A stretch of 64,000 nucleotides of DNA. It comes from Coriobacteriales bacterium OH1046 (GTDB lineage: Bacteria; Actinomycetota; Coriobacteriia; Coriobacteriales; Atopobiaceae). A program made the translations under genes and the position numbers. Within the stretch, counting starts at the first letter, position 1. Each line of letters opens with the position of its first letter. The stretch spans positions 1 through 64,000 of the forward strand of contig RQYE01000010.1 of the NCBI GenBank assembly GCA_004010535.1, in the 5' to 3' direction. Positions 1 through 64,000 of this stretch are shown here, in pieces. The notes below the pieces were generated by a model. That model was not told where the DNA came from. It saw nothing but the letters and a program-made list of their open reading frames with translations, and made no database searches.

Positions 1-481
1 GGGCGGGCGCGGAGGGGTTCGGGCTGGAGATACCGTCGGTATCGGCTGCCTCCCCACCGCATACCGCGCGCTTGATCTCGCTCGTGTTGCGGGCGATGAC
101 GACGGTGAGGATGATGAGCTCGTAGCTCACGCGCAGAAGAAGCTCGACGACCACCAGGAAGATCGCGCCGGCGATGAGAGCAGCGAGGAAGGTCCCGATA
201 CCGTCGAACAGCGAGGCGATGACACCGGAGACGAAGGCTAGTGCGATGAAGATGGCGAGGAAGAGGTAGAGCGCCTTCATGACCTTGTCGATGATCAGCG
301 TGTCGAAGCGCAGGAAAGGACCCCAGGTGGCCTTATCCTGCGGTTTGAAGCGCAGGGAGCTTCCATCGTGCACATAGCGCTTGTAGCCCATGACCGTGAG
401 CACGATCGAGGCGATGAACGAGACCAAGATGAGCGCTCCGAAGAATGCACTGCCTTCGTAACCATAACCGTAATACGACAT
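1..481 (-). CDS. DUF4282 family membrane protein (C-terminus cut by window edge)
   Basis: Read on the minus strand from an ATG at 481, preceded by a strong GGAGGAAAG ribosome site, and open to the first base of the window, so the C-terminus is missing. About 160 residues are visible. There is a hydrophobic segment at about 12-32, then the block LRFDTLIIDKVMKALYLF followed by two more membrane segments at about 70-92 and 97-120. This arrangement matches DUF4282 proteins, small inner-membrane proteins with no known activity. The visible tail is hydrophilic (Gly, Asp, Ser, Pro rich), suggesting a cytosolic C-terminal extension. It is divergent from the dehydratase gene to its right. Confidence 0.75.
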   Translation of the reverse strand, partial: MSYYGYGYEGSAFFGALILVSFIASIVLTVMGYKRYVHDGSSLRFKPQDKATWGPFLRFDTLIIDKVMKALYLFLAIFIALAFVSGVIASLFDGIGTFLAALIAGAIFLVVVELLLRVSYELIILTVVIARNTSEIKRAVCGGEAADTDGISSPNPSAPA

Positions 482-578
482 CTTTCCTCCAAACGATCGG
501 GATGCGCGAACAACTATAACGATACCTCAATCGCGGCGGCGGTGCGGCTGGGATGGAGACATCGCGGGCATCTGATAG

Positions 579-1634
<1,056 letters not shown>

Positions 1635-2538
1635 CTGCGGGGAGCGGGCAGACCGTCTCGGGTTCGCCACACGTTCCCTTGAGACGGTTACCCATCAAGC
1701 TTCTGATCTGGGCACATAGGAATTCCACCACATTCCGGTCGGCAAAATGTGGTGGGAGCGGAACAGCCTAAGGCCAACATCCCGACTTCCTCAGCAGATT
1801 TTAGAGAACAGGCAATCTGACCTGCGGATAGTCTCAGATTTCCGTGATTATTCTGCATGTGGTATGTCGCTCTTGGCCGCCTTGTCCAGGATTTCCCCGG
1901 CCTTGCCCGTGCGCAGATTCTTGAGTTCGAGATCCTCGAGTCCACGGCCTCGACGAGGGTGTCCGACTCGTTCGGTGGTCGAAGACCCACCAGTTGGCGT
2001 CGACGTTGGCGCAGGCCATGGCCGCAATCTCCTCTCGGGTGCTCGAGCACGGCAGGTCGCTCCGAGCTCGAGCAGGCGCAAGACGGCGAGCGCTCTGCAG
2101 CAGGCCGGGAAATGCGCTCCTATATGCCCGGGATCCATACGGTGTATGGAGAAATCCAAGGGTTTTGTGCCTAGACGGTAATGCAGGGGAAATTATGTGC
2201 AGAGAGCTTGGTTGTTTTGGTAGTATATCGCATGGGGCCTTTCGACTCCTTGCGGAGAAGGAGCGTCTTCAAAGCGGCTACTCGTCTCTCCCGGAAAACC
2301 GCCGGGAGGAGGTCGCTCAAAGAATGAATCTTGGGGACCTTCAAGGGCGAGGAATGGCAAGGCATTTCGCACATACGGGTGACAGGCAGGGCGGTGCCGG
2401 GCGGCGGCTTCCGTCTCATACCGGGCCCGCAGCCGGAATCCCCGCCGAGCCCGACGCTTCCGCAGAGGCCCGCCCTTCCACCAACGGAATCGAATCCCCG
2501 GCGCAAGCCGAAGCGAGAAGGCGAGGAACCGCGATCCT
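1635..2538. other. Non-coding or decayed stretch before the polysaccharide operon
   Basis: No intact gene convinces me here. On the minus strand around 1860-2050, short protein-like pieces lie in different frames (for example AAMACANVDANWWVFDH in one and LEDLELKNLRTGKAGEILDK in another), as expected of a frameshifted remnant, but I do not recognise the family. The right-hand half should hold the promoter and leader of the polysaccharide operon. No convincing -35/-10 pair stands out. A GCGAGGA ribosome site lies about 12 bases before the ATG at 2539. Confidence 0.4.
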
Positions 2539-3198
2539 ATGACCCTGCTAGAACTCATAGAGCTGCTGAAGAAGAGGCTTGCGCTGGTTATAGCGCTGCC
2601 CGTTGCCTTCGGGCTCATCTCAGCCGTGTACTGCTTCCTGTTCATGCCCAACGAGTACACGGCAACCACCAGCATGTACGTGCTCTCCACCCATACCGGC
2701 GATACCGCCAACGTTGCCAGCTCCGACCTCTCCGCATCCCAGATGATAGCCAACGATGTGGCCAAGCTCTTCACATCGGACCGCATCACGCGCGAGACGC
2801 TCGAGGCCACCGGCCTCGACTCCCTCTCAGAGTACGATGTGAGCGTGGAGAGTTCCACCACCACGCGCGTCATCACCCTGCGCGTGACCGGCCCCGATCC
2901 CCGGAACGCGGCTGGTATCGCCAATACCATGGCGGATAGGGTGTCGGATATCGCGCGGGAGGTCATGGGCATCGAGGCCGTGAACGTGCTCGATGCGGCC
3001 CAGATCCCCACCAGCCCCAGCGGGCCCCGGCGCTTCATGTACGTTGCCGTGGCCTGCATGGCGGGCCTTTTCACGGCGGTTGCCATCGTGGTGCTCGCAG
3101 ATACGCTCGATACCCGCGTGCGCAGCGCCGACGAGATCTCCGACCTTCTGGGCACGCCCGTCATCGGCAGGTTCCCGGCGATGAGGAAGGGGAGGTAG
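2539..3198 (+). CDS. Wzz/YveK-type polysaccharide co-polymerase (BY-kinase activator)
   Basis: 219 residues with the Wzz layout: a first membrane segment at about 14-35, an extracellular domain, and a second segment at about 167-190 preceded by the proline-rich SPSGPRR motif. In Gram-positive and actinobacterial systems this protein and a separate cytoplasmic kinase replace the single Wzc of Gram-negatives. Its short C-terminal tail activates the kinase, and the pair controls polymer length and export. It heads a run of almost touching plus-strand genes and the kinase starts 4 bases after its stop, which supports the assignment. Confidence 0.85.
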   Translation: MTLLELIELLKKRLALVIALPVAFGLISAVYCFLFMPNEYTATTSMYVLSTHTGDTANVASSDLSASQMIANDVAKLFTSDRITRETLEATGLDSLSEYDVSVESSTTTRVITLRVTGPDPRNAAGIANTMADRVSDIAREVMGIEAVNVLDAAQIPTSPSGPRRFMYVAVACMAGLFTAVAIVVLADTLDTRVRSADEISDLLGTPVIGRFPAMRKGR

Positions 3199-3202
3199 GG
3201 GC

Positions 3203-4102
3203 ATGGCAAAGAAGAAGCCGTTCGTCGGCGAGGACCGCACCATCCAGAATGCCGCGCAGACGCTGCTCGCGAACATCCGGTTCGCAAGCGTGGACGATCC
3301 CGTGCGCGCGCTCGTGGTGACCTCCTCGGTGCCCAACGAGGGCAAGACCACCGTCTCCATCGAGCTGGCCCGTGCCATCGCCGCAGGCGGACGCACGGTG
3401 CTTCTGGTGGAATGCGATATGCGCCGGCGCTCGCTCGCAGCCGTGCTGGGGGCGCATCCGCAGAGCGGCCTCTACGGCGTGCTCGCGGGTACGAGCGACC
3501 TCACCTCCAGCGCCGTCTCCGTCGAGAAGAACTTCTGGTTCCTCGATGTCGAGCCGCACATCCCCAATCCGCCCGACATCATCGCCTCCAAACGGTTCCG
3601 CCGTTTCGTGGAGGATGCCAAGGCGCGCTTCAACTACGTGATCTTCGACACCCCGCCGCTGGCCGCCTTCGTCGATGCCGCCGTGCTCTCCACGACGGCC
3701 GATGGCACGGTGATGGTGGTGCGCGAGAATTTCGCCAAGCGCTCGGAGGTCGTCGACGCCTATACGCAGCTGGAGAACGCCGGCGCCAACGTGGTGGGCG
3801 TGTGCATGAACTACTGCAAGGAGGAGCGCAGCGAGTACTACTACGCCTATTACGACAAGCAGGGCAATCGCGTGAAGGCCGCCGATTCCGATGAGGACGA
3901 TGAATCCGGGGGGCTCCTGCCGCTCCCCGCGCAAGGTCGCATGCACCGCGTGCACCAGCACGCGCAGACGCGGGGCGAGCTCGAGGCATCGTTGCGGCGC
4001 AACGCCGTCTCCGGCTCGGGTGCGGGCATGCCCGTCAATCGCACGAGGCCATCGCAGCAGCATGCCACCTCGCCCGATACCGCAGCGGGGAAGGATCTTT
4101 AG
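3203..4102 (+). CDS. Bacterial tyrosine kinase, CpsD/YwqD type
   Basis: Cytoplasmic ATPase and autokinase that works with the co-polymerase just upstream to regulate polysaccharide assembly. Visible BY-kinase motifs are Walker A SSVPNEGKTT (41-50), Walker A' LVECDMR (68-74) and Walker B VIFDTPPL (146-153). A tyrosine cluster at 212-217 (YYYAYY) is the usual autophosphorylation site. The cluster normally sits close to the C-terminus, but here about 80 hydrophilic residues follow it, so the tail is unusually long. The phosphatase gene starts 2 bases after its stop. Confidence 0.9.
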   Translation: MAKKKPFVGEDRTIQNAAQTLLANIRFASVDDPVRALVVTSSVPNEGKTTVSIELARAIAAGGRTVLLVECDMRRRSLAAVLGAHPQSGLYGVLAGTSDLTSSAVSVEKNFWFLDVEPHIPNPPDIIASKRFRRFVEDAKARFNYVIFDTPPLAAFVDAAVLSTTADGTVMVVRENFAKRSEVVDAYTQLENAGANVVGVCMNYCKEERSEYYYAYYDKQGNRVKAADSDEDDESGGLLPLPAQGRMHRVHQHAQTRGELEASLRRNAVSGSGAGMPVNRTRPSQQHATSPDTAAGKDL

Positions 4103-4104
4103 CC

Positions 4105-4749
4105 ATGCGCGATATCCACAGCCACATACTCCCGGGCGTGGATGACGGTGCGCGTGACCTCGACGAGAGCCTCGCCATGATCGCCGCGGCCAAGGCTGTC
4201 GGCGTGACGGAGATCGTCTGCACGCCGCACTGCCGCGACCCCTACTTCGATTACGACGCCATGTGGAAGGCATACGATCTGCTCGTGGCGCATGCGGACG
4301 GGTTCCCGCTGCAGATGGGCTTCGAGGTGAACCATGCCAAGCTCATGGACCTGGGCATGCAGTGGGTGGATTACCTGCATTTCGACGGCTCGAACGAGTT
4401 TCTGCTGGAGCTTTCGAGCCGTGCCACCGAGGTGGAGTTCGCCGATTACGAGCGCACCATCTTCGAGCTGCAGGGCAGGGGCTACGAGGTCATCATCGCG
4501 CATCCCGAGCGCTACCGCGCCGTGCAGAAGAACGTGGAGCTGGCCGAGCGGCTGGCGCGCATGGGCTGCAAGCTGCAGGCGAGCGCCGACTACATCGACG
4601 GCGGCAGGCTGGGACGCGAGAAGAAGCCCGCGCGGCGGCTGTTCGAGCAGGGCCTCTACGACTGCATCGCGAGCGATGCGCACTACCCGGCCCACTACGA
4701 CAGCCTGAGGCGTGCGCTGGAGGAGGACGGAGGAGATCTGGCAGGCTAG
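4105..4749 (+). CDS. PHP-fold tyrosine-protein phosphatase, CpsB/YwqE type
   Basis: 214 residues of the manganese-dependent PHP phosphatase family that dephosphorylates the tyrosine tail of BY-kinases. The N-terminal metal motif DIHSHILPGVDDG has His5, His7 and Asp13. Further histidine sites are in CTPHCRDP, IIAHPERY and near the end in ASDAHYP. It closes the regulatory triad co-polymerase, kinase, phosphatase. Gene order and 2-4 base spacing indicate one transcript. Confidence 0.9.
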   Translation: MRDIHSHILPGVDDGARDLDESLAMIAAAKAVGVTEIVCTPHCRDPYFDYDAMWKAYDLLVAHADGFPLQMGFEVNHAKLMDLGMQWVDYLHFDGSNEFLLELSSRATEVEFADYERTIFELQGRGYEVIIAHPERYRAVQKNVELAERLARMGCKLQASADYIDGGRLGREKKPARRLFEQGLYDCIASDAHYPAHYDSLRRALEEDGGDLAG

Positions 4750-4869
4750 CTTCTTCCGCTGAGCTTATCGGCAGACGATGACCTCAGCGCAGGAAACTGC
4801 ACGCCCGAGAGGGCACCGACATATCCACCGGAGCGGGCAATCGTCGCCACGCGCGTTGTCCTATCGGTC

Positions 4870-4887
4870 GGAGAACGATTCTTCTCC
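4870..4887 (+). promoter_or_regulatory. Small hairpin in the gap before the antiterminator gene
   Basis: A 6-bp perfect stem, GGAGAA and TTCTCC, closes a 6-base loop in the 210-base gap between the phosphatase and the LoaP-like gene. LoaP proteins are known to recognise a small RNA hairpin in the leader of their target operon. Nothing but position connects this hairpin to that role, and a 6-bp stem can occur by chance. The rest of the gap shows nothing clear. Confidence 0.2.
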
Positions 4888-4959
4888 ACATGGCTGCGGC
4901 CTCGGGCGAAGCGTACAGTACGATTCCCCTGCGTGCCGTGTTTGAAGGGGTGGGTGGGA

Positions 4960-5487
4960 GTGCCGAAGCCTCGGCTCTATGTGATCCAGGTCATGGGCGG
5001 GCAGGAGGAGCACACCAAAGCACTCGTGCTCAAGCTGCTCGCGGACGTTGCGAGCGATTGCTACACGCCCGCCTACGAGTGCGCCCGCAAGGTGGGCGGC
5101 GTGTGGCGGCGGGTGAGCAGGACGCTCTTCCCGGGCTACGTGTTCGTGGAGACGAGCGACCCCGCCGGCCTGCGCGACCGGCTGGGCGAGATCCCCGCGT
5201 TCGCCCGGCTGCTCGGCGCATCGGATGAATCGTTCCTGGCGCTCACGGACGACGAGGTGGCGTGGCTCAACGCGTTTGCCAATGTCGAGACGCATGTGGT
5301 GGAGATGTCGGAAGGGGTCATCGAGGGCGACCGCATCTTGGTGACCAAGGGTCCCTTAAAGGGACATGAGGGATTGATCCGCAAGGTCGACCGCCATAAG
5401 CGGCTGGCCGAGCTGGAGATAGGCATGTTCGGGCGCGAGAAGCGCGTGAGGATTGGACTGGAGATTGTCCGGAAGAGAAGTGAGTAG
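4960..5487 (+). CDS. loaP: NusG-family specialised antiterminator, LoaP-like
   Basis: About 175 residues with an N-terminal NGN domain (PRLYVIQVMGGQEEHT, then LFPGYVFVE near residue 55-65) and a C-terminal KOW motif (EGDRILVTKGPLKGHEG). LoaP is a NusG paralogue that travels with long biosynthetic operons in Firmicutes and Actinobacteria and lets RNA polymerase read through terminators. Its place inside a 12-kb glycan operon, just before the AT-richer glycosyltransferase block, fits that role well. I start it at GTG 4960, behind a GGGTGGGTGGGA purine run. An ATG at 4933 in frame is possible. Housekeeping NusG would not be expected in this setting. Confidence 0.75.
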   Translation: MPKPRLYVIQVMGGQEEHTKALVLKLLADVASDCYTPAYECARKVGGVWRRVSRTLFPGYVFVETSDPAGLRDRLGEIPAFARLLGASDESFLALTDDEVAWLNAFANVETHVVEMSEGVIEGDRILVTKGPLKGHEGLIRKVDRHKRLAELEIGMFGREKRVRIGLEIVRKRSE

Positions 5488-5508
5488 AGAAGATGAGGCG
5501 GTTGCGGC

Positions 5509-6276
5509 ATGACCATGGAAGACAACTTAGCAACATGTTCGCTGCTTTCCGTTTCCGACAAATCGTTAAGCTTGGAATCTGCCAAAGCTGATATTACCCC
5601 CATACCAAAACCCGGTTCAGCCGAGTTCGCGCGTCTGTGCCGTGCACTCGATCATCGCTCTTTCGGTTACCGTGTCATCAAGCGTCTCTTCGACATTGTC
5701 TTCAGCGCATGCGTTGTTATCGTAGGCTTTATCCCAAGCGTTATCCTATCCATTGCTGTTGCGGCGGAAACGAAGGGCTCTCCTATCTATTCTCAGATGC
5801 GTGTGGGCAAGCACGGGAAACCCTTCCGCATTTATAAGTTTCGCTCAATGGTTGCCGATGCCGATGATGTAGGTAAATACTTTACCCCTGAGCAGTTGGT
5901 TGTCTGGAAGCGTGAACGTAAAGTCGACAATGATCCTCGCATTACCAAACTAGGACGAATAATCCGTGAGACTTCGATTGATGAGCTGCCGCAGTTTCTG
6001 AATGTGTTGTCTGGTCAAATCTCAATCATAGGCCCTAGACCCATTACCTACGATGAATTGCGCGAATTCGGCGATGATGCTGCGTTACTGTGTAGCCTGC
6101 CAGGGGGGGTTACGGGGTTGTGGCAGGTCTCGAAACGCAACGATGCAACTTTCGAGAGCGGCGAACGCCAACGGATCGAGTTGGAGTATGTGCGCAAAGC
6201 AGGTCTTGTCATGGATGCGAAGTGTTTCTTTGGAACCTTTGGAGCCATATTTGGCAAAAACAGGAGTGGGCGATAG
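5509..6276 (+). CDS. Priming undecaprenyl-phosphate sugar-phosphate transferase
   Basis: Transfers a sugar-1-phosphate from a nucleotide sugar to undecaprenyl phosphate, the first membrane step of repeat-unit synthesis. The bacterial sugar transferase signature is complete: one hydrophobic re-entrant helix at about 62-85, then KFRSM, the catalytic SIDELPQFLNVLSG, SIIGPRP and GGVTGLWQVSKRN. At 255 residues it lacks the four-helix N-terminal part of full WbaP and has a soluble lead of about 55 residues instead. It starts the AT-richer part of the operon, so it and the genes after it probably form the exchangeable cassette. Confidence 0.9.
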   Translation: MTMEDNLATCSLLSVSDKSLSLESAKADITPIPKPGSAEFARLCRALDHRSFGYRVIKRLFDIVFSACVVIVGFIPSVILSIAVAAETKGSPIYSQMRVGKHGKPFRIYKFRSMVADADDVGKYFTPEQLVVWKRERKVDNDPRITKLGRIIRETSIDELPQFLNVLSGQISIIGPRPITYDELREFGDDAALLCSLPGGVTGLWQVSKRNDATFESGERQRIELEYVRKAGLVMDAKCFFGTFGAIFGKNRSGR

Positions 6277-6278
6277 GT

Positions 6279-7118
6279 ATGCGATATCAGCCCTACAGCT
6301 TCCTGCTCAGCATCTACGGGAAAGAAAAGCCTCAGTATCTGAGGGAGGCTCTCGACAGCATGCTCTCGCAGACCGTCGCCCCCTCTGAGATCGTCATGGT
6401 CAAGGATGGCCCGCTTACTTTAGAACTCGATGCAGTCCTTGACGAATACGACTCCGCCAACCCCGGCCTCTTTAAGTTTGTTGCCTATGATGAGAACCGC
6501 GGTTTGGGATATGCCCTCTCGCGGGGCATCCTCGCGTGCTCAAACGAGATCGTCGCCCGCATGGATACCGATGACTACTCTTTTTCCGACCGCATTGAGC
6601 GTCAGCTCGCTGAGTTCGAAGCAGATCCCGAGCTCGACATGCTAGGAGCGCAGGTCTACGAGTTCATCGAGTCGCCTGATAAGCCCATCTCTGTATCGAG
6701 TCTGCCGCTCGACGAGGTGGGTATTGCCGCCTACTCCAAGCGGCGCAATCCCTTCAGACATACACCGATGATGTATAAACGATCTCGTGTGCTTGAGGCG
6801 GGTAACTACAGTGCAGACTTCCTGTTCTTCGAGGACTGGGACCTCTTTAATCGCATGTTGGCGCATGGCAACAAGGGTCGCAACCTCTGTGCACCACTTG
6901 TTGCCATGCGCATTAATGCCGACTTTTTCGATCGCCGAGGAGGACGTAGTTATCTTCCACACATCTGGAAGTTCAAGATTGAGCAATTGAGAAGGGGCTA
7001 TTTTTCTCCCTTCGATTTCTGTGCATCATTCATCCCGCACGCTCTCGTGTGCCTGATGCCCAATGGGCTCCGGTCGTTGGTATATACGAAGATGCTGAGG
7101 AAGAAGGCAAATGCTTAG
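6279..7118 (+). CDS. Glycosyltransferase family 2
   Basis: GT-A fold transferase of 279 residues that adds a sugar to the lipid-linked repeat unit. It opens with YSFLLSIYGKEKPQYLREAL, and the metal-binding motif is ARMDTDDY at about residue 93. HTPMMYKRS and FFEDWDLFNRM are typical of family 2 acceptor regions. The start at ATG 6279 is 2 bases after the previous stop, with AGGAGTGGG before it. Donor and acceptor sugars cannot be told from sequence. Confidence 0.85.
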   Translation: MRYQPYSFLLSIYGKEKPQYLREALDSMLSQTVAPSEIVMVKDGPLTLELDAVLDEYDSANPGLFKFVAYDENRGLGYALSRGILACSNEIVARMDTDDYSFSDRIERQLAEFEADPELDMLGAQVYEFIESPDKPISVSSLPLDEVGIAAYSKRRNPFRHTPMMYKRSRVLEAGNYSADFLFFEDWDLFNRMLAHGNKGRNLCAPLVAMRINADFFDRRGGRSYLPHIWKFKIEQLRRGYFSPFDFCASFIPHALVCLMPNGLRSLVYTKMLRKKANA

Positions 7119-8235
7119 GATTCTTCATGCCGTTCCGGACATGAACTCCGGCGGTATCGAGAACTATATTATGAACATGTACCGGAATATCGATAGGGAT
7201 ACTATCCAGTTTGATTTCCTAGTCCATCATGCGGGCCGTGCTCTTTTCGACGATGAGATTGAAGAACTCGGCGGTTGTATACACCGTCTGCCTGTCCTTG
7301 ACAACAAAAACCTTTTTACCTATAGAAAGCAGCTTAACGAGCTGTTCGTCCAAGGCGATTGGCCTATCATCCATGGCCATGCGGCAAGTCTTGCCGGGTT
7401 CTACCTCGGGGCAGCAGAGCGTGCAGGCGTTCCTGTGCGCATTGCACACAGCCACGGCGCGTCGTTTCTTCGTACGCCAAAGGGCTACGCAAAACGACTG
7501 CTTTTCAAAGAAGCGAAACGTTATGCGAATGTTCGTCTCGCATGCTCCACGGAGGCGGGTCGATATTTGTTTGGAAAAGACATCTTCCATCTTGCGAAAA
7601 ATGCAATTTCGACGATGCGTTTCTCCTTCGACGACGCGGCGAGAGTTTGCGTGCGTAGTCGGCTCGGTCTTGGCGACGACGACCTCCTTATCGGTCATGT
7701 AGGGAGATACAACCTGCAGAAGAATCATGAGTTCCTCGTTGATGCGTTCTTTGAGCTCGAAAAAGTGAATCCAAAAGCAAGGTTGCTGTTAGTCGGGACG
7801 GGTGAGACGGAGCACAAGGTACATGAGCGGGTTAACAAGCTTGGATTTGCCGACAAAGTTATCTTCCAGAGCGTGACTGACGAGCCCGAGTCTTTTTATG
7901 CGGCGATGGACATCTTCGTTCTTCCGTCGCTTTTTGAGGGACTTCCCCTCGTTGGCATCGAGGCGCAGTGCAGCGGTCTGCCGTGTGTCTTCTCTTCGGA
8001 GGTCACCCGTGAGGTTGCCATATCCGACCTTGCGTCTTTTCTCCCTCTTGACGAAGGCCCCGCAGCATGGGCTGAGTTCATCGCGAAGACGCCACGCTGT
8101 GCGTCGAGGAAGGACTATGCCTCCTGCCCTGCGGATTACGGGTTCGATTGTGTTGAGAACGCGAAGGTTATGAGCCGCTTCTATCTCGAAATCTTTGAGA
8201 AGGGGGTTGGTTCTGTTGGCCCCTTACTGGGCTAG
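7111..8235 (+). CDS. Glycosyltransferase family 4 (GT-B fold)
   Basis: 374 residues. The N-terminal domain begins MLRILHAVPDMNSGGIENY, the glycine-rich acceptor loop of GT4 enzymes. The C-terminal donor domain has GRYNLQKNHEFLVDAF and the nucleotide-sugar motif SLFEGLPLVGIEAQCSG with its paired glutamates. It overlaps the previous gene by 8 bases and runs into the polymerase gene, so the three are translationally linked. The sugar added is not predictable. Confidence 0.88.
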   Translation: MLRILHAVPDMNSGGIENYIMNMYRNIDRDTIQFDFLVHHAGRALFDDEIEELGGCIHRLPVLDNKNLFTYRKQLNELFVQGDWPIIHGHAASLAGFYLGAAERAGVPVRIAHSHGASFLRTPKGYAKRLLFKEAKRYANVRLACSTEAGRYLFGKDIFHLAKNAISTMRFSFDDAARVCVRSRLGLGDDDLLIGHVGRYNLQKNHEFLVDAFFELEKVNPKARLLLVGTGETEHKVHERVNKLGFADKVIFQSVTDEPESFYAAMDIFVLPSLFEGLPLVGIEAQCSGLPCVFSSEVTREVAISDLASFLPLDEGPAAWAEFIAKTPRCASRKDYASCPADYGFDCVENAKVMSRFYLEIFEKGVGSVGPLLG

Positions 8236-9322
8236 TCTTCTGCTTGCTGTTGGTTTTATGCTCTTGGCCCAGAGAGGCGTCGAGGTCGGTGGCGAGTCTG
8301 TTCTGAAGAAGTGGGATGCCCGGAATGGACGTTCCTATATGCGATGGGGCGTCGTGGCGTCTGCGCTTGTCTTCGTGTGCCTTACGGGTTTTCGTTACGG
8401 TATTGGACAGGATTACTTCTATGCTTACATCCCCTATTTCGAGCGCGTCCGTACTGGCTTGGAACAAGGTGACTTAGAGGTCGGGTTCTTCGCGCTCAAC
8501 TGGTTAGTATCAAGGTTTACCAACGATCCGACGCCCGTGTTCCTGTTTTGTTCCGTCCTATTCTTCGGTTTCTCGTATGCTGCCGTCATGAGGGAATCGT
8601 CTCACCCTGTGCTGAGTGTATTCTTGCTCTTCGGGATGTCGTACTTTTTCATCTTTATGAATGCCATGCGACAGATGACAGCCGTCGCGATTCTGCTTTT
8701 TTCGCTCAGGCACATCGAAGAGAAGAAACTCGGGTCTTTTCTCGCCTGCATCGTCTTTGCCTGCACTTTCCACACTAGCTCGGTTCTTTTTGTCTTGATG
8801 TACTGGCTTCCGAAAGCAAGGATTAACATCTCTGTGTGCCTTCTTTCGGTCTTGTGTTTCTTCCTCTTCAAGACGCAGATCGCCAATTTCGTCAATTCGA
8901 TCATTGCCCAGACGTCATACGCCGGGTATGTCGGATCTGTATTTGATACTGGCCAGACTGGCAACGTAATCATCGCGATGAACATAGTGATCCTGCTATT
9001 TTCCACTATTGTCCCACGACTTAACGGCGGAGAATATTCCGATCGTTACCGCCTTCTGCTGTGGTGCCAGCTTATCTGCACTCTTATTGCAATACTCTCC
9101 GGTGCCATCCCTCTTTCTCAGAGGGTGCGTTGGATCTTCTCGTTGCCATCTATCATCCTGCTCCCATTAGCAGTTGACTCCATTGGGAACTTGCGTATCC
9201 GTTTTCTCGTACAGGCATCAATTGTCATCCTCTATATCGTCTATATCGCAATAACTATCGGCATGTGGAATGGCAACAATGTGGTTCCCTACCAATGTGT
9301 GTTCTTTAGGAACGGCGTATGA
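8195..9322 (+). CDS. EpsG-like polysaccharide polymerase
   Basis: A very hydrophobic protein of up to 375 residues with about ten membrane helices. The region TGFRYGIGQDYFYAYIPYF early on and the NAMRQMTAVAILLFSLRH helix are the marks of EpsG/Wzy-type polymerases, which join lipid-linked repeat units on the outer face of the membrane. The open frame begins with TTG at 8195, overlapping the previous gene by 41 bases. TTG codons at 8207 or 8216, behind AAGGGGG, are more likely true starts. The next gene overlaps its stop by 4 bases. Confidence 0.8.
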   Translation: MRRGLVLLAPYWASLLLAVGFMLLAQRGVEVGGESVLKKWDARNGRSYMRWGVVASALVFVCLTGFRYGIGQDYFYAYIPYFERVRTGLEQGDLEVGFFALNWLVSRFTNDPTPVFLFCSVLFFGFSYAAVMRESSHPVLSVFLLFGMSYFFIFMNAMRQMTAVAILLFSLRHIEEKKLGSFLACIVFACTFHTSSVLFVLMYWLPKARINISVCLLSVLCFFLFKTQIANFVNSIIAQTSYAGYVGSVFDTGQTGNVIIAMNIVILLFSTIVPRLNGGEYSDRYRLLLWCQLICTLIAILSGAIPLSQRVRWIFSLPSIILLPLAVDSIGNLRIRFLVQASIVILYIVYIAITIGMWNGNNVVPYQCVFFRNGV

Positions 9323-10281
9323 GTAAGCTGCTGATCTCAGTCATTGTTCCTGTGTACAATGTCGAGAATTATCTTTGCGAATGCTTGGATAGCATACTTG
9401 CCCAAGATGAGGAGCGTTTCGAACTTGTTGCGGTGAACGACGGTGCCACGGATTCTTCTCGAGAAATCCTTGCTGAGTACGCTGATCTTGATAGCAGGGT
9501 TCGCATTGTCGATCAAGAAAACAAAGGCCTTGCCAGCGCGCGCAACGCTGGAATCGACGCGGCTGTCGGTGAGTACGTTGCCTTTGTCGACTCCGATGAC
9601 TTCGTCGCTCCTAGTTACCTCTCAAAGATGCTCTCCAACGCCAGAGCTTGTGACGCTGATGTATCTATCTGCGGTAGGATTATCTATGGTGATGGTGCGT
9701 CGCGGCATCATAAACGGCCGAGATTCTCGAAGAGGGTTCTCGGCCCCGCAGAGGCTGTGCGGGCATTAAACTCCTTTGCGTCGTTCGACATGTCTATGTG
9801 TGGGAAACTATTTCGTGCCGATCTGTTCGAAGGTATCGAGTTTCCGGTGGGAAAGAACTCTGAGGACCAATTCGTCTGCTATAAGCTGCTTTTCAAAGCG
9901 GTCCGTACTTTCTATGAAGATGTTCCTCTGTACTACTATCGCCAACGAGCGGGCAGCATCTCACGGGGCTCGCATGTAAACACATTTCCAATCGAGGCGT
10001 CACATGAACAGCTTGCGACGCTGCGGAAACAGCGACCCGAGCTTACCTATGTGGGTGAGACATCCTGCTTCTTCTCGCAGGTCGCTGTTTATAACGCCTT
10101 TGCGATTCGTGGATGTGAGTTGCCCGAGGACATCTCGGCGACGATTCGCGAAGAGATGGGTTCCTATCTGGATTCCGTTCTCAAGAATCCTGACATTCCA
10201 AAGATGAAGAAGGCACAGGCGCTCGTATTCCTGTTCGCTCGCCCACTCTACAGGCGTTTTTACCTATCCCGGAGGGGCTGA
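9319..10281 (+). CDS. Glycosyltransferase family 2
   Basis: 320 residues starting LISVIVPVYNVENYL, the standard GT2 opening, with the metal site AFVDSDDFVAPSYL near residue 95 and GKNSEDQFVCYKLL further on, resembling EpsJ/CpsJ enzymes. It adds one sugar to the repeat unit at the cytoplasmic face of the membrane. Its ATG overlaps the TGA of the polymerase gene, and the pyruvyl transferase gene starts 1 base after its stop. Confidence 0.88.
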   Translation: MSKLLISVIVPVYNVENYLCECLDSILAQDEERFELVAVNDGATDSSREILAEYADLDSRVRIVDQENKGLASARNAGIDAAVGEYVAFVDSDDFVAPSYLSKMLSNARACDADVSICGRIIYGDGASRHHKRPRFSKRVLGPAEAVRALNSFASFDMSMCGKLFRADLFEGIEFPVGKNSEDQFVCYKLLFKAVRTFYEDVPLYYYRQRAGSISRGSHVNTFPIEASHEQLATLRKQRPELTYVGETSCFFSQVAVYNAFAIRGCELPEDISATIREEMGSYLDSVLKNPDIPKMKKAQALVFLFARPLYRRFYLSRRG

Positions 10282-10282
10282 C

Positions 10283-11413
10283 ATGATGAAGGTTGCTATT
10301 ATTACCCTTCATACCGTCTCAAATTACGGATCCTGCCTGCAGGCCTATGCCACACAGATGATCTTCGATGGGCTTGGGTTCGAGGCTGAGATTGTGGACT
10401 ATTATCGTAAAGATAACCTTCCCGAATACGCTGTCGAAAAGGCATTCAACGGTCGACGCCTGCGGAAATACCGGGACGTCTGGAAGAAGGCCCCGCAGCT
10501 TAAAAAAGCGCTTTCCATGCCTATGGGCATCATCGTCAAACGGCAACGCAAACCCTTTGATGATTTTAGGAAAAAGTATCTCAACCTCTCAGAGCATATG
10601 TATAGATCTGCTGAGGAGCTAGAGAAGAATCCTCCTGAGGCTGACATATATTGCACTGGCAGTGACCAAGTCTGGAATAGCATCTGGAACCAGGGCTTCG
10701 AGGAACCCTTCTATCTAACCTTTGCACCCGAGGGAAAGAGACGCATTGCCTTTGCGGCGAGTATCGGACGCGAGTTTATCGATGAGTGGGAGAAGCCCCT
10801 CATGCGGGATGCGCTCTCGAAGTACTCTGCGATTTCCATGCGAGAGGCTTCCGGTGTGGCAGTTCTCAATAGCCTGGGGTTTCCAGACGCCGAGCTCGTG
10901 CTCGATCCCACGCTCATGCTTACCAAGGATGAATGGTCAAAGATCGCTACAATGCCCGCCAGTGTCAAGGAGCCATACATCCTCGTCTATCAATTGAACA
11001 AAGATGACAAGCTTGTCTCATATGTTGAATCGGTTGCACCCAAATACAACATGGGTGTCGTGAAAATCTCCTATGGTATCTACGATATGATGAAATCAGC
11101 GAAGACGCTTATTGCGCCGAGCGTTAATGACTTCATAGGCCTCTTCCTGAACGCTTCGTATGTGATTACCGACTCGTTTCACGCCACCGCATACTCACTG
11201 AACTTCGGAGTTCCCTTTACGACGATCGCTCCCGAGCGGTTTAGCACGCGTATCGCCACCATTCTCGCCCTGACCGGGACGGAGGACAGGATGCTCAGCA
11301 GTGCTGATGATATGGCGATGTTCGAGCGTCCGATTGACTTCACCCGTGTTGCGGCTAGGCTTAGCGCAAAGCGCGAGAGCAGCATGGCGTTTCTCAGGGA
11401 AGCGTTGGCGTAG
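10283..11413 (+). CDS. Polysaccharide pyruvyl transferase family protein
   Basis: 376 residues of the PF04230 family (WcaK/CsaB type), which adds ketal-linked pyruvate from PEP to sugar residues and so gives the glycan negative charge. Diagnostic features are the start VAIITLHTVSNYGSCLQAYA, the TGSDQVWN motif in the middle, FAASIGRE, and VITDSFHATAYSLNFGVPF near the C-terminus with the conserved histidine. In Gram-positive and actinobacterial clusters the same family commonly sits next to an F420-dehydrogenase-beta-like gene, as it does three genes on. Confidence 0.85.
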   Translation: MMKVAIITLHTVSNYGSCLQAYATQMIFDGLGFEAEIVDYYRKDNLPEYAVEKAFNGRRLRKYRDVWKKAPQLKKALSMPMGIIVKRQRKPFDDFRKKYLNLSEHMYRSAEELEKNPPEADIYCTGSDQVWNSIWNQGFEEPFYLTFAPEGKRRIAFAASIGREFIDEWEKPLMRDALSKYSAISMREASGVAVLNSLGFPDAELVLDPTLMLTKDEWSKIATMPASVKEPYILVYQLNKDDKLVSYVESVAPKYNMGVVKISYGIYDMMKSAKTLIAPSVNDFIGLFLNASYVITDSFHATAYSLNFGVPFTTIAPERFSTRIATILALTGTEDRMLSSADDMAMFERPIDFTRVAARLSAKRESSMAFLREALA

Positions 11414-11416
11414 CAG

Positions 11417-12835
11417 ATGGCTGATAAGTCCTTGGATAGCGACTCAACATTCCTCGCCTTTGCGAGGTCGACGGGCATTTTCTTCATCGGTAATTCCATG
11501 AGCAAGGTCATCACTCTTTTGCTCATTCCGCTTTATACCAATACTCTTCCTGCTGAGGACTACGGATATTACGATCTCTCCATCACTTACATTACCTTGC
11601 TCACGTCCTTCTTGTACTGCGACATTTGGTCAAGTGTCATGAGGGTAATGCGTGACGATTTGAAAGGCGAGGCTCCTTGGAGGGTTGTAACCGCCGGCTG
11701 GTCTATATTTGGCGGTTCAACGCTTCTATATATCATGATAGCATTAACAGCTTCGCTCTTCGTCAACGTACCCTGTCTCGGCCTTATTCTGCTCTATGGC
11801 GTGACATCCAATGTGCAGTCGATGTTTTCTTGTATTGCTCGTGGCAGGGGTAACAATGTTGACTTTGCTGTATCAGGGGTTATGTGTACGCTTGTCAATG
11901 TGGGGTTCAATTTACTTCTGATTTTGGCATGCGGACTCGGTTACGAGGCCCTTTATGTGTCTTATGCTGCCGGATTTATGGTCCAGTGCCTCTATCTTTA
12001 CCTTCGTATGAGCATGTGGCGGCATTGTGCACTTCCCAGTTGGCGGCAGGTGAAGGAGCTTCTCGTCTACTCCGCTCCGCTTGGTATCAACTCGGTTGCC
12101 TACTGGCTCCTCACTAGTCTGAGTCGTGTCGTCGTATCAACGGTTCTCTCACTTGCAGCGAATGGTGTATTCGCTATCGGCTCCAAATTCGGCTCGACAA
12201 TCGCGCTTGCCACTACCTGTTTCACCCTTGCTTGGCAAGACATCGCCTTCACGAAGGAAATGCGACCGGCACCCTTTTACTCCCGTGCCGTGACGAAGTA
12301 CTCCGGCTTTCTTCTAACATGTACCGCTATCTTGCTTCCCTCAATCGCCCTGTTTTTCCCGTTGCTCGTAGGATCGGACTATTCGGAGGCCTACTCTATC
12401 ATTCCATCGTTTCTCTGGATTGCTGTCGTGAGTGCCATCTCGACATTCATCGGTAATATCTTTTATGTTATCAAGGATACAAGGACTATTGGCGTGTCCA
12501 TGGTTATATCGTGTCTTATCAACATCCTGCTTGTGTATCCTATGACGATAGGTATGGGATGCCTCGGCGCAAACCTGTCGGTACTTGTAGCATTCGTTGC
12601 CAACATTGCAATTCGCATCGTCATACTTGGCAGGAAGATAGGCCTCAGACTTTTTTGGAATGAAATCCTCCTACCCCTCTGCCTGCTTTCCCTCTGCTCT
12701 ATAGCCTACTTCGTTGGCGGGGCAGTGGCCAACGGAGTCTCTCTTTTTATCGCGATTATCGGTTTCTCCTTCCTTTATCAAGACAAGGTGACACTACTCA
12801 TCTCTTCTCTTGGCGGACGGTTCTTGAGGAGGTAA
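11417..12835 (+). CDS. Oligosaccharide flippase (Wzx-like)
   Basis: 472 residues with roughly 12-14 membrane helices and the MATE/MOP-type layout of polysaccharide flippases. The N-terminal GNSMSKVITLLLIPLYTNTL and the following acidic loop LPAEDYGYYDLSITY are typical. It moves lipid-linked repeat units across the membrane for the EpsG-like polymerase. Together, the priming transferase, flippase and polymerase make this a Wzx/Wzy-dependent pathway. Confidence 0.88.
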   Translation: MADKSLDSDSTFLAFARSTGIFFIGNSMSKVITLLLIPLYTNTLPAEDYGYYDLSITYITLLTSFLYCDIWSSVMRVMRDDLKGEAPWRVVTAGWSIFGGSTLLYIMIALTASLFVNVPCLGLILLYGVTSNVQSMFSCIARGRGNNVDFAVSGVMCTLVNVGFNLLLILACGLGYEALYVSYAAGFMVQCLYLYLRMSMWRHCALPSWRQVKELLVYSAPLGINSVAYWLLTSLSRVVVSTVLSLAANGVFAIGSKFGSTIALATTCFTLAWQDIAFTKEMRPAPFYSRAVTKYSGFLLTCTAILLPSIALFFPLLVGSDYSEAYSIIPSFLWIAVVSAISTFIGNIFYVIKDTRTIGVSMVISCLINILLVYPMTIGMGCLGANLSVLVAFVANIAIRIVILGRKIGLRLFWNEILLPLCLLSLCSIAYFVGGAVANGVSLFIAIIGFSFLYQDKVTLLISSLGGRFLRR

Positions 12836-12841
12836 GCATCT

Positions 12842-13894
12842 ATGGAATTCCGCGAGCCAATCAAAATCCTCGCAGTGCGTGATCGAGATATCGAGGCTCT
12901 TGAACGAGCCGCATCAGGCGGCGCATTTTCGGTTCTTGCCCGACCTATCATTGAGGCAAAAGGCGTTGTTTTCGGTGCAAGAATGTTCGATGGCGGCGAA
13001 GTCCGTCATGTTGCCGCGAGGAGTCTTGATGAGGTCTCTACATTGCAAGGCAGCGCTTATGTCCAAAGTGACACATCGGGTGTGTATTGCGAAGTTGCGA
13101 ATGCCGTTCAGGCTGGTATCCCCACGCTGTTCGTCGGGACGCCCTGCCAATGTGCCGCCGTTGTCTCCTATTTGAAGGCTAGGAAAAGTATCGTTGATCT
13201 TGAGAGCTGCAACAACCTCATAGTTTGCGACTTGATTTGCCATGGGGTTCCAAATGCCGAGCTGTTCCACTCGTACCAAGTATGGCTTGCACGTAAGTGC
13301 AGGACCGATGACGGTGTTCATTCGTTTAAGTTCCGCACGAAGCGCAACGGATGGGGACTCTACTACTACTACTACTACTATCGGAATGGCAGAAAACACG
13401 AAGTCTGCGAACCTGGTGACTACGACCCATATTATGCCTCCTTCCTTCGTGGTGAGACGTATAGAGAATGCTGCTACAGATGTCCGTTTGCAAGGCGCGA
13501 ACGAGTGACAGATTTCACCATAGGAGATTACTGGGGTATAGAGTCCATTCATCCAGATTTTTATAATTCCAAGGGCGTGTCCGTGGTCTTGGTAAATACG
13601 GAGAAGGCCTTGCATTATTTCGACGATTACGCTGCGATGGGCTGCGATCATATACTCTCTGATTTAGATTCTGCTGTCCGTGAAAATCACAATCTGAATG
13701 CTCCAACGAAAAGGCCAATCTCTCGCGATTCGTTTCTTGTGGCAATTGAACAGCGGAGAGTTGAAGGGGATATGGATGTGCTGTTCGACAAAGATCTCAA
13801 GCCGAAGAAAAGTGTGAAACGATTTGTAAAGCGTCTCCTGCCGGCTGGGACATTCAGCGCACTCAAGCGTGCCGTGAAGATGGTGACACGATGA
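12842..13894 (+). CDS. Coenzyme F420 hydrogenase/dehydrogenase beta-subunit family protein
   Basis: 350 residues with FrhB_N and FrhB_C features: SGGAFSVLARPII, QGSAYVQSD, GTPCQCAAVVSYL and CDLICHGVP, then a cysteine-rich YRECCYRCPFARRERVTDFTIGDYWG. Members inside glycan clusters are thought to be flavin/Fe-S redox enzymes acting on sugars, not F420 hydrogenases. The usual N-terminal ferredoxin domain is missing here and is encoded by the next, overlapping gene. A run of seven tyrosines at about residues 174-180 comes from a TAC repeat. Substrate unknown. Confidence 0.75.
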   Translation: MEFREPIKILAVRDRDIEALERAASGGAFSVLARPIIEAKGVVFGARMFDGGEVRHVAARSLDEVSTLQGSAYVQSDTSGVYCEVANAVQAGIPTLFVGTPCQCAAVVSYLKARKSIVDLESCNNLIVCDLICHGVPNAELFHSYQVWLARKCRTDDGVHSFKFRTKRNGWGLYYYYYYYRNGRKHEVCEPGDYDPYYASFLRGETYRECCYRCPFARRERVTDFTIGDYWGIESIHPDFYNSKGVSVVLVNTEKALHYFDDYAAMGCDHILSDLDSAVRENHNLNAPTKRPISRDSFLVAIEQRRVEGDMDVLFDKDLKPKKSVKRFVKRLLPAGTFSALKRAVKMVTR

Positions 13895-14121
13895 CGAGGA
13901 CATTTACTGTGAACGACATCAAAATAACGGGCATGTGCTGCGGATGTGCAGCCTGTTTGGCAATATGCCCCAAGCAGGCTATTGAGATGGGAGTGGACAG
14001 CTACGGGTACTCGGTTCCCATGCTTAACGAAACGGTATGCGTTGAGTGTGGGCTGTGCATGACGTGTTGCCCCATGAGGGCAGCTGCTTGTGGATACGAT
14101 GATCTGGGAATTGTGGGGTGA
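13891..14121 (+). CDS. Small 2[4Fe-4S] ferredoxin-like protein
   Basis: 76 residues carrying two classical clusters: Cys16, 19, 22 and 26 followed by Pro, and Cys50, 53, 56 and 60 followed by Pro. It overlaps the end of the F420-dehydrogenase-beta-like gene by 4 bases (ATGA). In most relatives this ferredoxin domain forms the N-terminus of that protein, so the two genes look like a split and reordered version of one enzyme. It is the last intact gene of the glycan operon; insertion-sequence debris follows directly. Confidence 0.85.
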   Translation: MTRTFTVNDIKITGMCCGCAACLAICPKQAIEMGVDSYGYSVPMLNETVCVECGLCMTCCPMRAAACGYDDLGIVG

Positions 14122-14198
14122 TGCTTGCAATCGTCGCCGATATCCATATACTTAAAAGATTTTGGCAGAGCCTTGTCAACTGATAATAAAGATGGATA

Positions 14199-14420
14199 AG
14201 AAGGGGATTGCGGCGGGAATCCTGAATCGAATATCCTACGCTACTAGCCCCAAATCCAATCGCATCCGCAGGAGAACTCCATCTTCGACCCCTCGAAGAA
14301 ACCCTTGCGTCTCGCGTTGCCGGGGCTGCATCCCTTGCAAGGCATCGACCTCACTGGGCCATGCCCCCCGCATATCCTCATCCACCCGGTCCAGCAGTGA
14401 CCGCTCCAATTGTTGCATAT
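14199..14420 (-). pseudogene. Remnant of an IS3-family transposase end
   Basis: The stretch matches the IS3 fragment at 31.3-31.57 kb. Both share GGGAATCCTG, a CTAGCCCC(A)ATCC block, and AATCGCATCCG(C/T)AGGAG(A/G)(A/G)CTCCATCT further on. Here about 105 bases between those blocks are missing and the frame is broken. Minus-strand pieces such as RQRETQGFLRG and, in another frame, KMEFSCGCDW correspond to the C-terminal DDE region. Internal deletion plus frameshifts mean it is inactive. Confidence 0.6.
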
Positions 14421-14439
14421 CAAGGGATGGTTACCTCCT

Positions 14440-15000
14440 TGGAGTCACTTGCATGCGCTGAGCAGCGAGGGGCTCGTCATTTCTGCGTCGAGCGATGTGG
14501 AGATTGACCAGCTCAGTGCATGCCGTCGGTAGCGTGCCTCAGGATGTCCTGGTAATTCACGTTCCTTTCCACGTGGTCACCCCTTTCCAATCGATGACGC
14601 GGTCATCCTTGCTGCGCCATGGCAGATTGTCCCGCAAGAAGAAATCCCGCCAGCCGAGGTGCCGATAGCCTGGAATGGGGGCCGCTAAATCTTGGAGAGG
14701 ATGACCGATTGTGTCGTAATAATCACTCAAGTCCCGTTTTAAGATTTTCCGTTTTTCTTGCAAGGTCAGCGATATAGAACGCACTCCCGTCACCCAGTCG
14801 GTTGATGGTGCTTCCACTCGTCAGATCGTAAATCAACTCCTAGATATATGACGTATAGACGAGCTCTGCAGCACTCCCTTCCAGTGATTATTTCACGGCA
14901 CGTGCATCGTCGATGGCGCACTTCGTGCAACGGCGCACGCGTCGCATAGTATTCACATGAGATTCAACCAGCGTGGATCTTCTTTGAACTTGATGGTTAT
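14440..15000. other. Unassigned stretch between IS3 remnant and PTS operon
   Basis: Mostly without recognisable genes. A minus-strand open frame at 14557-14817 (86 residues) contains LQEKRKILKRDLSDYYD and GWRDFFLRDNLPWRSKDD, which looks protein-like, but I do not recognise it and there is no convincing ribosome site. It may be the tail of a deleted gene. Sequence becomes AT-rich near 14950, where the catabolic island begins. Confidence 0.3.
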
Positions 15001-15033
15001 AACAACTTGCTTTTTGTATATCCGTTTACCTGC

Positions 15034-15357
15034 TTACTGTTTGCTAAGTTTTGCGTTTACAATGTTGCGAAGCACATCGTGCTCAGATGTCGTGACCATT
15101 AAAAGATCCATTGCATGGAGCAGAAGCAAGGAGAACGGAATCTCCATGCCGTTGTTCTGAGGAGCCATAAGCTGCTCGAACTGGATGCGATGAGCTTCGG
15201 CCAACATCTCTTGAGCCTCATTCAATCTTATCGAAGCGAGCCCATAATCAGCCTTATTGATAGCATCCAAAGCCTCATAAACCAGGGCGCGGCCTTCCCC
15301 AGCGTTGCTAATTAGTTCCATGCAAATGGAGCTGGATTCTTCCATGGTCATTTCCAT
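15034..15357 (-). CDS. PTS lactose/cellobiose-type IIA component
   Basis: 107 residues of the all-helical EIIA-Lac family. The phosphorylated histidine is His81 in SLLLLHAMDLLM. The usual family sequence is HAQDHLM, so the second residues of this block are altered but the active histidine is kept. It takes phosphate from HPr and passes it to the IIB encoded just upstream on the same strand. It is the last gene of a seven-gene minus-strand operon starting at 20822. GAGGAGAAT precedes the ATG. Confidence 0.88.
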   Translation of the reverse strand: MEMTMEESSSICMELISNAGEGRALVYEALDAINKADYGLASIRLNEAQEMLAEAHRIQFEQLMAPQNNGMEIPFSLLLLHAMDLLMVTTSEHDVLRNIVNAKLSKQ

Positions 15358-15413
15358 ATCGTATTCTCCTCTGTTGCGCCTTCCTCAGCAAAGGCAAAGA
15401 CTTAATAGGAATA

Positions 15414-15749
15414 TTACTGGTCAGCTTCGGGTAGTAATTTGAGCATTGCCTGCAGGATGGCATCAGCCTTTGCCAAGCCGTATTCTCTCATGGGGATAAC
15501 CATAAAAGGAAGACCGGGGTAGCCCTTCTCAGCAGCATACTTCTTTATATCGTCCAATTGTCCCTTAACCTGAGGAGCAAGAAGGACGATATCCACGCAT
15601 CCAAAATCACAGGTGCGGTATCGAAGACTGGCATAGCAGCAGATGTCCATCTCGATTCCATTTTTTGGAGCCGTTTCGCGAAGAGCATCGACTATCATGC
15701 TGGATGACATTGCAGAAGCACAGAATATTACAGCACTAATTCGCCTCAT
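15414..15749 (-). CDS. PTS lactose/cellobiose-type IIB component
   Basis: 111 residues from ATG 15749, preceded by a strong CAGGAGGAAAAA ribosome site; an ATG at 15851 in the same frame has no such site. The N-terminus MRRISAVIFCASAMSSSM carries the phosphocysteine Cys10 in the P-loop of EIIB-cellobiose/chitobiose proteins (usual form C-x-x-G-x-S-T-S, here less canonical). The later VDIVLLAPQVKGQLDDIKK is the typical second half of the fold. It phosphorylates the sugar brought in by the IIC partner. Confidence 0.88.
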   Translation of the reverse strand: MRRISAVIFCASAMSSSMIVDALRETAPKNGIEMDICCYASLRYRTCDFGCVDIVLLAPQVKGQLDDIKKYAAEKGYPGLPFMVIPMREYGLAKADAILQAMLKLLPEADQ

Positions 15750-15879
15750 TTTTTCCTCCTGCGAAGGATGACCCGTGATTATATATATACGGACTGCATT
15801 CCTTTCAAATATCGCCGTTAACGCTATCCCAAATGAGTGCGGCTTCAGCAAGAATTCCTTCAGATTCGAAGATTATATG

Positions 15880-17184
15880 TTATTCGGCCTCAGTGTTTGC
15901 CACCTCCTCATCGAGACAACGCTTCTCATAGAGCTTGGCGAATGGATACCAGATAATGCCCATGATGACAATCAGGATCGCCTGAGCAATAACGTTACGC
16001 CAATCGCCGCCGGTGGAGAGATAGGGCTGAAGGAGAGGAGGCGTAGTCCAGGGAATCTGAATGTAGGCAGGGCTAATCCATCCAAAAGCGGTTAGTACAT
16101 AACCGTACATAGTGCCGAGAAGAGAGGTCAGGAAAATGAAAGGTATGAACATAAGGGGGTTTAGAACTATAGGGGCGCCAAAAAGGACTGGCTCATTCAC
16201 GCAGAAAACGCCAGGCATGATGGACAGCCGAGCGACCTCACGCAAATGTGCGGACTTTGATTTGAGCCAGATAAACAGTAAGGGAAGAGTCATGCCAACG
16301 CCACCGATCATTGTCCAACTGTAGAAGAAGGGCTCTGTGATAATGTGGGGCATGGGCTGACCAGCCGCAACGGAAGCGGCGTTTTCTGCGATGTTGGCCA
16401 TCAGGAAGGGGTACATTACGCCCCACACGGTAAAGGAACCGCCATGGATACCGACGAACCAGAGAGCCTGAAGAAGCAGAGCGCAGATAAACGCGGCATA
16501 CCAAGTGTCGGAAACAGAAATCAGGGGGCTGACAATGAGGCCCAAAACAGCGTTAAGGTCGAATCCGATAACCACACGCAACAGCCAGAAGAAGACTAAA
16601 AGGATGGTCATGGGCAGCAGGGAAGCAAAGCTTTGAGCGATTCCACTGGGGACCACCTTGGGAAGTCGGATAATAACATTATGCTTATATGCAAAGTGCA
16701 TGAACTCAACGACAATGATAGCAATAACAAAAAGCGTGAACATACCCTTTGCGGAGAAGCCCGAGATGCTCAAAGTACCTGTTGCAAGATCTACCGGCGC
16801 AACAGTGATGATAAAACAAGCGACGGTTACGATAGCAATAATAGTAGGATCTTGCTCTTCGTACATTCTGGCCAACTCAGAACCTAGGGAGACGGCAAGA
16901 TAAAGCGTCATGAAGTTCATCGTCATGGTGTAGAGAATGTTTAGCATCTCGTTATAAGGTGCCATTACATCTGCCCATGACTGGACGGGTAAGTTTGTAA
17001 AGATCAAAGGAATAGAGCCGACGATTATTAAGGGAATGGTACGGATGAGAGCTGCACGGATAGCCGCAAAGTGGCGCTGGTTGCCCATTTTTACAAGGGG
17101 AGGTGCGAGATACCGCTCAATCCAAGCACCAAATCTGTCCATTAGAGCTTCAAACTGGCTGGCTTTAATTTGCTTTTCCTCCAT
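15880..17184 (-). CDS. PTS lactose/cellobiose-type IIC permease
   Basis: 434 residues with about ten membrane helices, of the CelB/ChbC type. Hallmarks are the N-terminal FGAWIERYLAPPLVKMGNQRHFAAIR, the mid-protein WFVGIHGGSFTVWG (substrate-binding His-Gly-Gly region) and CVNEPVLFGAPIVLNPLMFIPF. The ATG follows GGAGGAAAGGGAG. This permease class takes up beta-linked or N-acetylated disaccharides and glycosides, so the island feeds on some such compound. No glycosidase is encoded nearby. Confidence 0.92.
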   Translation of the reverse strand: MEEKQIKASQFEALMDRFGAWIERYLAPPLVKMGNQRHFAAIRAALIRTIPLIIVGSIPLIFTNLPVQSWADVMAPYNEMLNILYTMTMNFMTLYLAVSLGSELARMYEEQDPTIIAIVTVACFIITVAPVDLATGTLSISGFSAKGMFTLFVIAIIVVEFMHFAYKHNVIIRLPKVVPSGIAQSFASLLPMTILLVFFWLLRVVIGFDLNAVLGLIVSPLISVSDTWYAAFICALLLQALWFVGIHGGSFTVWGVMYPFLMANIAENAASVAAGQPMPHIITEPFFYSWTMIGGVGMTLPLLFIWLKSKSAHLREVARLSIMPGVFCVNEPVLFGAPIVLNPLMFIPFIFLTSLLGTMYGYVLTAFGWISPAYIQIPWTTPPLLQPYLSTGGDWRNVIAQAILIVIMGIIWYPFAKLYEKRCLDEEVANTEAE

Positions 17185-17270
17185 CTCCCTTTCCTCCCTT
17201 TCTTAGTCGAATTGTCAAAAGCAACCTCGGGATTATATGGAGCAGTCGAACAGTTCGTTGCGCAGGAAAA

Positions 17271-18356
17271 CTACACTCTTGTGTGAACGAAATCTGTAAA
17301 GTCGTTATGGACATCCCTGTTTGGATCGTAACCCGCATGCTCTGGTGCATAAACCGACAACACTTGAACAGCCAAAGTCATAAGCAGCAGAGACTCGGTA
17401 AGAGGGAAGCTGGGTATCAGGAAACGTCCTTCTTCCTCGCTCTCCTCTCCAGTCGAGTCAAACATAAGGAGATGGCCAGTTATACCTCTGAGGTATTTCC
17501 AGCTCCTCTCGGTCAACGCGGCGAGGGGATGGCTTGTTTTAAACATGATCACAGTGCTTTTGCTCGAGATGGCTCTATGCATGCCGTGGGAGAACTCGCC
17601 GATGTCATTGAACATGGTGGGGATGCACATGGTCTCCATTAGCTTAAGCTGGCATTCCATGGCAGTACCGTAATTGATACCGTAGCCCAAAGCATAGAGC
17701 TCGCTGAGAGATGCGCCAAAATCATTCTCCTCGCACCAGCGGACCAGACGCTCACCAGTGGGCTGAAGAAGAGACACCTGGGCACGGAGTTCAGCAGTAA
17801 CTGCTTCTCTCTGCTCCCAAGTGATGGCACCACGACATACTCCGAAAGCAAGGGCAAGGAGTAATAACAGGGTAAGCGTAGCGCTGTAGCCCTTGGTCTT
17901 AGCGTTGCTATTCTCAGAACCACAACGAAGCATCAGTGCGTCGTCAGCTTGCTTTGCAACGGGGGAGGTGGAGATATCGGTGATGCCCAGAGTCTTGAAG
18001 CCCAGTTTCTTTGCCATATCAAGCGCATCTATAGCACCGCTGCTGGTTCCCGTCTGGCTTACGACGATTACAAGGGTTTTTTCTCTGCTCTCTTTTTGGA
18101 GAAGAGGGGCGTTGTAGCTAAAAATCGCGGGGACAAATGTGTAGACTCTGAGTCCGGCCATTCTAGAGAAGAAATCCAACGCTGTCACCGTAGCATTGTA
18201 TGAGCTGCCGTGGGCAACAAGATATACTGCCTCCAGACCGACGGCTTCGGCCTTTGCATAGGCCATTACGCTCTCATCACAGAGCAGCCTTTCCAAAACA
18301 TTCGGCTCCTGAGCAATATAGCTCCACATGATACTTCTGCCCATATCAAACCTCAC
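17271..18356 (-). CDS. SIS-domain sugar isomerase/deaminase-like protein
   Basis: 361 residues with two SIS domains like GlmS C-terminus, AgaS and FrlB. First-domain motifs are LVAHGSSYNAT and VVSQTGTSSGAIDAL; the second domain has YALGYGINYGTAMECQLKLMET and GEFSHGMHRAI. Such proteins bind phosphorylated amino sugars or fructosamines and isomerise, deaminate or deglycate them. The open frame starts at GTG 18356, overlapping the previous stop as GTGA; ATG 18344 is also possible. It is one of two different SIS proteins in the operon. Confidence 0.8.
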   Translation of the reverse strand: MRFDMGRSIMWSYIAQEPNVLERLLCDESVMAYAKAEAVGLEAVYLVAHGSSYNATVTALDFFSRMAGLRVYTFVPAIFSYNAPLLQKESREKTLVIVVSQTGTSSGAIDALDMAKKLGFKTLGITDISTSPVAKQADDALMLRCGSENSNAKTKGYSATLTLLLLLALAFGVCRGAITWEQREAVTAELRAQVSLLQPTGERLVRWCEENDFGASLSELYALGYGINYGTAMECQLKLMETMCIPTMFNDIGEFSHGMHRAISSKSTVIMFKTSHPLAALTERSWKYLRGITGHLLMFDSTGEESEEEGRFLIPSFPLTESLLLMTLAVQVLSVYAPEHAGYDPNRDVHNDFTDFVHTRV

Positions 18357-19063
18357 AGGTTCATGATTCGCGCAGCGTTGCCGCAGAGCATCATTTCCAT
18401 GTGCACGGGGTTTTTGCAGACATACGCAAGCTTCTCCAGTTCTTGAGATGGGGAGCCAAAGGGAGCATCGGTGGAGAAAAGGATTTTCTCAGGACCCGCT
18501 ATCTCGTAAGCGCTCTTTATAGCAGGAACATAGGCGCCGCAAGTGCTCAGATAGAAATTTGGGATATCGTGCGCTAGCTCGCAGGCGCGATCTGCCATAA
18601 GTGGAACTCCAATATGGAAAAGCACCACAGGAACGTCGGGATAGGATCTGGCCATCTCCGCCCATTTATCAGGGATAGAGAACATATCAGACTGCCCATG
18701 GACAACAACGCATTTCTTGTACTTGCGGCATAAACAAAAAAAGGGATCAAGAACACTGTGGCGATCAGCGCTATAGCCAAAGCGGATTGCATTCATCTTG
18801 AGACCGTAAAAGCCATAATCTTTGAAGCAACGCTCCAGCTCTATCTCACCATCAATATCCCAAGGGTTGATAACAGCAAAGCCCAGAGTCCTGTTGGGAA
18901 AGCGCTTGGTGCAATCGTAGATATAGTCATTATCAATGGTCTCAAGCTGGGAGCAAATCATGGACATATCGATTTTTGCATTATCCATGAGTTCGATAAG
19001 GGATTCGACCTTATAATTCTCGCCTTTTTTCATTCCAATATGAGCGAGCATATCAATGATCAT
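18353..19063 (-). CDS. Amidohydrolase_2 family protein (copy A, partly canonical)
   Basis: 236 residues, TIM-barrel metal hydrolase or decarboxylase family PF04909. The usual N-terminal D-x-H-x-H is D4-x-L6-x-H8, so the first histidine is gone, but His8, His122 (VVVHGQ), His150 (LFHIG) and Asp199 (STDAP) are kept. It aligns without gaps over about 210 residues with the next gene upstream in the operon, so the pair arose by duplication. It overlaps both neighbours by a few bases. The reaction is unknown; acting on a phosphorylated PTS product is an inference from context. Confidence 0.75.
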   Translation of the reverse strand: MIIDMLAHIGMKKGENYKVESLIELMDNAKIDMSMICSQLETIDNDYIYDCTKRFPNRTLGFAVINPWDIDGEIELERCFKDYGFYGLKMNAIRFGYSADRHSVLDPFFCLCRKYKKCVVVHGQSDMFSIPDKWAEMARSYPDVPVVLFHIGVPLMADRACELAHDIPNFYLSTCGAYVPAIKSAYEIAGPEKILFSTDAPFGSPSQELEKLAYVCKNPVHMEMMLCGNAARIMNL

Positions 19064-19793
19064 CGATTATCCCCTCCAGATGGAAAACACGAGCCGCGTT
19101 CTTCCAAAGGACTTTCTCAACGCCATCGGGAAATTCCTTGGCTGCGTTACGGACCTTTATCAACTCAAGTTCGTAATAATTGCATTCTGGTGTACCGGTT
19201 CCCAGCATGACCTTGTCAACGCCAGAGGTCTTCAGGGCACGGTGAATGTTGAAATCCATGCCTCCAGAGGTATCGAGATAGATGTTTGGATTTTTTTCAG
19301 CTATAACGACAGCGCTGGCGTTATCATACTGCAAGCCCATACGGCCCATGATGATGTTAACACGAGGAAAGTCTTTCGCTAGCTGATTGAAGAAAACGGG
19401 GCTACTGAACACTTCTGCGGCACCATAGCACCAAACAACAGCATTATACCGATGGCAGATTTCAAGAAGAGGATAGAACACCTCACGTTCGCATAGCATG
19501 TAGCCATGGCGTAAGGGATGCATATACAAGCCCTTGAAACCCTTGAGCTTCAGGGCATCTTCCAGCTCTACAGCCGCATCATCTCTCCAAGGGTTGACAG
19601 TGTAGAGGCCGATGAAGCGATCAGGGTACCTGAGGATGGCGTTATAAACGGATTCGTTATCCAAACTCTCTGGATGGCAGTTTATAACCGCCCTATCAAT
19701 ACCCGCAGCATTCATCTGATCAAGTAGGGATTCCGCTGTTATTTCTGGTTTGAATCTGTGTCGACCAATGGTATTGGAAATATCGATAATCAA
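19053..19793 (-). CDS. Amidohydrolase_2 family protein (copy B, metal ligands lost)
   Basis: 246 residues from TTG 19793 behind an AGGGGG site. It is clearly a paralogue of copy A, sharing MIID, the VNPW motif near residue 66-69, GF(K/Y)GL and an NAAR-x-(M/F)-x-L end. Every metal ligand visible in copy A is replaced: His8 by Thr8, His122 by Cys122, His150 by Gly150 and Asp199 by Thr199 (Ser occupies position 6). Catalysis of the usual metal-dependent kind is therefore unlikely. It may be a regulatory or scaffolding partner forming a heteromer with copy A. Confidence 0.72.
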   Translation of the reverse strand: MIIDISNTIGRHRFKPEITAESLLDQMNAAGIDRAVINCHPESLDNESVYNAILRYPDRFIGLYTVNPWRDDAAVELEDALKLKGFKGLYMHPLRHGYMLCEREVFYPLLEICHRYNAVVWCYGAAEVFSSPVFFNQLAKDFPRVNIIMGRMGLQYDNASAVVIAEKNPNIYLDTSGGMDFNIHRALKTSGVDKVMLGTGTPECNYYELELIKVRNAAKEFPDGVEKVLWKNAARVFHLEGIIDDH

Positions 19794-19805
19794 AGAAATA
19801 ACCCC

Positions 19806-20822
19806 CTAATGATCCTTGGTCCAATCGGGTCCGAATTGAAGCGCCAAGAATGTTTCGGCAGCAACGCTCTCCGCCAAAGGAACAAGCGTGTCGGAAACCT
19901 CAGGCATCGAGACGGCGTACGCCCTATCCAGCGCGGGCACAGGTTTGTTGGAGTAGACCATCACCTTGCCTCCGTGGTCAAGGATGAAGTTGAGCATCTT
20001 GAGATCCTTGGTACCCTCTTCAAGGATGGGATTGAAAATCTGAGCCATATACTTTTCGGCCATCTTACTGCTATGGTACTGACCGTGAGCGTAATCAGCC
20101 AGCTCCCAAACGGCGGCGCAGTTATGCAGGCCCTCCCTATACGCCAGAGAGAGCTGACGGGCGGTGGCAAGAGAGGTATCGTTTGCCAGCAAATCGTAGA
20201 GAACAACGCCCTTGGCAAAGCTCAGCATCTCTTCCGATGGTTTCTGATAATTAGCTATCCAATCGCAGCACCACGCAACGACTTTATCCACATCTGCCCA
20301 GAACTCCGCATCAAGCTCATCGGTAAGGCGATGGGCAATAATGTTGAGGATAAGCATGGTGTTTTCAAATGTTTTGCTGGTAATGGAGAGTTCCTTCTCA
20401 GAGCCAATAGGCAGAGGAAAATCAGCAATCGCCTGTAGTTTACAGCCATCGCTGTTATATATACCTACAATCTTGGTCACCTTCTTGGCTTTCTCTACAA
20501 GCTCGATCACCTCTGAGGAGTTTCCGGACTGGGAAATCACTATCACCAAAGTCTTGGGAGTGATATGACCGAATTGAAAGCGAGAAAGCTCGTGGGAGCT
20601 GAAGGCAACAGCAGGTATTCCATGGCTGGTAAGATAGCTCCGAACTGAATCGCACGCATAGAGAGAACTGCCCATACCGGTAAGAACTACCTTGTCCATT
20701 TCATCTGCAATAAACGCCTTGAAAATTCTCTCTACCAGTTCAGATTTATCTTCGCGGAAAAACTTGACGGTCCGCTTCAGCAAATCCCCCTGCTCGAGCA
20801 CTTCTTTTAAAAAACTGTTCAT
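19806..20822 (-). CDS. SIS-domain sugar isomerase/deglycase-like protein
   Basis: 338 residues, first gene of the minus-strand operon. SIS motifs are VVLTGMGSSLYACDSV and VIVISQSGNSSEVIELV; the second half carries SLAYREGLHNCAAVWELADYAHG, where the glutamate/histidine cluster of GlmS-type isomerases normally lies. Relatives include FrlB (fructoselysine-6-phosphate deglycase) and AgaS. Having two dissimilar SIS proteins, a disaccharide PTS and two amidohydrolases points to a nitrogen-containing sugar conjugate as substrate, but this is inference. Confidence 0.8.
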   Translation of the reverse strand: MNSFLKEVLEQGDLLKRTVKFFREDKSELVERIFKAFIADEMDKVVLTGMGSSLYACDSVRSYLTSHGIPAVAFSSHELSRFQFGHITPKTLVIVISQSGNSSEVIELVEKAKKVTKIVGIYNSDGCKLQAIADFPLPIGSEKELSITSKTFENTMLILNIIAHRLTDELDAEFWADVDKVVAWCCDWIANYQKPSEEMLSFAKGVVLYDLLANDTSLATARQLSLAYREGLHNCAAVWELADYAHGQYHSSKMAEKYMAQIFNPILEEGTKDLKMLNFILDHGGKVMVYSNKPVPALDRAYAVSMPEVSDTLVPLAESVAAETFLALQFGPDWTKDH

Positions 20823-21132
20823 TTCAATTCTTCTCTATCCTGCTTTTTAGCACATGCGGATGTTTACTTGGAAAGCACTTAAAGCCCTTTCTTTGCACCG
20901 GTTCGTATAAGTTCTTATTTGTTTGTTTAAACCTGATCTGAATTATATGTCTTTGAAAAGTAGAGTGAGGCTATTCTTATAGTATAGGTGCTCACAAAGG
21001 TACTGAAAGTACGACTATATAAACGTTGGAGATTTGGAAATTAACCATTCTGTTCTTTTTGGTACATTTTTCATCGATATTTCTTTTAAATGGTGCTATT
21101 ATGTTTTATGTCGATTTTATGTAGGGAGGACT
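20823..21132. promoter_or_regulatory. Divergent control region of the PTS/SIS operon and its DeoR regulator
   Basis: AT-rich 310-base gap between divergent genes, the expected place for operators of the DeoR protein. A perfect TATAAT lies on the minus strand at 20942-20947 and could be the -10 of the operon, although no clear -35 accompanies it. On the plus strand TTGAAA (20953) and TATAGT (20978) are 19 bases apart, a suboptimal promoter for the regulator. A short palindrome GTACT-GAA-AGTAC at 21000-21012 is a candidate operator. None is decisive. Confidence 0.4.
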
Positions 21133-21900
21133 ATGCTTCAAAATATTCGGCTTGAACGGATAATGGATGTCCTCATACAGGAAAAGGCTGTTGATATACA
21201 GACTTTAGCGACATATCTGGGCGTAACGCCTAAAACGGTGCGCCTGGATTTGGAAAAGCTTGAAAACGCTCATTTCCTTAAGCGTGTCCACGGCGGTGCA
21301 ATTTTGCCAAATCAAACAAATACCGTTCCGTTGCACTTCCAGCGCGATGAGAACCTCCCAAAAAAGGCTCTTATCGCCCGCAAGGCACTGGAGATGCTCC
21401 ACGAAGGCGACGTGGTCCTTCTGGACGACGGCTCTACTTCTCTTGAACTGGCAAAGTTACTGGGCGGGGTCAACCTGACCGTCCTTACAAATGATGTCTT
21501 TATTATCAACGAGTTAATGGATAAGCCCAACATCGACCTATATGTCATCGGCGGCTCATTGAAGCGCAACCATGGACGCTATGTTATTACTGGTGAGGAT
21601 TCTATACAGTTTATAAGAAAATATCGTGTGAACAAGCTATTTTTAGGTATCAGCACCATTGATACCGAAGACGGGCTGATGATATTTTACTATGGCGATC
21701 GTTCAACTAAAAGAGCCTTCATGGCGGCTGCCGACGAGGTAATATGCCTAGCGGATTCCTCGAAGTTCAGCCGTACAGCCTTTACCAGAGTGGCAGGCGT
21801 GAGTGAACTCGACACCATAATAACCGATTCCGGTCTTCCGGAGGAGGAAGCAGTGCGTTACCGTACCCTAGGCATACGGGTTATATATGCGGATAAGTAA
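21133..21900 (+). CDS. DeoR/GlpR-family transcriptional regulator
   Basis: 255 residues. The N-terminal winged helix reads RLERIMDVLIQEKAVDIQTL and then GVTPKTVRLDLEKLE with the following HGGAIL motif, all typical of DeoR proteins. The C-terminal part is the sugar-phosphate sensor fold (VVLLDDGSTSLELAK, LTND, GGSLKRNHGR, ADSSKFSR). I start it at ATG 21133 behind GGGAGGA, not at 21034. It is divergent from the PTS/SIS/amidohydrolase operon and very likely represses it until a phosphorylated intermediate builds up. Confidence 0.9.
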   Translation: MLQNIRLERIMDVLIQEKAVDIQTLATYLGVTPKTVRLDLEKLENAHFLKRVHGGAILPNQTNTVPLHFQRDENLPKKALIARKALEMLHEGDVVLLDDGSTSLELAKLLGGVNLTVLTNDVFIINELMDKPNIDLYVIGGSLKRNHGRYVITGEDSIQFIRKYRVNKLFLGISTIDTEDGLMIFYYGDRSTKRAFMAAADEVICLADSSKFSRTAFTRVAGVSELDTIITDSGLPEEEAVRYRTLGIRVIYADK

Positions 21901-22210
21901 GCCTGTTGCCCAAGTTATGGACTGCGCCCCTCTTGGATGAGGATCGCATCACCCTGGCCCACATCGAGCACGGCAGACGCGCGCAGGAGCGAGGTAGCGG
22001 TCGCTCGCATACCAAAATTCCACTGAACAGGCAAGACAGTGTTTTGCTTCACTTAGAAGTGAGCCGTGCCGTAACAGATTATTGAGCCGCCTTCGTCACG
22101 AAAAGCGAGCCGTATGTGATGACGGCACCTGCATTCGACCGGGCACCGCCAAGCTCCAGTAGAGTTCTCCACAGAGACTTCCCCAAACCCTGGAGGAGGT
22201 TGACGGAAGG

Positions 22211-22650
22211 ATGACGATGCCCAACGATGCCCAAGTCAATGCAGGACTGTATCAGGGAGATGGCGTTCGGGGCTGCTCGCAGAGGGAGATTGCGCGGGAT
22301 CTGCACATCAGCAGGAGCACGGTCGCGAAGTACCTCTCGGAGGACCTGTCCCCACGTCCGCACGCGGTCGCCGGCCGCACAAGCCCGACCATGGCGCCCT
22401 TCGCCGAGGAGGTCGTCTCCTGGCTCGGGGCCGACCGGCTGGCGCCCAAGAAGCAGCGGCGCACGGCGAAGCGCGTGTACGATCGGCTCGTGTCCGGGTA
22501 TGGGTTTCCGGGCTCGCGGTCGATAGTCGAGCGGTTCGTGCGCAATTGGAGGGATTCGAGGCCTCCCGCGCCTGCGGCGGGCTTTCTCGAGCTTGGCTGG
22601 CCATCGCGCGCCGCACGGGGCGACTACGGCAATGCCGTCACGGGGCCCGG
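22211..22650 (+). pseudogene. istA: IS21-family transposase istA, N-terminal remnant
   Basis: About 140 codons resemble IstA: the helix-turn-helix CSQREIARDLHISRSTVAKYL, the linker with RTAKRVYDRLV and SRSIVERFVRNWR, and the start of the catalytic domain FLELGWPSRAARGDYGNAV. Intact relatives have Glu-Trp-x-Pro-Gly-x-Ala-Gln-x-Asp-Phe-Gly at this point. Similarity stops there: the frame remains open but its composition no longer looks like the DDE domain, and no istB follows. A GGAGGAGG-type ribosome site is still present before the ATG. Confidence 0.65.
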
Positions 22651-23598
22651 CAGCCCCGTCGGGGAGGAGGGGATGGCTGCGGCGGATGCCGACGGGCTGC
22701 TCGCGCATCTCGGATCCCGGCATCCCCCGGATGCCGGCGTATTTGCCCTCGGCAACGTTCCCGCCGGCCTTTCCGAGGACGATGCGGACCTTGCGCCGGG
22801 CATCCTCGCTCGCATCCCCGAGCACGACGATAGCCCCGGAGGATACGCGCGCGAAGATGCTGCGGCCGCGCCCATCGGAGACTCGGGAATGGCATCCGAG
22901 GGGGCGTCGAGCGAAAGGGCCGAGGATCGCACAAGCGTGCTCGGCAAGCCCAGCCGCATTGGCCTGGGCGATCGAACAGGGGGTTCCGGGGGCAGGCCAA
23001 TGGTGGGGGGGCTTGGTCGCCGCCCATTGCGAATGCCAGCGCAAGCGGCCCTTGCTCGCGGCCGCTTGGAACCGGGCCTGCAGCTAGATTGGCATTCGGG
23101 CCAGCGGTCCCTGCGGATCGGCCACGCCACCCTCTGCTTGCAGCCTATCACTCTCGGCCCGGCAGGTGCTTCGCCCTGCTTCAGACGATTTTTCTGCCGT
23201 GGTCGTCTGCATGCAACCTAGCTATCTCTCTGCAGGTCAAAGCATGTAGTTAGTCGGCATGCTGGTGTTCACGTTTCCGTAGGCCGAACTTGTCACTCTT
23301 CAATCGAAGTGCGCACTGCCCTGCTTACGGCGATTGCGGGCATGTAGAGAGGCAGCGCCGAGAGGATGGCGCAATGGCGAGCGATCCTCGACGGGATTGC
23401 CTCCGACCGGGCGATGCTCTCGCTCCGGGACAAGCACGCCGGGAAGAACCTCTGCGCGTCGGGCATAGGTCTCGTGTAGTGCTGTGCGACGACGAGGGAG
23501 ATACTGGAGGCAATCGCGTGATGCGTAAGGCATATGCCTATAAGGTAAAGCGCGAGTTCAGAACCGACTTCAGCTTTAGATGCAAATGAGGGAGATAT
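22651..23598. other. Degenerate GC-rich stretch after the istA remnant
   Basis: Several long open frames on both strands overlap here, as happens in GC-rich sequence, but none has recognisable motifs. Around 23370-23475 a plus-strand piece with AILDGIASDRAMLSLRDKHA looks like real protein, but it meets stops at once on continuing, so it is probably another gene fragment. I do not recognise its family. Confidence 0.3.
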
Positions 23599-25400
23599 AT
23601 GGCAAGCGGGAGCATCACGCAGGAGCTTGAAGATGTACTCAACACCTTCCATGAATCTGGATTGAGGTCGGTTCTCGGTGAGGAAAATGCAAGGCATGGC
23701 TTCTGGCCTCAGGCGCTGTACATAGGCAGAAGGGTCGCAAATAACAACAAAGGCGCCATCTATCTCCCTGGGACCGTAGAGGATATGCTGGTGGTCACCA
23801 AGGGTGGAACAGACCAAGAGCACATTGAATTCGTTCAGGTGAAGAGCCTCAAAACAGGCGCCCTTCATCTCAGTCACCTGAATCCCAAAGACAGGAGCGA
23901 TGATCTTGACAAGGATGACTCGTTCTTCGGTCATATACGCACTCTGGAAGCAAGGTTCAGATGTTAGAGCTCGTGTTGTCGTATTTGGAAACGTCGGGCA
24001 GGAGATGAGCAACGTAAACGCAGGACTATGCGCATCTGGCCCCCTCAGGCAGAAAATGGTCGAACGGCATGGACACCCCGAAGATTTGCGAATGGCTTAG
24101 AGAGCATCTGGGTATCAAGCAGGCCGATGAGCCACCCCTTAAATCTCTGCTCGTTCAATCGCTCAACCGGCGTATCGAGACAGCGGCTGCCGTTCCGTTG
24201 GCGTGCGACTATATTATGAGCTACATGTACTCCTGCTGCCGGTGTCGTACGAAAATAACTGAGGAGTCGTGGGGAACAAGGATGGTCGACTTCGGCCTGC
24301 AAGCATCCTCGGCGCGAGGCTATCTCGAGAACTACGGCCACACAGTCGTTCCCCTGTCTGAGTACCTCGTTAATAGCGACTGCGATGCTCTGGAACTGGA
24401 GACCGCATACAGAGCCGGCGCGAGCGCCATACCTGAGCATATTGCCCCTCGGCCTCGATATCGAGCGTCCAATATGGCAGTTGGAAATCAGCAAGGCCTT
24501 TGAATCGAGAAATGCCGCTGTCGTCCCGCGTCTTCCGGACAAGGGAAATCGACCGCGTGCTACCGCTGGCTCACGGACCGCGATGCAATCACCAGAGCCT
24601 ACCTTCTCAACGGAATCTCCCCCGAGAACGCCCCTGGGATCGTCGCGGCACTCAGAAGACTTGCGAACCAAGAGGACGACGTCTATGCCTGCGTTGAGGC
24701 AGGATCTCATACCGGATGGGTTGACCCGTGCACCGAGATCAACCGCCTCAATCGCCCGAACTTAAAGCTCCTTGTCAGCGTTCGCGGGAACGATGCCGCG
24801 TGAGCAGGCTACGACCTGTCAAAAGTTGGAAGTGCGGATGCTTTTCTTCGGTTCGATCAACAGGAAGCCTTGGGGCTGTATACGCATTTCGACACGTCAT
24901 TGTTCCCGTCGTTTAAAAGTGCGTGGAGGGCGTTTGGCGGAAACGGGCCTCCGATGGAGTTCGCCTACTCCCTCAACCACGAACGACGCTTCGCCAGAAA
25001 CTCGAAGGGCAGGTCAAGCAGCTGCGTATGATAGGATGCGATAGCTGGCTGACCTTCCTCTACCTCGCGAGTGTTGCCGGAGAACATGGGCCCCTCATTC
25101 ATTGCCCAACTCAGAGATGAGTCTGAATCAAATGACGTGCAGCGGATGATCGAAGTTCTAGAGGACGAGATGCTCCTGCGGTCAGATGTAGAGCGCGAGT
25201 TGGTGTTTCCCATGCATCCATACCGATCGAAGCTGCTCGCCGAAATCATCGCTCCCATGCTCTACCAAAGCGAAGAGGAACTAGCCCTGAATGCAGCCAA
25301 GTGCGCTCGGAGAGACGAGTCCGTTGCAATACAGACGTTCTCTCGGGCTTGCATCGTAGGAGACTCCGTACTGAAATTATGTCAGCACCCCCAGTCCGCA
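23599..25400 (+). pseudogene. Broken nuclease plus STAND-type NTPase, probable dead anti-phage gene
   Basis: Starts cleanly at ATG 23599 with GAGGGAGATAT before it. The first domain resembles DUF4297/Mrr-like PD-(D/E)xK nucleases: GTVEDMLVV, then FVQVKSL, SFFGHIRTLEARF and, one frame over, RARVVVFGNVGQE. After further frame changes (near 23962, 24075 and 24440-24535) a P-loop SGQGKSTACYRWLTDR appears, then NRPNLKLLVSVRGNDAA with an in-frame stop near 24801. Another frame change brings KLEGQVKQLRMIGCDSW, and finally VERELVFPMHPYRSKLLAEII. It ends where an IS21 end begins. The architecture resembles Avs-type defence proteins. Confidence 0.65.
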
Positions 25401-25419
25401 ACTTGGAGGCTATCAAACA

Positions 25420-25590
25420 CGCCTCCTCCCGGCGCCGCTCGCTAAGGTCAGTGCGCCTGGGAGGAACATGCGACGGGATCGTGCTCCTCGTGGGGTACGG
25501 CCTCCGACTTGACCGAGCTGCTCAGACCCTGATGACTACAGCGTGCGCTTCGCGGCGACCATCAAGGGCAGTTTCTAGTGAATATCAACA
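25420..25590 (-). mobile_element. IS21-type element, 5' terminal fragment only
   Basis: About 160 bases closely match the region just upstream of istA in the larger IS21 remnant (32695-32865). Shared blocks include CCTCCTCCCGGCGCCGCTCGC, GCGCCTGG(G)AGGAA and CTTCGCGGCGACCATCAAGG followed by GCAGTT. The orientation is the same as at 32.7 kb. All coding sequence of the element is gone. It abuts the broken nuclease/NTPase gene, so insertion followed by deletion probably removed that gene's 3' end. The 200 bases after it show nothing I recognise. Confidence 0.6.
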
Positions 25591-25784
25591 GACTCGGCAT
25601 ATGCTTAGGGAGCATAGGGGTTGTCGCCGGAAAGGCGCGTCAAGGTGGTTTGCTGGTGGTGTTACATGCACACCAGATCACCGCTGCTTGCAGTGGAAAT
25701 CCTGAGGGCGATGCCTACCGATGACGACATCACCAGGAAAACGGGGATGATCGGATACGAAGGCAGGACGAACCTCGCGGGTTA

Positions 25785-26203
25785 ACTCTGTTGAGGAGGG
25801 ACTAGGACTGACCGCACGCTTTTTGTCCTATAAGACTGGATAAGCCCGTTCTTCTCGGAGATTTCTGCCAGGTCCTTGTAACGGTACGGTTTTCGGAAGT
25901 ACGTCCCCACCTTGAGAACCGTCATGCCGAGAAACTCGATTTTCTCGGCAGCGTCCTCTACGACGTGCTCCTCCCGGCGTGCTGGCCAGCGCATGCGCTC
26001 GTACTCGGCGCGACGACATAACGAAAGTCGCTCATGCCGAGTAGGCGGTCGAAGAGCGTCTGGTAGGTGCGCTCCGTTGTGGGGACCGGCTCTATGCCAC
26101 GCTCGCGCAGCAGCCCTATCACCTCTTTCACCCGCAGGGTGACCGACTTGTCGGGCGCGAGGAAAGTGCTGTCGAGGTCGAACGAGAGCAGACATATGTG
26201 CAT
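25785..26203 (-). pseudogene. Broken Cof-type HAD phosphatase
   Basis: Read from ATG 26203: LLSFDLDSTFLAPDKS carries the HAD nucleophile motif (Asp-x-Asp-x-Thr, with Ser where Gly is usual), followed by VKEVIGLLRERGIEPVPTT and LFDRLLGMSDFRYVV. The frame then changes and a second piece, IEFLGMTVLKVGTYFRKPYRYKDLAEI, matches no complete Cof protein. Most of the cap domain is absent. So this is a deleted, frameshifted member of the sugar-phosphatase-like HAD family, divergent from the PRD regulator gene. Confidence 0.6.
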
Positions 26204-26371
26204 GTGTCCATGGGAGCCTCTGAAACGTGCGGGCGAGACCTTTCTTGAGAGCAGGCTGTTCGTCGCCGTGGGATGCGGCATCGCGTGGATGCACATTTTC
26301 TTGAACGACTCGGCAAACGGAAGTGGGTATCCGAGAGGAGGTCTCCTTGCTTACACTCTCACTGAGAGGAG

Positions 26372-28309
26372 ATGCCGATGCCTGCGAGTAGTCTGCATAG
26401 CTTTGTTCTTCATTACCTCGCCGACCACGACCGCGTTGACCTTATCGAGCTGAGTGAGCTTGCTGGCGTGACCCAGCAGACGCTCAGGATGGAGCTCTCC
26501 GCCATCAAGGCGGCGGCTTCCTCTGGGGAGCCCTGTTTCGAGGAGCTCTCTAGTCGCTATGTTGAGGTGACAAACCGGACGGTGCTCACGCGGTTCCTGG
26601 ACGCTAGGAGAGCGAGTGGTGAACTCTCCTCGGGCGACCGGGTCGTTCTGGCGCTGGTCCTCTCTCCCGACTTCGTGACCATGAGAAGACTCGCGAGCGA
26701 GCTGTTCATGAGTCGCTCTGCAGTTGAGAAGTGCCTTGCCAAGTTCTCCAGGGAAGGGCTGCTGGCACTGGAGACGAGTCGTCAGCGTGGGGTGAAGCTC
26801 GCAGTTGACGTTGAGGATCGCTATGCGATGCTTGTTCGTATCCTGCGGCCCTATGTGAACGCCACTGACCTCGAGGGAAGCCTCCGGCGCTTTTCCGAGG
26901 ACTGTTTCCCGCTCGGTGCGTTCGTCGATGATGGCGAGCTCGCCGCTTCCCGCGCGTTTGTGGGCGCGGTGCAGGAGCTGGACTCCGCCTCATATGTGGC
27001 CGACTCGCTCGAGGAGTTGCTGTGCCGCGGGCTTGCGGTCTTCTGGTGCGTGCACAGGGACCTTCTACTGGCGTGCGACGGCGAGTCCACCAAGGAGGTA
27101 GAGGACTCGGACTTTGACCATTACGAGGACATTGTCAGACTGTGCCTGTGTGCCGTGGGTGAGGAGGTCCCCTCGGCAGAGGAGGCATATCTCGTCCGGC
27201 TGCTCATGTCGCTGAGAAAGACGTGTACCCATGACAACGACGCGGTGGTCGAGAGGATGGCGCCACTCGTACAGCAAATCGTCGGCGAAATTAAGACCCG
27301 TTACTCGATTGACCTCACGGAGGACCGGAAGCTGCTGGAGGGCCTCTCCCTGCATGTGTGGACCACGGTAATCCGCGGAGTGAGTCTGTCTTCGGAGCCC
27401 GTCCTCTACCCAATGGACGATCTGCGGCGCACCTACCCGTTGGGCTTCGAGCTCGCCGCCGTTGCCGCCGAGGTCATAGAGCGGAGGTACGGGTACCTTC
27501 CCAAGGGCAACGAGATTGCCTACATAGCCCTTCATCTCCAGGCTGCCTTGGAGCGTATGGGCATGTCGACGGACCCTGGCGGGGAGCTGCGGGCAATCAT
27601 CGTCTGCCACTATGGCCTTGCCGCCTCGACTCTCATAGCGGAGAGACTCGAGCGGGTTTTCTCCCAGCTGCGTGTGGTGGGAATGTACTCGGTGGCGGAG
27701 TATCGGGCCCACCTGGACGAGTGTGACGCGATTGTGTCCACCGAGCCACTGGGCGATGACGGGCATCCTGTCTTCTACGTCACCCCCATGCTCCACGAGG
27801 CGGAGCTCGTACCCATGAGTAGGTTTATGGAAGGGCACGACCGATTCGACTCGCGGGCGGCGGTGACGCTGCTCGAGTCCGTCGTCGTCGACCTCAGTGG
27901 GAGCGTTGTGCCGGGCGACTCAATCATGCGACTTGTCGAGGCGCTTCGCGAGCAGGGATGCGTCGACCATCTGTATGGGGAGAGCGTCCTCAGGCGGGAG
28001 CGCGTGTCCCCGACGAGCCTCGACTACATCGCCATTCCGCACGGCGACCCCGAGCATGTGCTGCATACCCGCCTCGCGGTCGGGTTCGCGCCTCAGGGAA
28101 TCGAATGGGACGGGTCGACCGTGTTCGCGGTGCTCATGCTTGCCTTTTCGAGCGAGGGGTTCGCCGCGAGCCCCAGGTTCTTCTCAAGTTTCTACAGACG
28201 CCTGGCCAGGCCTGAGACGGAGCGGGGTTTACGTGAGGTGGCAAAAATGCCGGGTGTGGACTGCCGTAGGCGCATGGTTCGCATCGTCATCGGCGACGGG
28301 GGGAGGTGA
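26372..28309 (+). CDS. PRD-domain transcriptional regulator with PTS IIB- and IIA-like domains
   Basis: 645 residues in the order of MtlR/LicR-type regulators: N-terminal HTH domains to about 150, PRD regions to about 395 (conserved histidines His328 and His388, in KGNEIAYIALHLQ), a IIB-like domain with Cys412 (IIVCHYGLAAS) and a C-terminal IIA-like domain with His557 (YIAIPHGDPEH). Phosphorylation at these sites by the PTS tells the regulator whether sugar is present and so controls the downstream operon. It leads a five-gene plus-strand operon ending with an aldolase; the next gene starts 7 bases after its stop. Confidence 0.88.
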   Translation: MPMPASSLHSFVLHYLADHDRVDLIELSELAGVTQQTLRMELSAIKAAASSGEPCFEELSSRYVEVTNRTVLTRFLDARRASGELSSGDRVVLALVLSPDFVTMRRLASELFMSRSAVEKCLAKFSREGLLALETSRQRGVKLAVDVEDRYAMLVRILRPYVNATDLEGSLRRFSEDCFPLGAFVDDGELAASRAFVGAVQELDSASYVADSLEELLCRGLAVFWCVHRDLLLACDGESTKEVEDSDFDHYEDIVRLCLCAVGEEVPSAEEAYLVRLLMSLRKTCTHDNDAVVERMAPLVQQIVGEIKTRYSIDLTEDRKLLEGLSLHVWTTVIRGVSLSSEPVLYPMDDLRRTYPLGFELAAVAAEVIERRYGYLPKGNEIAYIALHLQAALERMGMSTDPGGELRAIIVCHYGLAASTLIAERLERVFSQLRVVGMYSVAEYRAHLDECDAIVSTEPLGDDGHPVFYVTPMLHEAELVPMSRFMEGHDRFDSRAAVTLLESVVVDLSGSVVPGDSIMRLVEALREQGCVDHLYGESVLRRERVSPTSLDYIAIPHGDPEHVLHTRLAVGFAPQGIEWDGSTVFAVLMLAFSSEGFAASPRFFSSFYRRLARPETERGLREVAKMPGVDCRRRMVRIVIGDGGR

Positions 28310-28316
28310 GATACGG

Positions 28317-28826
28317 GTGGATGTTACCGACGTTCTGCGCACTGACTGCGTTGCTTTCGACCAGCACCTTTCCACCAAGGAACAGGTATTCGACTTTCTG
28401 ATCGAACTGCTCATGCGCTGCGGGGCGCTCACCTCGGAGGGGATGTTCAAGAGGGCGGTCTGGGAGCGAGAGGACCTTGCCATGACGGGCCTCCAGGACG
28501 GGATTGCGATTCCCCATGGAATCAGTCCTGTCGTGACGCGCCCTGCCATGGCGTACGTGCGGCTGGCGAGCCCCCTTCCATGGGAGTCGATTGACGACGT
28601 TCCCGTGAGGCATGTCTTTCTCCTTGCCATACCCAAGCAGGGGGAGGGCGAGAAGGGCGCCATGCATCTTCGCATGCTCTCGACGCTGGCACGCAGTCTC
28701 GTCAGGCCGGGGGTCATTGCCAGAGTCGACGGGGCAAGAAATGCGTATGAGTTGCTGGAGGCGCTTCGTTACGGGCAGGTCGCCAAGACAACAGCGTGCG
28801 AGTTTAACATAAGGGAGGCATTATGA
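28317..28826 (+). CDS. PTS fructose-type IIA component
   Basis: 169 residues from GTG 28317, preceded by GGGGGGAGG at a good distance. The EIIA-fructose/mannitol fold is shown by HLSTKEQVFDFLIELL and by the phosphorylation site His67 in LQDGIAIPHGI, followed by VTRPAMAYVRL and VRHVFLLAIP. It hands phosphate from HPr to the IIB protein of the next gene, whose ATG overlaps its stop. Confidence 0.88.
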   Translation: MDVTDVLRTDCVAFDQHLSTKEQVFDFLIELLMRCGALTSEGMFKRAVWEREDLAMTGLQDGIAIPHGISPVVTRPAMAYVRLASPLPWESIDDVPVRHVFLLAIPKQGEGEKGAMHLRMLSTLARSLVRPGVIARVDGARNAYELLEALRYGQVAKTTACEFNIREAL

Positions 28827-29137
28827 AGATTGTTGCGGTTACCGCATGCACGGTCGGTGTTGCTCACACCTACATAGCACGCGACAAGCTCGAGGCAGCT
28901 GCTGTTAAGCGCGGGCATGCGATTCAGGTCGAGACCCAGGGAAACGTGGGGATTGAGGACGAGTTATCTCCGGAAGCGATTCGAGATGCCGACATCGTCA
29001 TTCTTGCTGCGGACGTGACGGTAGCGCACCAGGAGCGCTTCGCCAGAAAGAAGGTCGTGCGGGTGCCCTCAGTGGTGGCGATCAAGCAGGCGGACCAGCT
29101 CATTGGGAAGATTGAAGACAAGCTGGGAGTGAAGTGA
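28823..29137 (+). CDS. PTS fructose-type IIB component
   Basis: 104 residues. The active cysteine is Cys9 in VTACTVGVAHTYIA (usual form C-P-T-G-I-A-H-T), followed by the family marks VETQGNVGIEDELS and ADIVILAADVTV. The Pro after the cysteine is replaced by Thr. As separate IIA, IIB and IIC proteins, this is a three-piece fructose-family system that phosphorylates a ketose or sugar acid during uptake. It overlaps the IIA gene by 4 bases. Confidence 0.9.
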   Translation: MKIVAVTACTVGVAHTYIARDKLEAAAVKRGHAIQVETQGNVGIEDELSPEAIRDADIVILAADVTVAHQERFARKKVVRVPSVVAIKQADQLIGKIEDKLGVK

Positions 29138-29138
29138 C

Positions 29139-30227
29139 ATGGCTAAGTGCAGAATCAACACCGGTCCCATGATGACGGGCATCTCCTACATGATTCCCGT
29201 GATCTGTCTGGGAGGTATTCTTCAGTCGTTCGGAACCATGCTGGGTGGGTCGTCGGTCGGCAGCGATACGACTTCCTTCGCGGGTATGCTCTATGCGGGC
29301 GGCACGATTTCGATGAACATGGTGGTGCCGGTGCTCGCAGCCTACATCGCTTACGGCATCTGCGACCGTCCTGGCATCGCGCCTGGCCTCATGATCGGCG
29401 TGCTGTCCGTAAACTACAAGATCGGCTTCGTCGGCGGCATCATCGGCGGCTATGCGGTGGGCTATTTCCTCAGGTTCATGAAGGAGAAGATCCCTCTGAA
29501 CAAGAACTTGCAGTCACTTATGCCCCTGCTCATACTACCGATTCTGGGTGGCCTGTTCTCCATCCTGCTCATGGACTACGTGGTGGGTCCGCTGCTCGGC
29601 GGTCTGCAGTCCTTCCTCGTCGGACTGTTCGCCGAGCTCCAGGCTGGGCCGAGGATTGTGTTCGGCCTGGTCATGGGCGCGATGATGGGCGTCGACTTCG
29701 GTGGCCCGGTCACCAAGATTGCGACCACCGTGGCAAACGGACTGGTCGCAGACGGCGTGCTCGGGCCCGAGGGTGCCAAGGTGTGCTGCGGAATCGTCCC
29801 CGCCCTTGGCTTGGGCCTTGCCACATTCCTGTTCCCGCAGAAGTTCACAAGGGCCGAGCGCGCCACCGGTCCATCCACGATTGTCCTCGGCTGCGCTCAG
29901 GTCGGTGAGGGCGGCTTGCCGTACCTGCTGAGAGACCCCCTCCACGTCATGCCCGCTGGCATTGCCGGCAGTGCTGTGACAGGCGCGATTGCCATGTTCT
30001 TCAACGTTGGCTCCCCGGTCATGATGGGCGGCTTCTTTGCCTTCCCCGTTATGCAGAACATCTTTCCCGGTGCCTTCATTGCCGTTGCGGCCGGCGTGGC
30101 CGTCGAGATTCTTCTCGTTGCCCTAATCAAGAAGACGGTCACGGGTGAGGACGAGCTCGACGAGCTCTCTGGGCTAGATGATGCCTCTGGTGACGTCGAC
30201 TTCGAGATTTCCATAGAGGAGGGCTAA
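29139..30227 (+). CDS. PTS fructose-type IIC permease
   Basis: 362 residues with eight or more membrane helices. The N-terminal TGISYMIPVICLGGILQSFG and the mid-protein MMGVDFGGPVTKIA (substrate-site Gly-Gly-Pro-x-x-Lys) are classical for EIIC-fructose, as are EGGLPYLLRDPLHVMPAGIAGSA in slightly altered form and the LIKKTV tail. The acidic C-terminal 30 residues are hydrophilic. It starts 1 base after the IIB stop and 2 bases separate its stop from the aldolase gene. Confidence 0.9.
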   Translation: MAKCRINTGPMMTGISYMIPVICLGGILQSFGTMLGGSSVGSDTTSFAGMLYAGGTISMNMVVPVLAAYIAYGICDRPGIAPGLMIGVLSVNYKIGFVGGIIGGYAVGYFLRFMKEKIPLNKNLQSLMPLLILPILGGLFSILLMDYVVGPLLGGLQSFLVGLFAELQAGPRIVFGLVMGAMMGVDFGGPVTKIATTVANGLVADGVLGPEGAKVCCGIVPALGLGLATFLFPQKFTRAERATGPSTIVLGCAQVGEGGLPYLLRDPLHVMPAGIAGSAVTGAIAMFFNVGSPVMMGGFFAFPVMQNIFPGAFIAVAAGVAVEILLVALIKKTVTGEDELDELSGLDDASGDVDFEISIEEG

Positions 30228-30229
30228 CG

Positions 30230-30886
30230 ATGCGCCGGAAGGTGGTGGAGGAGCTCGACCGCGCCAAGCTCATGTGTATCTTTCGTGGCGGGAAGATGTC
30301 AGACGACGAGCTGAAGAGAGCCTGTCAGGCGGTGCTTGACGGTGGCTCGCGCCTCGTGGAGCTGACGTACAACCATAATGACGGCATGGTGGCGGATACC
30401 CCTCACGCCATCTCGCTCCTTCATGAGACCTTCGGCGACGACCTCATGATTGGCTCGGGCACGACATTGAGCGCCGACGAGGTGAGGATGGCGCACGAGG
30501 TCGGAGCAAGCTTCGTTGTCGCTCCGGTCTTGGACCGGACCGTCATCGAGGAGGCCGCGCGCCTTGACCTCATGTGCATGCCGGGTGCGGGAAGCGCCAC
30601 CGAGGCGCTGCGAGCCTACGAGTGGGGGGCGGACTACGTGAAGCTTTTCCCGGCGGGGGAGATGGGAATCGGCTACGCCAAGGCCCTCATGGCGCCGCTC
30701 GGCTTCATCAAGTACTTCGCGGTGTGCCGGATGACCCCTGAGTTTTTCGAGGAGTGCCTTAAGGCTGGCTTTGCCGGCGCCGGGATCAGCAGCTACATAA
30801 ACGCTCCGGAGCTCATTGCCTCCGGCGCGTTTGACGAGATTGAGCGGCGGGTGTCCGAGTACGTGAACATAGCCGCACACTATTAG
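30230..30886 (+). CDS. KDPG/KHG aldolase family protein
   Basis: 218 residues of the class I 2-keto-3-deoxy-6-phosphogluconate aldolase family, which splits 2-keto-3-deoxy sugar acid phosphates into pyruvate and an aldehyde phosphate. Expected catalytic residues are present: Arg19 (IFRGGK), Glu44 (VELTYN) and the Schiff-base Lys138 (YVKLFPAGE). The phosphate-loop part GAGISSYIN is also visible. As last gene of a PTS operon it should act on the imported, phosphorylated product or a rearranged form of it. No dehydratase is encoded here, so the pathway is incomplete within the window. Confidence 0.85.
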   Translation: MRRKVVEELDRAKLMCIFRGGKMSDDELKRACQAVLDGGSRLVELTYNHNDGMVADTPHAISLLHETFGDDLMIGSGTTLSADEVRMAHEVGASFVVAPVLDRTVIEEAARLDLMCMPGAGSATEALRAYEWGADYVKLFPAGEMGIGYAKALMAPLGFIKYFAVCRMTPEFFEECLKAGFAGAGISSYINAPELIASGAFDEIERRVSEYVNIAAHY

Positions 30887-30946
30887 CTCTCACTTCGGAG
30901 TCTGCCTAAAGGTATCAGACACCTTGGTTGAATTAAAAGCTCATTC

Positions 30947-30974
30947 GAACGCCCGGTCTCGGTCGGGCGTTTCT
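30947..30974 (+). terminator. Rho-independent terminator of the PTS/aldolase operon
   Basis: A 9-bp stem (GAACGCCCG with CGGGCGTTT plus C) around an 8-base loop ends in a short T run. It lies 60 bases after the aldolase stop, and a smaller hairpin (AAGGTATC...ACACCTT) lies at 30909-30925. Confidence 0.75.
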
Positions 30975-31322
30975 CATGGTAAGCGGAACGGTGAGCGTCT
31001 GGTCCGACCGCATGCCCGTGGCAAAGGAGCAGCCCGACCGGGTACGGGACAGCCATTTCGATGGTCTTGGAGCAGGGTGCCAGGACCCCTTGGTGCTTTG
31101 CCCAAGACTCAGTCGAACGGTCGAGGCCATCGTTCTTGGTGGGGCCCGCCGTAGGCGACCCTGAACATGAACATGGCGATCGGGGAGAGTCCGTCAAGAG
31201 GGGCCTCGGCTCGGAGCTCGCGTGGTTCATGGGAAGTGAGCGGGTGGTCCTAATCCCTTCTGGATGTGTTCCGTCAAGTAAAACTGAGCCAGCGGGACTG
31301 CGGTGGGAATCCTGGGCCGGTT
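30975..31322. other. Gene-free stretch before the IS3 remnant
   Basis: Open frames here lack motifs and ribosome sites. The last 25 bases before 31323 resemble the outer end of the IS3 copy at 14.2 kb (GGGAATCCTG and neighbours), so they belong to the element. I see nothing else. Confidence 0.4.
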
Positions 31323-31327
31323 TCATC

Positions 31328-31666
31328 CTATGCTGCTAGCCCCAGATCCCTGCGGTATTGCGTGGGGCTCCTGTAGTCCAAATCGCCCTTGATGCGGACG
31401 TCCCGATACCACTTCAGGTATGCATCGAGCATGTCGATGGACCCGCCCATCGCAACCCCGCCCCAATCGCATCCGTAGGAGAGCTCCATCTCCAGCCTTT
31501 CGAAGAAGCCTCCGCACCTCGCATTGCCCGGGCCGCGTCCTCTCCTTGGCATGGGTCTGGCTAGACCCTTCTCGTTGCAAATCCCTATCCGTCCCGGCCA
31601 ACGGTAATGGCACCCGCGACCTGAGCGAATCTTAGGGCGCCCGCCATCGCCGATGTGTTTTGTCAA
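31328..31666 (-). pseudogene. IS3-family transposase, C-terminal fragment
   Basis: About 110 codons of the DDE integrase domain of an IS150-group transposase. Recognisable pieces are RGCHYRWPGRIGICNEKGLA, MPRRGRGPGNARCGGFF (normally Ser-Arg-Lys-Gly-x-x-x-Asp-Asn-Ala), LDAYLKWYRDVRIKGDLDYR and SPTQYRRDLGL at the end. The first two catalytic aspartates are missing with the lost N-terminal part, and the Asp of the Asp-Asn-Ala motif is replaced by Gly. A shorter relative lies at 14.2 kb. Confidence 0.75.
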
Positions 31667-31699
31667 TAGGTTCTGAGCGAAAAGGTCATCGGGAATTGA

Positions 31700-32870
31700 G
31701 CAGTTCGCTCACGGGCCCTGGGCATGGGAATCGAGCAGGCCTACCCCTGCATGAGCGCGTGCCGGACCCGGTGGGACTCGCCGCGGAACCGCAGGAGCCT
31801 GCCGTGGTGGACGACGCGGTCGATCGCCGCGGCGGCCATCTGGCCGTCGCCGAAGACGGCGCCCCACCTCGAGAACTCGAGGTTGGTGGTGATCACGGCG
31901 GACTGCCTCCCGTAGGCGTCGGAGAACACCTGGAACAGCAGCCTCGCGCCGTCGGCGTCGAGCGGGAGGAACCCGAGCTCGTCCACCACCAGCAGCCGCG
32001 CGCGGCCGATCTGGGCGGCCCCGTGGTCGAGCCTGCCCTCGTCGCGGGCGCGCCTGAGGCGCATCACGAGCGACGAGGCCGTGAAGAAGCGGGCCTCGAG
32101 CCTCGCCCCGCAGGCCAGGGCGCACAGCGCCGAGGCCATGTGGGTCCTGCCCGTGCCGACGTCGCCCATCAGCACGGGGTCGTGGGCCCCGTCCAGGAAC
32201 GGAAGCGACGTCAGGCCGGTCCTGCCGAACCCCTCGGGCCACAAGACCGCCGACCAGTCGTAGCCGTCGAAGGACTTGGGCGCCGGCAGCGCGCAGCGCC
32301 TGAGCAGCGCGGCGCGCCTCGAGGCCTCCCTGCCCGCCCGCTCGGCCTCGAGGAACTCCGCGAGGTACTCGACCTGCCTGGGGGTGCCCCTCGAGGCCCG
32401 CTCTCTGAGCGTGGCGCCGGCGAGCACCGCGCGGAAGTTGCCGAAGTCCACCTGCGCCGTCCCCGGCGCCCACTCCAGCTCCAGGTAGCCGTCCCCGCCG
32501 CGTGCGCGTCGGTCGCGGGGTGCGGCCTCTCCTGCGGCAGCGGCGCGGAGGGCGACATGTCCTCGGCGTCGGCGTACTTCGCGACGGTGCTGCGGCTCAC
32601 GCCGAGCCTGCGCGCCATCTCCGCCCTTGGGACGCCCGAGGCGTCCATCTTTCGTATATCCTGTCTCGTGTCAGGGGGCACGGTCATCCTCACCCTCCTC
32701 CCGGCGCCGCTCGCCAAAGCCAATGCGCCTGGAGGAAACATACGACGGGGCCGCGCCCCTTGCGGGGCACGGCCCTCTCTCCTGATCAAACTGCTCAGTT
32801 TCCGGTGACCGCGGTGCGCACTTCGCGGCGACCATCAAGGGCAGTTATTAGTGAACATCAACAGATCGTC
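31700..32870 (-). mobile_element. IS21-family element remnant with istA-istB joined by deletion
   Basis: Minus-strand element. From right to left: a 5' end (32695-32870), istA start at 32687 (GGGAGGAGGGTGAGG before it) with HTH EMARRLGVSRSTVAKYADA, then a frame change and the catalytic-domain opening LELEWAPGTAQVDFGNF. This runs directly into IstB (TPRQVEYLAEFLEAERAGRE onward), so nearly all of IstA is deleted. Compared with whole IS21 elements, at least 1 kb is missing. Only an IstB-like ATPase frame stays open. Confidence 0.75.
31741..32451 (-). pseudogene. istB: IstA-IstB hybrid frame (IS21 helper ATPase)
   Basis: 236 codons. The first 20 or so come from IstA (VDFGNFRAVLAGATLRERA); the rest is an IstB-type ATPase with FDGYDWSAVLWPEGFGR, Walker B LLVVDELGFLPLDADGARLL, TTNLEFSRWGAVFGD and IDRVVHHGRLLRFRGES at the end. 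Walker A reads GDVGTGRTHMASAL, with Arg where the essential Lys of Gly-Lys-Thr should be. IstB helps IstA choose target DNA by ATP-driven assembly. With no IstA and a mutated P-loop it is almost surely inactive. Confidence 0.7.
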
Positions 32871-33105
32871 TCCTTATCTATCCCCCCTAATCGAAAGACA
32901 AGGCAATCAAGTAAGGTAAGGCCCCTCCAGGCAAGGCCGGCGTGGGCATGCTCAAACCCGCAACATCAAGGCTATCAAACACAACGAGTCAAGGGGCCAT
33001 CTAGTCTGAACGGAGCGAAGACCGGGGCTCGGGTCTTTGGTCGGCACCTCTAGGGTTATACCCTTAGAACAAACCACCTGCCAGGCGGGTGGTCATGATT
33101 GCCAT
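32871..33105. other. Gene-free stretch between IS21 remnant and CRISPR repeats
   Basis: No coding signal. An imperfect hairpin (ACCACCTGCC with GGCGGGTGGT, one mismatch) sits at about 33073-33092, immediately before the first CRISPR repeat. It has no T tail. Confidence 0.3.
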
Positions 33106-33194
33106 GGATTATCCCCATGCGTGTGGGGAGCGCTGCGGCGGGCGCAAAGTCAGCGGTACAAGACGTAAATTATCCCCATGTGTGTGGGGAGCGC
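33106..33194 (-). CRISPR. Orphan type I-E-like CRISPR, two repeats and one spacer
   Basis: Two 28-base repeats at 33106-33133 and 33167-33194 enclose a 33-base spacer, giving the 61-base period typical of type I-E. Read on the minus strand, the repeat is GCGCTCCCCACACGCATG followed by GGGATAATCC, with the short GTCCCC-type hairpin and GGGATAA core of I-E repeats. The second repeat differs at three positions (one inside the loop region, two at its end). No cas genes lie within the window. It is probably the remnant of a larger array. Confidence 0.6.
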
Positions 33195-33498
33195 TGGGTG
33201 TTGGAAAGTGGCGCTAATTCTTGATTACTTGAGTTTTGCCTGTTGGATTGCCATTTGCTCAGATATGTCTCAGTTCATTGGACAGATATGCCATTCGTAG
33301 AGAGACATCGCGAGAATGAGGCATTTATGGATGGACTCATCATAAACTTCTCTGTCGATCGTCTAATTCAGATCCTCACAGCCGCACTTCTGATGTTGCC
33401 GCCCAATTCCAGACACGTTTGATCGGACTGGAGGCATCTCTATTTCCAGACATCTCGCCATCGGTAGTTTTGGGAAACAGAAGCACCGGGATATCTGA
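33195..33498. other. Gene-free stretch between CRISPR remnant and ATPase promoter
   Basis: AT-richer than its surroundings. Minus-strand open frames here have no ribosome site or motif. I see no further CRISPR repeat and no leader-like run that I could name with confidence. Confidence 0.3.
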
Positions 33499-33527
33499 TT
33501 GCCTGTTTTTGCCGTTTGCGTCATAAT
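33499..33527 (+). promoter_or_regulatory. Sigma-70-type promoter of the DUF4143 ATPase
   Basis: TTGCCT and CATAAT are separated by 17 bases, ending 25 bases before the ATG at 33553. The spacing is ideal and each box has two departures from consensus at most. AAGGGGGAAGC provides the ribosome site. Confidence 0.55.
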
Positions 33528-33552
33528 CAGGCAATAGACAAGGGGGAAGCTC

Positions 33553-34839
33553 ATGGAGATCAAACGCGACAAATACCTCAACGACCTTAAGATTCGCATG
33601 CACAGCGGCATGATAAAGGTCATAACCGGTATACGTAGATGCGGCAAGACCTATCTTGTCTTCGAGCTCTTCCGCAAGCATCTCATAGAAAGCGGCATTG
33701 CGCCCGAGCAGATAGTAGAGGTCGCCTTAGACGATGAAGACAACGAGTGCCTGCGAGATCCAAAGGAACTCTCCTCCTACATCCGCGCCAAGATCAAGGA
33801 TGATACGATCCCCTACTATGTCCTTCTCGACGAAGTCCAATACGCCATAAGCGACGAGGAGCTCAAAGGCGCCGGACCTCCTCGGCTCTACGGGGTCTTG
33901 AACGGACTTCTCCGCAAGCGAAACGTTGACATCTATGTCACCGGATCCAACTCCAAGCTCCTCTCCACGGATGTGATGACCGAATTCAGGGGCAGAGGTG
34001 ACGAGGTCCACATACGGCCCCTCTCCTTCGCCGAGTTCATGCAGGGCTATGGAGGGGAGCCGTATCGAGGATGGATCGAATACTCCACCTTTGGGGGAAT
34101 GCCCTACCTCACCTACATGCAGACTATCCAGCAGAAAATGGACTATCTAACTCGCCTTTTCCGAGAGACCTACTTCAAGGATATCATCGAGCGCAACAAG
34201 ATTGCGAGGACCCAAGAACTTGAGGACTTGGTCGATATCCTCGCCTCCTCGGTGGGTTCCCTCACAAACCCTCCCAAGATAGGGGCCACCTTCAAAAGCG
34301 TTGTCAACTCATCGATAAGCCTGCATACCATACGAAGCTATATCGACTACCTCATCGAAGCCTTCCTCGTGCAAGAGGCGAAGCGCTACAACGTCAAGGG
34401 AAGGCGCTATATAGGGAGCCCTATGAAGTACTACTTCGAGGATGTCGGGCTGAGGAATGCCCGGCTTGGATTTCGCCAGGTCGAGGAGAACCACATCATG
34501 GAGAACATCATCTATAACGAGCTTAAGATGCGTGGTTTCAGCGTCGATGTTGGAGTGGTCGAGCGGCGGGAGAAGCGCGATGGGCGCGATTCGCGCTCCC
34601 AGCTCGAGGTGGACTTCGTCGCCAACCTCGGGCCTGAGAGATACTACATTCAATCCGCCCTCCAGATTCCCGATGCCGCAAAAGATGCCCAGGAAAAGGC
34701 CTCTTTGCTGCAGATAGGCGACAGTTTCCAGAAGATCGTCTTGGTGCGGGACACTATTCGCAGGACAAGGGATAACGATGGAATCACCACTATGAGCGTG
34801 TACGACTTCCTGCTCGATCCAAACAGCCTAGGAGTGTAA
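33553..34839 (+). CDS. AAA-type ATPase with DUF4143 domain
   Basis: 428 residues. The ATPase part has Walker A TGIRRCGKT (25-33), Walker B YYVLLDEVQ (88-96) and the sensor VTGSNSKLL (129-137). The C-terminal DUF4143 domain has the late LEVDFVA and YYIQSALQ, a restriction-enzyme-like core. These proteins are widespread, often strain-variable, and their true job is unknown; defence or toxin-like roles have been suggested. It stands alone behind its own promoter in a region full of dead mobile and defence genes, and is intact. Confidence 0.85.
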   Translation: MEIKRDKYLNDLKIRMHSGMIKVITGIRRCGKTYLVFELFRKHLIESGIAPEQIVEVALDDEDNECLRDPKELSSYIRAKIKDDTIPYYVLLDEVQYAISDEELKGAGPPRLYGVLNGLLRKRNVDIYVTGSNSKLLSTDVMTEFRGRGDEVHIRPLSFAEFMQGYGGEPYRGWIEYSTFGGMPYLTYMQTIQQKMDYLTRLFRETYFKDIIERNKIARTQELEDLVDILASSVGSLTNPPKIGATFKSVVNSSISLHTIRSYIDYLIEAFLVQEAKRYNVKGRRYIGSPMKYYFEDVGLRNARLGFRQVEENHIMENIIYNELKMRGFSVDVGVVERREKRDGRDSRSQLEVDFVANLGPERYYIQSALQIPDAAKDAQEKASLLQIGDSFQKIVLVRDTIRRTRDNDGITTMSVYDFLLDPNSLGV

Positions 34840-34875
34840 AGGGTTTTAAAGATCTGCCCCATGTGGCCCGGTCCA

Positions 34876-34936
34876 TCTGGGTATGCGATTCCAGACATAA
34901 ATCGGGCGTCATTTCGTCTCGAATCGCATACCCAGA
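34876..34936. repeat. 16-bp perfect inverted repeat after the ATPase gene
   Basis: TCTGGGTATGCGATTC at 34876-34891 and its exact reverse complement at 34921-34936 enclose 29 bases. It begins 37 bases after the ATPase stop. No T run follows, so it is not a standard terminator, but could act as one in RNA. Confidence 0.7.
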
Positions 34937-35179
34937 CGCTACGGATGGGAGACCGCGGAGCATCTCGCTATGGCTGCGCATCTTGTGGGGGCCCTCCCTG
35001 GCGACCGCAAACGCAGATACGCCCGCTGCCGTCTTGCTGCTCAAGCGGGTTTCCGACAGCGGTTGCGCTGGAGATGCGCGCGAGCCCCCGGCTGATCCAA
35101 GATTTCAGACACGCGACCGGGTGAATCGCACGGATAGCGCCAGTACCCCTCCCGGCAGTCATCGGCAGGTGAGCATGAC
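34937..35179. other. Gene-free stretch before a dead ATPase gene
   Basis: Long open frames run through but none shows a family motif. It may contain the deleted N-terminal part of the ATPase remnant that follows; I recognise no Walker motif in it. Confidence 0.3.
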
Positions 35180-35745
35180 GCATGTACTCGCCTGCGGCTA
35201 CAAGAAGCTCAGTTATTACGCCGTTGTCGAGGAGAGGGCGGGCGCAGCAAGTACGGGGGCAGCCTGCGATGGCTCCACGATGCCGGGATCGTCAGCTTCT
35301 GCCACAACCTCGAGGCGATCGGCCTGTCGCTCGAGGGGAATGCGATGGATGACAGCTTCAAGGTGTACATGCGCGACGCGGGGCTCCTCGTCTCGGTGCG
35401 GGAGGATGGCTCCCGGGCAGACACCATGGACGGCAACATCGGCATCTACAAGGGCGCCGTCTAAGAGAACATCGTGGGTTTCCAAGCAGGGCAGGAAGCT
35501 CTACTTCTACGGCAGCAGCGATCGCTTCGAGATCGACTTCGTAATACGGGATGCGGGAGATGCGGTCCCCGCTGAGGTCAAGTCCGCCGAGAACAGGCGT
35601 GCGAGGAGGAGGGATCAAGCTGAGCACCGCGAGCCAGAGCAGGAGCGGTGTTCTGGAGATGATCCCGCTCCACCTGTCGCCGTTCCTCTCGCAGGTCGAG
35701 CGGATATGTCTGCAACCCGCTCCAGTATCAACCCATGCTGTGTTA
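35180..35745 (+). pseudogene. C-terminal remnant of a second DUF4143 ATPase
   Basis: In one frame: KYGGSLRWLHDAGIVSFCHN, LSLEGNAMDDSFKVYMRDAG, LLVSVREDG, MDGNIGIYKGAV, then a stop. In the next frame: GRKLYFYGSSDRFEIDFVIR and VPAEVKSAENRRAR. These are the winged-helix and nuclease-like parts of a DUF4143 protein, including its Glu-x-Asp...Glu-Val-Lys residues. The whole ATPase half is absent and the gene is frameshifted near 35465. It is not a copy of the intact neighbour at 33553. Confidence 0.7.
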
Positions 35746-35774
35746 GGATAAATCCAAGGGCGAAGGCATCGATC

Positions 35775-37103
35775 ATGAAAAACAATGACAAATCGAGGCC
35801 GCATCAAGGCAAGCCGGTCCTACGCTATACCGGCTATTTCGCTGTCCTGATGATCCTGATCGCCCTGACCGATGTCTTGGACAATATGGGCACCAACATC
35901 GGCGGCAACATCACCTCAAGCTTCATCACGGAATTCTTCGTCAACGGGACCGTCTTCGGTCGTAGCTACACCTATGAATCCGGTTTGGCCCTGCATAATA
36001 CGATCGGATTGCTAGGCTACGTAATCGCTCTGATGGCACCGTTCTATAAGGCCCTGGCGGATAAGATCGGGAGGAAGCCGCTATTTGCCATCTCCTCGCT
36101 GGGAATGTCGCTGGGCCTGCTGATCATCTTCCTCAGCGGCTCGTATCTGATGTTTCTGGCAGGCAGTTTCCTCCTGTCCTTCTTCACCGGCAGCGATATC
36201 CAGATCCTCTATGTCTTGGAGGAGGCTCCTAAGGAGAAGCGGGCGACGATCTACAGTTTCCTGAAAGGATTGGGCGGCCTGTCTTCCGTCGCGATTCCGA
36301 TGATGCGGGCAACCCTGATGGGAAACGATCCGGCGAAGTGGCGCAACGTGTACCTAGCGCCGGCGCTCTTCGGTTTCGTGGTCGTGATCCTGATCCTCTT
36401 GCTCGCAAAGGAGACGAAAGCCTTTGCGGACGGTAGGGTCCGGGCGAGGAAGGACGGGAAGCCGGCCAAGTCGGGGATCATCTCGGCGATCGGGTATATC
36501 TTCCACCGCAAGGATCTGAGGACGCTGTTGCTGATCAAGATGCTGTTCGACGCAGCGATGATTGCGATGACCAGCTACGAGTCGATCATGCACCGTGCCG
36601 ATATGAGCACCGCAGACATCACGACTGCAGAGTATTTCTATCCGCTCCTCTACTGCGGCTCCGTCATCCTGTCGGGCATCCTGGCGGATAGGATCGGTCG
36701 GAAGAAGACGGTGCTGATCTTCGGCGCAGCCTGCGCGATATCGTTCGCCCTGTTCATCCTGGGTGCCAACCTGCTTTGGAACCCGGCGTTCGTCGGGATC
36801 GCGTACGGGCTGTATCTCGGCGGCTTCTGGATCGGCCGGGATTACATGGAGATCATCTCCACGGAAATGGTGCCGACGGATATCCGGGCCTCGGTCATCG
36901 GCGCGCAGGGGCTGTTGGTCTACATCGGTATGGGGTTGGGCTTCGCGTTCGTCAATGTCGGGATCCTGTTCTTCCCGATCTGGGCGGTGTGCCTGGCTTG
37001 CGCGTTGCCCTGCATCCTCGTGTCCATTATCCTGCTGAACTCCAAGGTGGAGGAAACGATGGGCGTGGATTACGAGGCGATTCCGGAGGACGACGGGCCA
37101 TGA
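35775..37103 (+). CDS. Major facilitator superfamily transporter
   Basis: 442 residues with 12 predicted helices. The loop between helices 2 and 3 reads ALADKIGRKPLFAISS, the usual MFS signature, and it recurs in the second half as LADRIGRKKTVLIFG. It resembles sugar- or metabolite-proton symporters in layout, but substrate cannot be told. Start ATG 35775 gives a normal cytosolic N-terminus; a longer frame reaching back to 34863 runs through the dead ATPase and is not real. Its stop overlaps the start of the oxidoreductase gene (ATGA), so the two are co-translated. Confidence 0.85.
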   Translation: MKNNDKSRPHQGKPVLRYTGYFAVLMILIALTDVLDNMGTNIGGNITSSFITEFFVNGTVFGRSYTYESGLALHNTIGLLGYVIALMAPFYKALADKIGRKPLFAISSLGMSLGLLIIFLSGSYLMFLAGSFLLSFFTGSDIQILYVLEEAPKEKRATIYSFLKGLGGLSSVAIPMMRATLMGNDPAKWRNVYLAPALFGFVVVILILLLAKETKAFADGRVRARKDGKPAKSGIISAIGYIFHRKDLRTLLLIKMLFDAAMIAMTSYESIMHRADMSTADITTAEYFYPLLYCGSVILSGILADRIGRKKTVLIFGAACAISFALFILGANLLWNPAFVGIAYGLYLGGFWIGRDYMEIISTEMVPTDIRASVIGAQGLLVYIGMGLGFAFVNVGILFFPIWAVCLACALPCILVSIILLNSKVEETMGVDYEAIPEDDGP

Positions 37104-38626
37104 AAAGACGGAAGATCCTGATCATCGGTGCCGGCTTGGGCGGTTTGACCTTCGGAGCCTTGGCGGCCCGAGATGGTCATGAGGTGGTCCTCTACGATCG
37201 TAACCACGAGCCTGGCGGCGTGGTCGCCTTGACGCGTGAAGGGGGCTTCTCCTTCGAGCAGGGGCCGTTGATCCTATCGGACCTCTTGCCCTCCGAGTCG
37301 ATCTGCAGCTTCCTGCAGGAGCTCGGCATCTGCTTGGAAACGGTGCGGGACGACCGGGGCTTATCGACGCGGGATTTCGACTTGATCCGACCGAAGGAGT
37401 ACGCTGGTCCGAACTGGCGCAAGGAAAAGCTGAAAGAGCTGTTCCCGGAAGAGGCTGGGGGCATCGATGCATACTATCGCTTCTACGACGCCCTGATGGA
37501 GATCCGGTATCAATCGTCTCGGCGGGACTCCCCGATGAAGAGGATCCTGATGGGGCTGGCGTTCCTGAAGGTGAGGAAATACCAGGATATGACCTGCGAG
37601 GAGTTCACCGATCTCCTCTTCCATGGCAACGCGAAACTCAAACTGGTGTTCAATGGGATTCTGGCGGATTTCTGTGCCGATCCGGCTGAAGTGCAGTGCT
37701 TTACCCTGCCGTTCGTCAACACGGAAACCGCTTTCGACAAGCGCATCCCTTTAGACCATAAGGGGAGGGAGCGCTACTACGGCGGTTTCGCGTATTTCAA
37801 GGACGGCTGCCAGAAACTGCCGGAAGCGCTGCTGGGCTCTATCGCCGCCCATGACGGCATCTTCGTGCCGGACACCATCGTGGAGAACGTGCTGGTCGAG
37901 GGCGGAAGGGCAAGGGGGATCCGCCTGGCCGACGGCACGGAAGTGGACGGCGATGTCGTGGTCGGCTGCGGCAGCGCCAGGGACTTCTTCGAGAAGATGG
38001 TCGGACTGGAGCATCTCGACGAGGGCTATCGCCGGATCTTGCGGGAATGCCGGCCGATGGAAGCGGTGTTCATGGTGCATCTCGGCGTGGACTACGATCC
38101 CCGCCGCTACCAAGAGCAGTCCTTGGTCTATTACTACCGCGGCTACGATCTCCATGGGGCGGTCGACCGTTTGCGCAACGGCATCTACCACGAGGGGGCG
38201 GATGGCTATCTGATCTATTTCCCGGATGCGCACGCACCGGGCTTCGCACCGGAAGGCTATCACTGCGTGACGATCTACACGGTCTGCCCGGATACCCTGA
38301 GGGCAGGTGACTGGGAGACGATGAAGGATGGGTATGCGGACCAGCTGATCGCGTTAGCGGAAGAGCACCTTCCGGGCCTTTCGAAGCATATCGTCGCGAA
38401 GAAGATCATGACGGCGCTGGACTACCGGAAGATGACCCATATGTCCAAGAGCTCCTTCGGCGGGCTCGTGCCGATCTGGGGACAGAAGAATCCGCCGCAC
38501 GTAACGCCGGTGAGGGATCTGTACTTCGTCGGCCAGCAGAGCGAGAATGGCGGCGGTGTGCCGATCGTGATCAACGGCGCCCGGGAGGCCTACCGGAAAT
38601 TCCAGAGCATGCACCGCTCTTCGTAA
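37100..38626 (+). CDS. Phytoene-desaturase/CrtI-like FAD-dependent oxidoreductase
   Basis: 508 residues. The N-terminal FAD-binding Rossmann motif is IIGAGLGGLTFGALAARDGH, followed by YDRNHEPGGVV. The C-terminal flavin signature is DLYFVGQQSENGGGVPIVI. This is the CrtI/carotenoid isomerase/retinol saturase family, which moves double bonds or desaturates lipids and isoprenoids. There are no carotenoid genes nearby, so a different substrate is likely, perhaps one carried by the MFS transporter encoded immediately upstream and overlapping. Confidence 0.8.
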   Translation: MKRRKILIIGAGLGGLTFGALAARDGHEVVLYDRNHEPGGVVALTREGGFSFEQGPLILSDLLPSESICSFLQELGICLETVRDDRGLSTRDFDLIRPKEYAGPNWRKEKLKELFPEEAGGIDAYYRFYDALMEIRYQSSRRDSPMKRILMGLAFLKVRKYQDMTCEEFTDLLFHGNAKLKLVFNGILADFCADPAEVQCFTLPFVNTETAFDKRIPLDHKGRERYYGGFAYFKDGCQKLPEALLGSIAAHDGIFVPDTIVENVLVEGGRARGIRLADGTEVDGDVVVGCGSARDFFEKMVGLEHLDEGYRRILRECRPMEAVFMVHLGVDYDPRRYQEQSLVYYYRGYDLHGAVDRLRNGIYHEGADGYLIYFPDAHAPGFAPEGYHCVTIYTVCPDTLRAGDWETMKDGYADQLIALAEEHLPGLSKHIVAKKIMTALDYRKMTHMSKSSFGGLVPIWGQKNPPHVTPVRDLYFVGQQSENGGGVPIVINGAREAYRKFQSMHRSS

Positions 38627-38779
38627 TTATGCTTGGGCTGTGCCTGAAAACGATGGGAACAAGGGGCATATGTGCCCGATCCTGCGGCCAGCATCGGTAG
38701 CGCTCCCATCGGGAGGCTCCGGCAAACGGCGCTGTGGTAAGGTTGTACGGGTATCGAATGCTCGATCGAGAGGCCATCC

Positions 38780-40654
38780 ATGTCTGAGACGACACGAGCC
38801 CCCAAGCACGCAGCCCACCTTGCCAAGACCGATGACCTCGTTTCGCAGGAAGCGTATCGGGAGCAGCCCGCTGCGTACACGCGGCTGCGCCGGCGCCGCA
38901 GGAAGCGCGGCCATGGCTGCCTCATCCCCCTCTTGGCGGTGCTCCTGGTTGTCCTCGCGGTTGCCGGGGCATGCGGCTACAAGCTCTATACGTCTGCGCG
39001 ACAGGTCCATGCCCAGGGTACGTGGATGCTCACCCAGGTAGATCCCATGAGAGAGGCGCTCGAGACGGGAGATTCCGAGCAGCTTCTCTCCATCTCCCGA
39101 GAGCTCACGCAGACCTCCGCTTGGATCAATGCGGAAACGCATACCACGCTCTGGAACCTCGCAGCGTTCCTTCCGGTTTTCGGCGAGGATATCCGCACGG
39201 CCCAGACGCTCGGAGGGCTTGCCGAGTCGCTCACGCGGGATGCGCTCACACCGGTTTCCGAGAGCATAGCCGGGCTCAGACTCGATGATCTGGTGCAGGA
39301 TGGCCAGGTTGATGTGGCATTGCTGCAACGGATCGCGGCCCCCGTATCAGAGGCGCTGCCCCTGATCAGAGACGCTGCGGCTACCATCGAGGCGCTGCCG
39401 GACGCCCATATCCAGAAGGTGCAGAACATCCTCGACAAGCTGCGCGAGCCGTTCGACGAATACGGCTCGCTGCTCGGCCTCGCCGATCAGGCGCTCGCGC
39501 TGCTGCCCCGCATGCTCGGTGCAGACGGCCAGGCCCGCACCTATCTCGTGCTCGCCCTGAGCAATGCCGAGCTGCGCTCTGCGGGCGGCTTCCCCGGAGC
39601 ATGGGGTATCCTCACCGTTACCGATGGGAGGTTCGAGCTGGGAGGGTTCACGGCGGATATCGTGCATGCCGATGGAATCTCAGCCGAGCTCCATGAGGAC
39701 GAGGGCGTCTACAACTTCGGCATCGGCAGCGGCGCATCTGCCGTCACCGCCATGCCCAACTTCAATCGTACGGGCGAGATCGCGGCCGGCTACTGGGAGC
39801 AGTGGAGCGGGCAGCACGTCGATGGCGTTATCGCGCTCGATCCGGTGGCGCTGCAATACCTCATCTCCTTGACAGGGGAGCTCGATACGGAAGACGGCAC
39901 CCACATCGACGGCTCCAATGCGGGCTATGAGATCCTCCACAACGTCTATGTGCGCTACGGGAACGACAACGCCTCGCATGATGCGTTCTTCTCCGATGTC
40001 GCCGGGCGCGCGGCGTCCGCGTTCTTCGCCAACCTCGGCAATGCCGATACGGACGCCCTCGTCGAGCTGGTGGAGCGGTTGGGCGAGGAGCGCCGGTTGC
40101 AGATGTGGATGGCGGATGCCGACGAGGAGGCGCTTGTGAGCGCGCTCGGATTCGGTGGGGAGTACGCGCACGATCCGCTCGAGCCGGTGCTCGGCATCTA
40201 CCTGAACGATCAGACCTACTCCAAGATCGATTGGTACGCTGCCGTCGACGTGCAGGTAAGCGAGCCACAGACCAATGCCGACGGTACCCAAACCTATACG
40301 GTCACGGCGACGCTCACCAATACCATCACCTGGGACGACGTCGAGTCCGTGCCCACGTATGTCACGGGCGGGAACGGCGCAAAACGCGACGTCACCGACA
40401 TGATCACCACGCTGTACTTCTCGATGCCCCAGGATGCCGCGCTGGAGTCGTTCGAGGCGAGTCCCGAGGCGTCCTATTGGGATGGTTGGCCCGAGGGCAT
40501 CCAGGTCGTGAAGACGATCACGCAGGATCTGGCGGGCGAGTCCACGGTGTTCAGGATGCGGGTAACCGTTCCTGCGGGCGCCGCGCCGCTGGTGGTGCAC
40601 GTGACGCCGCTTGCGCAGGAGGGCAACCTCACCATCAGCTACGCAGGGCGGTAG
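38780..40654 (+). CDS. DUF4012 domain-containing membrane-anchored protein
   Basis: 624 residues. After a basic lead (RLRRRRRKRGHG) one membrane segment at about 48-68 anchors a large outer domain. The DUF4012 core has YLVLALSNAELRSAGGFPGA and later FNRTGEIAAGYWEQW. DUF4012 proteins are common in Actinobacteria, often near cell-wall or glycan genes, with unknown role. The ATG lies in a 150-base gap after the oxidoreductase gene; a small GGGGCATATGTGCCC hairpin is in that gap. Confidence 0.85.
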   Translation: MSETTRAPKHAAHLAKTDDLVSQEAYREQPAAYTRLRRRRRKRGHGCLIPLLAVLLVVLAVAGACGYKLYTSARQVHAQGTWMLTQVDPMREALETGDSEQLLSISRELTQTSAWINAETHTTLWNLAAFLPVFGEDIRTAQTLGGLAESLTRDALTPVSESIAGLRLDDLVQDGQVDVALLQRIAAPVSEALPLIRDAAATIEALPDAHIQKVQNILDKLREPFDEYGSLLGLADQALALLPRMLGADGQARTYLVLALSNAELRSAGGFPGAWGILTVTDGRFELGGFTADIVHADGISAELHEDEGVYNFGIGSGASAVTAMPNFNRTGEIAAGYWEQWSGQHVDGVIALDPVALQYLISLTGELDTEDGTHIDGSNAGYEILHNVYVRYGNDNASHDAFFSDVAGRAASAFFANLGNADTDALVELVERLGEERRLQMWMADADEEALVSALGFGGEYAHDPLEPVLGIYLNDQTYSKIDWYAAVDVQVSEPQTNADGTQTYTVTATLTNTITWDDVESVPTYVTGGNGAKRDVTDMITTLYFSMPQDAALESFEASPEASYWDGWPEGIQVVKTITQDLAGESTVFRMRVTVPAGAAPLVVHVTPLAQEGNLTISYAGR

Positions 40655-40692
40655 CCTCCGGGTGACACAGCATCCAATAGGAGCGTCCTGCA

Positions 40693-40933
40693 TGTGCCGG
40701 CTTGACGTTTTGTTCGCTCGATACGCGCCGGTGCTCCGCATAGGTCACGTCGAATCGCGCTGATGGCGAAATATCGCGCTTTTCTGCCGAATCCGGATCT
40801 TGAACTGCCATCGGGCGGAAACTGCATCCCCTTCCTCGCAGGCCAGAGACCCGGAAATGGGAGCCCGTTTTTTCCGGTGTCCCGAATCAGCAAAAAAGCG
40901 CGATATTTCGCCATCAGCGCGATTCGACGTGAC
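40693..40933. repeat. Palindromic element, copy 1
   Basis: Two 44-base arms (40744-40787 and 40890-40933) are inverted repeats with a single mismatch and enclose 102 bases. About 50 bases to the left (TGTGCC at 40693, TCGCTCGAT at 40714, GGTGCTCCGCAT at 40730) recur at the same distances in copy 2. The element lies between convergent genes and could act as a two-way terminator in RNA. Short open frames cross it, but substitutions relative to copy 2 show no codon-position bias, so it is unlikely to be coding. Confidence 0.85.
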
Positions 40934-40951
40934 ACCAGGCTACCCTTATCC

Positions 40952-41905
40952 CTACGGATCACAGACCTTGCAAGGCTCGTAGCCTTGGCTGATCAACTCG
41001 TCGCGGGTCGTCTCCACATCCCAGCGGTTATGGCTCGCGATGGTGTCGACATACCTGCACCAAGAATTGTGGAACTTTCCCGTATTGGTGTTGACGACAT
41101 ACACACGGGTGTTTGCCGGTGCGGGTGCAGACTCAACAACGGGGGGCTCCTCGACCGTGACGGAGAATTCCTTTGTAGTCCGGTTCCCATGGACATCTGC
41201 TGCCACCACGGTGTATGTGTAGGTTCCCGATTGAGAGAGATCGCTTGGGCCGTCGATCCGATACCATCCGCTCTCGTAAAAACGCTCGTTTCCCGCATCT
41301 GTTCCCGCTGTCTCGGGCTCGCTGCTCACGTAGGTGAGGTTGCCATCGACATCGTCGCTGACCGCAACCACGTTGGCTTGAAGATCGAGTGTATCGCCGT
41401 ATGCAACGGTGATCGATCTCTCGCCGATCTCGACGTTCGGTCCATGAGTATCGCGTACGTGGAAGGTGATGACTTGGCTCCGCACGAAGCTATCCAATGC
41501 CATGCAGAACGTGACGGGAGCGTCGCCTATGGTCTGAAGATCGATGCTATCGGATGTGGAAAGGACGATATCGGGGTTGTCGCATTCGACGAAGCGCATT
41601 GGATCGAGCGTCTCGGTTCCGTACTCAAGATAAACCGTCTTGGACTTGAGCACGGCAGCATCCAAAGCATACTGAATCACATGGCTGTTTTCGCTGACAG
41701 CCTCCTCGAACTCTGCAAGCGAGCTTTGGATAAAGCCGGCTCCGCTATTTGCGATCAGCGCAGTCGAATAGGTGGGTTCTTCGGAGCTTGCGGGGATTGT
41801 TTCGGGATCAGATAAAAGGCCTGATAACAGAAAAAGGAGGGACGCGATGAGCACTGCGCCCTTCTTGAACCCAAGACGTTGGAAGAAACTCACGATGGCG
41901 TCCAC
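40952..41905 (-). CDS. Secreted or membrane-anchored protein with C-terminal Cys-pair module
   Basis: 317 residues from GTG 41905 (AAAGGCGAGG before it). A hydrophobic segment at about 14-32 is a signal or anchor. The middle looks like bacterial Ig-type beta domains (VIDGP... SGTYTYTVVAADVHGNRTTK). The last 50 residues, TGKFHNSWCRYVDTI and GYEPCKVCDP, match the small Cys-rich module found at the end of secreted nucleases and surface proteins (H-x-x-x-C...C-x-x-C). No catalytic domain is seen. Its 5' end is duplicated in tandem. Confidence 0.65.
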   Translation of the reverse strand: MDAIVSFFQRLGFKKGAVLIASLLFLLSGLLSDPETIPASSEEPTYSTALIANSGAGFIQSSLAEFEEAVSENSHVIQYALDAAVLKSKTVYLEYGTETLDPMRFVECDNPDIVLSTSDSIDLQTIGDAPVTFCMALDSFVRSQVITFHVRDTHGPNVEIGERSITVAYGDTLDLQANVVAVSDDVDGNLTYVSSEPETAGTDAGNERFYESGWYRIDGPSDLSQSGTYTYTVVAADVHGNRTTKEFSVTVEEPPVVESAPAPANTRVYVVNTNTGKFHNSWCRYVDTIASHNRWDVETTRDELISQGYEPCKVCDP

Positions 41906-41983
41906 GAGCCTCGCCTTTCATCCGTGAACCCAAGACGTTGGAAGAAACTCACGATGGCGTCCACGAGCCTCGCCTTTCATCCG
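41866..41983 (-). repeat. 59-bp perfect tandem duplication over a translation start
   Basis: Two identical 59-base units (41866-41924 and 41925-41983) each contain the ribosome site, GTG start and first codons of the gene above. Because 59 is not a multiple of three, the outer GTG (41964) opens a 24-codon frame ending at 41890, overlapping the true start by 16 bases. Confidence 0.9.
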
Positions 41984-42097
41984 AGGGAGCGAGCTTCTTC
42001 GATGATATGACCTAAGTCAGAAACTCCCGTCTTCCTAGCGCCAAAAGGCAGCGATGATATGTCCGAAAGGCGTATGACCTGGCTAGTGCTCCGTGTA

Positions 42098-42337
42098 TGT
42101 GCCAGTTCGGTGCTCTGATCGCCCGATGTTTGAAGGTGCTCCGCATGCGTCACGTGAAATCGCCCGGATGGCGAAATATTCCGCTTTTCTGTAGATTTTA
42201 GATGCCGAAAAAACGAGGCTGTGGTTCCGATTGCCTGACCAGCGCAAACGCGGGTGTCTTTCCCGCCCGATGGAGATCCGTAACCCAGATTCAGCAGAAA
42301 ACCGAGATATTCCGCCATCCGGGCGATTTCACGTGAC
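42098..42337. repeat. Palindromic element, copy 2 (interior flipped)
   Basis: Arms at 42149-42191 and about 42292-42337 are inverted repeats with a few mismatches, total span between outer ends 189 bases (copy 1: 190). The left flank matches copy 1 in the same direction (TGTGCC at 42098, TCGCCCGAT at 42119, GGTGCTCCGCAT at 42135). The interior matches copy 1 only as reverse complement, for example CCATCGGGCGG and CGTTTTTTC-GG. It lies between the Abi gene and the secreted protein gene. Confidence 0.85.
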
Positions 42338-42384
42338 ATTGCGCCTGCGGGCGGGCCGTCTTGGATCCGAGCATTGCGGTCCCG

Positions 42385-43302
42385 TCAGATCCCGAGCTTG
42401 GAGATGGCTCCGCCCAGCGTAGGCCCCCGCCTGCCGTAGTCCTCCGCGAGCCTTGCGAGCATCTCGTCCAATGCCAGATCATCATCGGCCGTGAGGTAGT
42501 GCTTGACGGCTTCGACGACCTCCGGGAAATCCGCCTCGTCGTTCGCGCCCACGTGTGCGCTCCACAGCCGTTCCTCATGTGCGCAGATGTTGCGTGCGTC
42601 GACGAGGATATCAAGATCGTCGATCATCTCCTGAGGCGTGAGCGAGCGCACGTGCCCGCACGTCTCGCGCACGCGCTCGCATACGGCCCTCTGCTCGGCG
42701 CGGCGCATGAGCGCATAGAAATATTTGAGATTGCCGAAGGTGAGCTCGGTGAAGAGCACCCAGAGCGGCACGCCGCCGTGCACGTCGCGGTAATACTGCA
42801 CGCGTACATCGCTCGGCGTGGGGCTGCCCGTGGTATCGACCACCACACCGTGCGCATGCTTCTCGAGCGTATCGATCATCCAGGCAAGGTCGCGCTCGAA
42901 GTCGCGTCCATCGCGCAGGTACCTGCCTGCGCGCGTGAAACACGAGGGTTTGAGGTAGTCCTCGGTCCCTGGATGGGCCGTGCAGAAGCAATACGAGATG
43001 AGGCTGCGCAGCGTGCTCTCGACAACCATGAGGAAGCGGAACATGATCGCGCGGAGATCCCGGTCGAAGCGGAAGAGCGCGTAGATGTCATCGAAGCGGG
43101 TGCCCTCGAGGTAACGGTCCTCGCCTGCGGAGCGCGACGCCGCAGCATCGAGGAACGGCGCCTTGTAACCGTTGACGATGGCGTAGTAGCCCTCGCGCAG
43201 CAGCGTCTTGGGTGTGCTGGCGTCGCAGATGACGCCGCGCCGCTCGAGTATCCTCACCTGGTCCTCGACGGTGGTGAAGGGCTTGCCGACAATCCCGACC
43301 AT
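42385..43302 (-). CDS. Abi family (AbiD/AbiF-like) protein with HEPN motif
   Basis: 305 residues of the Abi_2 family, PF07751, linked to abortive phage infection in lactococci. Family marks are LLREGYYAIVNGYKAPFL, FDDIYALFRFDRDLRAIMFR and the C-terminal RNICAHEERLW, the R-x4-H motif of HEPN ribonucleases. It probably cuts RNA when triggered by phage. ATG 43302 follows GGCAGGAGGC. No antitoxin-like partner is adjacent. It is divergent from the cold-shock gene. Confidence 0.85.
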   Translation of the reverse strand: MVGIVGKPFTTVEDQVRILERRGVICDASTPKTLLREGYYAIVNGYKAPFLDAAASRSAGEDRYLEGTRFDDIYALFRFDRDLRAIMFRFLMVVESTLRSLISYCFCTAHPGTEDYLKPSCFTRAGRYLRDGRDFERDLAWMIDTLEKHAHGVVVDTTGSPTPSDVRVQYYRDVHGGVPLWVLFTELTFGNLKYFYALMRRAEQRAVCERVRETCGHVRSLTPQEMIDDLDILVDARNICAHEERLWSAHVGANDEADFPEVVEAVKHYLTADDDLALDEMLARLAEDYGRRGPTLGGAISKLGI

Positions 43303-43492
43303 ATGCTTGCCTCCTGCCGACCCTATTGTACGCTACGGTGCGCGGGCAAACCGTCCATCCGCCCGAAATTGCCGTTTAGATTGTCGAATATGACCAGCGT
43401 GCGATGGGGTACAATTCAAAAAGCGGTAAAAGCCGCGTTTGTATCGCGCGTAAGCGCAGTTTGCCCCTTGGGGTGCGTTAGAAAGGCACGAA

Positions 43493-43696
43493 ATGGCTCA
43501 GGGTACTGTTAAGTGGTTCAATCCGGACAAGGGCTATGGCTTCATCTCCCGCGAGGACGGCGACGATCTGTTCGTCCACTACAGCGAGATCCAGATGGAT
43601 GGCTTCAAGACCCTTGATGAGGGCCAGGCTGTCGAGTTCGAGATCACGACCGGTCAGAATGGCAAGCTCCAAGCGTCCGCAGTCCGCAGAATCTAG
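43493..43696 (+). CDS. cspA: Cold-shock domain protein
   Basis: 67 residues, a complete CspA-type single-stranded nucleic acid binding protein, with RNP1 KGYGFIS and RNP2 DLFVHYSEI. It acts as RNA chaperone in the cytoplasm. It stands alone with its own terminator. A TACAAT at 43410-43415 may be the -10, though the -35 is unclear. Confidence 0.95.
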
Positions 43697-43720
43697 TAAC
43701 TGCCGGCAAAGACACGCAAG

Positions 43721-43746
43721 AGGGGCCGCCGCGAGCGGCCCTTCTC
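43721..43746 (+). terminator. Terminator of the cold-shock gene
   Basis: GGGCCGC and GCGGCCC form a 7-bp GC-rich stem with a 5-base loop, followed by TTCT, 27 bases after the cspA stop. Confidence 0.75.
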
Positions 43747-43767
43747 ATATCCGCATGGGAAAGTAGC

Positions 43768-45981
43768 ATGGGTAAGGATCCGCAGCGCAAGGGCATCGTC
43801 AGGAGGCTTATGGAGGGCCTCCGCTCCCTGATGCGGCCTAAGGCCAGGGCCGCATCCGAGCCTGCTGTCGCGTCCGCTCCTGCCGCAGCGCCTGTGCCCG
43901 CCCCCACGTTCTCCCTCGACCATCTCGCCCATCGTCTCTACCATGCGGATGATCCCGTGGCGGCTCTGCGCGACTTCGCCGACAATGTCGGGAAACGCCT
44001 TGCCGCAGGCAACGCGGCTGCACCGCTCGAGGCCTTCCTCGTCCATGCGCTCGTCGACGCGGGCATCGATGAGACGGACGTGAGGCTTCCCTCCCTCTCC
44101 ATCGTGCGTCCGCGCACGAGCGGCCTCTTCTATGTGCGCGTGAACGAGCTTTCCGTGGCCTATCTCGCGCTCCTGCGCGTCTTGGGCATCGAGGCTGCCC
44201 TCAACGCCGCCTACTTAGCCTCCTCGTACTTCGGCGAGGCAGGTCCCGCGAGCGAGGCAGAGGCGTGGCGCTTCGCCCATCGTGTCTCATCATCCATCAT
44301 CTCCCAGATCGCCGATCGCAAGGCGAGCGAGCCCGTGCCTGATGGGCTCGGCCGCGATGGCGAATGGGCGGTCCGCAAGGCCATCGCCTCGGGCATCGAG
44401 TGCTTCCAGCTCCCCTTCCGCTTGAATGCGCGCTTCCGCGCGCATGTGGCTGCGGGGGAGGTCGCGTTCGTGTGCGACCTCGCGCCGCGCCGCCTTATGT
44501 GGAAGCGCACCAGCTTGGATGGTGCGAGCGTGGTTCCCACCACCTCGGACATGCAGAGGCGTGCGGCGACCGACTACAATACCCGCCTGTCCATCCTGCT
44601 CGCCGCCTGCGCATTCGAGTCCAGTCCGCGCATCGGGCGCGTGTGGGTCGCGGGCACCCTCGATACCGCCCGCAACCACAGCTGCCTCTACTCGGTCTGC
44701 TTCGATCGCGAGCGCTTCTCCAAGCTCGACCTCGCCGGGATCGAGGATCCGCTCGAGATCCTGCGCATCTTCGACGCGGCGCTCGACGAGAAGGACGGCG
44801 TCCTCGGCCCCGTCCAGCAGACCTTCTCGCTCGACGATGAGCGCTTCTGCCCGCCCAAGCGCTTCGAGGCCCCCGAGATCTCGACGCGCACGCTGCCCGA
44901 GCCGCTCGCCCACGCCCTCGGCGCATCGAGCGTTGCGGGTCTCGGCATCGACGAGCAGGCACGGCGCGAGGCCATCGCGCGGGAGATCTCCCGCAAGCTC
45001 GGGAGCTCCACTGCCGGGAACGTCGCGGCCATCCTCGACGCCGCCGGAGACGACCCCGATCCGAGCGTCCGCGCTGCCGCCGAACGCACGGTGAGAAAGC
45101 TCATCGAGGGATCCATCGCCGAAGATGTCTTCGCTATCACGCGCGAGTTCGCGGAGGGCGACACGCTCTCTGCGGCCGTCAACCAGGCGCGGCTCCTGTT
45201 CGGTGCACGCGAGATCGAGGCGGCGGAATCCCTCCTTGCCGCAACGCTCGATGCGCTCGCCCCCGTCTATGCGGATTCGGCATCGGTCGTCTACCGCGTG
45301 TTCGCCTCCTATGTGGATCGCGTCATCTACAACCGCCTCGGCCTCGACGCCGGCAAGACCACGCTCCTAGCCCCTTCGGCCTATCTCGAGGCCCTGCTCA
45401 TGCATGCGCTCTCCCTCAGCATGCTCGGCCGCCACGACGAGGCGCTTTCGGTGGCGCGCAGAGCCAGCGAGCTCTGCCCAGTGGGAGCCCAGGCGCAGCT
45501 CGCCCTCGTCCAATGCCTCGAGGCGGCCGGACGCACGCTCGAAGCCGTGGACGAGCTGCGGAGCCTCCTCTGCCGCGCCCATGATACCGTGGGTATCGGC
45601 TTCGGGTACTATCGCATGGCCTACTTCCAGTGGCAGCTGGGCGAGACCGCCTGCGCGCAGGCCTGCTATCTCAGGGCCCTGCGCTTCATGCCCTCGGTGA
45701 TGCCGCTCGTCTCTCCCGAGCTGCAGATCATGGCCCTCCAGGGAGCCGACCGGCTCGAGGATATCAGCGACGAGGCCGTCGACGGCCTGCTTATCGAGCA
45801 CGATATCCCGCTGGCCCCCACGCGCGAGATCGGGGAGATCTTCTTCGAGGCCATGCGCGCCGCCCTCGATGCCGAGATCTTCCCGGTTGCCCGCAGCTTC
45901 CTCATCACGCTCGGCACGATGAGCCGGGATGATGTGTTCTTCGGCGTGCTGCGCTCGCTCGAAGACGAACCCGATAGGTAG
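43768..45981 (+). CDS. TPR-like repeat protein of unknown function
   Basis: 737 residues without signal peptide. An Ala/Pro-rich linker near 30-47 separates a basic N-terminus from a large helical body. The C-terminal third contains tetratricopeptide-like pairs: ALSLSMLGRHDEALSVARRA, LVQCLEAAGRTLEAVDELRS and YFQWQLGETACAQACYLRAL. The region before it is not recognised. It is followed after 5 bases by the HAD phosphatase gene and probably shares a transcript with it. Likely a protein-protein interaction factor; no catalytic motif seen. Confidence 0.7.
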   Translation: MGKDPQRKGIVRRLMEGLRSLMRPKARAASEPAVASAPAAAPVPAPTFSLDHLAHRLYHADDPVAALRDFADNVGKRLAAGNAAAPLEAFLVHALVDAGIDETDVRLPSLSIVRPRTSGLFYVRVNELSVAYLALLRVLGIEAALNAAYLASSYFGEAGPASEAEAWRFAHRVSSSIISQIADRKASEPVPDGLGRDGEWAVRKAIASGIECFQLPFRLNARFRAHVAAGEVAFVCDLAPRRLMWKRTSLDGASVVPTTSDMQRRAATDYNTRLSILLAACAFESSPRIGRVWVAGTLDTARNHSCLYSVCFDRERFSKLDLAGIEDPLEILRIFDAALDEKDGVLGPVQQTFSLDDERFCPPKRFEAPEISTRTLPEPLAHALGASSVAGLGIDEQARREAIAREISRKLGSSTAGNVAAILDAAGDDPDPSVRAAAERTVRKLIEGSIAEDVFAITREFAEGDTLSAAVNQARLLFGAREIEAAESLLAATLDALAPVYADSASVVYRVFASYVDRVIYNRLGLDAGKTTLLAPSAYLEALLMHALSLSMLGRHDEALSVARRASELCPVGAQAQLALVQCLEAAGRTLEAVDELRSLLCRAHDTVGIGFGYYRMAYFQWQLGETACAQACYLRALRFMPSVMPLVSPELQIMALQGADRLEDISDEAVDGLLIEHDIPLAPTREIGEIFFEAMRAALDAEIFPVARSFLITLGTMSRDDVFFGVLRSLEDEPDR

Positions 45982-45986
45982 GCCGC

Positions 45987-46655
45987 ATGTTTCCGATCGC
46001 GCTCGCTCCTCCGTCATTCAAGGCGGCCATCTTCGATTTCGATGGCACCTTGGCGCTCACCGATGACCTGTGGCGCTCGGTCGACGAGGCCTTCTTCGCC
46101 AAGCGCGGTATCCCCTACGATGCGGAGATGGCCCTCGCCCTCTCCACGCGGGGCTTCGCCGACGGTGCCCAGTGGTGCATCGGGCGCTATGGGCTCTCCG
46201 ATACCGTGGAGGAGATCTGCGCCGAGTGGACCGAGATGGGCCGAGCCCTCTACAGGACCGAGGTCCGTCTGCGCGCTGGCGTGGAGGAATACCTGCGCTA
46301 TCTGCGTGGCGAGGGCATCCCACTCGCCCTTGCCACGGTCAACGACCGCAGGGTCGTGGCGTCGATCGCGCATATCGACGTGCTCTCCCTCTTCGATGCG
46401 GTCGTGTGCGGACGGGAGGGCGGCCGTTCGAAGACGCATCCCGATATCTACTACAAGGCCGCCAGCGAGCTGGGGGCGGGGCCTGCGGGGTGCATCGTGT
46501 TCGAGGATGCGCCCGGAGCCATCCGCACGGCCCTGCGCGCGGGTTTCCCCACCTGCGCCGTGTGCGCCTCCGACAGCCCGACCCGGGAATTCGGGTTGCT
46601 TTGTTCCGAGGCTGATACGAGCATCCTCGGTTGGGAGGGGCTGCTCACTCCGTAG
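45987..46655 (+). CDS. HAD-superfamily phosphatase (beta-phosphoglucomutase-like)
   Basis: 222 residues. Motif I is AIFDFDGTLALT (nucleophile Asp and acid Asp), motif II is ALATVNDRR in place of the usual Thr/Ser-Ser-Asn, motif III includes GRSKTHPDIYYKA and motif IV CIVFEDAPGAIRTALRAGF. The alpha-helical C1 cap between motifs I and II suits small phosphate-ester substrates. Specificity is not predictable. It is between the TPR-like gene and metA. Confidence 0.85.
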   Translation: MFPIALAPPSFKAAIFDFDGTLALTDDLWRSVDEAFFAKRGIPYDAEMALALSTRGFADGAQWCIGRYGLSDTVEEICAEWTEMGRALYRTEVRLRAGVEEYLRYLRGEGIPLALATVNDRRVVASIAHIDVLSLFDAVVCGREGGRSKTHPDIYYKAASELGAGPAGCIVFEDAPGAIRTALRAGFPTCAVCASDSPTREFGLLCSEADTSILGWEGLLTP

Positions 46656-46698
46656 TTGTATACTCGTAGAGCTCGACCTGCCGAAGATCGGAGTTCCC

Positions 46699-47667
46699 GT
46701 GCCCATCAACATCCCCGACGGCCTGCCCGCGAAGACCACCCTGCATCAGGAGCGCATCTTCGCGCTCGAGGAGGAGGTGGCCAGCGACCAGCGCATCCGC
46801 CCGCTCCAGCTTGCCATCCTGAACCTCATGCCCACCAAGATCGAGACCGAGACGCAGATACTGCGCCTCATCTCCAAGTCCCCGCTGCAGGTGAGCTGCG
46901 ACTTCATGCGCGTCTCCACCCATGAGTCCAAGAACACCTCGGCCGACCATCTGGTCAAGTTCTACGACGTCTTCGATGCCTACCGCGACAAGAACTACGA
47001 CGGCCTCATCATCACCGGTGCTCCGGTCGAGCATCTGGCCTTCACCGACGTCGATTATTGGGACGAGCTCTGCGAGATCATGGACTGGGCCCGCGAGCAC
47101 GTCTTCTCCGCGATGTTTCTCTGCTGGGGAGCCCTGGCCGCCCTCTACCACTACTACGGCATCCCCAAGAAGCAGCTCGGCGCTAAGCTCTTCGGCGTGT
47201 TCCCGCAGCGCCTCTGCGATGAGTACAGCTTCCTCACGAACGGCTTCGACGAGGTCCACAACATGCCCCACAGCCGCCATGCCGCCATCGACACGGGCGA
47301 GCTTGCCAGCCATCCCGAGCTCATCACGCTCTCGGAGGGCTTCAATTCGGGTCCCGCGCTCATCGCGACCGAGGACTTCCACGAGATCTACGTGACGGGC
47401 CACTTCGAATACGGCCGCGATACCTTGGCTGACGAGTATTGGCGCGATTTCCACAAGGGCATGCCCATCCGCCTCCCGGAGAACTACTTTCCCGATGACG
47501 ATCCCGAGAACCAGCCGATCTTCACATGGCGCGCGCATGCGAACCTGCTCTACCGCAACTGGCTCAACTGGGTCTATCAGATGACCCCCTACGATCTCGC
47601 CGAGATCCCCGCAGCCGTGGAGAGCCTGCGCGCCAAGACCTACGGCATGGCGGATAAGTTCGACTGA
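46699..47667 (+). CDS. metA: Homoserine O-acetyltransferase, MetA family
   Basis: 322 residues from GTG 46699 (GGAG 5 bases before), chosen because the family begins MPI. It activates homoserine for methionine synthesis. Cys142 (FLCWGALAALYHYYGI) is the nucleophile and VTGHFEY holds the catalytic His and Glu. Position 111 is Glu (GAPVEHLAF); in characterised MetA enzymes Glu111 goes with acetyl-CoA and Gly111 with succinyl-CoA, so the acetyl form is predicted. No SAM riboswitch is evident in the 43-base gap before it. Confidence 0.92.
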   Translation: MPINIPDGLPAKTTLHQERIFALEEEVASDQRIRPLQLAILNLMPTKIETETQILRLISKSPLQVSCDFMRVSTHESKNTSADHLVKFYDVFDAYRDKNYDGLIITGAPVEHLAFTDVDYWDELCEIMDWAREHVFSAMFLCWGALAALYHYYGIPKKQLGAKLFGVFPQRLCDEYSFLTNGFDEVHNMPHSRHAAIDTGELASHPELITLSEGFNSGPALIATEDFHEIYVTGHFEYGRDTLADEYWRDFHKGMPIRLPENYFPDDDPENQPIFTWRAHANLLYRNWLNWVYQMTPYDLAEIPAAVESLRAKTYGMADKFD

Positions 47668-48101
47668 TGGGTGAGGAGCGGCTGACAGACGAGCTGCTCG
47701 AACAGCTGCTGGCGAGCGCCACGCCCGAGGCATATCTTGCCGAGACCGGTATCGGGGACCGCAGCCTTCCTGAGTATCTCGGACAGCTCCTTGCCGAGAA
47801 GCGCCTCGTCCGCAGCGAGGTGATTCGCGCGGCGGGCGTGAACCCCACCTTTGGTTATCAGATTTTCCAAGGGACGCGTCATCCCGGGCGCGATACCGCG
47901 ATCATGCTTGCCTTCGGACTACGCTGCAGCCTGATCGAGACGCAGAGGCTCCTGCGCTTGGCAGGTGTTTCCGAGCTGTGGTGCAAAGTTCCTCGTGACG
48001 CCATCATCATCTTCGCCCTCCAGCACGGCTATTCGCGCGTGGAGACCGATGATGAGCTCTACCGCTTGGGCGAGAAGACCCTTCTGGCAGGGGAGGATTG
48101 A
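47667..48101 (+). CDS. HTH/XRE-like small protein (copy 1)
   Basis: 144 residues. The central block RSEVIRAAGVNPTFGYQIFQ then GTRHPGRDTAIMLAFGL looks like a Cro/CI-type DNA-binding region. After it comes a second conserved part RDAIIIFALQHG and DDELYRLGEKTL. The protein from 49383 shares both parts (N-x-TF-x-YQI-x-x-GTRH-x-x-RD). Its start overlaps the metA stop by 1 base and the kinase gene follows after 3 bases. It may be a regulator controlled by the kinase. Confidence 0.7.
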   Translation: MGEERLTDELLEQLLASATPEAYLAETGIGDRSLPEYLGQLLAEKRLVRSEVIRAAGVNPTFGYQIFQGTRHPGRDTAIMLAFGLRCSLIETQRLLRLAGVSELWCKVPRDAIIIFALQHGYSRVETDDELYRLGEKTLLAGED

Positions 48102-48104
48102 TCC

Positions 48105-49307
48105 ATGGGCGACTCGCTACTCGAAGCGCTCAGGCGCGATGAGTCATACAGCGTGGTCAAGATCCTTGCCGAGAAGGCCTCGGGTTCGACCGAGCTCGTC
48201 TCTTCGCCGGGGGCCAAGGAGCTCTATGTGCGGAAGCGCATTCCCGTGGAGATTGCCAACCGTGCGGCATGGGTCCAGCTCGCACGCATCAGCGACCGGT
48301 ATCTGCCGCGTGTCATCGAGACGTACGAGCTTCCCGATTGGTTCGTGGTCGTATGCGAGTACGTGGAGGGCTATTCGCTTGCGGAGTCGGTGGATTGCGC
48401 GGGCAAACTCGATGCTGCAAGAGCGGCTGGTATTCTCGAGGGGGTCTGCCGGGCTGCGGGAGTGCTCCATGGGTACGATATCGTTCACCGCGATATCTCG
48501 CCCTCCAACGTGATCGTCGCCGCCGACGGCGCCCATCTCATCGATCTGGGTATCGCACGGGTGGGCGATACGCGTTCCCGTCACGATACCACCAAACTTG
48601 GAACCTGGGGATTCGCTGCTCCCGAGCAGTATGGCTTCGCCCAGACCGATGCCCGCTCGGACGTGTATTCCATCGGCTCTCTCGCCGCCTACATGCTCAC
48701 CGGGATCCGTCCCGGCGAGGAAGGTTTCGAACAGGCTGTCGCGGGCCTTCCGACGGAAGTGCGCGCCTGTATCGACAGAGCGTGCTCGTTCGAGCCCAGC
48801 GCACGCTGCCAAAGCGCGGCGGAGTTCCTGCGGGCGTTCCGTGCGGCATGCGTCGGGCAGGCGGATCCGGCACTTGCCGGTGCGCATATCGAGCCTGCTA
48901 TCACGGATAGGGTGCCCGACCGGCTTGAACCTCGAAAGGGTTTTCTCATCTCCTTCGCAGAAATCGCAGATGCGTGGGCTGCATCCTCCATTGCCAAACG
49001 GCTTGCCACAGCCGCCTTGCTGTTCTGCGCGGCGGCGTTTTGCTGGGGCTTGTTCTTGGGAACGTTCAAAGCCTTCGTGCGGAGCGGTGCGGCCTCGGGC
49101 CTCATAGGCCTCATCTTCACGCTATCCCTCTCTTGGGTGATTCTCGAGACGCTTCTCATGAACCTTAAGGCGGGACCCTATGCCCGTGCATCGTCGCGTT
49201 TCCTCACACTGCTCAAGCGGGGCGGCATTCCGTTTGCCATAGGCTTCATCGCGTGCTTCGTAATCGCCCTGATCGAGAAGCTCATCCTCGCCGTTCTCGC
49301 GCCCTAG
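48105..49307 (+). CDS. Hanks-type Ser/Thr protein kinase with C-terminal membrane helices
   Basis: 400 residues. Kinase motifs: probable ATP lysine Lys44 (LYVRKRI), catalytic HRDISPSN (128-135), metal-binding DLG at 147-149 in place of DFG, and AAPEQYG with the APE triad at 172-174. The glycine-rich loop is weak (LAEKASGSTELV). About 250 residues of kinase are followed by three hydrophobic segments (about 300-320, 330-351, 374-398) with no sensor domain outside. This resembles actinobacterial PknB-like kinases without PASTA repeats. The two HTH-like proteins on either side are natural substrate candidates. Confidence 0.85.
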   Translation: MGDSLLEALRRDESYSVVKILAEKASGSTELVSSPGAKELYVRKRIPVEIANRAAWVQLARISDRYLPRVIETYELPDWFVVVCEYVEGYSLAESVDCAGKLDAARAAGILEGVCRAAGVLHGYDIVHRDISPSNVIVAADGAHLIDLGIARVGDTRSRHDTTKLGTWGFAAPEQYGFAQTDARSDVYSIGSLAAYMLTGIRPGEEGFEQAVAGLPTEVRACIDRACSFEPSARCQSAAEFLRAFRAACVGQADPALAGAHIEPAITDRVPDRLEPRKGFLISFAEIADAWAASSIAKRLATAALLFCAAAFCWGLFLGTFKAFVRSGAASGLIGLIFTLSLSWVILETLLMNLKAGPYARASSRFLTLLKRGGIPFAIGFIACFVIALIEKLILAVLAP

Positions 49308-49317
49308 CTTTTCGGAT

Positions 49318-49360
49318 TCAGCTGGCAGCTGATGAAAACGTGTCCCTGACAGGGCATAAT
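49318..49360 (+). promoter_or_regulatory. Promoter with 15-bp palindromic operator, copy 1
   Basis: TCAGCTGGCAGCTGA (49318-49332) is a perfect palindrome about one central base. The next bases ATGAAA could be a weak -35; CATAAT at 49355-49360 is the -10, 17 bases on. The palindrome touches the -35, as an activator or repressor site would. It serves the HTH-like gene starting at 49383. Confidence 0.6.
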
Positions 49361-49382
49361 CATCCCCGAAAGGGGTAGGTTT

Positions 49383-49814
49383 ATGCGCTTGGACTGGGAA
49401 TTTATAGAGAAGGATGTATCAAGCGCACTCGAAGCCATTCGAAGGGCACCCCTCGACGGACGGGCGTTTACCGAATGGGTCCACGATACCCTTACGGCCC
49501 GCGGACTCAAGCGCAAGGAGGCCATCCGCGCATCGCAGCTCAACCAGACCTTCGCGTACCAGATCATTATGGGTACGCGCCATGCCGCACGCGATAAGCT
49601 CATCCAGCTTGCCTTCGGCATGGAACTTGGTATCGACGATGCCTGCGAGCTGCTCGAACGCGGCGGAACAAACGCGCTGCTACCTATCTGTCGCCGTGAT
49701 GTGGCGATTGCCTTCGCGCTCGGCCAAGGCATGGGTGTGCTCGAGTGCGATGACCTGCTCTGGAGCATAGGGGAGAGGACCCTCGTGTCACACGGTGCTG
49801 CTGGAAAGATTTAG
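49383..49814 (+). CDS. HTH/XRE-like small protein (copy 2)
   Basis: 143 residues, a paralogue of the product of 47667. Shared residues run through EAIRASQLNQTFAYQII, GTRHAARDKLIQLAFGM, LLERGG, RDVAIAFALGQG and DDLLWSIGERTL. The first 35 residues differ, so the two could have different partners. AAAGGGGTAGG precedes the ATG. It has its own promoter with a palindromic operator and may bind it, either as autoregulator or as target of the neighbouring kinase; this is inference. Confidence 0.7.
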   Translation: MRLDWEFIEKDVSSALEAIRRAPLDGRAFTEWVHDTLTARGLKRKEAIRASQLNQTFAYQIIMGTRHAARDKLIQLAFGMELGIDDACELLERGGTNALLPICRRDVAIAFALGQGMGVLECDDLLWSIGERTLVSHGAAGKI

Positions 49815-49853
49815 CTGGCAGCTAATGAATCGACCGGGTACCCCGTCTACACT
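49811..49853 (+). promoter_or_regulatory. Promoter with 15-bp palindromic operator, copy 2
   Basis: TTAGCTGGCAGCTAA (49811-49825) is again a perfect palindrome, differing from copy 1 by one symmetric pair (T-A for C-G). ATGAAT then TACACT (49848-49853) stand at the same spacing as in copy 1; palindrome core to -10 is 35 bases in both. It serves the lipoprotein gene at 49896. Confidence 0.6.
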
Positions 49854-49895
49854 CGACGCAAGCGCTCGCAACGAGCAGGACGACAGGAGGAGAAC

Positions 49896-50426
49896 ATGAA
49901 GATCAACAGGCAGATGTTCATCGCAGCGGTGATTGCGGGCACGCTCGTGCTTGCAGGCTGCGGGAGCGCATCGGGGTCAGGATCGAAAACCGATGCGGAC
50001 GGTAAGGCCGATGCAGCGCAGGAACAGCAGGCAGAGCAGGATGCCGCCCCAGAGCCAGAACCGGAACCTGCGGCTCCCGAGACCGATTACCCCACCACGA
50101 TCGATGGCGTCCGTCTCGGTAAGGACTACAACGGTGCCGATGTTGCGATCGTCACATTCACGTGGACGAACAACTCCGACGACACCACATCGTTTGCAAT
50201 GTCCGTGCATCCCAAGGTGTTCCAAAACGGCATCGAATGCGATTCCGCGTTCATGGTCGATGATGCCGATAACGACAAATACACATCCGACGTGCGGCCG
50301 GGCACGACCGTTACGGTGGAGATGTCCTATGAGCTGCAGGACCTCTCCGATATCGAGGTCGAGGTGACGGAGCTCTTCTCGTTCAGCGATGAGATCATCG
50401 CGTCGGGCACCTATAGCCTTCAGTAA
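49896..50426 (+). CDS. DUF5067-type lipoprotein
   Basis: 176 residues with a lipoprotein signal peptide: basic MKINRQ, hydrophobic core and lipobox LAGC (Cys22). A low-complexity acidic linker rich in Glu, Gln, Pro and Ala (about 27-62) follows. The folded part, VTFTWTNNSDDTTSF and the late VEMSYELQD, matches DUF5067, an immunoglobulin-like fold found in Firmicute and actinobacterial lipoproteins of unknown role. AGGAGGAGAAC precedes the ATG. It shares an operator with the HTH-like gene upstream. Confidence 0.8.
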   Translation: MKINRQMFIAAVIAGTLVLAGCGSASGSGSKTDADGKADAAQEQQAEQDAAPEPEPEPAAPETDYPTTIDGVRLGKDYNGADVAIVTFTWTNNSDDTTSFAMSVHPKVFQNGIECDSAFMVDDADNDKYTSDVRPGTTVTVEMSYELQDLSDIEVEVTELFSFSDEIIASGTYSLQ

Positions 50427-50449
50427 ACGGCGAATGCGTTCCCTGTTGT

Positions 50450-50472
50450 CGGCCCCGCTGTATGCGGGGCCG
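50450..50472 (+). terminator. Terminator of the lipoprotein gene
   Basis: CGGCCCCGC and GCGGGGCCG form a 9-bp perfect stem around TGTAT, 23 bases after the stop. The T run after it is poor, as is common in high-GC genomes. Confidence 0.7.
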
Positions 50473-50528
50473 ATGTTCGTTCAGGCTGGCATACCGCTCG
50501 CGGACAGGTCCGGACGGCTTTCCCTCCC

Positions 50529-50678
50529 GTACCTATGAGCAAATCGGGGTTGTAGGAAGATCCGGGCGCGGATGCCGTTCGGAAAGGCCCTCGGCGCCTG
50601 CAAAAGCCCAGTTGGCATGGAGGCGGGAGCGGAACGCCCCGTCAAATCTTCCTACAACCCCGATTTGCTCATAGGTAC
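50529..50678. repeat. Palindromic element with 33-bp perfect arms
   Basis: Arms at 50529-50561 and 50646-50678 are exact reverse complements (core CTATGAGCAAATCGGGG and GTTGTAGGAAGAT) and enclose 84 GC-rich bases. It differs in sequence from the elements at 40.7 and 42.1 kb but has the same design. It lies between two plus-strand genes. The remaining sequence up to 50980 holds no gene that I can support. Confidence 0.85.
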
Positions 50679-50980
50679 CTCGTTCCCAAGCGGGACATGG
50701 GGGGATCGGCGATCCTCCCCGAGCCGGTTCGCGCGTCCGACAGCGGGGAAGGGCGCTCCGCCATCCGCTCACCCCCGATCCCTGCCACCTCAGCCCATGA
50801 TCGTCTATCGGCCGTACGCGTCCATGCTCTCGGATTGTGCAAGCAGCTACCCTTGCATGGGGACAAATCATCTCGAAATGCCACGTGCTATATGAGACAA
50901 TGAACCCACGATGTCCCATGCCGCGCGAGATACGCGGCAGCTGCTGGAAGCGGCGGGACGCAACAATTGAGGAGAGGATA

Positions 50981-52801
50981 ATGGCCAGACTCCATGTGAT
51001 GGAGCGCAGCGAGGCCCAGGCCGTCATGGACGGCTTGCACGAGGCGTTGGGAAAGCGCCTCGCGGTGAGCTCGCTCGCTCCCTGCCCCGTCGAGTTCACG
51101 GCGGCGTATGTGCGCATGTGCGCCACGCAGAGCTGCGGTAAATGCACGCCCTGCCGCGTGGGCCTGCGCGCGCTCGCCGATCTGTTCGACGACGTTCTCG
51201 AGAACCGGGCGGACGGGAAGACGCTCGACCTGATCGAGCGCACCGCCCGCGCGATCTACCTCTCAGCCGATTGCGCCATCGGCTACGAGGCCGGCGAGAT
51301 GGCGCTCACGGCCATCCGCGGCTTCCGCGACGATTTCGCGCACCATATCGAGCACCATGCATGCGGATTCACGCAGAGCCAGCTCGTCCCCTGCGTCTCG
51401 GGCTGCCCTGCGGGCGTCGATATCCCGGGCTACATCGCCCTCGTCGAGGCCGGTCGCAATACCGATGCGGTCCGCCTCATCCGCAAGGACAACCCGTTGC
51501 CCGTGGTCTGCGGCCTCGTGTGCGAGCATCCCTGCGAGATCAACTGCCGCCGGGGCATGGTGGACGACCCCATGAACATCCGCGGTATCAAGCGCTATGC
51601 TTGCGACCATATGGAGGGCGACTACACCCCCAACCACGCGGCGCCCACCGGCAAGCGCGTCGCGGTCATCGGCGGCGGGCCCGCCGGCCTCTCCGCAGCA
51701 TACTATCTGGCGCTCATGGGCCATAGCCCGAAGATCTTCGAAGCACGCCGCAAGCTGGGCGGCATGCTGCGTTACGGCATCCCCGCCTACCGCCTGCCGC
51801 GCGAGGAGCTCGACGGCGAGATCCAGTGGCTGCTCGATCAGGGCATCGAGGTCGAGCTCGATGCCAAGATCGACGACATCGGGGCGCTCCGTACGGACTT
51901 CGATGCGGTCTACCTGGCGATCGGCGCGCATGCCGACAACAAGCTCGGACTCGAGGGCGAAGATGCCGAGGGCATCGTCTCGGCAGTCCAGATGCTGCGC
52001 GCCATCGGCGACGACGAGACCCCCGACTTCTCCGGCGAGCGCATCTGCGTGGTCGGCGGCGGCAACGTCGCCATGGACTGCGCGCGCTCCGCCCTGCGCT
52101 GCGGTGCCGAGAAGGTCACCATCGTCTACCGCCGCCGCGTTGCCGACATGACGGCCCAAGACGAGGAGATCGTCGGTGCCAAGGAAGAGGGATGCGAGCT
52201 TCTGGAGCTCCATGCCCCCGTGCGCGTGGCCGTCGAGGATGGCCGCGTTGCGGGCCTCGTGGTCCAGCCGCAGATCATCGGCGGCCTCAAGTGGGGCCGT
52301 CCCGCTCCCCGCAAAGCCGATACCGATGAGATCACCATCCCGTGCGAGCGCATGATCGTGGCCATCGGCCAGGCCATCGAGTCGGAGCCCTTCGCCAAGC
52401 AGGGCATCGCCACGAACCGCAGCAAGATCGTCACCGATTCCGATGGCGCCGTCGCGGGTCTCGACGGGGTCTTCTCCGGTGGCGACTGCCAAAGCGGTCC
52501 TTCCACCGTCATCCGCGCAGTCAATGCGGGCAAGGTGGCTGCCGCCAACATCGACCATTACCTTGGCTTCAACCATCGCATCGAGCTCGATGTCGAGATC
52601 CCGCAAGTCCAGTTCAAGGGCAAGATCAGCTGCGCCAGAAGCGAGATGCCCTTCCGCGAGGCCCACGAGCGGGTGGGGGATTTCGACGAGATCGAGATCG
52701 GCTACACGCACGAGGAGGCCATGCAGGAGGCATCGAGGTGTCTGCGCTGCGACCACTTCGGCTTCGGTGCGTTCCGCGGAGGGAGGATCGAGCAATGGTA
52801 A
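50981..52801 (+). CDS. NuoF-C-terminal/GltD-like FAD and Fe-S oxidoreductase
   Basis: 606 residues from ATG 50981 (GAGGAGAGGATA before it). The first 130 residues resemble the Fe-S end of NuoF/HydB (TQSCGKCTPCRVG with Cys52, 55, 58, and a later SADCAIG). The rest is like the small subunit of glutamate synthase: an Fe-S region (CVSGCPAGVDIPGYI, GLVCEHPCE), FAD motif VIGGGPAGLSAAYYLA and NAD(P)H motif CVVGGGNVAMDCARSA. With the hydrogenase gene overlapping its stop by 7 bases, it most likely passes electrons between NAD(P)H and the hydrogenase. An electron-bifurcating role is possible but unproven. Confidence 0.85.
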   Translation: MARLHVMERSEAQAVMDGLHEALGKRLAVSSLAPCPVEFTAAYVRMCATQSCGKCTPCRVGLRALADLFDDVLENRADGKTLDLIERTARAIYLSADCAIGYEAGEMALTAIRGFRDDFAHHIEHHACGFTQSQLVPCVSGCPAGVDIPGYIALVEAGRNTDAVRLIRKDNPLPVVCGLVCEHPCEINCRRGMVDDPMNIRGIKRYACDHMEGDYTPNHAAPTGKRVAVIGGGPAGLSAAYYLALMGHSPKIFEARRKLGGMLRYGIPAYRLPREELDGEIQWLLDQGIEVELDAKIDDIGALRTDFDAVYLAIGAHADNKLGLEGEDAEGIVSAVQMLRAIGDDETPDFSGERICVVGGGNVAMDCARSALRCGAEKVTIVYRRRVADMTAQDEEIVGAKEEGCELLELHAPVRVAVEDGRVAGLVVQPQIIGGLKWGRPAPRKADTDEITIPCERMIVAIGQAIESEPFAKQGIATNRSKIVTDSDGAVAGLDGVFSGGDCQSGPSTVIRAVNAGKVAAANIDHYLGFNHRIELDVEIPQVQFKGKISCARSEMPFREAHERVGDFDEIEIGYTHEEAMQEASRCLRCDHFGFGAFRGGRIEQW

Positions 52802-54555
52802 ACGTCACCATCGACGGGCGCAGCGTGAGCGTGCCCGAGCATACCACCATCCTCGATGCGGCCGTGCAGGCCGGCATCGGCATCCCCACGCTCTGCTTCC
52901 TCAAAGATCTCAACGAGATCGGCTCCTGCCGCGTGTGCGTGGTGGAGATCGAGGGCATCGACCAACTGGTCGCCGCCTGCAACAACTATGTGCTCGAGGG
53001 CATGGTCGTGCGCACCAACAGCCCGAAAGTGCGCATGGCGCGCAAGGCCAATGTCGAGCTGCTGCTCTCGCAGCACGACTCCGAATGCACGAGCTGTGTG
53101 CGCAGCGGCAACTGCACCCTGCAGACCGTTGCCAACGACCTCGGCATCACCGTGATGCCCTACGCCAAGCACCTGCCCGGGCAGCCCTGGGACCAAGAGT
53201 TCCCGCTGATCCGCAACAACGACAAGTGCATCAACTGCCTGCGCTGCATCCAAGTCTGCGACAAGGTCCAGGCCACGGGCATCTGGACACTCACCAACCG
53301 TGCAAGCCACACGAGCGTGGGCGTTCGCGGGGGCGCCGCCATCGCGGCCACCGACTGCTCGCTGTGCGGTCAGTGCATCACGCACTGCCCGGTGGGGGCG
53401 CTGCGCGAGCGCGATGATACCGATCGCGTCTTCGATGCGCTGGCCGATTCCAAGAAGACGGTCATCGTCCAAGTCGCGCCCGCCGTGCGCACCGCATGGG
53501 GCGAGGGCGTGGGCCTCACCCACGAGGAGGCGAGCGTCGGCAGGCTGGTCGCTTGTCTCAAGGAGCTGGGTTTCGACTATGTCTTCGATACCGATTTCTC
53601 CGCCGACCTCACCATCATGGAGGAGGGCTCCGAGCTCCTCGATCGCATCGAGCATCCCGAGCACGGTCCCCTGCCCATGTTCACGAGCTGCTGCCCCGGT
53701 TGGGTGCGCTTCATCAAGAGCCACTATCCGGAGCTCACCGCCCATCTCTCCACGGCCAAGAGCCCGCACCAGATGTTCGGCGCCACGCTCAAGAGCTACT
53801 GGGCCGAGAAGATCGGCGTCGATCCGCACGACGTCTTCGTCGTCTCCATCATGCCCTGCCTCGCCAAGAAGGCCGAGATCGCCGAGCCCAACCAGAACGA
53901 CGCCTGCGGGGATCCCGACGTGGACGTCTCGCTCACCGTGCGCGAGCTCGACCGCATGATCCGCGCCGACCATATCGATGCCCGCTCGCTCGCCGATGCC
54001 GACTTCGACGATCCGCTGGGTATCGCCACCGGTGCCGGCCACATCTTCGGTGCGACCGGCGGCGTCATGGATGCGGCCCTGCGTTCCGCATACTTCCTCC
54101 TCACCGGCGAGAACCCCGATCCCGATGCATTCACGGCGGTTCGCGGCCTCGAGGGCTGGAAGGAAGCCACCTTCGATATGGGCGGCACGCCCGTGCGCGT
54201 TGCCGTGGCGAGCGGTCTTGCCAACACCAAGCGGCTGCTCGACGCCCTCAAGGCCGGCGAGGTCGCCTACGACTTCATCGAGATCATGGCCTGCCCGGGC
54301 GGGTGCGCGGGCGGCGGCGGCCAGCCCATCCACGACGGCTTCGAGTTGGCCGACATGCGCGGCAACATCCTCTGGACCATGGACAAGGACATGAAGCTGC
54401 GCTTCTCCCACGAGAACCCCTCGATCAAGCTCGTGTACAGCGAGTACTTCGGCGCACCGCTCTCGCATAAGGCGCACCACCTGCTCCACACCGATCACTT
54501 CGGGTGGGAGATGCCCTTGGCGCCCGGTGTGGAGGCGCCGCAGACTGCACAATAG
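52795..54555 (+). CDS. hydA: [FeFe] hydrogenase catalytic subunit, NuoG-like N-terminus
   Basis: 586 residues. N-terminal [2Fe-2S] domain with Cys34, 45, 48, 62, the His94/Cys98/101/107 cluster site, then two [4Fe-4S] sets (Cys145/148/151/155 and 188/191/194/198). The H-cluster domain has all three signatures: TSCCPGW (Cys299), MPCLAKKAE (Cys355) and MACPGGCAGGGGQP (Cys500, Cys504). It interconverts protons and H2 in the cytoplasm. ATG 52795 has GGGAGG before it; a longer frame upstream is an overlap artefact. The maturases HydE, F and G are not in this window. Confidence 0.95.
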   Translation: MVNVTIDGRSVSVPEHTTILDAAVQAGIGIPTLCFLKDLNEIGSCRVCVVEIEGIDQLVAACNNYVLEGMVVRTNSPKVRMARKANVELLLSQHDSECTSCVRSGNCTLQTVANDLGITVMPYAKHLPGQPWDQEFPLIRNNDKCINCLRCIQVCDKVQATGIWTLTNRASHTSVGVRGGAAIAATDCSLCGQCITHCPVGALRERDDTDRVFDALADSKKTVIVQVAPAVRTAWGEGVGLTHEEASVGRLVACLKELGFDYVFDTDFSADLTIMEEGSELLDRIEHPEHGPLPMFTSCCPGWVRFIKSHYPELTAHLSTAKSPHQMFGATLKSYWAEKIGVDPHDVFVVSIMPCLAKKAEIAEPNQNDACGDPDVDVSLTVRELDRMIRADHIDARSLADADFDDPLGIATGAGHIFGATGGVMDAALRSAYFLLTGENPDPDAFTAVRGLEGWKEATFDMGGTPVRVAVASGLANTKRLLDALKAGEVAYDFIEIMACPGGCAGGGGQPIHDGFELADMRGNILWTMDKDMKLRFSHENPSIKLVYSEYFGAPLSHKAHHLLHTDHFGWEMPLAPGVEAPQTAQ

Positions 54556-54581
54556 GGACGGTCCTTTCCGTGCATTTTCTC

Positions 54582-54611
54582 TGAGGGCCGGGATCAGCTC
54601 CCGGCCCTCAT
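54582..54611 (+). terminator. GC-rich hairpin terminator after hydA
   Basis: GAGGGCCGGG and CCCGGCCCTC pair perfectly over 10 bp with a 7-base loop, starting 28 bases after the hydA stop. No T run follows. Confidence 0.65.
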
Positions 54612-54660
54612 CTGTGAACAGGGAGAGGGCGCTCTGCTCACGTCATGGCATGGCATGCGT

Positions 54661-54752
54661 GTGACAAGGGGGCAGTGACAAGGGGACAGGTCGTTTGTCA
54701 CGCGCGCAGGCGTGACAAACGACCTGTCCCCTTGTCACTGCCCCCTTGTCAC
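54661..54752. repeat. 43-bp perfect hairpin with 6-base loop
   Basis: Arms 54661-54703 and 54710-54752 are exact reverse complements. Each arm contains two copies of GTGACAAGGGG-type sequence and the block GGGACAGGTCGTTTGTCAC. It lies in the 480-base gap between hydA and cysK. It has the look of a repetitive extragenic palindrome. Confidence 0.9.
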
Positions 54753-54799
54753 GGCGGTCGCAGACGGACCCCTCATATGTTTCTGGAACGTGAATGCTG

Positions 54800-54828
54800 T
54801 TGACAGGCCCATAGAGCAGCCGTATATT
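54800..54828 (+). promoter_or_regulatory. Strong sigma-70-type promoter of cysK-cysE
   Basis: TTGACA, a perfect -35, then 17 bases, then TATATT. The leader peptide start is 40 bases after the -10. It is the best promoter in the window. Confidence 0.8.
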
Positions 54829-54867
54829 ACCTAGTGTTTAACTAGGATTTATGAGAGGAGCGGAGCA

Positions 54868-54933
54868 GTGCTGAAGCAGATCGCATGCGCGTGTTGGTGC
54901 ATCTGTCCCCAGGCTGCCCGTCTGTGCGCATAG
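54868..54933 (+). CDS. Cysteine-rich leader peptide of cysK-cysE
   Basis: 21 codons from GTG 54868, with AGAGGAG 7 bases before. The peptide reads M-LKQIACACWCICPQAARLC-A and has cysteines at 7, 9, 11, 13 and 20, four of them within seven residues. Cysteine is normally the rarest or nearly rarest residue, so this density directly before cysteine biosynthesis genes points to a leader that measures charged tRNA-Cys. Its last codons overlap the 5' half of the antiterminator stem. It is too short to be found by normal gene callers. Confidence 0.75.
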   Translation: MLKQIACACWCICPQAARLCA

Positions 54934-54987
54934 CGCACGCTTTCACAGAGCATAGAGTGCGGGCAGCCTTATAGGGGCTGCTTTTTT
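54912..54987 (+). promoter_or_regulatory. Transcription attenuator with mutually exclusive hairpins
   Basis: AGGCTGCCCG (54911-54920), inside the leader frame, pairs over 10 bp with CGGGCAGCCT (54960-54969). The second half of that sequence, GCAGCC (54963-54968), can instead pair with GGCTGC (54976-54981), which is followed by six Ts: a terminator. A small hairpin GTGCGC-ATA-GCGCAC (54924-54938) spans the leader stop. A ribosome stalled on the early Cys codons would leave the antiterminator free. A ribosome reaching the stop would cover it and let the terminator form. Confidence 0.75.
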
Positions 54988-55035
54988 CATTCCCCTGTCC
55001 TGTACCCGCCCCATCTCTTCAAGGAGCCGACTCCT

Positions 55036-55950
55036 ATGTCATATGCAACGACCACCAGCGGTCTTATCGGGAATACCCCGCTCATCGATCTCTCGGCGCT
55101 CGCTTCGTGCGGAGGTGCCCGCATCCTCGGCAAGTACGAGGCGGCCAACCCCGGTGGCTCGGTCAAGGACCGCATCGCGCTCGCCATCATAGGTGACGCC
55201 GAGCGCACGGGCCGTCTTGCTCCGGGCGGCACCATCATCGAGCCCACGAGCGGGAACACCGGCGTTGGCCTTGCCATGATCGCTGCCGAGCGCGGTTACC
55301 GCATGATCCTCGTCATGCCCGATACCATGTCGATCGAGCGCCGCAAACTCGCAGCCGCATACGGAGCCGAGATCGTGCTCACGCCCGGTTCCGAAGGCAT
55401 GAGGGGTGCTGTCACCCGCGCCGATGCCCTTGCGGACGAGATGCCGGGCGCCATCATCGCGGGACAGTTCACGAATCCCGCCAATCCGCGAGCCCACTAC
55501 GCGACCACCGGTCCCGAGATCTGGTCAGCCACCGACGGTACGGTGGATGCGCTTGTCGCCGGCGTGGGTACGGGCGGAACCATCTCGGGTGCGGGTCGCT
55601 TTCTCAAGGAGCAGAACGCCGAGGCCATCATCGTCGCCGTGGAGCCTGCCGAGTCTCCCGTCCTCTCGGGCGGCGCTCCTGGCGCGCATCGCATCCAGGG
55701 CATCGGCGCGGGATTCATCCCGGCAACCTATGATGCGGGCGTGGTCGATGAGATCATGGCCGTGGCCTCCGATGATGCCCTTGCAGCCAAACGGCGCCTC
55801 GCGCGCGAGATCGGGCTGCTCGTGGGCATTTCCGCAGGAGCTGCCGTTGCGGCGGCGGTGCAGCTTGCGGAGGGCGGGGCTTATGAGGAGCGCACCATCG
55901 TCGCGATGCTCCCCGATACGGGCGAGCGCTATCTGTCCTTGGAGGTGTAG
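55036..55950 (+). CDS. cysK: Cysteine synthase A (O-acetylserine sulfhydrylase)
   Basis: 304 residues. Makes cysteine from O-acetylserine and sulfide using PLP. The PLP lysine is Lys44 in ANPGGSVKDRIAL, the substrate loop is EPTSGNTGVGLA, and the phosphate-binding loop is GVGTGGTISGAGRF. Length and motifs are those of CysK, not the longer cystathionine beta-synthase. CAAGGAGCC precedes the ATG. It is co-transcribed with cysE 2 bases downstream and controlled by the cysteine attenuator upstream. Confidence 0.95.
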   Translation: MSYATTTSGLIGNTPLIDLSALASCGGARILGKYEAANPGGSVKDRIALAIIGDAERTGRLAPGGTIIEPTSGNTGVGLAMIAAERGYRMILVMPDTMSIERRKLAAAYGAEIVLTPGSEGMRGAVTRADALADEMPGAIIAGQFTNPANPRAHYATTGPEIWSATDGTVDALVAGVGTGGTISGAGRFLKEQNAEAIIVAVEPAESPVLSGGAPGAHRIQGIGAGFIPATYDAGVVDEIMAVASDDALAAKRRLAREIGLLVGISAGAAVAAAVQLAEGGAYEERTIVAMLPDTGERYLSLEV

Positions 55951-55952
55951 CT

Positions 55953-56567
55953 ATGGCATACGGGAAGCAAAGACGGGATCATCCGGGCGTCTTCTCCCTC
56001 ATGCTCGAGGATGCACGCGCGGCCCTCGAGCGCGACCCGGCAGCCGGGAGCATGGCCGATATCATCCTCTTCTCCACAGGTACCCGTATCGTGCAGGCCC
56101 ACCGGAGGCATCACTGGCTCTATACCCATGGGTTCCGCAGGCTCGCCTGCTGGCTCGCCAAGCGCATGCGCGTGCGGCTCGGTGCGGATATCCATCCTGC
56201 AGCGACCATCGGGCGCCGCCTCACCATCGATCACGGTATCGGCATCGTCATCGGCAGCACCGCCATCATCGGCGACGACTGCCTCATCTACCAAGGTGTC
56301 ACCCTCGGCATGGACGGCAAGAACATGCATGGCAAGCGCCACCCCACGCTGGGAGATGATGTCATGGTGGGTGCGAATGCCGTTGTCCTGGGGGCCATCA
56401 CGGTGGGCAGCCGCGCGCGCATCGGCGCGGGAGCGGTGGTCGTGGGAGATGTGCCGCAGAGCGTGACCGTAGCGGGCGTGCCGGCGAAGATCGTCCGCGA
56501 TCACCGGCTTCATTTCGTGGAGGATGCCGATGCGTCCGAAGACGTGCGTTGGAGCTGCGCACTCTGA
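55953..56567 (+). CDS. cysE: Serine O-acetyltransferase
   Basis: 204 residues. Acetylates serine from acetyl-CoA to supply CysK, with which it usually forms the cysteine synthase complex. The C-terminal half is a left-handed beta-helix of hexapeptide repeats (IHPAATIGRRLTIDHGIGIV, then VIGSTAIIGDDCLIYQGVTL), with the catalytic His in IDHGIG. The N-terminal helical part is short, as in Gram-positive SATs. The end lacks the usual isoleucine, finishing in a Trp-Ser-Cys-Ala-Leu tail. Confidence 0.93.
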   Translation: MAYGKQRRDHPGVFSLMLEDARAALERDPAAGSMADIILFSTGTRIVQAHRRHHWLYTHGFRRLACWLAKRMRVRLGADIHPAATIGRRLTIDHGIGIVIGSTAIIGDDCLIYQGVTLGMDGKNMHGKRHPTLGDDVMVGANAVVLGAITVGSRARIGAGAVVVGDVPQSVTVAGVPAKIVRDHRLHFVEDADASEDVRWSCAL

Positions 56568-56631
56568 GCCTCTCCCGTATACGAGCTTGATGAGGCGGAA
56601 GGCCCCTGCGCCCCCTGCCGTCCAAGAAAGG

Positions 56632-57057
56632 CTACTCTGCCGAGAGCAGCTCGATCTCGAAGTTCAGGGTCTTGCCCGCCATGGGATGGTTGATATCGAA
56701 TCTGATGGTCTGATCATCGAAGCCCGCCACGACGGCAGGGACGGGCTTGCCTTGCGGTGACATGAGCATGACGGAGCTGCCCACCTCGGGTTCCCCGGCA
56801 TGGGGGAAGTTTCTGCGGGGGATAGCCACCACGGCCGCCTCGTTGCGCGGACCGTAGGCCTCCTCGGGCTCGAGGCGCACATTGACCGTCTCGCCTACAT
56901 TCATATCGCGCACGGCGGCATCGAAGCCGGGGATCATCTGCCCGGCCATGCAGGTGAACCGGAGCGGCTCGCCGCGCCTGCGCGAGGAATCGAATTCGCT
57001 GCCATCGTCGAGCGTGCCCACGTAATGGACGCTGACGTTCTTGCCTTCATGTGACAT
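56632..57057 (-). CDS. FKBP-type peptidyl-prolyl isomerase, SlyD-like
   Basis: 141 residues from ATG 57057 behind GAGAGGGAG. N-terminal VSVHYVGTLDDGSEFDSS and MIPGFDAAVRDMNVGE are FKBP core motifs, followed by the insert-in-flap region EEAYGPRNEAAVVAIPR and the core strand FDINHPMAGKTLNFEIEL. It catalyses prolyl isomerisation and acts as a chaperone. SlyD-type metal-binding His/Cys tail is absent. It is convergent with cysE. Confidence 0.92.
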   Translation of the reverse strand: MSHEGKNVSVHYVGTLDDGSEFDSSRRRGEPLRFTCMAGQMIPGFDAAVRDMNVGETVNVRLEPEEAYGPRNEAAVVAIPRRNFPHAGEPEVGSSVMLMSPQGKPVPAVVAGFDDQTIRFDINHPMAGKTLNFEIELLSAE

Positions 57058-57180
57058 GGTCTCCCTCTCTGCTGTCGTCCGAGAGATCATTGTACGCGAA
57101 ACGCGCTTCCGGAGCGGGTACAGTTATCGGTTATAATTAACCCCGTCTAACTTAAAATAGGGAAAGGGGCATCGCCTCCC

Positions 57181-58914
57181 ATGATGGATAAGCGCCTGTT
57201 CGCCCTGGTGCCCGGGGCTTTGCGGCATGTGCTGCTCACCGTGCTGTGGCAATTCGCGGGGCTTGCCGCGAACGTGTGCTTCGTGTGGGGTATAAGCCGG
57301 GTGCTCGCAGCGCTCGTGGAGGGCACCGCAGTGCCGCCTGCATACTGCGCGGCCCTCATCTTCCTCGGCATCTGCGGCCGCGCCCTCGCCGCCCGCATGG
57401 CGCAGCGCAGCGCCTTCGAGGCATCGGCCGACGTCAAGCGCATCGTGCGGTGCCGCATCTACGAGAAGCTCCTACGAATCGGGCCGCACTATGCCGATGA
57501 CATCGCCACCGCCGAGGTGGTCCAGCTCTCCGTAGAGGGTTGCGAGCAGCTCGAGACCTATTTCGGCCAGTATCTGCCCCAACTCTTCTACGCGGTGCTC
57601 GCGCCGACAGCCCTCTTCATCGTCGTGGCGCCCATCTGCCTGCCTGCCGCCGTGGTGCTTTTGGCCTGTGTCCCGCTCATCCCCGCGGTCATCGTCCTTA
57701 TCCAGAAGATCGCCAAGCGCATCCTTGCCGCATACTGGGATCAGTACGCCGCCCTCGGCGATACGTTCCTCGAGAACCTGCAGGGGCTTTCGACGCTCAA
57801 GATCTATGCTGCCGATGCGGCCCGCCATGAGCAGATGGACCGCGAGGCGGAGCGTTTCCGCACGGTCACGATGGCGGTCCTGTCCATGCAGCTGAATTCC
57901 ATCATCGTAATGGATATCGTGGCGCTGGGCGGTGCGGCGGCGGGCATCTCGGTCGCGCTTCTCGCAGCGGCGCATGGTGCCGTGACGCTCTTCGGGGCGT
58001 TGCTGATCGCCCTGCTCTCCGCCGATTTCTTCATCCCGATGCGCCAGTTGGGCAGCTATTTCCATGTTGCCATGAACGGTATCGCTGCTGCCGACAAGAT
58101 CTTCCGCCTCCTCGAGCTTCCCGAACCCGCCAAACGCACGGCGCTGCCTGAAGCCGGTGCGCACTTCTCCATGCATGGCGCGGGCTTCTCATACGATGGG
58201 GAGCGTGCGGTGCTCCGCGCCGTCGACCTCGACGTGCCCGCCGTGGGCCTTACCGCCGTGGTGGGGGAGAGCGGATCGGGGAAGTCCACCATCGCCGCGC
58301 TTCTCTCGGGTGCCGAGACCGGCTACATGGGACAGGTGCTCCTAGGCGAGCAGCAGGTCCGCGCCCTCGACCCGGCCTCCCTCGCGCACTACCTCACTAC
58401 CGTCGGCAGCGCGAGCTTCCTCTTTGCGGGGACCGTGCGCGACAACCTCAAGCTTGCAGCCCCCCATGCCGACGACGAGGAGCTCTGGTCGGTGCTCGAG
58501 GCTGCGGCTCTGGCAGATTACCTGCGTGCTCAGGAGGGGCTCGACACCCGTCTCGAAGCGCGGGCAGCCAACCTCTCCGGTGGCCAGCGCCAGCGCCTGG
58601 CCCTCGCACGGGCGCTTCTCGCCGATAGCCCGGCCTACATCTTCGATGAGGCCACGAGCAACATCGACGTCGAGTCGGAAGAGCGTATCATGGCGATCCT
58701 GCGCGATCTTGCGCGTCGCAAGGCGGTGCTCGTCATCTCCCATCGCCTGGCCAACGTGGTGGATGCGCAGTGCATCTACGTGCTCGAGAAGGGCGGCGTG
58801 GCGGGCGCGGGCACGCACGACGAGCTGCTCTCGTCCTGTCAAGCCTACCGCGATCTCTGGACCGCCCAGCGCGAGCTCGAGCGCTTCGGGGAGGTGCGCC
58901 ATGGAGCGCTCTGA
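57181..58914 (+). CDS. ABC exporter half-subunit, CydD-like
   Basis: 577 residues: six membrane helices in the first 320, then an ATPase with GESGSGKST, signature NLSGGQRQRLALARALL, Walker B AYIFDEATSNID and SHRLANVV. The N-terminal half resembles CydD/lipid or peptide-exporter subunits. It pairs with the next gene, whose ATG overlaps its end by 14 bases. The upstream gap has TATAAT at 57132-57137 and a TTAACCCC-GTCTAAC motif that could be a metal-regulator site. Substrate uncertain; export of a thiol, siderophore or haem is possible. Confidence 0.8.
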   Translation: MMDKRLFALVPGALRHVLLTVLWQFAGLAANVCFVWGISRVLAALVEGTAVPPAYCAALIFLGICGRALAARMAQRSAFEASADVKRIVRCRIYEKLLRIGPHYADDIATAEVVQLSVEGCEQLETYFGQYLPQLFYAVLAPTALFIVVAPICLPAAVVLLACVPLIPAVIVLIQKIAKRILAAYWDQYAALGDTFLENLQGLSTLKIYAADAARHEQMDREAERFRTVTMAVLSMQLNSIIVMDIVALGGAAAGISVALLAAAHGAVTLFGALLIALLSADFFIPMRQLGSYFHVAMNGIAAADKIFRLLELPEPAKRTALPEAGAHFSMHGAGFSYDGERAVLRAVDLDVPAVGLTAVVGESGSGKSTIAALLSGAETGYMGQVLLGEQQVRALDPASLAHYLTTVGSASFLFAGTVRDNLKLAAPHADDEELWSVLEAAALADYLRAQEGLDTRLEARAANLSGGQRQRLALARALLADSPAYIFDEATSNIDVESEERIMAILRDLARRKAVLVISHRLANVVDAQCIYVLEKGGVAGAGTHDELLSSCQAYRDLWTAQRELERFGEVRHGAL

Positions 58915-60556
58915 TCTTACGGCCATGCTCCGCATGATGGGTCTCGTCCGCCCGCTTGCCAAGGCGATGGTCCTCGCCATCGCCTGTGGGGTCGCGGGGT
59001 TCTGCTGCGCCAACTTCCTTCCCGTCATCGCGGCGCAGGGCGTGCTGATCGCAACGGGGCATCTGCAGGAGCCTTCCCTCGGCGCCATCTGCGCCAGCCT
59101 CGCCGTGCTGGCCCTCGCGCGCGGCGTGCTGCACTATGCGGAGCAGCGTTCCAACCACTACATCGCCTTCAAACTGCTCGCCCATATCCGCAGTCTCGTG
59201 TTCTCGGCTCTGCGCCGCCTGGCACCCGCCAAGCTCGCGGGCGCCGATCGCGGAGCGCTCGTCTCCACCATCACCTCGGATGTCGAGCTGCTCGAGGTGT
59301 TCTACGCGCATACCATCTCGCCCGCCGCCATCGCGGCGCTCATGACCCTCATCATGGTCTCCTTCCAGGGCTTCATCCATCCCGGTCTCGCACTCGTGGC
59401 GTTGCTCGCGTACGGTGCGGTGGGTGTCGCGGCGCCCCTGATCACGGCGCGCGCATCCGGTAAGGCGGGGCGGATGAGCCGGGATGGGGCGGCAGCGCTC
59501 GCGGGCTTCATACTCGACGGCCTGCGCGGCCTCGCTCAGATCCTGCAATTCTCCGCAGGTGGAAGGCGGATCGACGAGCTCGATCGCCGTTCCGAGGAGC
59601 TGGTTGGCGTGCAGCGCGCCCTGCGGGCCGTCGCAGCGGATTCCTCTGCCGCCGCCACAGCCCTCATCCTGGGCTTTACTGCGCTGCAGCTTGCCGTTGC
59701 CGCAGTGCTCGCAGGCTCCGGTGCCATCGCGGGCACTGATGCGCTCATCTCGGTTGTGGCGCTCGTCTCCTCGTTCGGCCCGGTCACAGCGCTCGCCAAC
59801 CTCGGCTCGACGTTGCAGGGCACCCTCGCCTCCGCCCATCGCGTGCTCGATATCCTCGACGAGGAGCCGCAGGTCGGGGAGAACCTCGACGGCGTCGGCA
59901 TCACCTTCTCGGGTGCCGTTGCCGATGGGGTCTCCTTCGCCTATGATGGCGACCCCGTCCTCGACGCGGTATCGCTTTCCATCGCCCCCGGACGTATCGT
60001 GGGCATCACGGGGAAGAGCGGCTCGGGCAAATCCACGCTCTGCCGCCTGCTCATGCGTTTCTGGGACGTCGGTTCCGGCGAGATCCGCCTCTCCGGCGTG
60101 CCCATCCAACGCATCCGCACGCCATCGCTGCGCGCGGCGGAGGCGTTCGTGGAGCAGGATACCCACCTCTTCCATGATTCCATCCGCGATAACCTGCTCA
60201 TCGCCAAGCCCGATGCCACGCAGGATGAGATCGAGGATGCCTGCCGCGCTGCCAGCGTGCATGACTTCATCATGAGCCTGCCGAACGGATACGACACCAT
60301 GGTGGGAGAGCTCGGCGATACCCTCTCGGGCGGCGAATGCCAGCGGCTGGGCCTCGCCCGCGCCTTCCTGCACGATGCGCCGTTCCTGCTCCTCGACGAG
60401 CCGACGAGCAATCTCGATGCGCTGAACGAGGGCGTTATCCTGAAGAGCCTCGCTGCCCAGCGCGGCAGAAGGAGCGTCCTGCTCGTGAGCCACCGTGCCT
60501 CCACGATGGCGATCACCGATACCAGCTATTCGATGGATTCGGGCCGTGTGAGCTGA
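58901..60556 (+). CDS. ABC exporter half-subunit, CydC-like partner
   Basis: 551 residues from ATG 58901. Six membrane helices, then GKSGSGKST, signature TLSGGECQRLGLARAF, Walker B FLLLDEPTSNLD and the switch VSHRAS. It differs enough from its partner that the two should form a heterodimer with unequal ATP sites. The Walker and signature motifs of both look intact. The 57 bases after it contain a GTTAG-N6-CTAAC inverted repeat before the YbaN-like gene. Confidence 0.8.
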   Translation: MERSDLTAMLRMMGLVRPLAKAMVLAIACGVAGFCCANFLPVIAAQGVLIATGHLQEPSLGAICASLAVLALARGVLHYAEQRSNHYIAFKLLAHIRSLVFSALRRLAPAKLAGADRGALVSTITSDVELLEVFYAHTISPAAIAALMTLIMVSFQGFIHPGLALVALLAYGAVGVAAPLITARASGKAGRMSRDGAAALAGFILDGLRGLAQILQFSAGGRRIDELDRRSEELVGVQRALRAVAADSSAAATALILGFTALQLAVAAVLAGSGAIAGTDALISVVALVSSFGPVTALANLGSTLQGTLASAHRVLDILDEEPQVGENLDGVGITFSGAVADGVSFAYDGDPVLDAVSLSIAPGRIVGITGKSGSGKSTLCRLLMRFWDVGSGEIRLSGVPIQRIRTPSLRAAEAFVEQDTHLFHDSIRDNLLIAKPDATQDEIEDACRAASVHDFIMSLPNGYDTMVGELGDTLSGGECQRLGLARAFLHDAPFLLLDEPTSNLDALNEGVILKSLAAQRGRRSVLLVSHRASTMAITDTSYSMDSGRVS

Positions 60557-60613
60557 GGATTCCCGTTTCTATGATATCCTGATGCCGGTATTTTAGTTAG
60601 AAAGGGCTAACAA

Positions 60614-60991
60614 ATGGGCAGGTTGGGACAAGGCGTTTTCCTCATCGCGGGGCTTATCTGCTTCGGCCTTGGGACCGCGGGCATCTTCCTGCCCATCCTT
60701 CCCACCGTTCCGCTCTATATGCTCGCCGGCATCGGCTTCGCTCACGGATCAACGCGCTCGCGCGCGTGGTTCGAGAAAACGGGCTTCTATCGGGACCATA
60801 TGCTTCCCTTGAAGTCGGGCAAGGGCATGACCCTGCGCTCGAAGATCAGCTCGTTCGCCGCCATCACGGTATTTCTGGGCTTCGGGTTCTACATGATGCG
60901 GGAGACGCCTGCCAGATGGATCCTCGCGGCGGTGATCGCCTTCCATGCGTGGCTCTTCTTCCTGCACCTCCCCACCCGTGAGGATGCGTGA
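60614..60991 (+). CDS. DUF454/YbaN family membrane protein
   Basis: 125 residues with three or four hydrophobic segments. FCFLGTAGIFLPILPTVPLY-like opening (here FGLGTAGIFLPILPTVPLYM) and the next RSRAWFEKTGFYRDHMLP are the YbaN/DUF454 signature. Function unknown, but the family often lies beside iron or haem transport genes. GTTAG-AAAGGG-CTAAC ends 2 bases before the ATG and overlaps the ribosome site region, so a repressor bound there could block expression. Confidence 0.85.
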   Translation: MGRLGQGVFLIAGLICFGLGTAGIFLPILPTVPLYMLAGIGFAHGSTRSRAWFEKTGFYRDHMLPLKSGKGMTLRSKISSFAAITVFLGFGFYMMRETPARWILAAVIAFHAWLFFLHLPTREDA

Positions 60992-60997
60992 TGGCGC

Positions 60998-61336
60998 ATG
61001 CTCACGTTGAAGCAGATCGAGGCCAAGCGCGAGCGCGAGTGCGCGGTGGTGGCCGAGATGATCGCCTCCTATTGCCACGGCAATCATGGAACGCCGGACG
61101 GGAGGCTGTGCGGCGACTGCCAAGCGCTCGTAGACTATGCTTCCCTGCGCATCGCCCGCTGCCCGTTCATGGCCGCCAAGACCTTCTGCTCGCGATGCGC
61201 GGTGCATTGCTATGCTGCGCCGGAGCGCGAGAAGATCCGCCGGGTCATGCGCTATGCCGGTCCGCGCATGCTCTTCCTGCATCCGGTGATGGCCATCCAT
61301 CACGGTATCGATACGTTGAGGGCCAAGCTGGCGTGA
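60998..61336 (+). CDS. YgbA-like (nitrous oxide-stimulated promoter family) protein
   Basis: 112 residues of PF11756. Seven cysteines in conserved positions: SYCHGNHG, LCGDCQALVDYA, ARCPF and KTFCSRCAVHCY suggest a bound metal or Fe-S site. The C-terminal RRVMRYAGPRMLFLHPVMAI is the most conserved part. E. coli YgbA is induced by nitrosative stress and has been linked to iron-sulfur recovery. It starts 6 bases after the DUF454 stop. Its place among ABC genes supports a role tied to metal supply. Confidence 0.82.
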   Translation: MLTLKQIEAKRERECAVVAEMIASYCHGNHGTPDGRLCGDCQALVDYASLRIARCPFMAAKTFCSRCAVHCYAAPEREKIRRVMRYAGPRMLFLHPVMAIHHGIDTLRAKLA

Positions 61337-61390
61337 CAAGCGGGCAGGGGCGCGCCACGCCCGATTCCGACTGGAAAAACCACGGCATTA

Positions 61391-61417
61391 AGTTTACTAT
61401 AGTTAACTATTAAGCCT
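61391..61417 (+). promoter_or_regulatory. AT-rich palindromic site before the second ABC pair
   Basis: TAGTTAACTA (61400-61409) is a perfect 10-bp palindrome inside TTAAGTTTACTATAGTTAAC. It is in the 96-base gap before the ABC gene at 61433 and resembles the GTTAG/TTAAC-type motifs before 57181 and 60614. A DtxR/IdeR-like site is a guess. Confidence 0.35.
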
Positions 61418-61432
61418 ACCAGAGGAGGAGTT

Positions 61433-63232
61433 GTGACAGAGGAGAAAACGCAGGGCACCATCTCGCGCCTGCTCGATTTTGCCGGAGAGTACCGTGGACT
61501 CACCTATATCGGCTGTGCGCTCTCGGCGGTATCGATGGTGATCAGTATGGCGCCCTATGTGTGCATTTGGCTGGCAATCCGCGATCTTGTAGCCGTGGCA
61601 CCGGACTGGACCGCGGCCACGGGCGTTGCGGGCTACGGCTGGGCGGCGTTCGGCTTCGCGATGGGGGGCATCCTGATCTATTTCGGCGCACTCATGTGCA
61701 CCCACCTCGCGGCGTTCCGTACCGCGACCAATATCCGCAAGCGCTGCATGGAGCACCTCGCCAAGGCGCCGCTCGGCTACTTCGACACGCACGCCTCGGG
61801 TCTGCTCCGCCGCCGCATCGATGGCGCAGCCAGCCAGACCGAGACGCTGCTCGCGCACAACCTCGCCGATATCACGGGCACCGTCGCGATGTTCGTCACC
61901 CTGCTCGTGCTGCTGTTCGTCTTCGATTGGCGCATGGGCGCCGCCTGCCTCCTGGCGGTTGCCATATCCGTCGGCACGCTGTTCATGATGATGGGCGGTA
62001 AGAACGCCGGCCTCATGGCCGGCTACTACGATGCGCTCGACCGTACGAGCAAGGCGGGCACGGAATATGTGCGCGGCATCCCGGTGGTCAAGGTCTTCCA
62101 GCAGACGGTCTACTCGTTCCGCGCCTTCAAGGAGGCTATCGACGCCTATTCCGCGAAGGCCTCCTATTACCAGGGGGTCGTCTGCAAGAAGCCGCAGGCC
62201 GTGAACCTCACCATCACCGAGGGCGCCTTCGTGCTGCTCGTCCCCGCCGCCCTCCTCATCGCCCCCGGCGCGCTCGATTCGGGTGCCTTCGCGGACTTCG
62301 TGGCCAACTTCGCCTTCTACGCCGTCTTCTCCGCAGTGCTTTCCACGGCGCTCGCCAAGATCATGTTCGCCGCCGGCGGCCTCATGCAGGCGGGCGATGC
62401 CCTGAAGCGCGTCGAGGAGGTCCTTTCCGCCCCTACGCTGCCGATAACCGATAATCCGCACGTGCCTGCCGATAACTCCATCGGCTTCGAGAACGTGTCC
62501 TTCGCCTACGAGGGGTCCGAGCTGCCCGCCCTTGATAGCGTGGCCTTCTCGGTGGAGCCGGGCCAGACCGTCGCACTCGTGGGTCCGTCGGGCGGCGGCA
62601 AGACCACGGCGGCGAGCCTCATCCCCCGCTTCTGGGATGCGACGGGCGGATCGGTCAAGGTCGGTGGCGTCGATGTGCGCGATATGGATCCGCATGTCCT
62701 CATGGACCGCGTGGCGTTCGTCTTCCAGAATACGCGGCTCTTCTCGGCGACGATCCTCGAGAACGTCCGCGCGGCACGTCCCGATGCGAGCCGGGAGGAG
62801 GTGCTCGAGGCGCTCCGTGCCGCTCAGTGCGACGATATCCTCGATAAGCTGCCTGCAGGCGTCGATACCGAGATCGGCAGTGCCGGCACCTATCTCTCCG
62901 GCGGCGAGCAGCAGCGCGTGTCGCTTGCCCGCGCCATCCTCAAAGATGCGCCCATCGTCGTACTCGACGAGGCCACGGCGTTCGCCGATCCCGAGAACGA
63001 GGCGCTCATCCAGAAAGCGTTCGCCCGTCTCATGGAGGGGCGTACCGTGGTGATGATCGCGCACCGGCTCTCCACCGTCGTCGGAGCCGATCGTATCATC
63101 GTCCTCGATCGGGGGCGCGTTGCGGAGGAGGGCGGCCACGACGAGCTCGTCGGTGCCGGCGGCCTCTATGCGCGCATGTGGGCGGACTATCGGAGGGCTG
63201 CGCAGTGGAAGATTCAGAAGGAGGTGGCCTAG
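61433..63232 (+). CDS. ABC exporter half-subunit, IrtA/YbtP-like
   Basis: 599 residues from GTG 61433 with AGAGGAGGAG before it. Six helices followed by an ATPase: GPSGGGKTT, signature YLSGGEQQRVSLARA, Walker B IVVLDEATAFADPEN and HRLSTVVGADRI. The coupling-helix stretch GYFDTHASGLLRRRIDGAA and the phrase EYVRGIPVVKVFQQT are typical of siderophore-importing exporter-fold transporters such as IrtAB and YbtPQ. So iron-siderophore or haem-type traffic is a good guess. Confidence 0.82.
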   Translation: MTEEKTQGTISRLLDFAGEYRGLTYIGCALSAVSMVISMAPYVCIWLAIRDLVAVAPDWTAATGVAGYGWAAFGFAMGGILIYFGALMCTHLAAFRTATNIRKRCMEHLAKAPLGYFDTHASGLLRRRIDGAASQTETLLAHNLADITGTVAMFVTLLVLLFVFDWRMGAACLLAVAISVGTLFMMMGGKNAGLMAGYYDALDRTSKAGTEYVRGIPVVKVFQQTVYSFRAFKEAIDAYSAKASYYQGVVCKKPQAVNLTITEGAFVLLVPAALLIAPGALDSGAFADFVANFAFYAVFSAVLSTALAKIMFAAGGLMQAGDALKRVEEVLSAPTLPITDNPHVPADNSIGFENVSFAYEGSELPALDSVAFSVEPGQTVALVGPSGGGKTTAASLIPRFWDATGGSVKVGGVDVRDMDPHVLMDRVAFVFQNTRLFSATILENVRAARPDASREEVLEALRAAQCDDILDKLPAGVDTEIGSAGTYLSGGEQQRVSLARAILKDAPIVVLDEATAFADPENEALIQKAFARLMEGRTVVMIAHRLSTVVGADRIIVLDRGRVAEEGGHDELVGAGGLYARMWADYRRAAQWKIQKEVA

Positions 63233-64000
63233 ATGCTGTTCGGCGAGAGGTTTCGCACGAAGTACGCGCTCACCGAGGCCGGCGAGGCTAACGTCAAGAA
63301 GGGGGTTTTCTGGACTGTAGTCACGAACCTGCTGGTCATGGCGGGCATCTCCTTCCTCTACCTGCTTATGCGGGATTTCATGGCAACGCTTGCCGATGGC
63401 GCGCCGCTTCCCGCCGCGCTGCCCTACATCGCGGGTGCCGCGGCCTTCGCCGTGCTGTCGTATCTTACGCACTACCAGCAGTACCACTACACCTATTCGG
63501 TGGTCTACGATGAGGTCGGCGCCGTCCGCACCAACCTTGCCGAACGTCTCCGCAAGCTCCCGCTCTCGTTCTTCTCGCGCCGTGATCTCGCCGAGCTCAC
63601 CGAGACGATGATGAGCGATGTCGATCGTCTGGAGCATGTGTGGAGCCATGTCTTGGGATACCTCTACGGCGGCTACATCTCAACGACGGTCATCGCCGTG
63701 ATGGCCCTCGCCTATGATTGGCGCCTCGCCCTCGCGTGCCTGTGGGGCGTGCCCGTGGCATTCGCCCTGCTCTTCGGCTCGCGCAGGATCTTCGCTTCCT
63801 ATGGGTTCCGGGCCAAGAAGGCCGGCCTTGCCGTTGCCGATGGCATCCAGGAGACGATCGAGGAGATGCGCGAGATTCGCGCCACCAATCAGGAGGCCCG
63901 CTATCTTGCCCGTGTCAACGGGAGCATCGACGAGCTCGAGTGCCGTATGAAGTCCGCCGAGCTGCGCACGGGCATCTTCGTCAACGCGGCGAGCGTCATC
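63233..64000 (+). CDS. ABC exporter half-subunit, IrtB/YbtQ-like (cut by window edge)
   Basis: Starts at ATG 63233, directly after the previous stop, and runs off the window; 256 residues are seen. These are membrane helices 1-4 and the coupling region PLSFFSRRDLAELTETMMSD, with TIEEMREIRATNQEARYL. The ATPase domain lies beyond the window. It must be the partner of the previous gene in a heterodimer. Confidence 0.8.
   Translation, partial: MLFGERFRTKYALTEAGEANVKKGVFWTVVTNLLVMAGISFLYLLMRDFMATLADGAPLPAALPYIAGAAAFAVLSYLTHYQQYHYTYSVVYDEVGAVRTNLAERLRKLPLSFFSRRDLAELTETMMSDVDRLEHVWSHVLGYLYGGYISTTVIAVMALAYDWRLALACLWGVPVAFALLFGSRRIFASYGFRAKKAGLAVADGIQETIEEMREIRATNQEARYLARVNGSIDELECRMKSAELRTGIFVNAASVI

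Follow-up and report, generated by a model that had tools for sequence, protein, structure and literature searches.

Organisation of the locus

The window analysed here is a stretch of 64,000 nucleotides. At positions 15034-21900, Pfam and NCBIfam searches define a seven-gene operon on the minus strand and, divergent from it on the plus strand, a gene for a DeoR-family regulator. Read from the regulator side, the order of the operon genes is SIS2, AH2, AH1, SIS1 and the genes for the PTS subunits IIC, IIB and IIA. The features are, by position:

15034-15357, minus strand: PTS IIA subunit of the lactose/cellobiose family (PF02255, 3e-22; orthologues 59-68% identical)
15414-15749, minus strand: PTS IIB subunit of the lactose/cellobiose family (PF02302, 3e-9; orthologues 53-69% identical)
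15880-17184, minus strand: PTS IIC, membrane subunit of the LacE family (PF02378, 8e-49; TIGR00410, 294 bits; orthologues 65-82% identical)
17271-18356, minus strand: SIS1, predicted phosphosugar SIS enzyme, GfrE-like (PF01380; NCBIfam profile like that of GfrE)
18353-19063, minus strand: AH1, member of the Amidohydro_2 family retaining the greater part of the metal site (PF04909, 9e-26; ligand columns)
19053-19793, minus strand: AH2, paralogue of AH1 with all metal ligands replaced (PF04909, 7e-24; ligand columns)
19806-20822, minus strand: SIS2, predicted phosphosugar SIS enzyme, divergent (PF01380, 1e-11)
20823-21132, no strand: divergent intergenic promoter/operator region from SIS2 to the regulator gene, assigned by position only
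21133-21900, plus strand: DeoR-family regulator (PF00455 and PF08220; divergent orthologues 58-67% identical in loci L029-L032)

All genes are intact, and the lactose-type PTS, the two SIS genes and the two Amidohydrolase_2 genes listed in the initial annotation are all present. AH2 overlaps AH1 by 11 bp and AH1 overlaps SIS1 by 4 bp. The starts of IIB and of the regulator were reset to the ATG codons at 15749 and 21133, respectively, on the basis of the orthologues and of ribosome-binding sites. The DeoR-family protein is probably the repressor of the operon; a loose alignment of the SIS2-regulator intergenic regions of five loci revealed no clear operator. Genes for a kinase, a glycosidase or a deacetylase of the NagA type are absent from the operon, as had been noted from the outset, and from all of the orthologous operons described below.

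On the right of the locus, window positions 22079-23221 are GC-rich (0.66) and contain an open reading frame which by eye resembles part of an IS21-type transposase; this segment may be a remnant left by mobile DNA. On the left, positions 10283-14120 are of low GC and carry genes resembling, by eye, those for a polysaccharide pyruvyl transferase, a flippase, an F420 dehydrogenase and a ferredoxin, which have the appearance of a capsule-type cluster. Inspection for an element boundary gave neither a convincing flanking repeat nor a tRNA at the locus.

The PTS transporter

The IIC subunit scores 294 bits with the lacE family model TIGR00410, above its cut-off of 236. It remains below the cut-off for the ChbC equivalog (145 bits, cut-off 760) and for the CelB equivalog (294 bits, cut-off 434), and the PTS scores against the ChbC, CelB and LacE equivalogs of NCBIfam are all far under the cut-offs. 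The earlier assignment to the cellobiose/chitobiose class thus holds for the PTS family and no further. The IIB subunit shows the phosphorylation-loop cysteine in the motif CASAMSSS, and by sequence the lactose-family IIABC is complete. The host genome carries an Enzyme I gene on another contig, so the PTS of the operon can be powered. HPr is encoded next to the orthologous operon in L029, L030 and L032 (checked with Pfam in L029, by eye in the others) and Enzyme I near the operon in L031 and L032 (by eye).

Conservation and distribution of the operon

Scanning of about 85,000 species genomes with AH1 yielded five close relatives, 71-74% identical, in Lachnospiraceae MD308, an uncultured Lachnospiraceae bin, Lachnospiraceae 3-2, Christensenella UBA5394 and Clostridium ultunense. 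The genome-neighbourhood search proposed in the initial annotation showed the operon to be conserved in all five. The eight genes, including the regulator, are in identical order in the three Lachnospiraceae and in Christensenella UBA5394 (AH1 72-74% identical), while in C. ultunense the operon is rearranged and followed by a Gfo/Idh oxidoreductase gene. Such maintenance of gene order across genomes indicates a real unit and not a chance cluster. The SIS1 gene of Christensenella (L032 8653-9968) is split over two frames in its metagenome assembly, by sequencing error or damage.

Sampling for SIS2 within the respective orders recovered the starting genome alone in the host's order (347 genomes, absent from the other 346), in that of the Lachnospiraceae (392 genomes) and in that of C. 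ultunense (150 genomes). Among the 200 genomes of the order of Christensenella it recovered, besides the starting genome, a single remote relative with different surroundings. In L098 (323-6805) a distant SIS2 relative, which gave no lead, lies amid genes whose families were judged by eye: a PfkB-like kinase gene on one side and, on the other, genes resembling those for an alcohol dehydrogenase, a glycyl radical enzyme and an activase of the latter. The operon is therefore rare in the sampled genomes. The GC content of the locus genes is 0.467-0.509 versus 0.591 for the whole window, and from this low GC together with the rarity a transfer of the operon from Bacillota into the host is likely. 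Transfer had already been proposed from a GC lower than that of the neighbours; this is true of the window as a whole, but the genes left of the locus (6-15 kb) are likewise near 0.50. Scans of viral contigs based on AH1 gave no matches in one case and, in the others, two distant ones in unrelated neighbourhoods. For AH1 and AH2, plasmid matches did not exceed about 31% identity; one of them led to a Klebsiella mannose-PTS operon.

The SIS enzymes

SIS1 aligns over its full length with GfrE of E. faecium (26.6% over 353 aa, 6e-32); identity to the E. faecium and Klebsiella GfrE references is 25-27%, which is too low to fix specificity. The two reference gfr operons were called by their architecture, i.e. 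a sigma-54 regulator, IIA-IID and two SIS genes. The Klebsiella operon was taken as gfr because of this architecture and because its second SIS protein is near-identical to PDB 2a3n, which we take to be Salmonella STM4540. SIS1 and GfrE have a common NCBIfam profile, with GlmS best, NagB-II second and FrlB weak. GfrF has its best NCBIfam score with FrlB, a model that SIS2 does not match. By these comparisons SIS1 is closest to GfrE and to the GlmS isomerase domain, rather than to FrlB or AgaS, and SIS2 forms a branch of its own. The description of both as SIS proteins was correct; their attribution to the FrlB/AgaS kind is refined by these results.

The residues Lys238, Glu241 and His257 of SIS1 are the equivalents of GlmS K485, E488 and H504 and are invariant among orthologues. 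In SIS2, Glu230 and His246 are invariant and the K485 position is occupied by Ala or Ile. The catalytic Glu/His pair matching E488 and H504 is invariant across the orthologues of both enzymes. A lysine occupies the K485 position in GlmS, AgaS, both GfrE proteins and SIS1, but not in SIS2, FrlB, GfrF or the solved FrlB-like proteins 3eua, 3fkj and 9otj. Within this small reference set, the pattern suggests that SIS1 handles 2-amino-aldose 6-phosphates and that SIS2 does not.

The properties of SIS1 are also the basis of the strongest rival to the interpretation preferred below. The sugar imported by the PTS could be glucosamine or galactosamine in N-acylated form; AH1, together with AH2, would deacylate it in the place of NagA, SIS1 would be a glucosamine-6-phosphate deaminase/isomerase and SIS2 an additional isomerase. 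The ranking of the GlmS isomerase and then the NagB-II profiles for SIS1 fits such a route, as does the conserved lysine of the aldosamine enzymes, and a kinase would be unnecessary. In Listeria a PTS IIC gene has a SIS1-like gene after it, and GH9 and ROK genes adjoin the two, an arrangement compatible with glucosamine oligosaccharides. The route would, however, leave the presence of two SIS enzymes and two amidohydrolases unexplained, ordinary NagA genes are widespread, and we know of no PF04909 amino-sugar deacetylase. On balance we consider it rather unlikely.

The amidohydrolases AH1 and AH2

AH1 and AH2 score 91.7 and 85.5 bits with PF04909 (gathering cut-off 26.4) and are 33% identical. 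They are paralogues, as initially annotated, but not equivalent. Of the metal site (HxH, His, His, Asp pattern) AH1 keeps His8, His122, His150 and Asp199, the first histidine of HxH being replaced by Leu6, a leucine in all six orthologues. In AH2 the ligand columns read Ser, Thr/Ile, Tyr, Arg and Gly, with no metal ligand left, and most of these residues are invariant among orthologues.

The replacement of all metal ligands could be read as the decay of an AH1 duplicate without a role. AH2 is nevertheless 64-70% identical to its orthologues, and comparison of two close relatives gives it a dN/dS of about 0.08, a value near that of SIS2, from which it follows that AH2 is under strong purifying selection. 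The AH pair is present in all six operon genomes and, IIC left aside, shows higher conservation than the two SIS enzymes. Stripped copies have, in addition, arisen separately in another type of PTS operon. Decay is thus very improbable, and was rejected on the dN/dS value and the conservation of the replacing residues.

The best-scoring solved relative of the AH proteins is 3cjp. Of the PDB entries to which an activity is assigned, the best relatives are the decarboxylases of gamma-resorcylate, 5-carboxyvanillate and salicylate, for which similarity is short and weak, and lactonases belong to the same amidohydrolase superfamily. Other relatives sit in varied carbohydrate clusters; one, on a Niallia plasmid (L016 3541-9735), is found in a C-glycoside deglycosidase cluster with a CGDB domain, Gfo/Idh and isomerases. 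A creatininase-family gene was seen near AH1-type genes in C. ultunense (L033 12777-13550) and in an unrelated cluster (L018 12922-13716). The decarboxylases, the lactonases and the deglycosidase cluster would all be in line with AH1 and AH2 being sugar lactonases/isomerases or aromatic acid decarboxylases, acting on a lactone-, acid- or aromatic-containing glycoside. This is improbable for a conserved operon without glycosidase, dehydrogenase or aldonate enzyme, whose two Glu/His SIS enzymes are ill-suited to lactone or aromatic chemistry.

An intact and a ligand-poor Amidohydro_2 protein also occur together in operons of the mannose PTS family. Such operons were found in two genomes from a different family of the host's order, in one genome from the family of the host itself, in a member of the Clostridia and on a Klebsiella plasmid:

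L021 6740-13985, L023 3665-10900, L024 6639-13179 and L086 542-9380: operon GntR-AH-IIA-IIB-IIC-IID-AH-IF2B-BtpA
L015 9001-14724 (Klebsiella pneumoniae multi-replicon plasmid CP067510.1): mannose-PTS operon with the AH pair and an ADP-ribosylglycohydrolase-family gene

In L024 the IIA gene is placed after BtpA, and in L086 HPr- and Enzyme I-like genes follow the operon. In the place of SIS genes these operons have the IF-2B-like and BtpA genes or, in Klebsiella, the ADP-ribosylglycohydrolase gene. A literature search found no published description of them. The tree and the AU test rejected a common origin of AH2 and the stripped copies found in mannose-PTS operons (p-AU 0.0006). Grouping of AH1 with the intact copies gave a p value of 0.043, and AH1 and AH2 as sisters were not rejected (0.43). 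The intact-plus-stripped arrangement therefore arose at least twice.

A further pair of adjacent intact and stripped amidohydrolases is found in L022 (338-6240) together with an amidase, an SDR protein and a permease of the cytosine/purine/allantoin type. This cluster is possibly for N-heterocycle catabolism, and the company of the amidase and the permease is a hint at C-N bond chemistry.

Proposed function of the operon

The interpretation we prefer, with a probability of roughly 0.45, is that of a PTS-fed catabolic operon for a sugar N-linked to an amine-containing moiety, in which SIS enzymes would release the sugar and the amidohydrolases would act on the amine moiety. By homology, IIABC would import the conjugate and phosphorylate its sugar, probably at C6. 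SIS1, being GfrE-like, would convert a 2-amino-2-deoxyaldose 6-phosphate conjugate (Heyns type, or glucosamine 6-phosphate) to fructose 6-phosphate and the amine. For SIS2 the substrate would be the alternative form, probably a 1-amino-1-deoxyketose 6-phosphate of Amadori type, and the products an aldose 6-phosphate and the amine. Within the amine moiety AH1 may hydrolyse an amide or lactam bond, whether the moiety is still attached or already released, and AH2 may be its partner subunit or may have a rebuilt, metal-free site. The sugar phosphates would enter glycolysis, so that neither kinase nor glycosidase is needed.

This reading draws on the kept gene order, the GfrE-like SIS1, the Glu/His pair, the lysine pattern at the K485 position, the availability of Enzyme I and HPr, the conservation of the AH proteins and the C-N chemistry hinted at by the L022 pair. 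Counting against it, a glucosamine-6-phosphate deaminase would look much like SIS1, and the assignment of SIS2, which does not match the FrlB model, leans on a single residue for which the reference proteins are few. The carbohydrate clusters that hold other relatives of the amidohydrolases are, moreover, too varied to establish amide chemistry. The best candidate substrate remains, as first suggested, a conjugate of the amino-sugar or Amadori type. As a more doubtful extension, AH1 and the stripped AH2 might form one heteromeric enzyme with an undescribed reaction, two unrelated PTS classes having separately acquired such pairs for novel phosphorylated sugar conjugates.

Amine-linked sugars are products of heated food and of glycated protein present in the gut and serve as private nutrients for gut bacteria; the known bacterial routes for them are, to our knowledge, few. 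That dedicated amidohydrolases accompany Gfr-like SIS enzymes in a conserved operon is a pointer to some substrate for which the literature searched yielded no tests. A conserved stripped amidohydrolase, apparently evolved more than once, also raises a general question on metal-free members of a large enzyme family.

Comparison with known systems

In agreement with the initial annotation, no description of the full gene set was found in the literature searched, which covered few subscription journals. The mannose-PTS operons described above share one intact and one ligand-poor Amidohydro_2 protein beside a PTS, but have an unrelated PTS family, no SIS genes and a separately evolved pair. With the PF04909 decarboxylases and lactonases (gamma-resorcylate decarboxylase, LigW, LigI) and with 3cjp the AH proteins have the superfamily in common; similarity is weak, AH1 lacks the first metal-ligand histidine and AH2 all of the ligands. 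The chitobiose and cellobiose operons (chb, cel) have IIA, IIB and IIC of the same lactose/cellobiose family, whereas the present operon is without phospho-glycosidase or deacetylase (ChbG) and its subunits are far under the Chb/Cel equivalog cut-offs. The Frl system of E. coli (frlABCD) likewise relies on a SIS deglycase acting on a phosphorylated amine-sugar conjugate, but has the permease FrlA, the kinase FrlD and an epimerase. None of these is present here, and kinase and permease are absent in all six operon genomes.

The closest described design is Gfr (gfrABCDEF) of Salmonella and Enterococcus, a PTS with two SIS deglycases for glucoselysine and fructoselysine (PMC12675984). PTS import and phosphorylation are combined with two SIS enzymes in one operon in both systems, and SIS1 is GfrE-like over its full length. 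The operon could on these grounds be a plain gfr (fructoselysine/glucoselysine) system with its PTS swapped and the amidohydrolases as accessories. The Gfr PTS is, however, of the mannose family (IIABCD) and under a sigma-54 activator instead of a DeoR regulator, and SIS2 is not GfrF/FrlB-like by profile, though it keeps the Glu/His pair and lacks the lysine as FrlB does. The amidohydrolases, absent from gfr, are present in six of six genomes and are better conserved than the SIS enzymes. A plain gfr system is accordingly quite improbable. With PTS family, regulator and second SIS type all differing and an amidohydrolase pair added, we would not class the operon as a member of gfr, although it may well work like gfr; what is new with respect to Gfr is its transporter of the lactose family, the distinct type of its SIS2 and its pair of amidohydrolases.

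Follow-up and report, generated by a model that had tools for sequence, protein, structure and literature searches.

The origin of two opposed palindromes

Two palindromes of closely similar size lie on either side of a 317-aa gene in the 64,000-nucleotide stretch of Coriobacteriales bacterium OH1046 DNA analysed here (the window). Their interiors point in opposite directions next to left flanks that point the same way, and the question that the locus raises is what type of element would give such an arrangement. The original prediction offered an invertible switch, a mobile miniature element or a structured RNA family, of which the mobile element fits the results described below and the other two do not. 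The relevant features of the window are as follows.

40689–40743, + strand: left flank of copy 1; homologous sequence adjoins copy 2 on its left, and a version lies at the same site in the sister species
40744–40933, − strand: element copy 1; arms 40744–40797 and 40880–40933, core 40792–40883 on the − strand (core model R1, E 1.4e-20)
40952–41905, − strand: 317-aa gene between the copies; its product is probably exposed at the surface or secreted and has weak Ig-like matches, and the sister genome has the gene too
42094–42148, + strand: left flank of copy 2, which aligns in the same direction with that of copy 1
42149–42337, + strand: element copy 2; arms 42149–42191 and 42295–42337, core 42201–42289 on the + strand (core model, E 4.5e-17)
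42385–43302, − strand: Abi_2/AbiD-like abortive-infection protein gene, adjoining copy 2
50529–50678, no strand assigned: further palindrome of like build, with 33-bp perfect arms and an 84-bp loop

Remeasurement bears out the pairing of the arms. Those of copy 1 are 54 nt long (93% complementary) in a span of 190 bp, those of copy 2 are 43 nt long (91% complementary) in a span of 189 bp, and the two copies rank among the five strongest hairpins of the window. The predicted common flank is also real: 40689–40743 and 42094–42148 are identical in the same direction at 37 of 55 positions, against 29 of 55 on the same strand and 30 of 55 on the reverse strand for the runners-up in the 64-kb window, and their alignment score of 21 exceeds a shuffle maximum of 13. 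Both halves of the elements match as reverse complements (40744–40856 with 42225–42337 at 71%, and 40862–40933 with 42149–42220 at 75%), and the interiors are therefore opposed, as had been proposed. This inverted match had been described as free of indels, but its halves are slightly offset, so that indels occur somewhere along the full length.

Several other repeats are present in the window. An exact 59-bp tandem duplication (41866–41983) spans the start of the 317-aa gene and is single copy in the sister species; a different palindromic repeat, GTGACAAGGGGACAG...TTGTCAC, lies at 54661–54752 with a relative at L062 8902–9002; and a hairpin at 34876–34936 has a relative in the sister genome (L074).

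A dispersed family with a conserved core and variable arms

The window belongs to a genome of 2.38 Mb in 19 contigs (G000), and its sister species (G001) is represented by an 'Actinomycetes bacterium' MAG. The host had been grouped with Collinsella, but it is not Collinsella proper: it belongs to a genus of five species in another family of the same order. Searching genomes for the arms, as had been suggested, gave about nine copies with these arms in G000 and about six in G001, but across 84,980 genomes the exact arm pattern matched the sister MAG and otherwise only isolated chance sequences. The arms are specific to a subfamily, which is why the pattern found so few genomes, and a sequence-only model of the ~90-bp core, run on the genomes, recovered the rest. 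It detects multiple copies in each of the five species of the genus, and likewise throughout the species sampled from a second genus, g28 (E-values there down to 1e-13), the copy numbers per genome being 'at least' values. A weak match in another genus carries the same interior inside wholly different inverted arms. The core search gave no match in a second family of the order, and the core similarity seen covers two genera.

The element is thus a conserved core of ~90 bp between inverted arms of 30–60 bp, ~200 bp in all (median length 200 bp, median arm 52 bp). Of 50 copies read over their whole length, about 45 have arms that pair better than shuffled sequence; the arms are unrelated between subfamilies yet paired, and a genome holds several subfamilies. 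By a simple global measure in G000 and G001, arms within an element are no more alike than arms of different copies (0.69 versus 0.67), and we make no claim of arm homogenisation. We also discarded the idea that the core is coding sequence, as the copies differ by small indels that leave no shared frame intact (alignment A3).

The elements differ between lineages. Two sites that hold elements in G000 and G001 lack them in a third species, G003, and elements have therefore been gained or lost by lineage. At the sites of copies 1 and 2, G001 retains just the ends of the right arms, so these copies were once there and have since been lost. Neither a target-site duplication nor a clean empty site could be seen, the intergenic regions being too diverged for junctions to be read. 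A search of phages returned nothing, and one of a plasmid collection returned a single Collinsella replicon.

Elements bracket genes of a putative nuclease

The genes between or beside elements repeatedly encode one family of proteins of ~350 aa. The original prediction made no mention of such a partner, but relatives of the palindromes flank these genes. The aligned proteins share an invariant PD..W.......EY.S...H core with conserved acidic and His residues, and the C-terminal domain of the predicted structure (pLDDT 85) resembles I-Bth0305I (Z 10.8) and Vsr (Z 9.2), an assignment that derives from VIA-align, Foldseek alone giving no match at E 0.001. The predicted N-terminal half weakly resembles AbiEi 6y8q (Z 7.0), and we predict that the protein joins a Vsr-type (EDxHD) nuclease domain to an AbiEi-like N-terminus. 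It belongs to no family of Pfam, NCBIfam or PHROGs that would fit, and PADLOC and PHROGs gave nothing useful; the nearest family, by a weak match, is Pfam MTES_1575/DUF559, and MTES_1575 is a Vsr-type restriction endonuclease (PMC3710099). Members are present in 132 of 140 genomes of the family and in 248 of 297 sampled from the order, often in many copies, and the nuclease family appears to be both large and undescribed.

A core element lies no more than 1.5 kb from 18 of the 19 best-scoring nuclease genes, where roughly 3% would be expected by chance from the density of core-model matches; the 18 include all 11 nuclease loci that were used for building neither model. The arms of solo copies follow the nuclease of their own lineage. 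For the solo copies of G000, G001, G003 and G105, and for three of the four in G104, the best arm match is a nuclease flank of the same or a sister genome, with scores of 24–61 where the null reaches 14 at most. The solo copies of G031 and G097 resemble arms of another species (G106), and these only moderately, the nuclease flanks of the two genomes lying at a contig edge or outside the sample; two copies, L121_17124 of G104 and the one in G099, have no counterpart among the sampled nuclease arms.

The association extends to paralogs with other palindromes. A strong palindrome is present at 30 of 39 nuclease flanks in other genera of the family compared with 3 of 40 control windows (p 1e-10), and in a second family at 25 of 40 flanks compared with 4 of 34 controls (p 1e-5; spans near 150 bp), although the controls were shifted by 15–20 kb or were arbitrary or random, unmatched for intergenic content, so that this enrichment is perhaps a little too high. 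Sequence is often common to both flanks of a paralog gene, and a 209-bp palindrome follows the nuclease homologue WP_320677929.1 of Collinsella aerofaciens. The palindrome at 50529–50678 in the window has no relative among the fetched loci and is possibly the cognate element of another nuclease paralog. The loops of the second-family palindromes (L225–L244) often contain a short CACCTGG or GACCTGG followed by a T-rich stretch, recalling CTGACCTGCG of the window-type core.

Elements also adjoin other accessory genes, including HipA, MNT nucleotidyltransferase, RelE/Phd-like and AbiEi/AbiEii-like genes (L119, L120, L123 and L130; named by eye, with the HipA-like protein of L123 alone scanned), and some of the adjacency may therefore reflect regions tolerant of insertion. 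The AbiEi/AbiEii-like pair beside an element in L130 is a different gene from the nuclease. We had entertained the notion that elements form cassettes for any defence gene, until the protein search turned us to the nuclease instead; some defence genes do sit between elements. An HTH–HipA-like pair between two elements with the same arms (L123 2340–4609) is a possible gene cassette. The ortholog in G003 of the Abi_2/AbiD-like gene next to copy 2 also adjoins an element, and then a nuclease gene. At one locus (L148 1658–2785; G000:C4 13422–13944) the nuclease is between core elements in G002 and G003, in opposite orientation, and in G001 between a different palindrome, ACCAAGTAC...GTACTTGGTA; G000 has a remnant only.

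The element-bracketed nuclease gene of G000 (C14:84724–85611) begins at model position 53 and has lost its N-terminus, and the G001 nuclease locus is split in the assembly. The 5' truncation in G000 fits the decayed state of most of the copies in that genome, and copies 1 and 2 are therefore probably decaying relics.

A nuclease-linked mobile repeat and the alternatives

We propose, with a probability of roughly 0.6, that these palindromes are a non-autonomous repeat which together with the Vsr-type nuclease forms a REPIN/RAYT-like pair, the nuclease standing in place of the HUH transposase. Copies 1 and 2 would be solo copies, and their partner a chromosomal nuclease gene bracketed by such elements. 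The putative nuclease would recognise the hairpin, with the arms giving specificity and the core being the common part, and would cut either at the hairpin or at a target; repair would then place a copy of the element at another intergenic site, either way round. The arms would drift together with the nuclease, in the way that REP sequences follow the RAYT transposase. The family and its build, the pairing of the arms, the bracketing of nuclease genes, the arm match of solo with nuclease-flanking copies and the spread of the protein through the order are results of the analysis; mobilisation by the nuclease, and the copying step itself, are what we infer.

The arrangement that first suggested inversion, two copies with a common left flank and opposed cores, is what would be seen if a recombinase flipped the interior of a DNA switch between its arms, and at one G001 locus two contig ends do run into one and the same stretch of 141 nt. 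These contig ends are also explained by an inverted pair of copies such as is present in G000. At four places where G000 and G001 have a copy in synteny (75–90% identical) the core direction is the same in all four; a fifth shared locus has an inverted pair in G000 and, judged by contig ends, in G001. The orientation of core to flank is likewise fixed in a group of copies with shared flanks (L062a/L063/L067/L068), and since these flanks extend for some 40–110 bp the copied unit may sometimes exceed the palindrome. Pairs that flank one nuclease gene are opposed in 8 of 14 cases and parallel in 6, as if copies land either way round, and two opposed copies such as those in the window are then unremarkable. 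A nearby recombinase had been suggested as a check, and none was noticed near the copies among the annotated genes, which are part of the window's genes. Inversion between the arms is thus not borne out, and we give a switch very little credence. Just as poor a prospect is a family of structured RNAs, each with a long stem and a conserved domain. At 16 of 52 arm pairs both sides have changed while the pairing is kept, and the predicted folds are very stable (z about −14), but hairpin-templated DNA repair would also yield compensatory changes, an Rfam search of the region returned nothing relevant, and the core has no conserved secondary structure over 53 copies. Arm mismatches are G-U in 64 cases and A-C in 75; with G-U not above A-C no RNA strand is favoured, which speaks for DNA.

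Explanations in which the palindromes are DNA elements of another type deserve more weight. An ordinary MITE of an unrelated transposase, with nuclease genes gathering in the same insertion-tolerant places, would account for copies that are dispersed, intergenic, lineage-specific and equipped with inverted repeats, and for the other accessory genes that elements adjoin. We consider it unlikely, as matching palindromes bracket one protein family near-universally, across genera whose palindromes are unrelated, solo-copy arms track the local nuclease, and no transposase stood out among the flanking genes that were read. The palindromes could instead be operators, through whose terminal repeats the AbiEi-like N-terminus represses its own gene, with the solo copies as a regulon or leftovers. 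The promoters of AbiEi antitoxins carry inverted repeats to which these proteins bind (PMC7319586), and the modelled similarity of the N-terminal half to AbiEi 6y8q would agree with this. The repeats are present at both ends of the gene, however, not at the promoter alone; elements of ~200 bp that combine 50-bp arms with a conserved core are far above operator size; and the solo copies adjoin unrelated housekeeping genes and vary between species, all of which makes a purely regulatory role improbable.

Comparison with known systems and implications

Palindromic repeats tied to an enzyme are known chiefly as REP sequences with their HUH transposase. The nuclease-linked repeats described here share with REPINs and RAYTs the presence of dispersed, intergenic, hairpin-forming non-autonomous repeats, a chromosomal enzyme gene beside palindromes that appear cognate to it (judged by shared palindrome sequence), and palindrome sequences specific to an enzyme subgroup; a REPtron combines a TnpA_REP/RAYT gene with its cognate REP palindromes and with dispersed REPINs (PMC8049555, PMC8266576). 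They differ in that the enzyme is a predicted Vsr-type nuclease, not an HUH (Y1) tyrosine transposase of the TnpA_REP family, in size (~200 bp with 50-bp arms), and in having a conserved centre with variable arms, whereas the REPIN spacer is diverse; no GTAG or CGTC tag was evident beside the palindromes on inspection of the alignments. With another enzyme fold, a conserved centre and variable arms, the pair resembles the REPtron arrangement but is no member of it.

The nuclease appears to share its catalytic-domain fold, and conserved acidic and His residues, with the EDxHD homing endonuclease I-Bth0305I and with Vsr, according to the model. It differs from these in its fusion to an AbiEi-like N-terminus, and in being a free-standing chromosomal multigene family bracketed by palindromes, with no intron or intein seen. 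The weak fold similarity of the N-terminal half to AbiEi recalls the AbiE type IV toxin–antitoxin system, but the cassettes here are of a single gene, without an adjacent AbiEii nucleotidyltransferase toxin and with a nuclease domain instead. As in MITEs, the elements are short and non-coding with inverted repeats and several subfamilies; here, however, the interior is shared while the arms vary freely yet stay paired, and no known transposase shares their ends. In the literature covered on REP/RAYT, DUF559, Vsr-like proteins and Coriobacteria, which is incomplete, we found no report of a palindrome–nuclease pairing.

On a wider scale, we suggest tentatively, at somewhat under even odds, that selfish elements of this kind occur throughout the Coriobacteriales, in which an EDxHD nuclease recognises hairpins and causes their copying, paralog and palindrome co-diverge, and no HUH chemistry is involved. 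If true, a second and chemically different pairing of enzyme and palindrome would mean that bacteria acquired hairpin-copying systems more than once. A large nuclease family that has many copies per genome in gut-type actinobacteria, and no Pfam or NCBIfam entry, would also acquire a likely role, and many natural enzyme–repeat pairs would be on hand for studying the co-evolution of recognition.

Follow-up and report, generated by a model that had tools for sequence, protein, structure and literature searches.

The window analysed here, 64,000 nucleotides of contig RQYE01000010.1 of Coriobacteriales bacterium OH1046, an uncultured gut-type actinobacterium, carries on its forward strand the adjacent cysK and cysE genes, whose products catalyse the two final steps of the pathway to cysteine (Table 1). 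The original prediction had assigned these genes as cysK-cysE and profile models agreed, with cysK scoring well over the cutoff; cysE, which starts 2 nt past the cysK stop codon, was identified by its best model and by the hexapeptide fold. The gene preceding the leader region described below (positions 52342-54555) matches the iron-only hydrogenase domains Fe_hyd_lg_C and Fe_hyd_SSU together with Fe-S modules. Just upstream of the cysK promoter, at 54661-54752, there is a perfect 43-bp inverted repeat with a 6-nt loop (GTGACAAGGGGGCAGTGACAAGGGGACAGG...), built from 14-nt direct repeats, that looks like a REP-type element. Similar palindromes (GGGGACAG) are found upstream of cysK in the L040 and L067 loci.

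The promoter in front of cysK has a spacer of 17 nt and 11 of 12 hexamer matches in the promoter scan. It is followed by a short leader frame with five cysteine codons, four of them inside seven residues (CACWCIC). The GTG start of this frame lies approximately 40 nt past the -10 hexamer and the frame is accompanied by a Shine-Dalgarno sequence and a terminator, unlike a leaderless AUG at the 5' end of a transcript. Arms 1 and 2 constitute a perfect 10-bp inverted repeat, and no further exact copy of its word occurs anywhere in the 64 kb. The terminator hairpin spans 54961-54983 and its U6 tract (54982-54987) is separated from cysK by 48 nt. Sequence reading and the promoter/terminator scan placed the -35 and -10 hexamers, the ribosome site and the 21-codon frame with five cysteines exactly where the original prediction had put them. 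The inverted-repeat and hairpin scans likewise recovered its 10-bp antiterminator with the left arm in the frame and the competing terminator with six Ts. The description of the attenuator as complete was correct for all the parts named, but it had overlooked the candidate Rrf2-type operator at the expected start site. Rfam families, including T-box, gave no match at gathering score within the window.

Table 1. Features of the cysK leader region and the downstream operon (positions in the window)
Feature	Position	Strand	Remarks
-35 hexamer TTGACA	54800..54805	+	sequence reading, promoter/terminator scan; 5/6 invariant across three congeners
-10 hexamer TATATT	54823..54828	+	sequence reading, promoter/terminator scan; 5/6 invariant
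Candidate CymR/IscR-type Rrf2 operator: dyad CCTAGTGTTTAACTAGGATTTA covering the expected start	54830..54851	+	binding protein predicted
Shine-Dalgarno AGGAG of the leader frame	54856..54860	+	7 nt 5' of GTG at 54868
Leader frame VLKQIACACWCICPQAARLCA	54868..54933	+	21 codons, GTG start, TAG stop 54931-54933
Cys-codon cluster C-A-C-W-C-I-C, predicted stall site	54886..54906	+	Cys1-3 lie 12-24 nt upstream of arm 1
Arm 1 AGGCTGCCCG, antiterminator left arm, within the leader frame	54911..54920	+	10/10 invariant
Small hairpin GTGCGC-ATA-GCGCAC at the leader stop, lying within the antiterminator	54924..54938	+	
Arm 2 CGGGCAGCCT, antiterminator right arm and terminator left arm	54960..54969	+	10/10 invariant
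Intrinsic terminator GGGCAGCC-TTATA-GGGGCTGC + U6	54961..54987	+	7/7 stem pairs kept in congeners
cysK Shine-Dalgarno AAGGAG	55021..55026	+	sequence reading
cysK, cysteine synthase A	55036..55950	+	TIGR01139, 407.5 bits vs cutoff 350.95
cysE, serine O-acetyltransferase	55953..56567	+	NF041874 over cutoff; TIGR01172 203.7 vs cutoff 210.65, just under

This set of attenuator parts is improbable by chance. Among the 363 Shine-Dalgarno-preceded starts opening short frames on both strands of the window, only one led to at least four cysteines in seven residues, and this same single frame also has a terminator downstream. Forty random control windows, matched to the window in trinucleotide make-up, contained a mean of 0.125 Cys-dense frames per window, none of them with a terminator. 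The terminator (z=-4.2), the antiterminator (z=-4.7) and the whole-leader fold (z=-3.4) were all more stable than shuffled sequences. Since 2.2 % of dinucleotide-shuffled arm regions (22 of 1000) switched as cleanly with an equally stable stop-state fold, folding alone would not settle the case.

The response of the leader to ribosome position was modelled by masking the A-site codon and a further 9, 12 or 15 nt, and by folding the RNA downstream, a procedure that is an equilibrium calculation only. With the A-site on Cys1, Cys2 or Cys3 and a 12-nt mask, the antiterminator formed with a probability of 0.82 and the terminator with 0.00, whereas with the A-site on the stop codon the values were 0 and 0.93, respectively. 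The stop state and the Cys1-2 stalls were unchanged by footprints from 9 to 15 nt, while the Cys3 stall softened to a mixed state at 15 nt. The leaders of two congeners (L003 and L004) gave the same outcome. A stall at Cys4 produced an intermediate, mixed fold and Cys5 lies beyond arm 1, so only Cys1-3 are predicted to be able to sense. In the RNA free of ribosomes the antiterminator again prevailed (0.82), hence poor initiation on the leader would give read-through.

The leader is very probably a ribosome-mediated transcription attenuator through which the expression of cysK-cysE would follow the supply of Cys-tRNA. The operon makes the very amino acid that the leader would sense. The parts are established at sequence level, as are their conservation and, in silico, the fold into two states. 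In the predicted course of events, RNA polymerase would leave the promoter and a ribosome would begin the 21-codon leader. With ample Cys-tRNA(Cys) it would reach the stop codon and cover arm 1, arm 2 would then pair with arm 3, and transcription would end at the U6 tract. When Cys-tRNA is short, stalling at the first three cysteine codons would keep arm 1 exposed for pairing with arm 2; the antiterminator would form in place of the terminator and cysK-cysE would be transcribed. We infer the transcription start, leader translation, stalling and termination.

The original prediction had called the arrangement classical and trp/his-like. The leader, antiterminator and terminator do follow one another in that order, but a trp-type protector hairpin was absent from the predicted folds and the four arms of the E. 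coli trp attenuator are not all present. Without a protector hairpin, the switch has three arms rather than four and an untranslated leader folds as read-through.

The genus of the window, g1, was sampled with five genomes, three of which carry the window-type cysK, including the two congeners. The leader was found in 3/3 of these, the congener peptides being VLKQITCACCCICPQAARLCA and VLKKTTCACCICTQAARLCA; one differs by the loss of a whole codon, in frame, and the number of cysteines stays at 5-6. In the non-coding arms 2 and 3, 17 of 17 columns were invariant, the figure for the non-coding sequence around them being 40 of 79 (p=4.5e-5), and both pairings, antiterminator and terminator, are kept in all three species. 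The proposal that cysteine codons and stem pairing would be kept in relatives was thus upheld in both sister genomes, and Cys leaders were also present in further genera of the family. As arms 1-3 are invariant across only three sequences, they hold no covariation signal for or against the pairings, and covarying stems could not be shown within the genus. A covariance model of the leader (R1) found one copy per genome, only upstream of cysK, in the three g1 genomes, and a search of 140 family genomes yielded nothing convincing beyond these copies. Two weak R1 matches (E 0.02-0.03) were discarded because they had no Cys frame. At L002, the second cysK paralogue, and in its congeners no Cys-dense leader was found.

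The dyad CCTAGTGTTTAACTAGGATTTA occurs just once in the genome when up to 1 mismatch is allowed. Among 90 cysK loci of the family, 46 have a matching dyad, irrespective of whether a Cys leader is present. The genome encodes one Rrf2-family protein, next to sufS- and sufU-like genes. This protein scores higher with IscR than with CymR models, in both cases below the cutoff, and the IscR and CymR motifs have been reported as similar (PMC3828012). The position of the dyad over the start point, the sole Rrf2 gene and the similarity of the two motifs make dual control of cysK by an attenuator and a candidate Rrf2-type operator likely. Repressor binding, as deduced here, would add a second, cruder layer, which probably decides if there is any firing of the promoter. 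Bacillus CymR, which controls cysteine genes, offers a precedent for Rrf2-type control of cysK (PMC3828012), although the protein encoded here is nearer to the IscR models, below both cutoffs, and the likeness concerns the second layer, not the attenuator.

In the family, which is very probably Atopobiaceae, the regions upstream of cysK were read at 90 loci. Cys-rich short frames preceded cysK in g1 (3/3), g35 (14/15) and g32 (1/1), with less clear cases in g19 and g21, and their RNA architectures differ between genera. In other families of the order, 0 of 40 cysK loci had a Cys-dense short frame.

Two types were distinguished in g35. In type A, represented by five genomes (L044, L045, L049, L050 and L053), the frame ends in an GGCTGTCG arm whose complement is GGCAGCC; GGGCTGCC comes next, and after it a separate U-tailed hairpin. 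These leaders form a five-segment pairing chain for which equilibrium folding gave no clean switch, the terminator being formed in nearly all states; the 3:4 pairing shows one compensatory change, and 81 of 500 shuffles do as well. Type B comprises nine g35 genomes and the g32 one (loci L043, L046, L047, L048, L051, L052, L054, L055, L057 and L058) and lies approximately 200 nt upstream of cysK. Its ATG is located about 7 nt past a -10-like TAGGAT, so the frame looks leaderless, and there is an Rrf2-like dyad in the spacer. The pairing partner of GCCCGGGTC in the frame is GGCTCGGGC, located downstream as part of a strictly conserved CTCGGGCGTAA; this pairing was present in 100 % of cells, in U-G, C-G and U-A forms, a result that shuffles match. 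Type B leaders have no U-run. A further Cys-leader type was observed in g19/g21 (L061, L063, L069, L072, L080 and L093), with a U-tailed hairpin resembling GGGACGC...GCGTCCC and no Rrf2-like dyad; masked folding gave no convincing switching.

Two related genomes labelled Clostridiales, L021 (positions 1327-1480) and L178, carry MKAMSVCNICCSICICRCCCRRMP-type leaders with 8-9 cysteines before cysK. Their arms follow the same three-arm order, with GTCGTCGCAT in the frame, ATGCGACGGC after the frame and a GCCGTC + U7 terminator. In masked folding the antiterminator was favoured at Cys 7 or 8, 14 and 16, the state was mixed at Cys 10 and 11, and the terminator formed at the stop codon. The switch shows the same three-arm logic as in the window in an unrelated sequence. 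The three-arm Cys leader was absent from the other 27 readable cysK loci of the family of these two genomes.

Cysteine leader peptides have been described ahead of cys operons in Mycobacterium and P. acnes, and ahead of cbs in B. longum, all without terminators (Seliverstov et al. 2005, PMC1262725). They belong to the same phylum and resemble the window leader in being short frames with runs of Cys codons. They lack a conserved terminator hairpin, and the involvement of Rho has been proposed, whereas the window has an intrinsic terminator and a matching antiterminator, both kept. The polycysteine system of M. smegmatis (Canestrari 2020) is presented as translation attenuation in a paper citing it (PMC13236596), and a review (PMC9031893) describes leaderless Cys-codon frames of this species that regulate downstream translation by attenuation. 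As portrayed in these two sources, the M. smegmatis frames share Cys-codon stalling as the sensor with the window leader, but they are leaderless and act on translation, whereas the window frame has a Shine-Dalgarno sequence and a transcription terminator. The type B leaders of g35, with an ATG close behind the -10 and no U-run, look closer to the mycobacterial kind.

Such mechanisms raise the possibility that a stall in the window leader acts on cysK translation or on Rho, the hairpin and the Ts being incidental. The terminator-less leaders upstream of actinobacterial cys genes (PMC1262725), the translation attenuation cited for M. smegmatis (PMC13236596) and the related type B leaders without a U-run all speak for it. 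We nevertheless consider this explanation improbable, as every g1 genome carrying the leader retains arms 2 and 3 together with the T-run, and the cysK Shine-Dalgarno sequence lies 34 nt beyond the T-run, outside both structures, in a region that is itself poorly conserved (6/17 invariant). The transcription attenuator has points of its own against it, among them the GTG start of the leader and the restriction of predicted sensing to Cys1-3.

A stable noncoding fold could also act constitutively to terminate a small RNA or a transcript arriving from upstream, the Cys frame remaining untranslated. The hairpin, however, follows a strong promoter and precedes cysK, and the scan gave no further promoter-like match from the T-run to cysK; the Cys frame persists in the congeners, where its length changes in frame only, and unrelated Cys-rich leaders occupy the same place in other genera. 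It is very unlikely that the hairpin has this role, and the chances are equally slim that an Rrf2 repressor of the CymR/IscR type is the main control of cysK and the leader a decaying relic. The leader parts are conserved above their flanks and all three species still switch in silico, which does not fit a relic, even though the near-perfect dyad overlaps the start region and occurs in many family members without a Cys leader, and the one Rrf2 gene of the genome adjoins the sufS/sufU-like genes. Moreover, repressor and attenuator controls can coexist.

With the trp/his-type attenuators of Proteobacteria, and of trp in Corynebacterium and Streptomyces (PMC1262725), the window leader shares a frame rich in codons for the end product, an antiterminator arm in or near the frame, an overlapping Rho-independent terminator and a biosynthetic operon downstream. 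It differs from them in that cysteine would be sensed, in having three arms and no protector hairpin, and in that the untranslated RNA would correspond to read-through. The ilvB attenuator of M. tuberculosis (PMC13236596) is likewise an actinobacterial uORF at which the ribosome position sets the choice between terminator and antiterminator, but it has codons for branched-chain amino acids and serves another operon. A cysteine attenuator with an intrinsic terminator was not found in the openly licensed literature, which is weak evidence of absence; the statement in the original prediction that no described example was known from Coriobacteriia agrees with this, within the same limit. The leader thus appears, with good support from its sequence, to use the known peptide-leader mechanism in a form for which no cysteine example was found.

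Since 2005 the lack of terminators has made the cysteine leader peptides of Actinobacteria a puzzle. It is an evenly balanced proposition that cysteine attenuators based on a terminator represent a kind of cysteine regulation with no description so far and with more than one origin: as the protector-less three-arm form of g1, the longer cascade of g35 type A, the leaderless terminator-free g35 type B and the independent three-arm form of a Clostridiales lineage, often with an Rrf2-type operator. Within one family the Cys-codon sensor would then have been kept and the RNA output stage exchanged. The window leader would add a terminator-based cysteine attenuator to Coriobacteriia, for which no description was found. 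A compact, complete switch, in a family with switch and no-switch forms before the same gene, may serve as a testable system for the coupling of sensor and output.
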